Origin: Bacillota bacterium
GTDB taxonomy: Bacteria; Bacillota; Desulfitobacteriia; Desulfitobacteriales; Desulfitobacteriaceae
Direction of reading: 5' to 3'
Length of the DNA stretch: 35,133 bases
NCBI GenBank assembly: GCA_021811425.1
Contig: JAJZPA010000011.1
Span: 1 to 35,133 of the forward strand
Positions within the stretch are counted from its first letter, which is position 1; each line of letters opens with the position of its first letter. This document shows positions 1-35,133 of the stretch, one piece after another. The notes beneath the pieces are model-generated. The model searched no databases, was not told where the DNA came from, and was given only the letters and a program-made list of their open reading frames with translations. The translations under genes and the position numbers were made by a program.

Positions 1-225
1 TGCCGATGAGGCAAACCAGGAAAACTGTTTGGTCAGTTGGTTTACCGCCATGACCGTCTTAACTGCATCAACTGTCGAATTACCAAAATAAACGCTTCCC
101 TGTACTCTATCAAACCCTTTTGTTTGCAGGAATTTGGCGATATCGTAATAGGCATTGTTATATGACTCATTATGATAGCTCTTTTTCAATATCTCTTGAT
201 CGAGATCAAACGCAACCGCATACAT
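1..225 (-). CDS. vapD: VapD family protein (endoribonuclease-like), 3' end cut by window edge
   Basis: Reverse strand from ATG at 225 reads MYAVAFDLDQEILKKSYHNESYNNAYYDIAKFLQTKGFDRVQGSVYFGNSTVDAVKTVMAVNQLTKQFSWFASSA, the typical VapD N-terminus (AFDLD, QGSVYFG, LTKQ.WF). It is not in the ORF track because it runs off the edge. Confidence 0.85.
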   Translation of the reverse strand, partial: MYAVAFDLDQEILKKSYHNESYNNAYYDIAKFLQTKGFDRVQGSVYFGNSTVDAVKTVMAVNQLTKQFSWFASSA

Positions 226-263
226 AACATCACCTCATCATCCTCCTAATTTTTCTATTTTCA

Positions 264-292
264 ATAGTAGAACAAACGAGTGACTTTGTCAA
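264..292 (-). promoter_or_regulatory. sigmaA-type promoter for vapD
   Basis: Minus strand TTGACA (292-287), 17-nt spacer, TACTAT (269-264), followed by a GA-rich RBS region before ATG 225. Confidence 0.65.
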
Positions 293-343
293 CCATCATC
301 ATCCTATGCGAAACTCATGCGAAACTCCTCCCAAAACCGCAAC

Positions 344-925
344 TCACGTCAAATGCAAATTCCAAATATCCCTGCGGCTGGCCGTCACCGCTGTAAGCCC
401 ATTTAAAAGAGCGGAACGCACATCGGCTTCATTGCGTAAAAGTCCCCCGCCAAGAATGCTCAGATCGGTCACCTTACGGAACTCCTCAATGGCAAATTTC
501 GGCACCGTCGCTGGGAGAATTTCGAGGGCATCCGGCGTTACTTGTCTAATGACTTTCAGCCCGGTATGAATTGCCTCCGAATCCACCAAGAACAAGCGCT
601 GTACGGTCAGCATCTGCTGCTCCTTGGCATACCGCAGCAATTGCCACTTGACAGACACCACGCCCTGAAGTCCCATACGCTTGAGAAAGCGGATTCCGGC
701 AGCGTCCTTACCGATCCCCTCCAGTAAATCAAGATGGGCAAATACATATTTCTCCGGGTGCTTGTGTGCCAGCCTCAAAGCCTGCTCCAATTCGATGATC
801 TCTCCACCCAGGATGAAAATCACGGATACCCAGGGGATATTGAGGACTTCCGCCAGGTCTTCGATATGTTTGACGGCTGGCACGATCCGGCAATCCGCTA
901 AAATCCGCTTAAATTTTTGCTGCAC
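344..925 (-). CDS. glpP: GlpP-type glycerol-3-phosphate responsive antiterminator
   Basis: 193 aa ORF with GlpP family motifs (AVKHIEDL, IFILGGEI, FAHLDLLEGIGKD, ILPATVPK, LSILGGGLL). Confidence 0.85.
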   Translation of the reverse strand: MQQKFKRILADCRIVPAVKHIEDLAEVLNIPWVSVIFILGGEIIELEQALRLAHKHPEKYVFAHLDLLEGIGKDAAGIRFLKRMGLQGVVSVKWQLLRYAKEQQMLTVQRLFLVDSEAIHTGLKVIRQVTPDALEILPATVPKFAIEEFRKVTDLSILGGGLLRNEADVRSALLNGLTAVTASRRDIWNLHLT

Positions 926-999
926 TATTCCTTCCCCCTCAGCGGCAGCAACGACCCCGCTTCCGGGTTGCCTTTCCTATTTTTGAACGGTCAGGCCTA

Positions 1000-1284
1000 T
1001 TATACCCGACTTCGTCCCTGATTTATAGAGGTTAATTCTAAAGCCTTCCGGAATCTGAATTCTGATACTTTGGAAACCAGTGCCTCTTGTCCATTTATGG
1101 CCACAACGGGAATGACAAATTGGTACTTTTCCACAAGCGCCTGGTCCTGGGAAATGTCTAATTCCTTGAGAGAGAACGGTATCTCCTCCTGTACCTTTTT
1201 CAGGATCTTTTTCGCTTTATCACAAAGACAACACCCGGGCTTACTATAGATGGTCACTTCCGGTATTATCGGTATTATCGGCAT
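1000..1284 (-). CDS. Glutaredoxin family protein (DUF836-like thioredoxin fold)
   Basis: VTIYSKPGCCLCDKAKKIL carries a CxxC active site; the ORF also has a cis-Pro-type FVIPVVAINGQ. Confidence 0.8.
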   Translation of the reverse strand: MPIIPIIPEVTIYSKPGCCLCDKAKKILKKVQEEIPFSLKELDISQDQALVEKYQFVIPVVAINGQEALVSKVSEFRFRKALELTSINQGRSRV

Positions 1285-1521
1285 TTCTTCATCCTCCGTT
1301 TCGTGCTCCTAATGAGGTATCATTGAGATGGGTAAACAACTTGATTGTACCATTTCTTGGGTTTTATCGCCACTCAATTTCCAACCTGTCGCGCATACTC
1401 TGCTCCGATGTCCTTCACCATTCCCCTGTTATAACCAATGTATCCCGTACCTTAAATAGAACCGTCTGCAGACTCCTTGGCACCGGTCTTCAAAATGATT
1501 AGCGTTTTATACAAATCGTAC

Positions 1522-1550
1522 TTTACCAACGGCAACAAAGGGTATATAAT
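1522..1550 (+). promoter_or_regulatory. Putative promoter of thiamine operon
   Basis: TTTACC (1522-1527), 17-nt spacer, perfect TATAAT (1545-1550), about 25 nt before the riboswitch. Confidence 0.5.
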
Positions 1551-1573
1551 TCATACATTGAATGCAATTTAAT

Positions 1574-1672
1574 AGTTGCTGGGGGTGCCCTTTTAGGGCT
1601 GAGAAAGAGTGGACTCTTAACCCTTTGAACCTGATCTGGTTAGAACCAGCGTAGGGAAGCCCAGGATCCGAT
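1574..1672 (+). promoter_or_regulatory. TPP riboswitch (THI element)
   Basis: Contains GGGGGTGCCC...GGGCTGAGAAAGAG...CCCTTTGAACCTGATCTGGTTAGAACCAGCGTAGGGAAGC, matching the conserved CUGAGA and ACCUGAUCUGG...UAGGGAA boxes, upstream of thiS. Confidence 0.95.
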
Positions 1673-1716
1673 TGACTCAACGAAGCTCCAGTCGCCCAAC
1701 GTTTATCGGAACACCA

Positions 1717-1748
1717 GAACAGCTTACCTTCGGGAAGCTGTTCTTTTT
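1717..1748 (+). terminator. Intrinsic terminator as riboswitch expression platform
   Basis: GAACAGCTTACC/TTC/GGGAAGCTGTTC stem followed by TTTTT, between riboswitch and thiS. Confidence 0.8.
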
Positions 1749-1801
1749 ATTTACATTCCCTGCGTTTGGCTCTAGCAAATTTGTGGAAAGGAGGAACTCC
1801 G

Positions 1802-2002
1802 TTGGAAATTTGGGTGAATGGCGAGCTGGTTGATGTTGCACTACAAACCACGGTCTTGCAGTGGTTGAATGAGCAGAAAGTTGTTTTGGAATCTGCGATT
1901 ATTGAGCTTAATGAAGCAATCTTAAGCCAGGATCGTTGGGAAAGCACTGTTTTGCAAAATGGGGATCGATTAGAACTATTTCTTTTCGTTGGCGGAGGGT
2001 AA
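1802..2002 (+). CDS. thiS: Sulfur carrier protein ThiS
   Basis: Small ubiquitin-like ORF ending in GGG, first in a thi operon. The track start (1766) lies upstream of AAAGGAGG at 1786-1793, so TTG at 1802 is the better start. Confidence 0.85.
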   Translation: MEIWVNGELVDVALQTTVLQWLNEQKVVLESAIIELNEAILSQDRWESTVLQNGDRLELFLFVGGG

Positions 2003-2054
2003 AACAGCTCAGACACTGCCGCTTAAAAATGCCTGACAAAGGAGGTACCCATCC

Positions 2055-2852
2055 ATGACAAAGGATCTGCCAACTCATCATGACCCTCTGGTTATCGGTG
2101 ATACTCCCCTGCGGAGCCGTCTCTTGGTCGGAACCGGAAAATTCTCCTCTCATGAAATTGTCCCCGAAGTGATCAAGGAATCCGGGTCGCAAATCGTTAC
2201 CATGGCCCTGCGTCGGGTCGATTGGAAAAATCCGCAGGATAACATCTTAAATTATCTGCCGGAGCATACCGTACTTTTGCCGAATACTTCCGGCGCACGA
2301 AACGCCGAAGAGGCCATACGCATTGCTCGCGTAGCCCGAGCTGCGGGGTGTGGCAACTGGGTCAAAATCGAAGTGGTCCAAGACCAGCGTTACTTAATGC
2401 CGGATAACTTCGAAACGGTCAAAGCCACCGAACAATTGGTAAAAGAAGGATTCACCGTCTTACCTTATATGAGCCCTGATTTAAGCACCGCCATGCGTCT
2501 GGCTGAGGCCGGTGCCGCAGCCATAATGCCTCTGGGAGCCCCTATCGGGAGTAACCGCGGCTTAAAAACCAAGGAACTTATCCGGATCCTAATTGCTGAA
2601 ATTTCTCTCCCGATCATCGTGGACGCCGGCATCGGGCGTCCTTCGGAAGCAACGGAAGCCATGGAAATGGGGGCAGCGGCCGTGCTCGTAAACACGGCAA
2701 TCGCAACTGCGGAAAACCCAGTGGCTATGGCCAAAGCTTTCCGTCTTGCCGTGGAAGCCGGGCGTTTAGCTTATTTGGCCAGACCGGGAGCAAGGCAGCT
2801 TCAGGCTGAGGCTTCTTCACCCCTCACAGGATTTCTTAGAGAGAACGCTTGA
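2055..2852 (+). CDS. thiG: Thiazole synthase
   Basis: [41 protein letters not shown] and [11 protein letters not shown] motifs; good RBS AAAGGAGGT. Confidence 0.97.
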
Positions 2853-2933
2853 ACCTATCCAAGCACTCAAAGATTACTACAAATTCATGAAGCTTAACTT
2901 TAATTTCTGCGAATTGGATCGTGAGGAACAACT

Positions 2934-4061
2934 ATGTTTTATGATCATTATGCCTCCTGGCAAGAGAAACTAAAAAGTCACCCACTGACCTCATTTCAGG
3001 AATCCGATGTCTTAAGGGCCCTAGCGCGCGCTAGGCTGGACCCCCCCGATCTCCTGGCTTTGCTTTCGCCCGCAGCTGAACCTTATTTAGAAGCGATGGC
3101 TCAAAAGGCCCACCGTTTAACAGTGCAAAACTTCGGCAAAACCATTTCTCTTTTTACCCCGCTCTATTTGGCTAACTTCTGTAGCAACCAGTGTGTCTAT
3201 TGCAGTTTTAACACCAAAAATACGATCGTCCGCCGCAAATTGGATCTGGATGAGGTGGAAGCAGAAGGCCAGGCCATTGCCGCCACGGGCTTACAGCATC
3301 TTTTGCTCCTCACCGGAGAGTCCCGGCTGCAGAGCAGCCCTGAGTACATTCAGGCCTGCCTGGAGCGTTTGCGGCCTCACTTTGCTTCACTGGGCATCGA
3401 GGTTTATCCCTTGGAAGAGGAAGAATACCGCCGCCTTTATGAAGCAGGACTTGATGCTTTTACCATGTTCCAGGAAGTCTACGATGAGGTGATCTATGCT
3501 GCGGTTCACCCCGCCGGGCCAAAACGCAATCACCGTTACCGTCTGGAAGCACCGGAGAGGGCCTGTCGGGCAGGAATCCCGAGCATCAATATCGGTGCCC
3601 TACTGGGGCTGGGGGAATGGAGAACAGAGGCATTCTTTACCGCACTTCACGCCGAATCCTTGCTTCAATCTTACCCCGGGATCGAACTGGCGCTTTCAGT
3701 CCCCCGTCTCAGGCCGCACGCCGGGCATTTTCAACCTTTTACTCCTCCGGTCACGGATGCGAACTTGGTACAGGTTATCTTAGCCTACCGGCTCTACCTT
3801 CCCCGCGTCGGCATCACGCTGTCCACCCGGGAAAGCCCCCGCTTGCGAGAGGCCCTGCTCCCTCTGGGCATTACCAAGATGTCAGCGGGTTCCCTAACCT
3901 CTGTCGGAGGGTATACGGGAGACGGTGACTCCGGAAGCGCCCAATTTGAGATCGCCGACGAACGACCGGTTGACGCAATCGTCGAGATGTTGCGTACCAA
4001 GGGCTATCAACCGGCTTTTGTCGATTGGGTCAATGTACGGGTGAGGGAGGCTTGGGGATGA
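2934..4061 (+). CDS. thiH: 2-iminoacetate synthase ThiH (radical SAM)
   Basis: CSNQCVYCSFN radical-SAM cysteine motif, LTGESR, and position between thiG and thiF. Confidence 0.95.
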   Translation: MFYDHYASWQEKLKSHPLTSFQESDVLRALARARLDPPDLLALLSPAAEPYLEAMAQKAHRLTVQNFGKTISLFTPLYLANFCSNQCVYCSFNTKNTIVRRKLDLDEVEAEGQAIAATGLQHLLLLTGESRLQSSPEYIQACLERLRPHFASLGIEVYPLEEEEYRRLYEAGLDAFTMFQEVYDEVIYAAVHPAGPKRNHRYRLEAPERACRAGIPSINIGALLGLGEWRTEAFFTALHAESLLQSYPGIELALSVPRLRPHAGHFQPFTPPVTDANLVQVILAYRLYLPRVGITLSTRESPRLREALLPLGITKMSAGSLTSVGGYTGDGDSGSAQFEIADERPVDAIVEMLRTKGYQPAFVDWVNVRVREAWG

Positions 4062-4678
4062 GTTCACTGCTGGAAAGCTTGCAGAAAATGCTCGGGGAAA
4101 AGAGACTCTCCCGCATAGCCCATACCAAGATCGGCATCGGCGGTCTGGGCGGGTTGGGTTCGAACGTGGCTTGCCATCTTGTCCGTTCGGGATTTACGCA
4201 TTTGGTCCTGGCCGACTTCGATAAGGTGGAAGCCGGCAATTTAAACCGTCAGTTTTACTTCGAAGACCAGATTGGCTGCCTGAAAACCGAAGCCTTGGCT
4301 CAAAACCTCCGGCGCATCCATGCCCAACTTGATTTAACGTTATGTCCCGAACGGGTTACCGCTGAGAACCTACCTAGGATATTCGGGGAATGCGTGATCT
4401 GGGTTGAAGCCTTTGACAAGCCGGAAGCAAAAAAGATGTTCGTCGAAGCGGCCTTAACGCTGGGTAAACCGGTGGTCTCCGCTTCGGGCTTGGGCGGTTG
4501 GGGTCAGGCTGATGCCCTGACCACGACGCTTCGCCATCCCGGGTGGGCCGTCATAGGGGATCTGCGCACGGCCGCCGGAGCGGAGCACCCTCCCCTCTCA
4601 CCGCGCGTGGGCGTGGCGGCAGCCAAAGAAGCTGATATCGTGTTGACCTGGGCCTTGGGTGAGGAGGTGAAACAATGA
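4058..4678 (+). CDS. thiF: ThiS adenylyltransferase ThiF family 2
   Basis: IGIGGLGGLGSNVACHLVRSGF Rossmann motif and DFDKVEAGNLNRQFY E1-like motif. ATG 4058 overlaps the thiH stop (ATGA) with an RBS upstream, preferred over track start 4025. Confidence 0.9.
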   Translation: MSSLLESLQKMLGEKRLSRIAHTKIGIGGLGGLGSNVACHLVRSGFTHLVLADFDKVEAGNLNRQFYFEDQIGCLKTEALAQNLRRIHAQLDLTLCPERVTAENLPRIFGECVIWVEAFDKPEAKKMFVEAALTLGKPVVSASGLGGWGQADALTTTLRHPGWAVIGDLRTAAGAEHPPLSPRVGVAAAKEADIVLTWALGEEVKQ

Positions 4679-5766
4679 GTCCTTCTTTTCCTTATCGCAT
4701 GATGGATGCCAATCTTAACCGGACCGCTGAAGGAATGCGTGTGATCGAAGATATTCTACGCTTCGATTTAGAGGCTAAGGAACTTTGTGAAACAGCGCGG
4801 GCCCTCCGGCACCGTCTCAGGGAATCTTTCCGGGAACTCTATCCCCGGCTGTTGGCCGAGCGTAAAGTCCAATCCGATCCCGGAGTGCAAATCAGTCAGG
4901 AGCAGCTCTTCGATGGTAAACAAACGAGGGATGATTTGATCTTGGCAAATCTCAAACGAGTTCAAGAGGGATTGCGAGTCCTGGAAGAATCGGCTCATGT
5001 CTTAGGTAAGCGCACACTGGCTAAAGAAACAGAGGGCCTACGTTTTGCAACGTATACCTTGGAATCTGCTTTGGCCCCTTACTTAGGAACGAACCCGGTG
5101 CAAGAAACCAAGCCATCCTCGGCAAAAAGAAGGCTCCCCCCCGGTCTCTACGCCTTAACTTCCGAGCCCCATTCCCTCGGCCGGAGCAATATCGAGGTAG
5201 CCAAAGAAATTCTCCAGGCCGGGGTAAAATCGCTCCAATATCGGGAGAAGAACAAAAAACAGGGGGAAATGTATCGGGAGTGTCTGGTTTTAAGACAGAT
5301 GACTCGGGATTACGGAGCCTTATTCATCGTCAATGATCATCTAGAAATCGCCTTGGCCGTGGGCGCCGACGGGGTTCACATCGGACAGGATGATTTGCCC
5401 CTTCCGGTCGCCCGTGATCTCGTCGGGCCGTGTCTCCTGATTGGCGTATCAACCCATTCCCCGGAACAGGCTCAAGCGGCTGTCGCCGGAGGCGCCGATT
5501 ATATCGGTGTCGGACCCCTGTTTGCCACCCGAACTAAAAGTGACGTCTGCGCTCCGGTGGGGCTTGAGTATTTGCGTTACGCGGTGGAAAACGTCAAGAT
5601 TCCCTTTGTCGCCATTGGCGGAATCAAGGAACACAATCTGCCGGAAGTCGTGAGTACCGGGGCAGCCACCGTCGCGTTGGTCACCGAAATTGTCGGCAGC
5701 CCCAATATTACGGAGAAAGCTATGGAGCTTCAAAGAATTATCTTAAAAAACGCCTCCGGCAGTTAG
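4675..5766 (+). CDS. thiE: Fusion of N-terminal ThiD2-like domain with thiamine-phosphate synthase ThiE
   Basis: N-terminal [24 protein letters not shown]...[12 protein letters not shown] matches the ThiD2-type helical domain; C-terminal half has ThiE motifs ([48 protein letters not shown]). Confidence 0.9.
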
Positions 5767-5769
5767 GGG

Positions 5770-5803
5770 GAAGCGAGGGGACGGTTCTCCTGCTCCCCTT
5801 TTT
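5770..5803 (+). repeat. GC-rich dispersed repeat or hairpin between thiE and thiC
   Basis: GGGGAAGCGAGGGGACGGTTCTCCTGCTCCCCTTTTT. AGGGGA/TCCCCT arms followed by a T run; related sequences at 19275 and 32577. Confidence 0.6.
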
Positions 5804-5849
5804 AACGGAAAATATGTACTTAAAATTATTGAAAAAGCGAGGGATTCTT

Positions 5850-7127
5850 TTGACAACACAAATGAGTGCGGCCAAGCGCGGAGAAATCACCCGGGAAATG
5901 CAGAGGGTGGCCGCTAAAGAAAATTTGACGCCGGAAGAAATTCGCAGCGGAGTTGCCGCGGGCCAAATCGTCATTCCGGCCAATCACAAGCATCAGAGCC
6001 TCAACCCGGAGGGAATCGGCCTGGGTTTGAGGACCAAAATCAATGTCAACCTAGGCATCTCCAGGGATTGCATCAACATCGAGACCGAATTGGACAAGGT
6101 GCGCAAAGCCCTGGAGATGAAAGCGGAAGCCATCATGGATCTCAGCAATTACGGGAAAACGGCTGAGTTTCGCCGCAAATTGGTGGAAATGTCCCCGGCC
6201 ATGATCGGCACCGTGCCCATGTATGATGCCATTGGTTACTTGGACAAAAAGCTTGAAGCGATTACCCCGCAGGAATTTCTGGCTGTCGTTGAAAAACATG
6301 CCCAAGACGGCGTTGACTTCGTAACCATCCATGCCGGCCTCAACCGCCAGACCATTGAGCATTACAAACGCACTTCCCGGGTGACCAAAATCGTTTCCCG
6401 CGGCGGCTCCCTGCTTTTTGCCTGGATGGAACTCAACAAGGCAGAAAACCCTTTTTATGAATACTTCGATCAGGTCTTGGACATCTGTGCTGAATACGAC
6501 GTGACCTTGAGCTTAGGAGATGCTTGCCGCCCCGGCAGTTTGGCGGATGCCACCGATGCCTCGCAGCTTGAGGAACTGATCGTCTTAGGTGAACTCACCC
6601 AACGGGCCTGGGAACGAAATGTGCAGGTCATGATCGAAGGGCCGGGGCATGTTCCCCTCCATGAAATCCAGGCTAATGTCCTCTTAGAGAAGAAGCTCTG
6701 TCACGGAGCACCATTTTATGTCTTAGGTCCACTGGTTACAGATATCGCCCCCGGCTACGACCATATTACCAGTGCCATCGGCGGAGCTATCGCCGGTGCA
6801 GCCGGCGCGGACTTCTTATGCTATGTAACCCCTGCTGAACACCTGCGCTTGCCAACTTTGGATGATATGCGGGAAGGAATTATCGCCTCTAAAATCGCCG
6901 CCCATGCCGCAGATATCTCCAAAGGCATTAAAGGGGCGGCTGAATGGGATCAAGCGATGAGTACGGCCCGCCAAGCCTTGGATTGGAACAAGATGTTTGA
7001 TCTGGCGCTTGACCGGGAAAAGGCGGAACGCTATCGGCGTGAATCAACTCCGACTCACGCGGACAGCTGCACGATGTGCGGCGAGATGTGTTCCATGCGG
7101 CTGATGAACAAGATTGACAACTTATGA
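5850..7127 (+). CDS. thiC: Phosphomethylpyrimidine synthase
   Basis: [17 protein letters not shown]-terminus, C-terminal [11 protein letters not shown] cluster motif, [13 protein letters not shown] 5850 is a likely start; the track gives ATG 5814. Confidence 0.95.
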
Positions 7128-7134
7128 ACGAAGT

Positions 7135-7983
7135 TTAGTATTTTCTGATTCGTGGCTTTGATCGTCCAATTAACTCCTGCCGGGCTAAATCCCAACCGAT
7201 CATGACCGCATTTTCCACGTCAACAGCCCGATAACCAAGAAGCCGAATAGCAATCCCGTTTTTTACGGTCAAGCTTGCCCCGGCTAATACCTGCGGCAGC
7301 CCGGTAAGTTTTTCATGCAACTGATCGACAAGATTTTGCTCAACCTTCTCTGAGAAAATGAATAAATTCCCCTGGTGAGTATAATCTTCAAACCCACCCA
7401 GGGAACGGGTGTCCTTTTGCTCAGGCATCAAAAGCCAGTTATCCCACAGGATTATTTCCCCTTCCCAGAAAGCCTTAGTTTTGGAACGGTAAAATTCATA
7501 CTTGAAGGTTTCTCCACGCCTGACCCGGCCTGGTGTAACGATTTCCGCTACAAAAGCCGTTGCCCCAGCTGCCAAGTGTATTTCGGTTTCGTTCACAAAC
7601 CGTGATCCGGCGAACGGTATCACCGGATCCGGAAAATATTCCAAAAGAGCCTCTTCCCCGACCTTAAACACATTAAATTGCCCGGCGGAAGAATCCTGAG
7701 AACGATAGATTTTCGTCGCGGACTGTGTGGTTAAGAAAGCCTGCGCTCCCTTCTCCAGTTCGACCGTCTGATAATAGTTGTCCCCCTGTACCATCCCGCC
7801 CGCCGGATTCATCTGATAAATAAATATTTCCCCGCTCCCCGGCTCCAGGTAAAAAGGTTTTGCAACCTTCAACGGGACTTGGTTATATACTTCTTTGATG
7901 ATCGTGCGCCCATTCTTTAAGCCTAGACGCAGCCTTAACTCTCCTCTTTTCCCGGGTAGAGGAGAAAATTTTAAGCCTGGCAT
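7135..7983 (-). CDS. ureD: Urease accessory protein UreD
   Basis: [22 protein letters not shown] and [14 protein letters not shown] motifs; located in urease cluster. Confidence 0.93.
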
Positions 7984-8615
7984 GCCAAATCATCCAGGAA
8001 TGCGTTTTTCTTAATCCAGTCAATGACTTCAGGCAATCCTTCCTCTGCAAACAAATTCGTGAAAACAAATGGCCTTGTTCCCCGCATTTTTCGGGAATCC
8101 CGGGCCATGATCTCCAGGCTGGCCCCGACATGCAAAGCCAAATCAATCTTATTGATAATTAAGAGATCGGATCGGGTAATCGCCGGACCGCCTTTGCGGG
8201 GAATTTTATCCCCTTCCGAGACGTCAATGACGAAAATGAACAAATCCACCAATTCCGGGCTGAACGTCGCAGCAAGATTGTCCCCTCCGCTTTCCACAAA
8301 GATGATATCCAAATCCGGGAACTTCTGAAGGAGTTTATCGATCGCCTCTAGATTCATGGAAGCATCTTCCCGGATCGCGGTATGGGGGCAGCCTCCGGTT
8401 TCCACCCCAATGATCCTTTCAGCGGACAGGACACCGTTTCTCATCAAAAACTCGGCATCTTCTTTGGTGTAAATGTCATTGGTCACTACGGCCAGATTAT
8501 AGTCTCTATGGAGATAACGGGTCAGTTTCTCAATCAACGCTGTCTTTCCCGATCCGACAGGACCGCCGATCCCGACACGGACGGGTTTGCAAGGGCTGGT
8601 CACTTTGGGCATCAT
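7971..8615 (-). CDS. ureG: Urease accessory GTPase UreG
   Basis: [15 protein letters not shown]-loop, [27 protein letters not shown]. Confidence 0.97.
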
Positions 8616-8653
8616 CCATCACTCCTATTGGAATACTTCTTTAGCTATTGTCT

Positions 8654-9367
8654 TTATGACATAAACAAGCGGGAATACAAATGTTCATGCTGCATGGATC
8701 TGATTTCCAGACCAGGCAGGAAAGCGCCCAAATCTTCCAAGGTAAGCTCTTGGCTTTTTTCTGCTGATTGCACCATCGTCGCGTGTAACGAAGTTAATAC
8801 CCACTGCCCGTCCTGCTGCCCGAGCGGTATAAGCCTGACAGCGTTATTGACCATTCCCGCTGTCGTGTTGTAGACAAAGGCCAGGCCAGCCTGTTTGCCT
8901 CCTAGGCCGCAAGCCCGGGCAATCAATCCGAAAACCACGGCATGATGGCCATAGACCTTGCCCTCGTTGATTAAGCTTTGGAATTGCGTCAATACGGCTC
9001 CCTGAAATAAAGGGATAGCTGCCTTTAGCATACGTCTCCCTGTTTTAACACTGGCTTCCCTGCTTTCCAGTGCCAGTTTTTGGGCGGCTACAACATGTTC
9101 TAATTCTATGATAGCCGCTAAATCATGGTTTTCTGTAGCCCGATAGGCCAGAGACACGGCCAGACCATCAGAAGTTATCAATTCTTCTAAATAGCCAACG
9201 AGAAACTGCCGCAACGTCTCCTTGGAGTTGATTAATCCCTCTTGAACATAGGTCTCCAACCCGTAGGATTGAGTGAACCCCCCAGTCGGAAACAAACTGT
9301 CGGATATCTGCAACATGACTAACACTGCTTGATCAGTGAGCGTGACTCGGGGCAGGGTGGAGAACAT
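8654..9367 (-). CDS. ureF: Urease accessory protein UreF
   Basis: LLQISDSLFPTGGFTQSYGLETYVQ-type N-terminus; located between ureE and ureG. Confidence 0.95.
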   Translation of the reverse strand: MFSTLPRVTLTDQAVLVMLQISDSLFPTGGFTQSYGLETYVQEGLINSKETLRQFLVGYLEELITSDGLAVSLAYRATENHDLAAIIELEHVVAAQKLALESREASVKTGRRMLKAAIPLFQGAVLTQFQSLINEGKVYGHHAVVFGLIARACGLGGKQAGLAFVYNTTAGMVNNAVRLIPLGQQDGQWVLTSLHATMVQSAEKSQELTLEDLGAFLPGLEIRSMQHEHLYSRLFMS

Positions 9368-9788
9368 GTTCCAACCTTCTCCTTTCCAGACGAACCGGTA
9401 TGTTGAGCTTGTTGAAAAAGCTAACGATGGTTTGATCCAACGGAGTCAACACTTGGTTTTCCTCCAGAAAGATCGGAGCATGACGGTTCCCTAACTGGTA
9501 ACAAATCAGGGCCATTTCTTTCATCGTTTGCGGTTCAAAGACAATAGCTTCCGTTTTCGAAAGCTCCACGACAATGATATTCGGTCCGTTTATATAGAGC
9601 ACATCCCCTTGCTGCAGGCGGTTGCAGCTCTCAATGTTGATGCCAACATCCCTACCCTGATCGGTGGTTTTACGCAAAAACCTCTTATCGAGTTCAAACC
9701 ACTCAACGGCTACTTTTTCCACCCGTTTGTCTGAATAATCCATATCGCGCAGATTACCGAGGATCTCTGCTAGAATCACTTCCACCAC
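9333..9788 (-). CDS. ureE: Urease accessory protein UreE
   Basis: UreE fold motifs (LGNRHAPIFLEENQVLTPLD) and cluster context. Confidence 0.92.
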   Translation of the reverse strand: MVEVILAEILGNLRDMDYSDKRVEKVAVEWFELDKRFLRKTTDQGRDVGINIESCNRLQQGDVLYINGPNIIVVELSKTEAIVFEPQTMKEMALICYQLGNRHAPIFLEENQVLTPLDQTIVSFFNKLNIPVRLERRRLEHVLHPAPSHAH

Positions 9789-9809
9789 TATCCTTATTCA
9801 TGTTAAATC

Positions 9810-11528
9810 TTAAAACAGAAAATACCTCTGGGCCATGGGTAATTCCCGGGCCGGTTCACAGGTCAGTACTTCACCGTTGACAGTCACTTCGTAGGTTTCC
9901 GGATCCACTTTGATATCCGGAAGGGTGTCATTATGAATCATTTGCTTTTTGGTAAGGTGACGGCAATTACGCACCGGTCGGACCTCTTTGGCCAGCCCCA
10001 GCTTTTCTTTAATCCCGCTGGCATAAGCAGCTTGCGACACGAACGTTAAACAACTATGATACTTGGCCTTGCCCAACGCCCCGAACATTGGCCTGGTCAA
10101 AACCGGCTGGGGCGTAGGTATGGAAGCATTGGCATCACCCATTTGGCTATAAGTAATCATACCGCCTTTCAGGATTAATTCCGGTTTAACCCCGAAGAAC
10201 CGCGGTTGCCATAGCACAATATCAGCGACCTTCCCTACTTCCAATGAACCGACATATTCACTGATCCCATGCGTGATGGCCGGATTGATCGTATACTTGG
10301 CGATGTAACGTTTGGCCCGGAAATTATCATTGTTGCCCTTTTCTTCCGGCAGGCGTCCTCTTTGTTTTTTCATCTTATCAGCGGTTTGCCAAGTCCGTAT
10401 AATCACTTCCCCCACCCGGCCCATGGCCTGGGAGTCCGAACTGAGCATACTAAAAACACCTAAATCATGCAAAATATCCTCGGCTGCAATCGTTTCCGCC
10501 CGGATCCGGGAATCAGCGAAGGCGACATCTTCCGGTACTTTACTGTCCAGATGATGACAAACCATGAGCATATCCAGATGTTCGTCGATTGTATTCACCG
10601 TAAAGGGCCGGGTCGGATTCGTGGAGGAAGGAAGAATATTCGGCTCACCCGCAATCTTAATAATATCGGGAGCGTGTCCACCGCCTGCCCCTTCCGTATG
10701 GTAGGTATGGATGGTGCGCCCGTTAATTGCGGCTACAGTATCTTCAACAAACCCCGCTTCGTTCAGAGTATCTGTATGAATGGCAACTTGGACATCATAA
10801 GCATCCGCGACCCGCAGACAGGTATCTATCGCTGCCGGAGTGGTTCCCCAGTCTTCATGCAGCTTTAAACCTATGGCCCCCGCCATGATCTGTTCAATCA
10901 GAGGCTGTTCAAAGGAACAATTCCCTTTCCCTAAAAGACCGATGTTCACTGGGAATTCTTCGGCAGCCTCTAACATCCGGTGCATATTCCACTCCCCCGG
11001 CGTGCACGTCGTAGCATTCGTCCCTGTAGCCGGGCCGGTGCCGCCGCCGATCATGGTGGTAATACCGGAAGCAATGGCTGTCTCCACTTGTTGCGGCGAA
11101 ATAAAATGAACATGTGAATCTATCCCACCCGGGGTCACAATGAGACCTTCCCCAGCGATGACTTCGGTGGCTGCTCCGACCACCATGTTGCTGTCCACTC
11201 CGTCCATCAGGTTGGGGTTACCGGCCTTGCCGATCCCGGCAATTTTACCATCCCGGAGCCCTATGTCCGCTTTTACAATGCCCCAGTAATCGAGGATCAG
11301 GGCATTCGTAATCACGACATCCAAAGCACCCGTACTTCGTGTCGCTTCAGGGGATTGTCCCATACCGTCCCTCAACACTTTACCTCCGCCGAATTTGCAC
11401 TCATCTCCATAAACTGTAGCATCAGACTCTACTTCAATCATAATATCCGTATCGGCCAGGCGCACCTTATCCCCCGTCGTGGGACCATACATATCAGCAT
11501 ATTCCCGGCGCGTTATTTCTAAACTCAT
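9810..11528 (-). CDS. ureC: Urease subunit alpha
   Basis: 572 aa; [55 protein letters not shown]. Confidence 0.99.
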
Positions 11529-11531
11529 GCC

Positions 11532-11912
11532 TTACGCCTCCATCGTTCCTTTAAATTCTGAAAGAGCAGCATTCCGTATACTCTTGCGGAAAGTACTTTG
11601 AGAACGCAGGGCACCGTTGGTCAGGTTATTTAAACCATAGACAGTCTTTTTGCCCCCAAACTCCACCAAGGTGACGTCTTTTTCCTCTCCCGGCTCAAAA
11701 CGGATGGCCGTGCCGGCAGGAATGTTTAACCTCATCCCAAAGGCGCGCGCCCTGTTAAACTCCAGAGCCTTATTTACTTCGAAAAAATGAAAATGAGAAC
11801 CTACCTGAACTGGCCTGTCACCCGTATTAGCGACCGGCAATGTTACCGTTGGGCGGCTTTTGTTGGCTTCTATACTGATTGAACTCAAAATCAACTCTCC
11901 CGGTATCATCAT
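11532..11912 (-). CDS. ureB: Urease subunit beta
   Basis: [42 protein letters not shown]. Confidence 0.97.
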
Positions 11913-11994
11913 GTCACCTGCCTATATCATAAAGTTTCCGCTGAGACGCGTTGAACACAAGCTGAAATATCTAAGTCCGGCTTAAATCTCTCGC

Positions 11995-12297
11995 TTAGCG
12001 AATCGGACGATGCACTGTTACCAGTTTGGTTCCGTCGGGAAATGTCGCTTCCACTTGAATCTCATCAATCATTTCACTCACACCAGCCATCACATCCTCC
12101 GCGCTCAGGATTTGAGCACCGTATTGCATCAGTTCTGCCACGGTTTTCCCATCCCGAGCCCCTTCCTGGATGGCCGAGGAAACAATGGCCACCGCCTCGG
12201 GATAATTGAGTTTAAGCCCCCGTTCCTTGCGTTCCCACGCCAATTTGGCAGCCACATAGATCAACAGTTTTTCCTGTTCTCGGGGATTTAATCGCAT
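11995..12297 (-). CDS. ureA: Urease subunit gamma
   Basis: [20 protein letters not shown]...[14 protein letters not shown] at 12297 follows AGGAGGTGACT, preferred over track start 12336. Confidence 0.96.
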
Positions 12298-12332
12298 ACA
12301 AGTCACCTCCTCTTCCCCACCCAGAATGTCCA

Positions 12333-13028
12333 TCAAAAAGTCAGATATTCCCGCACATTTTCTTCCTTCATCTCAGCAGTTAAGCCCTGGGCCATGATTT
12401 CCCCCTTTTCCATCACATAATAATAGTCGGTCAAGTCCAAGATGAAGTCCAAGTACTGTTCTACCAGCAAAATTGAGACATCCCCTTGAGCACGGATCGT
12501 TTGAATGGCCTGGGCAATATCCAAGATGATTGACGGTTGGATTCCCTCTGTCGGTTCATCCAGAATGAGGAGTTTCGGTCGGGAAACCAACGCCCGGGCA
12601 ATGGCCAGTTGTTGCTGTTGTCCACCGCTCAGATCTCCGCCCTTTCTGGAGAGCATTTGTTGGAGAACCGGAAACATCGTATAAATATCCTCAGGAATAT
12701 CCCGCCTTTTGTCTCGCTTGGCCTCCAACCCTAATAATAGATTTTCCTCAACGGTGAGTTGAGGAAATATCTCCCTTCCCTGGGGAACGTAGCCTATTCC
12801 GGCTCGTGCCCGTTGATCCGGTGTCTTTTTCGTGATCTCCTCGCCCTCAAATACAACTCTCCCTTCACGTGGACGAAGCAGCCCCATCACAGTTTTCAGC
12901 AATGTCGTCTTGCCTACCCCATTACGGCCCATCAGGGCCACAACCTGCCCGGATGGAACTGTCAGGTCAACCTGGCGCAGCACAATACTCTCATCATAGT
13001 ACACGTTGACTTGTTCAATGTTTAACAT
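12333..13028 (-). CDS. urtE: Urea ABC transporter ATP-binding subunit UrtE
   Basis: [13 protein letters not shown] Walker [16 protein letters not shown] signature; cluster context. Start MLNIEQ at 13028 preferred over 13058. Confidence 0.9.
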
Positions 13029-13782
13029 TATCCCGCCCCCGTCCCAAATAAACCTCAATCACCCGCGGGTCCTGCTGGACTTTGTCAACTTGTCCTTCAC
13101 AGAGGATTTTCCCTTCATGCATGACCGTTACTTTGGTCGCAAAGTTACGGACGAACTCCATATCATGCTCGACCACCAAAACCGAGCGTTCCTTGGTTAT
13201 TTCCAGCAATAGTTCCCCTGTTTTTTCCGTTTCTTTTTTCGTCATACCGGCAACCGGTTCATCCAAGAGCAAGAGATCGGGATCCTGAATCAATTGCATA
13301 CCGATCTCCAGCCATTGTTTCTGTCCATGGGACAAGAGATCGGCCTGGATGTGGGCTTGATCCGTCAGGCCGGTTTTTACCAGCGTATCGTCTATGGCTT
13401 CTTGTTGCTCGTTGCTCAATGGGGAAAACATCGCTGCCCAAACACCGCGATCCTTTTGCACGGCCAGTTCCAGGTTCTCAAACACCGTTAAGTTCCGGAA
13501 AACGGAAGGCGTTTGAAATTTGCGGCTAATCCCGAGCCTGACGATCTGATGTTCCCGGTGACGCCCAATATCTTTGTGATCTTTAAAGATGACCCGTCCG
13601 CTAGTCGGTTTGGTCTTCCCGCAGATCACGTCAAGCAACGTCGTTTTGCCCGCTCCGTTGGGGCCAATCAGAAAACGCAGTTCCCCGTGGTTAAGAAACG
13701 AACTTAATCCGTTGATGGCTTTGAAACCGAAGAAATCAACGGTGACGTTTTCCAAGGAGAGAATAGTGCCAGCCATTGCCAA
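13015..13782 (-). CDS. urtD: Urea ABC transporter ATP-binding subunit UrtD
   Basis: [21 protein letters not shown] Walker [16 protein letters not shown]; cluster context. Confidence 0.9.
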
Positions 13783-14875
13783 GTCCTCCTTTTGTCATGT
13801 CAAGAATGCTCTGAGGTAGGCGGCCATAATATTTTTTTCCTCGTTGCTGGCCGGATAAACTTTTCAGAAATCCCATAATACCCTCTGGAAAGAAGATTAC
13901 AACTCCGACAAACAACGCCCCGATGAAAAAGAGCCAGGCACTGGGAAATGCTTCACTCAAACTGCTCTTGGCAGCATTGACAAGGATGGCTCCCAGTATC
14001 GCCCCGACCAAAGTACCCCTGCCGCCGATAGCAACCCAAATCGCCATTTCAATCGAAGGAACGATTCCCATCATAGCAGGCGAGATAATTCCCACCTGAG
14101 TCACAAAAAGTGCTCCGGCTAAACCAGCTAAGCCTGCGGAAAAAGCATAAATAAATACTTTATATAAGGCAGGATCATAGCCTGTAAAGCGCGCCCGGTT
14201 TTCACCGTCCCGGATGGCCATGAGCACTCGGCCAAACCGGGTTTTAACCATGGAACGGCAAAGTAAGTACACCCATCCTAAAGTAACAGCAGTGATCAGG
14301 TAAAGCACTGTTTGGGTGACAGGACTGGACAGAGAATAACCCAATATCGTTTTATAATTGGTAAGACCGTTCGTCCCCCCGGTGTATTTCTGCTGTCCGA
14401 TAAACAAGGTAGTGAAAATAATAGCAAGGGCCTGGGATAAAATCGAAAAATAGACTCCCTGAATCCGGTTCCGGAACGTCAAAAATCCCAAAATAGTTGC
14501 CAAGACAACAGGGAGTAAAATGGCCATGCCCAAGGCAAACCCGGCATGCCGGAAAGGCTCCCAAAACCATGGCAGATCATTCAACCCACTCCAAACCATA
14601 AAGTCGGGAAGTTTCCCGGCTGCAGCCTCCAGTTTCAAATACATAGCCATACAATAAGCCCCAAGTCCGAAAAAGACACCATGGCCGAGACTTAATATCC
14701 CAGTGTAACCCCAAATGAGGTCAATGCCCAAAGCAAGAATGGCAAAGGCCAAAAATTTCCCCAGCAGATTGAGCCTAAATCCGGACAGGGTAAGCGGAGC
14801 TACCACTAACAAGAGCACTGCGGCCAGAAGAAAAATCAGTTTTTCTTTAACCAGATATTTGGACACACCTTCCAT
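13736..14875 (-). CDS. urtC: Urea ABC transporter permease UrtC
   Basis: Branched-chain-type permease ([39 protein letters not shown]). ATG 14875 follows GGAGGTGAG; track start 14959 would overlap urtB. Confidence 0.9.
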
Positions 14876-14897
14876 AAAACTCACCTCCATGCCTGGT

Positions 14898-15803
14898 TTA
14901 ATCAAGTGCCCGGCTCCGGATGGCAAATAATCCGAGCGGCCGCCATTGGAGAAAAGCAATAACTATGCTAAATACTAACACCTTACCGATCGTGGCAGTG
15001 GTCCCAAACTCCAAAGCGGTGTTCAAGATACCGATGGATAAGGCTCCGGCTACCGTCCCAATGAGTCTTCCGACACCACCCAATACGACAACCATAAAAG
15101 CATCAACAATATAGTAGGTACCTAAAGACGGCCCGATTGAACCTAGAAGGCTCAGGGTACACCCGGCAATTCCGGCCAAACCGGAACCAAAAGCAAACGT
15201 ATAGGCATCCACTTTGCGGGTAGGGATACCAAGACACGCCGCCATTTCCCGATTTTGCATAACTGCCCGGATTTTGCGGCCATTCGCTGTATGGTAAAAG
15301 AAAAAGTATACACCGGCGATACAAAAAACGACCATTGCAATAATGAATAAGCGTTTATAGGGGAGTTGAAGCCCGGCCGTTATTCTAAGGCCACCGTTTA
15401 ACCAGGACGGACTGACAACATCTACATTAGGCGCACCAAAAATATTACGGGCCAGTTGTTGTAGGATCAAACTTACTCCCCAAGTGGCGAGCAAACTATC
15501 CAGAGGACGGCCATAAAGAAAACGGATAAGCACATTTTCCAAAAGAAGTCCGACCAGAGCGGAAACCACAAAGGCTAGCGGAATAGCAACGATAAAATAA
15601 AAGCTAAAAAATTCTTTGCTTACGTATTTGATAAAAAAGAGCTGGGTAACATAAGCGACATAGGCGCCAATCATAATCAGTTCACCATGAGCCATGTTGA
15701 TAACTTTCATGAGGCCAAAGGTTATCGCAAGACCCAAGGCAATTAAAAGCAAGATGGAACTGACACTAAGACCATTGAAAATCTGCAATAATAGAGTATC
15801 CAC
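14898..15803 (-). CDS. urtB: Urea ABC transporter permease UrtB
   Basis: [29 protein letters not shown] and [17 protein letters not shown] permease motifs; cluster context. Confidence 0.9.
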
Positions 15804-16031
15804 AGTCAGCCTTCCTTTCTATCCGGGGACTCCTTTTCGTCGAAATTTGTAGCCTTCCCGGCTTGGCAAGGAAAGGCAGAAGCAACCCATAATGCTTATT
15901 CGAATTGATAGAGGCAGGCGCCCCTTTTCCCTGCGAATCCCTGTTGAAGCTCTATTATAAATCTTGTGATCATTTAAGGAGACAGGGACGGGGCGGCCCT
16001 AAAGAAACACTACATAGTATAGTAAATTTAG

Positions 16032-17276
16032 TTATAGTCCTTTGGCCCAATCCAGACCTTTCAGATAGGGATTCGGTTTGATCGGCTGTCCGGAGCTCCA
16101 AATTTCCTTAAACATGCCATCCGGTTGTACTTCCCCAATGCGGACAGTCTTCCAGGTATGCTGATTTTCCGGCTCAATCTTAACTAAACCCTCCGGTGCC
16201 TTGTATTCAATGCCGGTTTTAAGCGCCTCCCGCACCTTGTCGACATCGGTGGTTCCAGCTTTTTTCACAGCCTCGGCCCAGAGATATACGCCAAAATACC
16301 CTGCCTCAATCGGGTCATCAGTCACCCGTTTATTACCATACTTGGCTTTGTACTTCTCAACAAATGCCTTGTTTTCCGGAGTATTTGTTGTTTGAAAATA
16401 ATTCCATACTGCCAAATCGCCGGCCATATTCTCCGCCCCAATACCGCGGATTTCCTCTTCCGCTACACTGACGGACATCACAGTAATATCTTTGGAGGTA
16501 ATCCCGGCATCGCGCAGTTGTTTAAAGAAAGCCACATTGCTGTCTCCATTCAGCGTATTAAAAATAACCTTGGGTTTAGCTGCCTTAATCTTGTTGATAA
16601 TCGTGCTATAATCCGTATGGCCAAGCGGAGTATATTCCTCGCCCACCAAGTTGCCACCTTCGGCTTTTAACTGGGCTTTAATAATCTTGTTAGCTGTCCG
16701 CGGGAAAACATAGTCCGAACCTAGAAGATAGAAATCTTTACCTCTGTTTTTCAGCAACCAGGATACGGCCGGCACAATTTGCTCGGTAGGCTCAGCACCG
16801 GTATACACTATGTTCTTGGAAGACTCCAGCCCTTCGTATTGAACCGGATACCAGAGCAGGCCATTGTTCTCTTCCACGACGGGAAGAACCGCTTTGCGGC
16901 TGGCCGAAGTCCAGCAACCGAAGATTGTGGCAACTTTATCTTGCTGTAATAACTTCTTAGCTTTTTCCGCAAAAGTAGGCCAATCAGAAGCCCCGTCCTC
17001 AATCACAGGAACAACTTTTTTGCCGAGGACACCCCCTGATGCATTGATCTCATCAATAGCCATCAGTTCCGCATCTTTAACTGAGACTTCACTGATAGCC
17101 ATAGTCCCACTTAAAGAGTGCAGAATTCCAACTTTAATCGTGTCACCTGAGGCCTGACTCGGTGCCGTATTTTGGCTTTGCGCTCCGGTTGCCCCACAGC
17201 CGCTTACCAGCAAGCCTAAGCTCAAGGTGATGGCTAAAGCAGGTGTCAGCCTTTTGAACAATCTCTTTTTTACCAT
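16032..17276 (-). CDS. urtA: Urea ABC transporter substrate-binding lipoprotein UrtA
   Basis: Lipobox [59 protein letters not shown]. Confidence 0.93.
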
Positions 17277-17421
17277 TTTTGTCTCCCCTTTTTCTACATA
17301 GTCCTGATTTCTTGCCGAAAAGATCTCACGTTGTTTTGACTCTGAACTTTGAAGTTACTTGTTCGTATCTTTTTTCCTCTGGCTTGTTCATCACCACCAT
17401 TAGTCCATAGAAATCAAGAAA

Positions 17422-17452
17422 ACGCTTGTCCGGTCATGATCCGAACAAGCGT
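17422..17452 (-). terminator. Terminator-like hairpin in urtA leader
   Basis: Minus strand ACGCTTGTTCGG-ATCATGA-CCGGACAAGCGT (one G-U) followed by TTTTCTTGATTT, about 145 nt upstream of urtA. Confidence 0.5.
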
Positions 17453-17556
17453 CTTTGCTTGTACCATTCAGAAAGTATAACTTTCGGGTGGCATAAGGGC
17501 AACTAGGCTTCTGCCTGCGCTAAGGCTTGGCACAAGCCAAGTTTTCTTTATAAAAT

Positions 17557-17593
17557 AATGGGGCTCTCAGAAGTAAATCTGAGAGCCCCATTG
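17557..17593 (-). terminator. Strong hairpin: methyltransferase terminator or urt leader attenuator
   Basis: AATGGGGCTCTCAGA-AGTAAA-TCTGAGAGCCCCATT perfect 15-bp stem; minus-strand downstream ATTATTTTATAAAG is T-rich. Confidence 0.7.
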
Positions 17594-17607
17594 CTCAACT
17601 TGGCTTC

Positions 17608-17636
17608 ATTATAGTTTCAACCTGCTTATATATCAA
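17608..17636 (-). promoter_or_regulatory. Putative sigmaA promoter reading toward urtA
   Basis: Minus strand TTGATA (17636-17631), 17-nt spacer, TATAAT (17613-17608). Confidence 0.5.
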
Positions 17637-17665
17637 GGTTTTTTCAAAAATTATATTGTATTCAA

Positions 17666-18745
17666 TTAAACAGGCTTTGCATCGATATGAAGATTTTCGA
17701 GGCTTTTTGCCTGTTTGGCTGCAAAGATCACTGCAGTATCCGTCACCAAGGGAATGAGATCCGTCGCGAAAAGTTTGACCCGGGCAAGTTCTTCCTGGAC
17801 CCATGTTTGGGAAAATATTTTCCCATTGTAGGTATTGATGAACATGTTTAAATCAAACAGAGCCGCCTTCTCATAGTAATGTTCGGGGAAAAAATCGTGG
17901 ATTAGCAAGAATCCTTCGGGTTTGAGACAATTGGCAGCCCTCTCCAGAACAGCAGGGATCTCATCTTCCGAATAAGCGTGAATTATGTTGGAGAGGATGA
18001 CCAGGTCAAATGCTTCCTGATCAACGGGCCAAGGTTCTAAAATATTAACAGGGCCATAGGTTAAACGTTCTCCGAATCCTCTCTTTTCCATAAACTTCCG
18101 GGTATAGTCCAAAACGTAAGGCAAGTCAAGTAAGGTAGCGGTCAGTGCAGGAAAACGCTCCAGAAAACCGCTGGCCATGGCGCCGGAACCGGTCCCAACA
18201 TCAAGGAGCTTCCCAGAAAGGGGAAAACCTTCGAAAAAAGGAAGAATTTCTTGCACTTTGATCCGGGCTACATTGTCCATAGCGCTGATATATTTCCGAA
18301 CACGCCGGGCAAACCGTTCAGGATCTTCCTCGGACGAACCGTAATTAATCCTTGTACCGGCTTCCAGGCACTGAGCGAGATTTTGCCACCCGGAATAGAG
18401 ATACTTGCGCCACAGAATGGAATCTCCCTGGTAATTGCTCTTACCTTTTACGAGATACTCACTGGCCAGTTTGGTATTAAAATAGTATTTACCGTCATCA
18501 GTCAGCAAGCCCATAGCGCAAAGGGCATGTAGAAAGCGCTCCAGTCCCCGGGGGGGAACATTCAATGCCACAACCAGTTCAGGAGCGGTTTTCCCCCTTG
18601 AGTCGAGAAGACTAAAAACCTCGAGTTCAACGGCCGTAAACAGTGCCTCGGACAACCAATACCCTGTAGCCAGGTCTTCCAGGTACTGGGGACCGTTCTC
18701 CTGGGGATTAAGACTAAAATAGTTTGAAGTCAGGGTTAATCTCAT
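17666..18745 (-). CDS. SAM-dependent methyltransferase (O-methyltransferase family 2-like, with N-terminal dimerisation domain)
   Basis: GKLLDVGTGSGAMASGFLERFPALTATLLDLP motif I, plus winged-helix-like N-terminus and LKPEGFLLIHDFF. Confidence 0.85.
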   Translation of the reverse strand: MRLTLTSNYFSLNPQENGPQYLEDLATGYWLSEALFTAVELEVFSLLDSRGKTAPELVVALNVPPRGLERFLHALCAMGLLTDDGKYYFNTKLASEYLVKGKSNYQGDSILWRKYLYSGWQNLAQCLEAGTRINYGSSEEDPERFARRVRKYISAMDNVARIKVQEILPFFEGFPLSGKLLDVGTGSGAMASGFLERFPALTATLLDLPYVLDYTRKFMEKRGFGERLTYGPVNILEPWPVDQEAFDLVILSNIIHAYSEDEIPAVLERAANCLKPEGFLLIHDFFPEHYYEKAALFDLNMFINTYNGKIFSQTWVQEELARVKLFATDLIPLVTDTAVIFAAKQAKSLENLHIDAKPV

Positions 18746-18751
18746 TTTTAT

Positions 18752-18895
18752 TTAAACCTCCAAAAGCCCGATCCAGAAATATTTGGCCGCAACCCGGGCG
18801 CTGTACTCCGGTCCGCACACAGCATACGGATGGTCATCAACGGCAACGATAAGTCCCTGAAGTTGAGCCCCGAGCCTAACACTCTCGCCAGAATC
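18752..18895 (-). pseudogene. C-terminal remnant of an upstream gene
   Basis: Open frame of 47 codons with no start, ending in TAA inside the methyltransferase leader: DSGESVRLGAQLQGLIVAVDDHPYAVCGPEYSARVAAKYFWIGLLEV. It reads like protein but is absent from the ORF track. Confidence 0.4.
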
Positions 18896-18924
18896 TCAGA
18901 TAAATGATTGAGGAGAATCTTAAA

Positions 18925-19227
18925 ATGAATCGAAAGCGCAGCCTAATTCTTGGAGGCATCGGCATCACAGTCTTAATAATGGTTTCAATGTTCCTTAAAT
19001 GGCCCTCGAACATTGCTGCTTGGCATCACTATCAAGCAGTAAAATCCAAAGAAGTGATCGTCCATACTTCAAAAGCTGTTGCAAATCCAAAACTTCAATT
19101 CCTGCTCCAACCCCAAATAATCAAGTTGAACCCAAAATGGATACCTTTCCCAAAAAAGGCCTCTCTGTCCTCAAGTATCAATTGTCAAATTGATTTCCGG
19201 CACCGGGTCCATGTAATGATCCCATAA
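18925..19227 (+). pseudogene. Possible frameshifted small membrane-anchored protein
   Basis: ATG 18925 after AGGAGAATC gives MNRKRSLILGGIGITVLIMVSMFLKW (TM segment). Past about 19075 a different frame looks more protein-like (KTSIPAPTPNNQVEPKMDTFPKKGLSVLKYQLSN). Confidence 0.35.
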
Positions 19228-19274
19228 GCGGCATACTAAGCTCTTTCGGTTGTAACATCGGTGCAGTTGCCTAG

Positions 19275-19317
19275 AGGGGAAGCGAGGGGAACAGGAGAAC
19301 CGTACCTATGCTCCCCT
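19275..19317. repeat. GC-rich dispersed repeat, related to 5770-5803
   Basis: GGGGAAGCGAGGGGAACAGGAGAACCGTACCTATGCTCCCCT: same flanks as 5770 copy, core reverse-complemented. Confidence 0.6.
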
Positions 19318-20514
19318 AATAAGGTACAGGATAATGACAGTCGCCAGCAAAGCCGCCTCCGGCCCTAGGAGCGTGCGCAGCACCTTGCGTAGATCCGCCT
19401 TAAAATAATCCACCGTTAAGGCCAGACACAAATGCATGGGGGAGAGCATAATTCCAGCAAAACCGGTGACAAACAAAAATTCCGCCAAAGGAAGTGCAAG
19501 ATGTCCTCCGAATGCAGCCATGGCCAAAGGAAAAACAATACCGATATAGGCCACGGTCAAACCGGTAAGCACACCCGTGATAAAACTGATGATCCCAAAA
19601 ATAACAAAACTTGGCACGGGAAGCTGGGCCAGCAAGGGAGCCAATCCCTCTACAGCTCGGGTTTCAACCAGCACTTCTTTAAAAAGCATGATCACCCAAA
19701 CAAGGATGAGCGTCTTGGGAACCAGCGCCCGGCGACTTAGATCCCAAAATTTGCGCGGGGTATAGCGGTGACGAATAAAGAGCCCTACCAGCACTGAAGC
19801 GACGGCCAAAGCAACTTCCACCTTCAACACCATCACCAAGGTGACAATAATGAGCACCGGAAAAATACTGAAAAACAGTTGTCTCACCAAGGTCCTGCGC
19901 GCCGTAGAACTCTCCTCCACACTAACCACTGCCGGAACCCGCCGTAAAACAGGCAGGCCAAAAAGTATGACCAATAAACCAAAAGGAGCTAAAGCGCCAA
20001 TCAGCGTGGTCAGTCCAAGCCCACTAAGCTGTGAAGCTAAAAGCACTCCCGGATAGAGCGGCAAAAAGTATTCCCAAATATGACGATAGTAATAATTAAC
20101 AAAACTCTTCTCTTCCGCATTAATCGGTGTCCCATCAGCCGCCTGCCCCACTAAAGGAGCAGAAAAAAGCGCCCCTCCGGCCGATGGCATTAAACCGATA
20201 AAAGCCGGCAACAAGGCCATGACAATGCGACGATCGCGAAAAAGCCCGCGTAGCCCAGCCAGCATCCGGTTCAAATACCCCTCCTGGCCCAAAAGATGTT
20301 CAAGAATCATGATTAAAGCCAAGATGATAATCAGCTCCAGAGTGGCCCAACTTGTGCTCGCCTGCCAAGCCATGTTCAAAAACGCCAATGGCTTCGTATG
20401 ATACAGTGCAGCCAAAATGAGCGAAGCGCCAAACATCACCGCACCCAGCGGGACCCTACGCCATAGCAATAGCATGATCAAAACAAAAACAAATAGCAAC
20501 TTCAATCCTTCCAA
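19306..20514 (-). CDS. DUF401 family integral membrane protein / putative permease
   Basis: 402 aa, many TM segments; LPAFIGLMPSAGGALFSAPLV and YYRHIWEYFLPLYPGVLLAS resemble the DUF401 family. Confidence 0.8.
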   Translation of the reverse strand: MEGLKLLFVFVLIMLLLWRRVPLGAVMFGASLILAALYHTKPLAFLNMAWQASTSWATLELIIILALIMILEHLLGQEGYLNRMLAGLRGLFRDRRIVMALLPAFIGLMPSAGGALFSAPLVGQAADGTPINAEEKSFVNYYYRHIWEYFLPLYPGVLLASQLSGLGLTTLIGALAPFGLLVILFGLPVLRRVPAVVSVEESSTARRTLVRQLFFSIFPVLIIVTLVMVLKVEVALAVASVLVGLFIRHRYTPRKFWDLSRRALVPKTLILVWVIMLFKEVLVETRAVEGLAPLLAQLPVPSFVIFGIISFITGVLTGLTVAYIGIVFPLAMAAFGGHLALPLAEFLFVTGFAGIMLSPMHLCLALTVDYFKADLRKVLRTLLGPEAALLATVIILYLIRGA

Positions 20515-20636
20515 AAATCCCCTTCTCCTCTCACGTTGTAATTAACTAGACCCATTATCATCCCTCTAGTGAACCCTTTTCCCTCATTATATCATTTCAC
20601 AAGCGATTTAAGCGATTTTTCCGTAACTCATTCCTC

Positions 20637-20665
20637 TTGTCATTATCGGACTGAAGCTATATCAT
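20637..20665 (+). promoter_or_regulatory. Putative promoter upstream of leader ORF
   Basis: TTGTCA (20637-20642), 17-nt spacer, TATCAT (20660-20665). Confidence 0.4.
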
Positions 20666-20696
20666 AATGTTAAATCAACTCGAAAGGGGGATCATC

Positions 20697-20747
20697 ATGC
20701 TTTTCTCCAACCTATTCGAAAATGATCAACCGGTCCTTCATCTCTAA
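20697..20747 (+). CDS. Putative 16-aa leader peptide MLFSNLFENDQPVLHL
   Basis: ATG 20697 preceded by GAAAGGGGG, stop TAA 20745-20747; its last codons form the 5' arm of a hairpin. Confidence 0.45.
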   Translation: MLFSNLFENDQPVLHL

Positions 20748-20784
20748 ACTCAAGACGGAGATGAAGGACAATTTCCGTCTTGAG
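20733..20784 (+). promoter_or_regulatory. Two interleaved hairpins (attenuator-like)
   Basis: Stem A GTCCTTCATCTC (20733-20744) / GAGATGAAGGAC (20758-20769). Stem B CTCAAGACGGAGAT (20749-20762) / ATTTCCGTCTTGAG (20771-20784). They share bases 20758-20762 and cannot both form fully. Confidence 0.65.
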
Positions 20785-20831
20785 AATTGTTTAGTTATCA
20801 AGTCAATTCTCAGGAGACGGAGGTTAATTTT

Positions 20832-21746
20832 TTGAAAAATTCTATTTTAGGAGCGATTTATCTCTCACTAGCGGCGAGTATCTGGGGTGGAATGTACGTT
20901 ATCAGCAAGTACGTTTTAGGATTTGTCCCTCCTTTTACTCTGCTCTGGTTACGTTACTGTATCGCCTTTGCCTTTCTGTTCGGCATTTGGCAATTCACTC
21001 GTCACAAACAAGCCAGACCCGACAGACTGAACTGGAAAACCGTCCGGCGTTTGGCTTGGATTGGGTTTATCGGTTATTTTGTATCAGTTGGTACTCAATT
21101 TATCGGAACAAAGCTAGCGGATGCGCATACAGGCGCGTTGCTGACATCCGCTTCACCCGCCTTTGTTATTCTCTTTGCCCGACTATTCCTGCACGAACCG
21201 CTCACCTGGCAAAAAGTCTCAGCTTTACTCCTGTCAACCGGGGGAGTCCTAATCGTTGTCGGTTGGGGAAATCATCAGGAAAACAGTTTCTTGGGCGAAC
21301 TTTTCCTCTTGGCAGCGGCGATCACTTGGGCTCTGCTTACCGTATCTGTTCGCCAGGCTGCCCAGTACCATTCGCCTTTGACAACCACAACCTTTGCTTT
21401 AGGATTTGCCCTCATTTTGACCACGCCCCTCATGCTCTGGGAGATTCTGAATACGACAATTTCCTGGTCATCCAGTCCTATCGTTCTTTGGGGCGGCATT
21501 GTCTATCTAGGGCTAATAGCGACAGCGGCAGCCTTTTTCCTCTGGAATAAAGGCATGGAGTTCATCGAGGCGGGCATCGGTTCTCTCTTCTTCTTTTTCC
21601 AACCGATCGTCGGGGCGTTCTTGGGCTGGCTTCTGCTCGGTGAAAAACTGCGTTGGAATTTCTTTTTTGGAGGCTCCTTCATTCTCTTGGGAGTCTTGCT
21701 TGCTACTGTCGACCCACGCACGCTCTTACGTCGTCGCATAGAGTAA
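20832..21746 (+). CDS. EamA/DMT family transporter
   Basis: Ten-TM DMT pattern (AASIWGGMYVISKYVLG..., LSTGGVLIVVGWG, FFFQPIVGAFLGWLLLGE). TTG 20832 follows GGAGACGGAGG; track start 20787 lies inside the hairpin region. Confidence 0.88.
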   Translation: MKNSILGAIYLSLAASIWGGMYVISKYVLGFVPPFTLLWLRYCIAFAFLFGIWQFTRHKQARPDRLNWKTVRRLAWIGFIGYFVSVGTQFIGTKLADAHTGALLTSASPAFVILFARLFLHEPLTWQKVSALLLSTGGVLIVVGWGNHQENSFLGELFLLAAAITWALLTVSVRQAAQYHSPLTTTTFALGFALILTTPLMLWEILNTTISWSSSPIVLWGGIVYLGLIATAAAFFLWNKGMEFIEAGIGSLFFFFQPIVGAFLGWLLLGEKLRWNFFFGGSFILLGVLLATVDPRTLLRRRIE

Positions 21747-21804
21747 AAATCGCTCGTTCAATTCCTCATCAACGCCGCCGGGGCCCAACGATCGTCCACT
21801 GGCT

Positions 21805-21843
21805 AAAAGTGAACCGCTGCCTTCGGCATGCGGTTCACTTTTT
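21805..21843. terminator. Bidirectional terminator between eamA and xre genes
   Basis: AAAAGTGAACCGC-TGCCTTCGGCAT-GCGGTTCACTTTT with A/T flanks on both sides. Confidence 0.85.
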
Positions 21844-21849
21844 CGACTG

Positions 21850-22404
21850 TTAAAGCGGATAATAGATCACCACTTGAACTTGCGTCAGTGCAGTTGTTCC
21901 GTTTCGGTAACCATGAGGACGATCCCCCGGAAACCGCAACGCATCCCCCTGGTAAACCGTGTAGAGGCTTTCCTCAACCTCCACCTCCAACGTTCCCTCG
22001 GAAACGAGCAAATATTCCTCAACCCCTTTTGGGTGGGCCTCCGAAGCGTGTCTACACCCCGGTTCCAAAACGATGGAAAAGATCTCGAAACGCCGGATTG
22101 GGTCAAAAGGAAAGAGCGGATAAACCCGGTACTGACCATCTTCCTCCAGAAGCGGTTGCAGTGCCTTCCAGGAAACAACGGACACAATCGTCATAGCCTC
22201 TTCCACAAAGGAAGAGAAAGAGACCTGAAATCCATTGGCAATCTTCCATAACGTGGTTACGGTCGGATTGGATTCTCCTCTCTCAATCTGGCCCAACATA
22301 GCCTTGCTCACGCCAGTGATCTCAGCCGCCTTATCTAAGCTAAGCCCCTTTTCACGGCGAATGCGCCGCAGACTTGTGGCAACTCGCTCGTGTATGGAAT
22401 CCAT
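21850..22404 (-). CDS. XRE family transcriptional regulator with C-terminal cupin domain
   Basis: N-terminal HTH (RRIRREKGLSLDKAAEITGVSKAMLGQIERGESNPTVTTLWKIA) and cupin (HPKGVEEYLLVSEGTLEVEVEE...GDALRFPGDRPHGYRN). Confidence 0.93.
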   Translation of the reverse strand: MDSIHERVATSLRRIRREKGLSLDKAAEITGVSKAMLGQIERGESNPTVTTLWKIANGFQVSFSSFVEEAMTIVSVVSWKALQPLLEEDGQYRVYPLFPFDPIRRFEIFSIVLEPGCRHASEAHPKGVEEYLLVSEGTLEVEVEESLYTVYQGDALRFPGDRPHGYRNGTTALTQVQVVIYYPL

Positions 22405-22483
22405 TGTTACCTATCCCCCTTCGCTACACGTCCTGCAATACGTCCTGTGCTCACGCTTCTGCAAGCCTTCCTGTTCCCTGTTC

Positions 22484-22513
22484 TTGTCTAGTATAACATA
22501 CATATGTTATACT
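22484..22513 (+). promoter_or_regulatory. azlC promoter with overlapping palindromic operator
   Basis: TTGTCT (22484-22489), 18-nt spacer, TATACT (22508-22513). Palindrome AGTATAACATA-CA-TATGTTATACT spans 22490-22513. Confidence 0.6.
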
Positions 22514-22555
22514 ATGATATACTACCATGATACCCAACAGGGAGGAGATCTAGTC

Positions 22556-23287
22556 ATGGGAAAAAACACGCTGACTTCAGAACATCTTGGGCCATTTCTC
22601 GAAGGGGTAAAGGCAGGGCTGCCTGTCGCGATGGGTTACATCCCCATTGCCATCGCTTTTGGTTTGTTGGCAAAATCCAACGGAGTCCCGATTGCCATTA
22701 GTGTCTCCATGTCCCTCTTCATTTTTGCCGGAGCAAGCCAGTTCGTCGGGGTCAGTCTCCTGACCGCCGGAGCAGCCTACTGGGAAATAATTACGGCCAC
22801 CTTCCTGTTAAACCTGCGCCATTTTTTAATGTCTGCCTCCCTCTCCCCACGCCTTGCAGCACACACACCGAAACGTCGCTTAGCCATCCTGGCTTATGGT
22901 CTTACCGATGAAACCTTCAGCGTTGCTTCGCTTCGACCAGAGAAAACCCTCAGCTTCCCTTTTATTCTGGGGCTTAATCTCATCGCCTTTAGCGCCTGGA
23001 ATGTGGGAACTTGGGCAGGATTCATCTTAGGAACCGGATTACCGGGATCGGTTCGTTCCAGCATGGGGATTGCCCTCTATGCCATGTTTCTCGGTTTATT
23101 AATCCCTGCAGCGAAAAACTCCCACCCGGCCCTCGTCGTCGTGTTGCTGGCCGGAGGGATCCACGCACTCTTGCAATCGCTTCCCCGCTTGGCCTCATTT
23201 TCCAGCAGCTGGGGCATCGTTATCTCTACCGTGCTGGCAGCGGCCATCGGTGCATTACTCTTTCCAGAGGAGGGAAAAGCCGTATGA
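22556..23287 (+). CDS. azlC: AzlC family branched-chain amino acid exporter subunit
   Basis: GVKAGLPVAMGYIPIAIAFGLLAKSNG, FAGASQFVGVSLL, LNLRHFLMSASLSP. ATG 22556 after GGAGGAG; track ORF start 22235 is an upstream extension through the xre gene. Confidence 0.93.
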   Translation: MGKNTLTSEHLGPFLEGVKAGLPVAMGYIPIAIAFGLLAKSNGVPIAISVSMSLFIFAGASQFVGVSLLTAGAAYWEIITATFLLNLRHFLMSASLSPRLAAHTPKRRLAILAYGLTDETFSVASLRPEKTLSFPFILGLNLIAFSAWNVGTWAGFILGTGLPGSVRSSMGIALYAMFLGLLIPAAKNSHPALVVVLLAGGIHALLQSLPRLASFSSSWGIVISTVLAAAIGALLFPEEGKAV

Positions 23288-23592
23288 AATCCCTGGCTTT
23301 GTTGGTATTGGGTATGGGGTTGGTAACCTATATTCCCCGTATGCTCCCCATGGTCCTGCTGGGGAAGGTAAACTTGCCTCCTTTCTTGAGCCGTTTCTTA
23401 CAATTCATCCCTTTTGGCGCCCTCAGTGCCCTGATCGTTCCCGGGATTCTCTCTTCCACCAACAGTACGACTTCCGCTGTAGCAGGCGGTGTCGCTGCCT
23501 CTATCCTGGCCTTTTTCCGCCTTAATGTGATGTTTGTGGTTCTGGGTGGCATCCTCGGAGTATTCTTCTGGGAGCTATGGCTCACCCCTTGA
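23284..23592 (+). CDS. azlD: AzlD family branched-chain amino acid transport protein
   Basis: 102 aa: MKSLALLVLGMGLVTYIPRMLPMVLLGKVNLPPFLSRFLQFIPFGALSALIVPGIL; ATGA overlap with azlC stop. Confidence 0.9.
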   Translation: MKSLALLVLGMGLVTYIPRMLPMVLLGKVNLPPFLSRFLQFIPFGALSALIVPGILSSTNSTTSAVAGGVAASILAFFRLNVMFVVLGGILGVFFWELWLTP

Positions 23593-24230
23593 GACTCAAG
23601 ATGACGCCCTGAGTTGGACGGCATTAACACAGCCCGAACGGGTGCCGCCTCAACACCTTGGAGTTTAAGCGGCAGGGCGAAAAGCATATACCTTCCTTCT
23701 GGAACATCTTTTAGCCTAAGTCCTTCGAGAATGATGACTTCCGCCTGAAATAGAAGCTTGTGGGTTTCATGTTCCGGCTGAGCCCTCTCGATACCCAAGG
23801 CATCGATTCCCACGCCGCTGATTTTCTGGGCAGCCAGGAATGCTGCCCCGCTTTGATCAAGGTACACGAATTCGGGGTCGAACTCTTCCGCCCAGGAATT
23901 TCTCGTCTTCAATAAGACAAAATCGCCTGGCGTAATCCCTATTCCCTGCAAATCAGCCGCTGTGATCTTGTCCTTGGCTTGCGTCAAGTCGAACACTTTA
24001 CAGGGCGTGAGCAAGCGGGCCAAGGGGATGGATTCAATACGTGCTCCCCCCTGAAGCATGTGCAGCGGGGCGTCAATATGCGTCCCTGTATGCAGATCCA
24101 GGTGCAGGGAAGACTCATAGGTACTGCTCTGGGAAAAGTCCTGCCTCACCGTCAGTTCCGGTTTCTTTTCGGCTTTATTTTTATAAACGGACATCCCAGG
24201 ATGAATCGCCATAGAAATATCGTAGAGCAT
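23328..24230 (-). CDS. Cyclase family protein (kynurenine formamidase-like) with antisense C-terminal extension
   Basis: LYDISMAIHPGMSVY, HTGTHIDAPLHM, GIDALGIE match the family. The last ~90 codons are antisense to azlD and lack family character. Confidence 0.8.
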   Translation of the reverse strand: MLYDISMAIHPGMSVYKNKAEKKPELTVRQDFSQSSTYESSLHLDLHTGTHIDAPLHMLQGGARIESIPLARLLTPCKVFDLTQAKDKITAADLQGIGITPGDFVLLKTRNSWAEEFDPEFVYLDQSGAAFLAAQKISGVGIDALGIERAQPEHETHKLLFQAEVIILEGLRLKDVPEGRYMLFALPLKLQGVEAAPVRAVLMPSNSGRHLESQGVSHSSQKNTPRMPPRTTNITLRRKKARIEAATPPATAEVVLLVEERIPGTIRALRAPKGMNCKKRLKKGGKFTFPSRTMGSIRGI

Positions 24231-24240
24231 ATCCTTGCCC

Positions 24241-24279
24241 TCCTTTAACCCTTCACCCCTTCAATCCTTTAACCCTTCA
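24241..24279. repeat. 24-nt tandem direct repeat
   Basis: TCCTTTAACCCTTCA at 24241-24255 and 24265-24279. Confidence 0.75.
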
Positions 24280-25784
24280 ATTTCACCGACTGCATCTGCA
24301 GGCTCAAGCTGCCGCCAGTGGCGGCCATCGCGGGTCACTAGCTGTTCAGCTTCCTCAGGTCCCCAACTTCCCGCGCTATAATTCGGGAAATTAGGACTTT
24401 CCCCCTGCCAAGCTTCAAAAATCTGATCAACAAACATCCATGAATACTCTACCTCATCCCAACGGGTAAACAGCGTGGAATCTCCTCGTATGACGTCGAG
24501 CAGAAGCTTTTCATAAGCCTGCGGGGAATTCCCTTCATAATCACAGTTTTGGCAGAAATTCATTCCGACCGGGGTTATTCCCTGTTCCATCCCCGGTTTC
24601 TTGGCGTTGAACTGAAAGAATACCCCTTCTTTCGGCTGAATCCGAATAATTAATACATTCGGGTTGAGATCGGGATATTCCTGCCGATAGAGCACAGCCG
24701 GTAACTGTTTAAACTGGATTACGATCTGGGTCGACTTCTCCGCCAACCGTTTGCCGGTGCGAATATAAAAAGGGACTCCAGCCCAGCGAAAATTATTGAT
24801 CTCGGCTTTCAAAGCAATAAACGTCTCCACCGTCGATGCGGGTGCAACCCCTTCTTCCTCGCGGTAACCCCTCATGCTCCGGCCCGTTCTGCCCCCGGGC
24901 CCATACTGGCCTCGAATCACATTTTGCCTGATGTTTTCCGGCCTAAACCCGGTCAAAGAGCGCAGGACTTTAACCTTTTCATCCCGAATGGATTCGGTGT
25001 CCAAACCCGCCGGAGGTTCCATGGCAGTCAATGTCAGAAGCTGCAGCAGATGATTCTGGAGCATATCCCGCAGTGCCCCCGCTTGCTCATAATACCCTGC
25101 CCGTGTTCCCACGCCGACCGTCTCCGCTGCAGAAATTTGGATATGATCGATATAGCGGCTGTTCCAAATCGGTTCAAATATGGCATTGGCTAACCGGAGC
25201 ACCATGATGTTCTGGATCATTTCCTTGCCTAAATAGTGGTCGATTCGAAAGGTGTTCTCTTCGCCAAAAACCCCGGTAATTTTTTCGTTTAAAGCCCGAG
25301 CTGAGGCGAGATCCCGTCCAAACGGCTTTTCAATGACGACCCGTTTCCAGCCGCTATCCTGTTGGGTTAAGCCCTGAAGCTGAAGTTTTTCCACGATGAT
25401 CTGGAAGTGTTCCGGTGCAACCGCCAAATAATAGATCCGATTGCCTGACGACTGATGATTCGCGTCAATTCCTGCCAGGAATGACTTAAGCTCCGCATAA
25501 CCTGCTTCCTCGTGAAACTCAAAATGTCGGTAGTAAATCTGTCGGGCCAGCCGCTGCCAAACCTCCCCATCCACTGCTTGGCCGCTGAAGGTATTCAAGG
25601 CCTCCTCCACTGTGCGGCGGTATTTTTCATCATCAAGCTTTCGTCTCCCGATAGCCACGAGGGCAAAGCCTTCCGAAAGCCGGTTTTTAGCGGCCAGACT
25701 ATAAATAGCCGGCAACAGTTTGCGATAAGTCAAATCTCCGGTTCCGCCAAAAACCACAAGCACACAGGCGTTGACGCTAGTCAT
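24261..25784 (-). CDS. zwf: Glucose-6-phosphate 1-dehydrogenase
   Basis: VVFGGTGDLTYRKLLPA, VIEKPFGRDLASA, RIDHYLGKEMIQN. ATG 25784 fits RBS GAGGAAGGAT better than 25802. Confidence 0.97.
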   Translation of the reverse strand: MTSVNACVLVVFGGTGDLTYRKLLPAIYSLAAKNRLSEGFALVAIGRRKLDDEKYRRTVEEALNTFSGQAVDGEVWQRLARQIYYRHFEFHEEAGYAELKSFLAGIDANHQSSGNRIYYLAVAPEHFQIIVEKLQLQGLTQQDSGWKRVVIEKPFGRDLASARALNEKITGVFGEENTFRIDHYLGKEMIQNIMVLRLANAIFEPIWNSRYIDHIQISAAETVGVGTRAGYYEQAGALRDMLQNHLLQLLTLTAMEPPAGLDTESIRDEKVKVLRSLTGFRPENIRQNVIRGQYGPGGRTGRSMRGYREEEGVAPASTVETFIALKAEINNFRWAGVPFYIRTGKRLAEKSTQIVIQFKQLPAVLYRQEYPDLNPNVLIIRIQPKEGVFFQFNAKKPGMEQGITPVGMNFCQNCDYEGNSPQAYEKLLLDVIRGDSTLFTRWDEVEYSWMFVDQIFEAWQGESPNFPNYSAGSWGPEEAEQLVTRDGRHWRQLEPADAVGEIEGLKD

Positions 25785-25916
25785 AAGTTTATCCTTCCTC
25801 ATTTAAAAGTATCAAATAACATTTTATGATCCTACATTTTTTATTGCAAGTAATGACAGGTTCCATTATCTTATAAGGGTAACCTATTGTAAGCTTGAAC
25901 ATGCGGGGGTGCCTTT

Positions 25917-27245
25917 GTGCGCGTAGTAATCGTTGGGGCCGGCAAGCTCGGGTACAGTTTGGCTCAATGCTTGTCTAAAGAGGAACACGAAGTAACGGTC
26001 ATTGAACAAGATGAGGAACGCCGCTTAATCGTACAAAACAGTCTGGATGTGATGACCGTCTGTGGCAACGGTGCTAGCCCACAATTTTTGCTTGACTCCG
26101 GCATTAAGGCCAACCTGCTCGTGGCCGTAACGGATAGCGATGAAGTGAATATGATCACTTGCATGGCGGCAAAACAAGCGGGTATCCCACAAACCATTGC
26201 CCGTGTCCGCAACCAAGAATATGTAGGCCATGGGCAAGAGGCTTTCCACAAGGCCTTAGGGATTGATCTCACCATCAATCCGGAAATGGTGACAGCCATT
26301 GAAATCAGCCGTATCCTCCTTACCCCTGCCGCCTTAGATGTGGAAGATTTTGGGGGCGGGAAAGTGCGTTTGCTGGAAGTGCGCATCCGTCCTGATTCTT
26401 CCCTCATAAATATTCCCCTCCGCCATTTAACCTTGCCGCCTCACATATTGGTGGCAGGTATCCTGCGGCAAGATAGCATGATCATTCCGCACGGTTCAGA
26501 TTGTCTGTTGCCTCAGGATAGTGTGTTTTTTGTCGGTGCCAGCGATGCGATTGAAACATTCGGGGAACAATTTGCTGAGAAAAAAACGAAGATTGAACGG
26601 GTGATGATCATAGGTGCTGGCCGCATCGGACGGCACTTGGCGAAAATTTTAGTCAACGTCGGCATGTCCGTAAAGGTCATTGACAAAAACAGGGAACGCT
26701 GCCAAGAACTCGCCACCGTTCTCGACAAAGGGCTTGTACTTTGCGGAGAAGGAACCGATATCGATCTCCTCATCGAGGAAGGGGTTAAGGATGCGGATGC
26801 TGTGGTTTGCCTAACCGACGACGATAAACTCAATCTTCTCCTGGCCCTCCTAGCCAAAGATTTAGGGGCGCAAAAAACCATTGTTCGGGTCGGACGTTCC
26901 GAATATATGTCTCTCATGGGAAAAGTGGGGGTCGATGTCGTACTCTCCCCCAGGCTCTTGACCGCAGGGGTTATCTTGCGTCAAGTCCGCCGAGGCCAGG
27001 TTGTCGCGGTTTCATTGCTCGAAGGTGCAAAAGCCGAAGCGATGGAAATTGTCGTTTCCAACAACAGCCCACTTTTGGGCCGTCGGCTAAAAGAAGCCAA
27101 GCTTCCCCGCAACGCGATCATCGGCGCACTTATTCGTGAAGGTGAATTGATTATCCCAGATGGGAACACCCTTCTCCAACGCGAAGATCGGGCCATCATT
27201 TTTGCATTGCCCGACACCATCGCCAAACTGAGTAAAATTTTTTAA
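25917..27245 (+). CDS. trkA: Trk system potassium transport peripheral protein TrkA
   Basis: Duplicated NAD-binding GAGKLGYSLAQ and GAGRIGRHLAK with TrkA_C-like segments; GTG start; next to trkH. Confidence 0.95.
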   Translation: MRVVIVGAGKLGYSLAQCLSKEEHEVTVIEQDEERRLIVQNSLDVMTVCGNGASPQFLLDSGIKANLLVAVTDSDEVNMITCMAAKQAGIPQTIARVRNQEYVGHGQEAFHKALGIDLTINPEMVTAIEISRILLTPAALDVEDFGGGKVRLLEVRIRPDSSLINIPLRHLTLPPHILVAGILRQDSMIIPHGSDCLLPQDSVFFVGASDAIETFGEQFAEKKTKIERVMIIGAGRIGRHLAKILVNVGMSVKVIDKNRERCQELATVLDKGLVLCGEGTDIDLLIEEGVKDADAVVCLTDDDKLNLLLALLAKDLGAQKTIVRVGRSEYMSLMGKVGVDVVLSPRLLTAGVILRQVRRGQVVAVSLLEGAKAEAMEIVVSNNSPLLGRRLKEAKLPRNAIIGALIREGELIIPDGNTLLQREDRAIIFALPDTIAKLSKIF

Positions 27246-27260
27246 GGCAGGGCATAAGGA

Positions 27261-28715
27261 ATGAACTACTTACTCGTTGAACACATCCTAAGCCGTTTGA
27301 TGCTCGCTTATGCGGCCATGATGGGCGTTCCGTTGTTACTCGCTTTCATCTGGCAAGAGGGAAGCATCCTTCCTTTTCTCATTACCATATCGGTTACAGT
27401 GGTCGTGGGACTCATCCTACTCAGCCACGGGAGAAAGGATGGGCGCATGGGCCTTCGCGAAGGTTTTGCGATCGTTGCCGGGGCCTGGCTACTGACCTCA
27501 TTAACGGGGGCTTTGCCTTTTTATCTTAGCGCTGCGGTACCCACTTATCTTGATGCTATTTTTGAAACCGTATCAGGGCTTACCACCACGGGAGCCAGTG
27601 TAATTGACAATGTGGAAATCCTCTCGAACAGCATTCTCTTTTGGCGTAGCCTCACGCACTGGCTGGGGGGCATGGGGATCATCGTCCTCTTTATCGTTTT
27701 TCTGCCAAATATCGGCGCTGGAGCGGTTCATATGTTCAACGCCGAAGTGCCTGGACCCCTTTCCGAACGGGTACTTCCTCGGATTCGGGACAATGCGATG
27801 AAGCTCTGGCAAATTTATGTTGGGATTACGGTGGTTGAGATCATTCTTCTCATGCTTGCAGGCATGCCTTGGTTCGATGCGATCAACCACTCTTTCGCAA
27901 CCCTGGCGACCGGCGGGTTTTCCACGAAAAATGCGAGCATCAAGCATTTCGATAGCTTAGCGATCGAACTTATTATTGTTGTATTTATGATCATTGCCGG
28001 TGGCAACTTTGGGCTCTATTATTCGGCTTGGCGTCACGGCTATAAGAAGATCCTCAAAGATCTTGAGTTTCGCACTTATCTCATTCTCATCGCCATTTCT
28101 ACACTGGCTATTGCCGTGAGCCTGTGGCTCACGATGGGAGAAGAAATCGGCTCCTCCCTCCGCATGGCCCTGTTTCAGGTTACCTCGATCATCACGACCA
28201 CGGGCTTTGCCTCTTCAGACTTTGACAAGTGGCCTTCGGTAACCAAAATCATCCTTCTGCTGCTCATGTTCATCGGCGGCAGCGCCGGATCCACCGCAGG
28301 CGGGATCAAAGTCTCCCGGCTTATCCTCCTCTTCAAAATGGGCTGGGCTGAATTGAGACGGGCCATCCACCCGCGTGCGGTTGTAAATATCCGCTTTGAA
28401 AAGAAGACCGTGGATCCCCTCATTATTAACACCGCAGCTACCTTCTTCTTCCTTTTCATCGTCATTTTCGCCGTGTCTACCTTGCTCCTGGCGTCAACCG
28501 GTTTAGAACCGTTTGACGCGATGGGAGCCGTAGCAGCAACCCTCGGTAACGTCGGCCCTGGCTTTGGAGTCATTGGCCCGACAACCACGTTCTCCTCCAT
28601 CAACATGTTTGGGGAAAGCATCCTCATCCTCTGCATGCTGCTTGGGCGTCTGGAACTCTTTACCCTTCTCGTCCTCCTCCAACCCGAATTCTGGCGCACC
28701 CGCAAGGGTTGGTAA
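27261..28715 (+). CDS. trkH: Trk/Ktr-type potassium uptake membrane protein TrkH/TrkG
   Basis: FETVSGLTTTGASV, LTHWLGGMGIIVL, LATGGFSTKNAS, GSAGSTAGGIKVSR selectivity-type motifs. Confidence 0.95.
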   Translation: MNYLLVEHILSRLMLAYAAMMGVPLLLAFIWQEGSILPFLITISVTVVVGLILLSHGRKDGRMGLREGFAIVAGAWLLTSLTGALPFYLSAAVPTYLDAIFETVSGLTTTGASVIDNVEILSNSILFWRSLTHWLGGMGIIVLFIVFLPNIGAGAVHMFNAEVPGPLSERVLPRIRDNAMKLWQIYVGITVVEIILLMLAGMPWFDAINHSFATLATGGFSTKNASIKHFDSLAIELIIVVFMIIAGGNFGLYYSAWRHGYKKILKDLEFRTYLILIAISTLAIAVSLWLTMGEEIGSSLRMALFQVTSIITTTGFASSDFDKWPSVTKIILLLLMFIGGSAGSTAGGIKVSRLILLFKMGWAELRRAIHPRAVVNIRFEKKTVDPLIINTAATFFFLFIVIFAVSTLLLASTGLEPFDAMGAVAATLGNVGPGFGVIGPTTTFSSINMFGESILILCMLLGRLELFTLLVLLQPEFWRTRKGW

Positions 28716-28719
28716 AATG

Positions 28720-28755
28720 AAAAAGGGAGTCGGTTAAGGCCGACTTCCCTTTTTA
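28720..28755. terminator. Intrinsic terminator after trkH
   Basis: AAAAAGGGAGTCGG-TTAAGG-CCGACTTCCCTTTTT, A- and T-flanked so usable from both strands. Confidence 0.88.
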
Positions 28756-28766
28756 TAAGTGATTCA

Positions 28767-31016
28767 CTAGGACTGAAAACTCAACGCTTTAATCAGGGCA
28801 AAGGCCGCCTCGGCACGAGTCACAGCCTGGACACGGTTAAACGTTTGTCCTGGGACGCTAAGTATTCCTATTCCCTGCGCCAAGGCCGCGTATCCGTAAA
28901 AACTCGAATCCATATCAGTATAGGGAACCTGATAAATCCCTTGAAGCTTAGCGATCGGTTCAAGTTTGAGGAACCGAAGCATAATGCGGGTGAAGGTTTC
29001 CCGATTCACCATCGCAGTGGCACTTATATCTTCCGTCAGCCAACCTTCATTCTTGGCAGATTGTAGGATCTCGTCATCGCTCGGCTGGACATTCCCATAC
29101 ATCATTCCATTCTTAGCGGTGTACAAGGCCTTTAAGAGAGAGCGCGTCGTCACGGCCTCCTGCGGATGGAACACATCCCCGTACTCCCCAAATATCCCGG
29201 CTTGACCGAGCATTCTGATTTCCTTTTCGGCAAAGTTTCCCTGGACATCTTTAAACAGATAGGCTTTCGGGATTTGCGCAACTGGCCTGCCCATATAATC
29301 CAGAAACTCTCCACTTCGAGCATCCAGAGTATTACTGAACATCACATCATTTTGCGGCAATGGCTGATACACCAGACGCAATTCGGATACCTTTCCAGGA
29401 TCGCTTAACTTTCCGGGGCCGATCGGCGTCTCGCGCAGTACATAGACCAGCGTCAGCGGGCGCGCCGTGAGGAATTTACCAACAGCCGCTTGGGTATTGA
29501 GAATCCCCTCTGGAGACGGAAAGTCCAGATTTGCCCAATTCAGGTTGTATCCGATGACTTTTCCCGTGGCCGTATCCACAGTTACATTCAATCCATTGCC
29601 ATAGAAGGGTATCCTATTGACTAAACGATAATAGGAAAAGCCCTCGGCATTGCCGTTATACCCGTATTTACCAGGGAAATAGGGCTCTTCGACAAACTTA
29701 ACCTCAGCAAAGCGCTGGGGCTGAATTTGTTTCAGGAAATCTTCCGCCACGGCTTGGGCCGCCTTGCGATCCAGCCCTTTCTTCTCACCGTTATCCGGCC
29801 CGTAGGGATATGACAGGTTAAAACTCATTAACTCGCCGGTCGCAGCATTCACCCGAGCATACATATATTGCGGGTTCTTCCCGTCTGGCTTGGGAGAATT
29901 CCAATTTAACGACCAGACGCGGGCGTCGGCTGAGGCCCAGTCCGTTCCTAGATTCACATTGCTCAAAACCAGATTTTCAGGAACTTCCACCCAACGCTTG
30001 ACCGCAGCGACAGCTGCATCTTTGCTGATCATCTTTCCTGTTTTCTCGATTTCTGCCTGTTCCTCCGGGCTTAGCTCAGGTGCCTTCTGGTTAACCGATC
30101 CCGCCGGCATGCCTCCCATACCACCCTTATCATAACCGTAATACCCGCTGCTTTCTCCGGGCTTTAGCGACTCACCGGTCAAGGCATCAATGATACCGCT
30201 GGCAAAGGGCCCGTTCGGCTCATAGACTAAGCGAACCCCCTGCTTTTGACCGGCTGCCAGCGGGCGAATGGGAGCAGGCATAAAATAACGCAGTTCCAGG
30301 TAAGACTGGCTCTTAAAGATTTGCTCTGCCCGTTCAGGGGAAATGACCCCTTTGGGATCGGGCGCATTGACCTTTAGCCAATTCAGGTTATACGATGCGG
30401 GTTCACCGTTGGAGGCATTAATCTGAACCGTGATTCCATTGTTGGGAAATGCTACTCCATTGAGCATTCGCTGCCAACGAAAGGTATAGTTGACTGATCC
30501 ATAAGAAGTTAGCGGCATGACCGCCTGACTGGATGGAACAAACTCCAGCTCCGGCATTTTATCTTTTGCTAGTTTGGTAATCAGTTCAATCGCCTTTGCT
30601 TTAGCTTCATCCTCCTGCATGAGCGGGAGTTGCAAACTTGGTCCCGACTTTCCGGGGTTTTTCCAGAGGTTCATATTCAGGATAGCTCCACTCAGCGCAT
30701 CTACTTGAGCGTTAAAGTTTCCTCCTTTGCCTTGGTCCGGGCTGTTCCAGGACAGAACCCAGGCCTGGTGGTCATTGTAAACGTTGAATCCGGAAGTAAA
30801 CTTGACAAACTCAGCCGGAATCGTGAACTGTGACTTTACAATTCCAAGCGCTTGCTCCAGTGAAATTTGCCCGGCCTCACCCGTCACCTGCGCCACTTCC
30901 TTGGGACTTTCCCCCGCCCAAGCTGGGCTAGGAATTAGGGCGAGTTGAACCATGAGGGCCGGGATGACCAAAAGTGCCAAGGCCCTCCGTTGGATTCGTT
31001 TGTGCATGATTGCCAC
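28767..31016 (-). CDS. YcdB/YcdC repeated-domain (PepSY-like) surface protein with C-terminal SLH-type repeats
   Basis: Signal peptide (LALLVIPALMVQLALIPSPAWA), two copies of a WVLSWNSP/VWSLNWNSP module, C-terminal SLH-like FKDVQGNFAEKEIRMLGQAGIFG and AVTRAEAAFALIKALS. Confidence 0.85.
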   Translation of the reverse strand: MAIMHKRIQRRALALLVIPALMVQLALIPSPAWAGESPKEVAQVTGEAGQISLEQALGIVKSQFTIPAEFVKFTSGFNVYNDHQAWVLSWNSPDQGKGGNFNAQVDALSGAILNMNLWKNPGKSGPSLQLPLMQEDEAKAKAIELITKLAKDKMPELEFVPSSQAVMPLTSYGSVNYTFRWQRMLNGVAFPNNGITVQINASNGEPASYNLNWLKVNAPDPKGVISPERAEQIFKSQSYLELRYFMPAPIRPLAAGQKQGVRLVYEPNGPFASGIIDALTGESLKPGESSGYYGYDKGGMGGMPAGSVNQKAPELSPEEQAEIEKTGKMISKDAAVAAVKRWVEVPENLVLSNVNLGTDWASADARVWSLNWNSPKPDGKNPQYMYARVNAATGELMSFNLSYPYGPDNGEKKGLDRKAAQAVAEDFLKQIQPQRFAEVKFVEEPYFPGKYGYNGNAEGFSYYRLVNRIPFYGNGLNVTVDTATGKVIGYNLNWANLDFPSPEGILNTQAAVGKFLTARPLTLVYVLRETPIGPGKLSDPGKVSELRLVYQPLPQNDVMFSNTLDARSGEFLDYMGRPVAQIPKAYLFKDVQGNFAEKEIRMLGQAGIFGEYGDVFHPQEAVTTRSLLKALYTAKNGMMYGNVQPSDDEILQSAKNEGWLTEDISATAMVNRETFTRIMLRFLKLEPIAKLQGIYQVPYTDMDSSFYGYAALAQGIGILSVPGQTFNRVQAVTRAEAAFALIKALSFQS

Positions 31017-31141
31017 CGTCCTCTCTCCAAATGGGATGTACCATTATCCCTCTTCTGTATAGACGCAGTAAACCCTCCAAAGGTGACGTTCTTTCGTACA
31101 AGATGTTTCGACAAAATATGCGTGTTCGCGGAGCATGGCAT

Positions 31142-31170
31142 TTGTACTCGAGTTTTGTCGGTACTATAAT
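31142..31170 (+). promoter_or_regulatory. Promoter of larA
   Basis: TTGTAC (31142-31147), 17-nt spacer, TATAAT (31165-31170). Confidence 0.65.
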
Positions 31171-31209
31171 AGGAGTGACATCATTTTATTACGGTAGGAG
31201 GGTTTTATC

Positions 31210-32484
31210 GTGCTGGTTAAACTGCCTTATGGCCGTTCATTTCTTGAGGTGGAGATTCCGGAGGAGCGTTTAGCAGGGATTTTGACTCCCGCGAGCCACA
31301 CATCGAAGGTTATCGGCACCCGGTTGGTGGAAGATACGTTAAAAAATCCGCTAGGCAGTCCCCGACTACGTGAATTGGCTGCCAAAGCTCAAAATGTTGC
31401 CATTGTAACCAGCGACCACACGCGTCCGGTTCCCAGCCGTCAAACCCTACCCCTCCTGCTTAAAGAAGTGCGGGAAGGAAACCCAAACGCCGAAATCACC
31501 ATTCTCATTGCAACTGGGCTTCACCGGGCGCCAACGGTTGCGGAACTCGATGACAAATTTGGCCCGGAGGTTGTGGCGCAGGAACGCTTTGTTGCCCATA
31601 GAGCGGATGACCGTGAGACCCTGGTACGCTTGCAAGACCTACCTTCCGGAGCGCCGTTTCTTTTGAACAAACTCGCAGCCGAAGCGGATCTCTTGATTGC
31701 AGAAGGATTTATTGAACCCCACTTTTTCGCTGGCTATTCGGGCGGACGTAAGAGCATCCTTCCTGGAGTTTCAGGAAAAGAAACGATACTCATCAACCAT
31801 TCCGCCCAGTTTATCGATCATCCAAAAACCGAGTCAGGAACCCTCGAAGGCAACATATTTCATCAGGATATGGAGGATGCCGCCAGGCAGGCCAACCTCC
31901 GCTTTATCCTCAATGTTGCCTTAGACCAAGAAAAGAACATCATTGGCGCGTTTGCAGGGCATCCGCAAAAAGCCTTCGCAGAAGGCGTTAAGTTCGTTGA
32001 ACAACTTACAAAACTAAAAACCGAACGCGCCGAAATCGTGCTCACGAGCAATGGTGGCTACCCTCTCGATCAAAACCTCTATCAAGCAGTAAAGAGTATT
32101 CGGACCGCTGAATATGCCGCCAAAAAAGGCGGAGTGATCATCACCGCCGCTTCCTGTATGGATGGCATCGGTGGGGAAGTATTTCAACGCATGCTGACCC
32201 ATCCTGAAGGGGCCCAGAAAATCCTAGAAGCTATTCGAGCGACTGAACCCACAGCAACTCCCTTTGACCAATGGCAAGTGCAAGTCCTCGTACGCACGCT
32301 CATGAATTACCGGGTGATTATCGTCACGGACGGGGTCAAACCCGACGTCCTACAAAGCATGGGTCTGGAAAACGCCCCTAATTTGGAGACCGCCTTGGAG
32401 CTGGCCTATGAGGCTATGGGCCCCGTAGCTAAAGTCGTTGTAATTCCGAATGGTGCGGGCGTGTTTGTGGAGGGCGAAACGTGA
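31210..32484 (+). CDS. larA: Nickel-dependent lactate racemase family protein (LarA)
   Basis: SDHTRPVPSRQTLP, ATGLHRAPT, GFIEPHFFAGYSGGRKSILPGVSG; RBS GTAGGAGG. Confidence 0.92.
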   Translation: MLVKLPYGRSFLEVEIPEERLAGILTPASHTSKVIGTRLVEDTLKNPLGSPRLRELAAKAQNVAIVTSDHTRPVPSRQTLPLLLKEVREGNPNAEITILIATGLHRAPTVAELDDKFGPEVVAQERFVAHRADDRETLVRLQDLPSGAPFLLNKLAAEADLLIAEGFIEPHFFAGYSGGRKSILPGVSGKETILINHSAQFIDHPKTESGTLEGNIFHQDMEDAARQANLRFILNVALDQEKNIIGAFAGHPQKAFAEGVKFVEQLTKLKTERAEIVLTSNGGYPLDQNLYQAVKSIRTAEYAAKKGGVIITAASCMDGIGGEVFQRMLTHPEGAQKILEAIRATEPTATPFDQWQVQVLVRTLMNYRVIIVTDGVKPDVLQSMGLENAPNLETALELAYEAMGPVAKVVVIPNGAGVFVEGET

Positions 32485-32506
32485 AGCGAATTCGACGAAG
32501 TGCCCC

Positions 32507-32566
32507 TATCATTCTGAACGAAGTAAAGAATCTTGTGAAGATCCTTCGCTGATGCTCAGGATGACA
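32507..32566. repeat. Dispersed imperfect palindromic repeat (TCATTCTGAGCGAAG...GGATGACA type)
   Basis: TATCATTCTGAACGAAGTAAAGAATCTTGTGAAGATCCTTCGCTGATGCTCAGGATGACA; outer arms pair with G-U substitutions. Confidence 0.75.
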
Positions 32567-32576
32567 AAATCGCTTT

Positions 32577-32606
32577 GGAAGCACAAGAACCGTCCCTTTG
32601 CTTACA
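32577..32606 (-). repeat. Degenerate copy of GGGACGGTTCT...TGCT dispersed repeat
   Basis: Minus strand GTAAGCAAAGGGACGGTTCTTGTGCTTCC aligns with GCGAGGGGACGGTTCTCCTGCTCCC at 5773. Confidence 0.45.
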
Positions 32607-32648
32607 CATCAGTGGTGCCGCCATGCGGCATAGGAGTCTGATATGCCT

Positions 32649-32685
32649 AAAAAGACCTCACTGGCCTACTGGCCTGTGAGGTCTT
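32649..32685. terminator. Terminator between convergent larA and dehydrogenase genes
   Basis: AAGACCTCACTGGCC-TACT-GGCCTGTGAGGTCTT with an A/T run (AAAAAG upstream on +). Confidence 0.85.
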
Positions 32686-32748
32686 AATTTCGTTAAGATT
32701 TTAAACTGTCCCTATATTCTGCCCCAGTCTCCTGCATTTACCTCAAAA

Positions 32749-33642
32749 TTACCTCAAAGTTTCCTCCAGATAGAGCTTAAACAGGGCCTGAGTGCCCCTG
32801 TTTTCTTCGCCTTGGGCAGCGAGTTTGTCGTAGAGGGATTTGGCAAGTTCGAGGCCAGGGGTTATAAGCCCCATCTCCTTAGCTGAATCGAGGGCGATGA
32901 TCATGTCTTTAATGAAATGCTTGATGTAGAATCCTGGGTCAAAATTCCCAGCAATCATCCGGGGTGCCAGATTGCTTAATGACCAGCTAGCCGCGGCACC
33001 CGTTTCAATGCTTTGAAGGACGGTGCTCGGATCAAGACCCGCCTTTTGAGCATAAGCCATAGCCTCACAGACGCCGATCATACCCGAAGCAATGGCAATT
33101 TGATTGCACATCTTCGTGTGCTGTCCCGCTCCCGCTGGGCCTTGGAGAACAATGTTTTTCCCCATCACCTTAAAAATTGGCATCACAGCTGCAAACGCAG
33201 CAGGATCTCCTCCGACCATAATCGCCAAACGCGCTTCCTTAGCTCCCACATCTCCCCCGGATACCGGGGCATCGAGCGCAAACATGTCCTTAACTGTCGC
33301 TTCTTCGTAGATCCGTTTGGCCAGAGAAGGAGTTGACGTGGTCATATCGATCAGGTAACTTCCCGTTTGGGCACTGGGGATGATGCCCTTTCCCCCGAAA
33401 TACACCCCTTCAACATCCTTGGGATATCCCACCATCGTGATGATAACCCGGCTTTCTCGGGCGACTTCCCCAGGGGTCTCTTTCCAGACCGCCCCCATTT
33501 GCAACAGTTCCTCCGCCCGCGATTGAGTACGGTTATAAACAAGCACCTTATACCCAGCTTCTAAGAGATGACCTGCCATGCTCTTACCCATCACACCGGT
33601 TCCAACGAAACCAATGACCGTGTTTTCTTTGTTTAGCACCAT
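32749..33642 (-). CDS. NAD(P)-dependent beta-hydroxyacid dehydrogenase (3-hydroxyisobutyrate dehydrogenase / tartronate semialdehyde reductase-like)
   Basis: GFVGTGVMGKSMAGHLLEAGYKVLVYNRT, DAPVSGGDVGAKEARLAIMVGGD, GAGQHTKMCNQ. Confidence 0.92.
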   Translation of the reverse strand: MVLNKENTVIGFVGTGVMGKSMAGHLLEAGYKVLVYNRTQSRAEELLQMGAVWKETPGEVARESRVIITMVGYPKDVEGVYFGGKGIIPSAQTGSYLIDMTTSTPSLAKRIYEEATVKDMFALDAPVSGGDVGAKEARLAIMVGGDPAAFAAVMPIFKVMGKNIVLQGPAGAGQHTKMCNQIAIASGMIGVCEAMAYAQKAGLDPSTVLQSIETGAAASWSLSNLAPRMIAGNFDPGFYIKHFIKDMIIALDSAKEMGLITPGLELAKSLYDKLAAQGEENRGTQALFKLYLEETLR

Positions 33643-33718
33643 GATCTGAACCCCCTTCTCTTTCTTTTTCTCTTTTATCCTAACTGCGTCCGGATAACTC
33701 CTTCGTGCAGAGGCAAAT

Positions 33719-35056
33719 TCACGTTCCTCTGTTGGAATCTCCTTTCATCGCAATTCCCCTGTTTTCCTCCGTTGCGGCTTGCTTTTGAGTCACCTTCACC
33801 CGTGTAATTCGAAAACCTGCCACGTCCGCAACTTCAAAGACATAGCCGTCAAAATCTACCCGATCTCCCTTGACTGGTCTTCTTCCCAAGCGGGCGAACA
33901 CATAGCCGCCAATGGTCGTCACCGTTTCCTCCGCTAGTTCAATATCCAGCATTTCGGAAACCTCGTCCAAGAGCACCCGACCGTTAATGAGATACTCCCC
34001 GTCACCCAGCTTAGAAACCGTCGCCTGTTCGTTTTCGAACTCGTCATAAATCTCGCCGACCAGTTCTTCGAGCAAATCCTCGATCGTGACCAAACCTGCT
34101 GTTCCACCAAACTCATCAATGACAATCGCCATATGGGTGCGCTCACTGCGCATCTTCTGAACCAGATAGGAAATGGGCATCCCCTCAGGTACGATGAGAA
34201 TATCGCGGCGCACCTGGGCAATATCCTGCAAATCCGCATCCTCCCGCAGCCGAACGACATCCCGGACATGCACCATCCCGATCACATGGTCCTTATCATC
34301 ATCACAGAGCGGATAACGGGTGTGGCCGAATTCTTTGACCACACCTAAGATCTCGTCCATGCTGTCCTGAATGAACATGCAGACCATATCCTGACGCGGG
34401 ATCATGACTTCGCTGACAATCCGATCCGAGAACTCGAAGACATTGTCCAAGAGCTTCCCTTCCATTTTATCCAGAAAGCCATGCCTCTGACTGGCATCAA
34501 CCAGCATGCGCAGTTCCTCTTCTGTATGCGCTAAGTCTGCCTCATTGGCCGGCTGAATCCCCCAGATCCTCAAGACCGCATTCGCGAGTTCGTTGAGGGC
34601 ACGAATGACTGGATAGAAGACATTATAAAAGAGCCTGAGGAAACCAGAAATACCTAGAGCAATCCCTTCCGATTTCTGAATAGCCAAGGACTTCGGAACC
34701 AACTCACCCAAAACAATATGTAAGAACGTTATCAGCAAGAAAGCGATAGTTACAGAAACAGCGTCAATAACAGCTTCTGGCCAAAGATGAAAGAAAAGCG
34801 GTCGGATCAAATCCGCAATTGCGGGTTCGCCGAGCCAGCCCAAGCCTAAAGAGGCGAGGGTTATCCCCAGCTGGCAAGCGGAAAGATAGGCATCGAGCTT
34901 GGCGGTTAGTTCCAAGGCGCGGCCCGCACGAACTGAACCCCCTTCTGCTAATTCGGCCAAGCGGGTTTTCCTGACTTTAACCAACGAGAATTCCGCCGCA
35001 ACAAAGACCCCATTGAGTCCAACCAAGGCCAGTGCCAACAAGACCTTAAAACCCAT
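33719..35056 (-). CDS. Hemolysin/CNNM-CorC family protein (DUF21, CBS pair, CorC_HlyC domain)
   Basis: LVGLNGVFVAAEFSLVKVRKTRLAEL, VMIPRQDMVCM CBS region, MAIVIDEFGGTAGLVTIEDLLEELVGEIYDEFE, C-terminal GYVFEVADVAGFRITRVKV. Confidence 0.93.
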   Translation of the reverse strand: MGFKVLLALALVGLNGVFVAAEFSLVKVRKTRLAELAEGGSVRAGRALELTAKLDAYLSACQLGITLASLGLGWLGEPAIADLIRPLFFHLWPEAVIDAVSVTIAFLLITFLHIVLGELVPKSLAIQKSEGIALGISGFLRLFYNVFYPVIRALNELANAVLRIWGIQPANEADLAHTEEELRMLVDASQRHGFLDKMEGKLLDNVFEFSDRIVSEVMIPRQDMVCMFIQDSMDEILGVVKEFGHTRYPLCDDDKDHVIGMVHVRDVVRLREDADLQDIAQVRRDILIVPEGMPISYLVQKMRSERTHMAIVIDEFGGTAGLVTIEDLLEELVGEIYDEFENEQATVSKLGDGEYLINGRVLLDEVSEMLDIELAEETVTTIGGYVFARLGRRPVKGDRVDFDGYVFEVADVAGFRITRVKVTQKQAATEENRGIAMKGDSNRGT

Positions 35057-35133
35057 CCATAAGTAACTGTCGATGAATAATCTCTCCTCACACTAACAGC
35101 AAAGACACCTCGTTTTCGGCGTCTAGTTTTCGG

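Follow-up and report, generated by a model that had tools for sequence, protein, structure and literature searches.

What governs the expression of an EamA/DMT-family transporter in the Desulfitobacteriaceae – and what part does the short open reading frame in front of its gene play? The question arises from a contig of 35,133 nucleotides from a Bacillota bacterium of this family (JAJZPA010000011.1; the whole stretch of DNA that was analysed is referred to here as the window), in which the transporter gene occupies positions 20832–21746 on the + strand, starts with TTG and encodes 304 aa with two PF00892 repeats (E 1.9e-46). The protein matches NCBIfam TIGR00950 below the cut-off and YddG weakly, and has no PDB relative by sequence. 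Its gene lies among DUF401, HTH-cupin and AzlC genes and looks monocistronic. The neighbours were considered as a clue to the substrate and set aside, as annotated plasmid relatives have unrelated ones; a defence-system reading was also dropped, there being no PADLOC match. The answer favoured here is that the EamA gene is very probably governed by an erm-type translational attenuator, in which a ribosome stall on the leader opens the transporter's Shine–Dalgarno (SD) sequence.

Elsewhere in the window lie a TPP riboswitch (1571–1674, +, 80.3 bits) and an Rfam match to the 5' ureB sRNA (RF02514; 11078–11375, +, 102.9 bits). The latter lies opposite a 572-aa ORF (9810–11528, −), and this match to an antisense model may reflect only the conservation of the coding sequence.

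Upstream of the transporter gene, a consensus scan finds a predicted sigma-A promoter (TTGTCA-17-TATCAT, 20637–20665, +) with 10 of 12 matches, whose hexamers are kept at the same place in a sister genome (TTGTCA-17-TATTAT) despite a diverged flank; this sigma-A-like site makes a transcription start at about 20672, upstream of the leader, likely. Between the promoter-like site and the EamA gene sits the ribosome-binding-site-preceded ORF of 16 codons that a sequence-only reading of this DNA had picked out, and all its elements are present: an ATG at 20697, 16 codons encoding MLFSNLFENDQPVLHL, a TAA at 20745–20747 (20697–20747, +) and, in front, the SD sequence AAAGGGGG (AAGGGGG, 20684–20690, +; AAAGGAGG in the sister genome). 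The putative stall motif, L-F-E-N-D-Q-P, occupies 20712–20732 (+). The leader ORF is identical in the sister genome at 51/51 nt, and leader ORF and intergenic region together at 135/135 nt, as against 826/915 (90%) for the EamA coding sequence and 33/96 for the upstream flank. The nearest relative of the EamA protein, from a metagenome-assembled genome of Desulfosporosinus sp., is 89% identical. The prospect, raised by the sequence-only reading, that stems and leader might prove unconserved in close relatives is contradicted by this identity and by the wide recurrence of the leader described below.

The RNA downstream of the motif can be divided into four segments, all on the + strand. Segment 1 (20733–20745) comprises the last leader codons and the first base of the stop codon, and is covered when a ribosome (footprint to +16) has the Pro codon at 20730–20732 in its P site. 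It forms the 5' arm of stem 1:2, or stem A, which had been proposed to pair 20733–20744 with 20758–20769 and does so exactly, with an additional U–G pair (20745/20757). Segment 2 (20749–20769) provides both the 3' arm of this stem (20757–20769) and the 5' arm (20749–20762) of stem 2:3, or stem B, which proved equally exact (20749–20762/20771–20784, 14 bp, one G–U). Segment 3 (20770–20789) is an anti-SD arm, whose partner is segment 2 in the ON state or segment 4 in the OFF state, and segment 4 (20804–20825) is the EamA SD region (CGGAGG, 20818–20823), sequestered by segment 3.

When the region 20672–20850 was folded, it proved far more stable than its shuffles (minimum free energy −55.1 versus −36.5 ± 3.7 kcal/mol; z −5.1; 0/200 shuffles). 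In the minimum-energy fold, 1:2 + 3:4, stem A is present, stem B is absent and the EamA SD is buried. Stem 3:4, which pairs 20770–20789 with 20804–20825 over about 20 bp, interrupted by a two-base bulge, and hides the SD of the TTG start at 20832, was absent from the sequence-only reading and is what explains the system: on the folding model, 1:2 + 3:4 would be the OFF state and 2:3 the alternative that frees the SD. The idea of attenuation coupled to translation of a leader peptide is well supported, the favoured form being translational attenuation and not termination; the details have shifted, with the computed control point now being the EamA SD, sequestered by 3:4, and stem B becoming an activating anti-sequestor.

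As far as folding allows one to say, the promoter would yield a leader mRNA whose default fold, 1:2 + 3:4, hides the transporter SD, and ribosomes running through the 16-codon leader would leave it hidden. A ribosome whose P site is stalled at D-Q-P of the E-x-D-x-P (ExDxP) nascent-chain motif would cover segment 1 and leave segment 2 free; segment 2 would then capture segment 3 as stem B, the SD would be released and the transporter made. Most likely, in terms of this model, the switch turns the transporter on only upon such a stall at E-x-D-x-P.

The effect of ribosome position was computed by removing the RNA that a ribosome would cover, up to and including +16 from the P-site codon, and calculating the cost of opening the SD. 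In the window, this cost – an equilibrium RNA-folding energy that assumes the +16 footprint – is 9.9 kcal/mol without a ribosome and 3.4, 3.1 and 3.3 kcal/mol when D, Q and P of LFENDQP, respectively, occupy the P site, so that in the stalled state (about 3 kcal/mol) it is lower, not zero. A ribosome that finishes the leader had been expected to free stem B; at the stop codon, however, it also covers the start of the 5' arm of stem B, and at the last codon or stop the SD is predicted to be closed again (8.7–9.1 kcal/mol), leaving a stall around D-Q-P (3.1–3.4 kcal/mol) as the only one predicted to open it.

The same trough appears among relatives. Across the 44 LFENDxP leaders scanned, the SD is cheapest to open when the P site is on D, x or P and costly again at termination, with medians of 9.4 to 4.2 kcal/mol in the QP group and 7.5 to 3.5 kcal/mol in the V/I group. 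Shuffling the motif-to-SD region makes the drop vanish (mean 4.06 observed versus −0.41 kcal/mol shuffled, 40 leaders); in 35 of the 40 leaders it is reached by at most 1 in 20 shuffles, and in the window by none. The focus on D/x/P was picked after the first scan, and the later set of 99 leaders found by starting from the transporter protein, which partly overlaps the first set, gave a mean drop of 3.44 versus −0.4 kcal/mol in shuffles; the 31 leaders with a non-END motif, which are new to this set, gave 2.97 kcal/mol. The drop amounts to at least 2 kcal/mol in 69 of these 99 leaders versus 9/495 shuffles, and stays below 2 kcal/mol in about 30% of them. As the trough falls on the motif codons and is lost on shuffling, the peptide motif and the RNA geometry independently indicate the same stall position.

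A first count of the motif was biased by its search pattern, and a protein-first count was therefore made on regions upstream of EamA orthologues, drawn from genome contigs, from the order and family to which this genome belongs, and from a sample of Bacillales and Bacilli genomes. E-x-D-x-P, followed by 2–6 residues and a stop, occurs in 116 of these 183 upstream regions, compared with 0.3% in mononucleotide shuffles; after removal of duplicates there are 108 distinct leaders, before EamA orthologues of Bacilli and Desulfitobacteriaceae, with the pattern [LR]FExDxP. Since the search was for ExDxP, the invariance of E, D and P is a matter of definition, and what is informative, as sequence statistics go, is the frequency of ExDxP and its free flanks. 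In most leaders the motif is preceded by L or R and then F; its second x is V (77) or Q (34), rarely H, T or I; and the residue before D is mostly N, but also C, H, R, I, Y, K, D, T or W. Synonymous codons vary freely at the L, N, D, V/Q and P positions, with five Leu, two Asn, two Asp and four Pro codons in use. In the motif-first search, short LFENDxP ORFs that did not precede EamA lacked an SD or were the ends of long proteins.

A quick tree of 112 EamA proteins shows a clustered distribution of the leader, which several lineages have lost; its presence requires a minimum of 17 changes, at least 7 of them forced by well-supported branches. Homologues in Chloroflexi or Deinococcales yielded no ExDxP leader in their upstream regions. 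One leader (L192, in G489) reads LFENDVH and has lost the ExDxP–stop arrangement while keeping the leader-end and SD-like segments; by its sequence it looks like a decaying leader. The V-type leaders L027/L028 of Desulfosporosinus stand before an EamA that falls elsewhere on the tree and shares 47% identity with that of the window. The window's own Q-type gene groups with Bacilli sequences and possibly derives from horizontal transfer, to judge by its place on the tree. No plasmid copy of the window's exact leader was found, but plasmid-borne relatives exist: on pBM500 of the laboratory strain Priestia megaterium QM B1551, the leader MFLAPLFENDVPVALLRP (L140) precedes BMQ_RS26365, a DMT family transporter.

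The RNA itself bears marks of conservation. Stem 1:2 covaries in 16 Bacillales leaders (15 cells changed on both sides versus 5.5 in shuffles; 0/500). In this group (A1), 98% of the cells of stem 3:4 are paired, one change being compensatory; for stem 2:3 (11 bp) the figure is 96%, and the variation that could inform a test is small. The QP group has 5 predicted pairs with compensatory changes. For the Bacillales group, RNAalifold also proposes, next to 2:3, that the leader end pairs with the SD (1:4), which is consistent with the one-hairpin arrangement of three Desulfitobacteriaceae leaders (L031–L033), where the EamA SD is itself the pairing partner of the last leader codons; here the leader lies about 100 nt before the EamA gene, with just 16 nt from leader stop to SD. 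Between groups the stem sequences differ, while the pairing logic and the coding motif are conserved.

Other explanations of these observations have to be weighed. Stem B could be an intrinsic terminator, with the leader ribosome deciding between termination and read-through – a transcription attenuation of the kind known for B. subtilis bmrCD (PMC4191407) – and a pattern scan does list it as terminator-like (0.5 such sites expected by chance). However, its tail (AATTGTTTAG) has no U-run, and a stall with the same geometry would switch the gene off; moreover, the SD is covered by the rival stem 3:4, whose cells are 98% paired in relatives, and L031–L033 keep only the sequestration of the SD by the leader's own 3' end, so that this explanation is very unlikely. 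The mutual exclusivity of the stems would also suit a ligand-binding riboswitch or an H-type pseudoknot with the ORF incidental, but no Rfam family reaches threshold at the leader (its covariance models give only sub-threshold eukaryotic matches, taken as chance), it is the pairing logic rather than the stem sequence that is conserved between groups, the conserved stretch being the coding motif. For the pseudoknot, which the sequence-only reading had entertained, nothing was found in support, and this whole explanation appears extremely improbable.

Two further possibilities accept the leader ribosome as the sensor and differ in what would hold it up. A shortage of Pro, Asp or Glu might stall it and induce an amino-acid transporter: all three residues recur, the ON fold is obtained when the ribosome waits at the Pro codon (P site on x), and the EamA family, here with the weak TIGR00950 and YddG matches, includes amino-acid exporters. 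Yet the leader has no repeated codons, a hungry codon needs neither the conserved spaced residues nor the preceding [L/R]-F nor V or Q at x, and starvation would be an odd signal for inducing an exporter. Because the spaced residues recur and synonymous codons vary freely, a peptide-specific stall is favoured over hungry-codon control, which on the whole is quite unlikely; of the earlier suggestion of an amino-acid or antibiotic-type leader, it is the amino-acid half that loses ground. Alternatively, the RNA switch might be real and the peptide minor, with a general slowing of ribosomes, or translational coupling or re-initiation, setting expression, and any ribosome on motif codons 3–6 would indeed open the SD. 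The motif, however, recurs across deep divergence while its codons vary synonymously, and its position coincides with the SD-opening window, which makes this possibility unlikely as well.

The preferred reading, a peptide-specific stall that opens the SD, places the leader close to several known systems. In ermB, the RBS is sequestered and a stall at Asp10 frees the main gene (PMC8274638). Shared with the ermC and ermB leaders are a short leader ORF with its own SD, a main-gene SD hidden in the ground state and its release by a stall inside the leader via a mutually exclusive alternative hairpin, the last two being, for the window, predictions from folding; the differences are the motif, ExDxP, and the target, an EamA transporter instead of an rRNA methylase. 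The arrest motifs known from antibiotic leaders (RLR, +X+, IFVI) are absent from the leader, whose core is ExDxP, as are the single-amino-acid codon run and the U-run terminator of amino-acid operon attenuators. Cat-type translational attenuators have one hairpin, and chloramphenicol favours A, S or T before the stall position. L031–L033 resemble them in their single hairpin, in which the leader 3' end pairs with the SD, whereas ExDxP leaders are without A/S/T before the stall position and vary in the residue before Asp. In B. subtilis, bmrB is a 53-codon ORF with an intrinsic terminator inside it, and this leader of bmrCD reads drug-slowed ribosomes (PMC4191407); it resembles the present leader in encoding a peptide ahead of a transporter gene of Bacilli, but the window sequesters the SD and has no good terminator there. 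Finally, uORFC-6-1, before hflX in Bacillales, combines a conserved short RLR peptide with covarying RNA and is thought to sense stalled ribosomes; it shares this combination with the present leaders and differs from them in peptide and gene, EamA being absent from the main text of its description (PMC8632094).

The heptamers LFENDQP, LFENDVP, LFENDIP, LFENDLP and LFENDTP were found in no paper of the open literature searched by main text, and a search of the same texts for EamA together with a regulatory leader peptide returned unrelated papers only; the main text of three structured-RNA surveys makes no mention of the EamA leader. Given this silence and the lack of an Rfam family, the ExDxP leader is judged to be a new, widespread leader-peptide family in many Bacillota, with a mechanism of a known kind.

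As to what the leader senses, a review of context-specific inhibitors includes XDK and XP among the erythromycin arrest sites (PMC13410324), making a macrolide one candidate inducer among many, which is not to claim it as the inducer. The parts of the system, their conservation, the exclusive folds, the predicted effect of ribosome position and the match between motif and geometry have been established by computation; ribosomes would stall at ExDxP, as the recurrence of this motif suggests, and the stall would be triggered by a ligand that the EamA protein exports. Most likely, the trigger is a small molecule, either an antibiotic or a metabolite, that acts on ribosomes as they translate. ExDxP could then be a new nascent-chain sensor of a specific small molecule, and the EamA protein its dedicated exporter, in a widespread and undescribed detoxification circuit of Bacilli – a proposal with about equal chances of proving right or wrong.

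Few conserved arrest-type leader peptides are known, and those that have been studied often led to the drug or metabolite sensed on the ribosome. Here, more than 100 distinct ExDxP leaders precede one clade of uncharacterised EamA transporters and predict where the ribosome stalls. The leader turns the search for ligand and substrate into a simple reporter screen, which would link a transporter family left blank by annotation to its physiological trigger and probably to a class of substrate.
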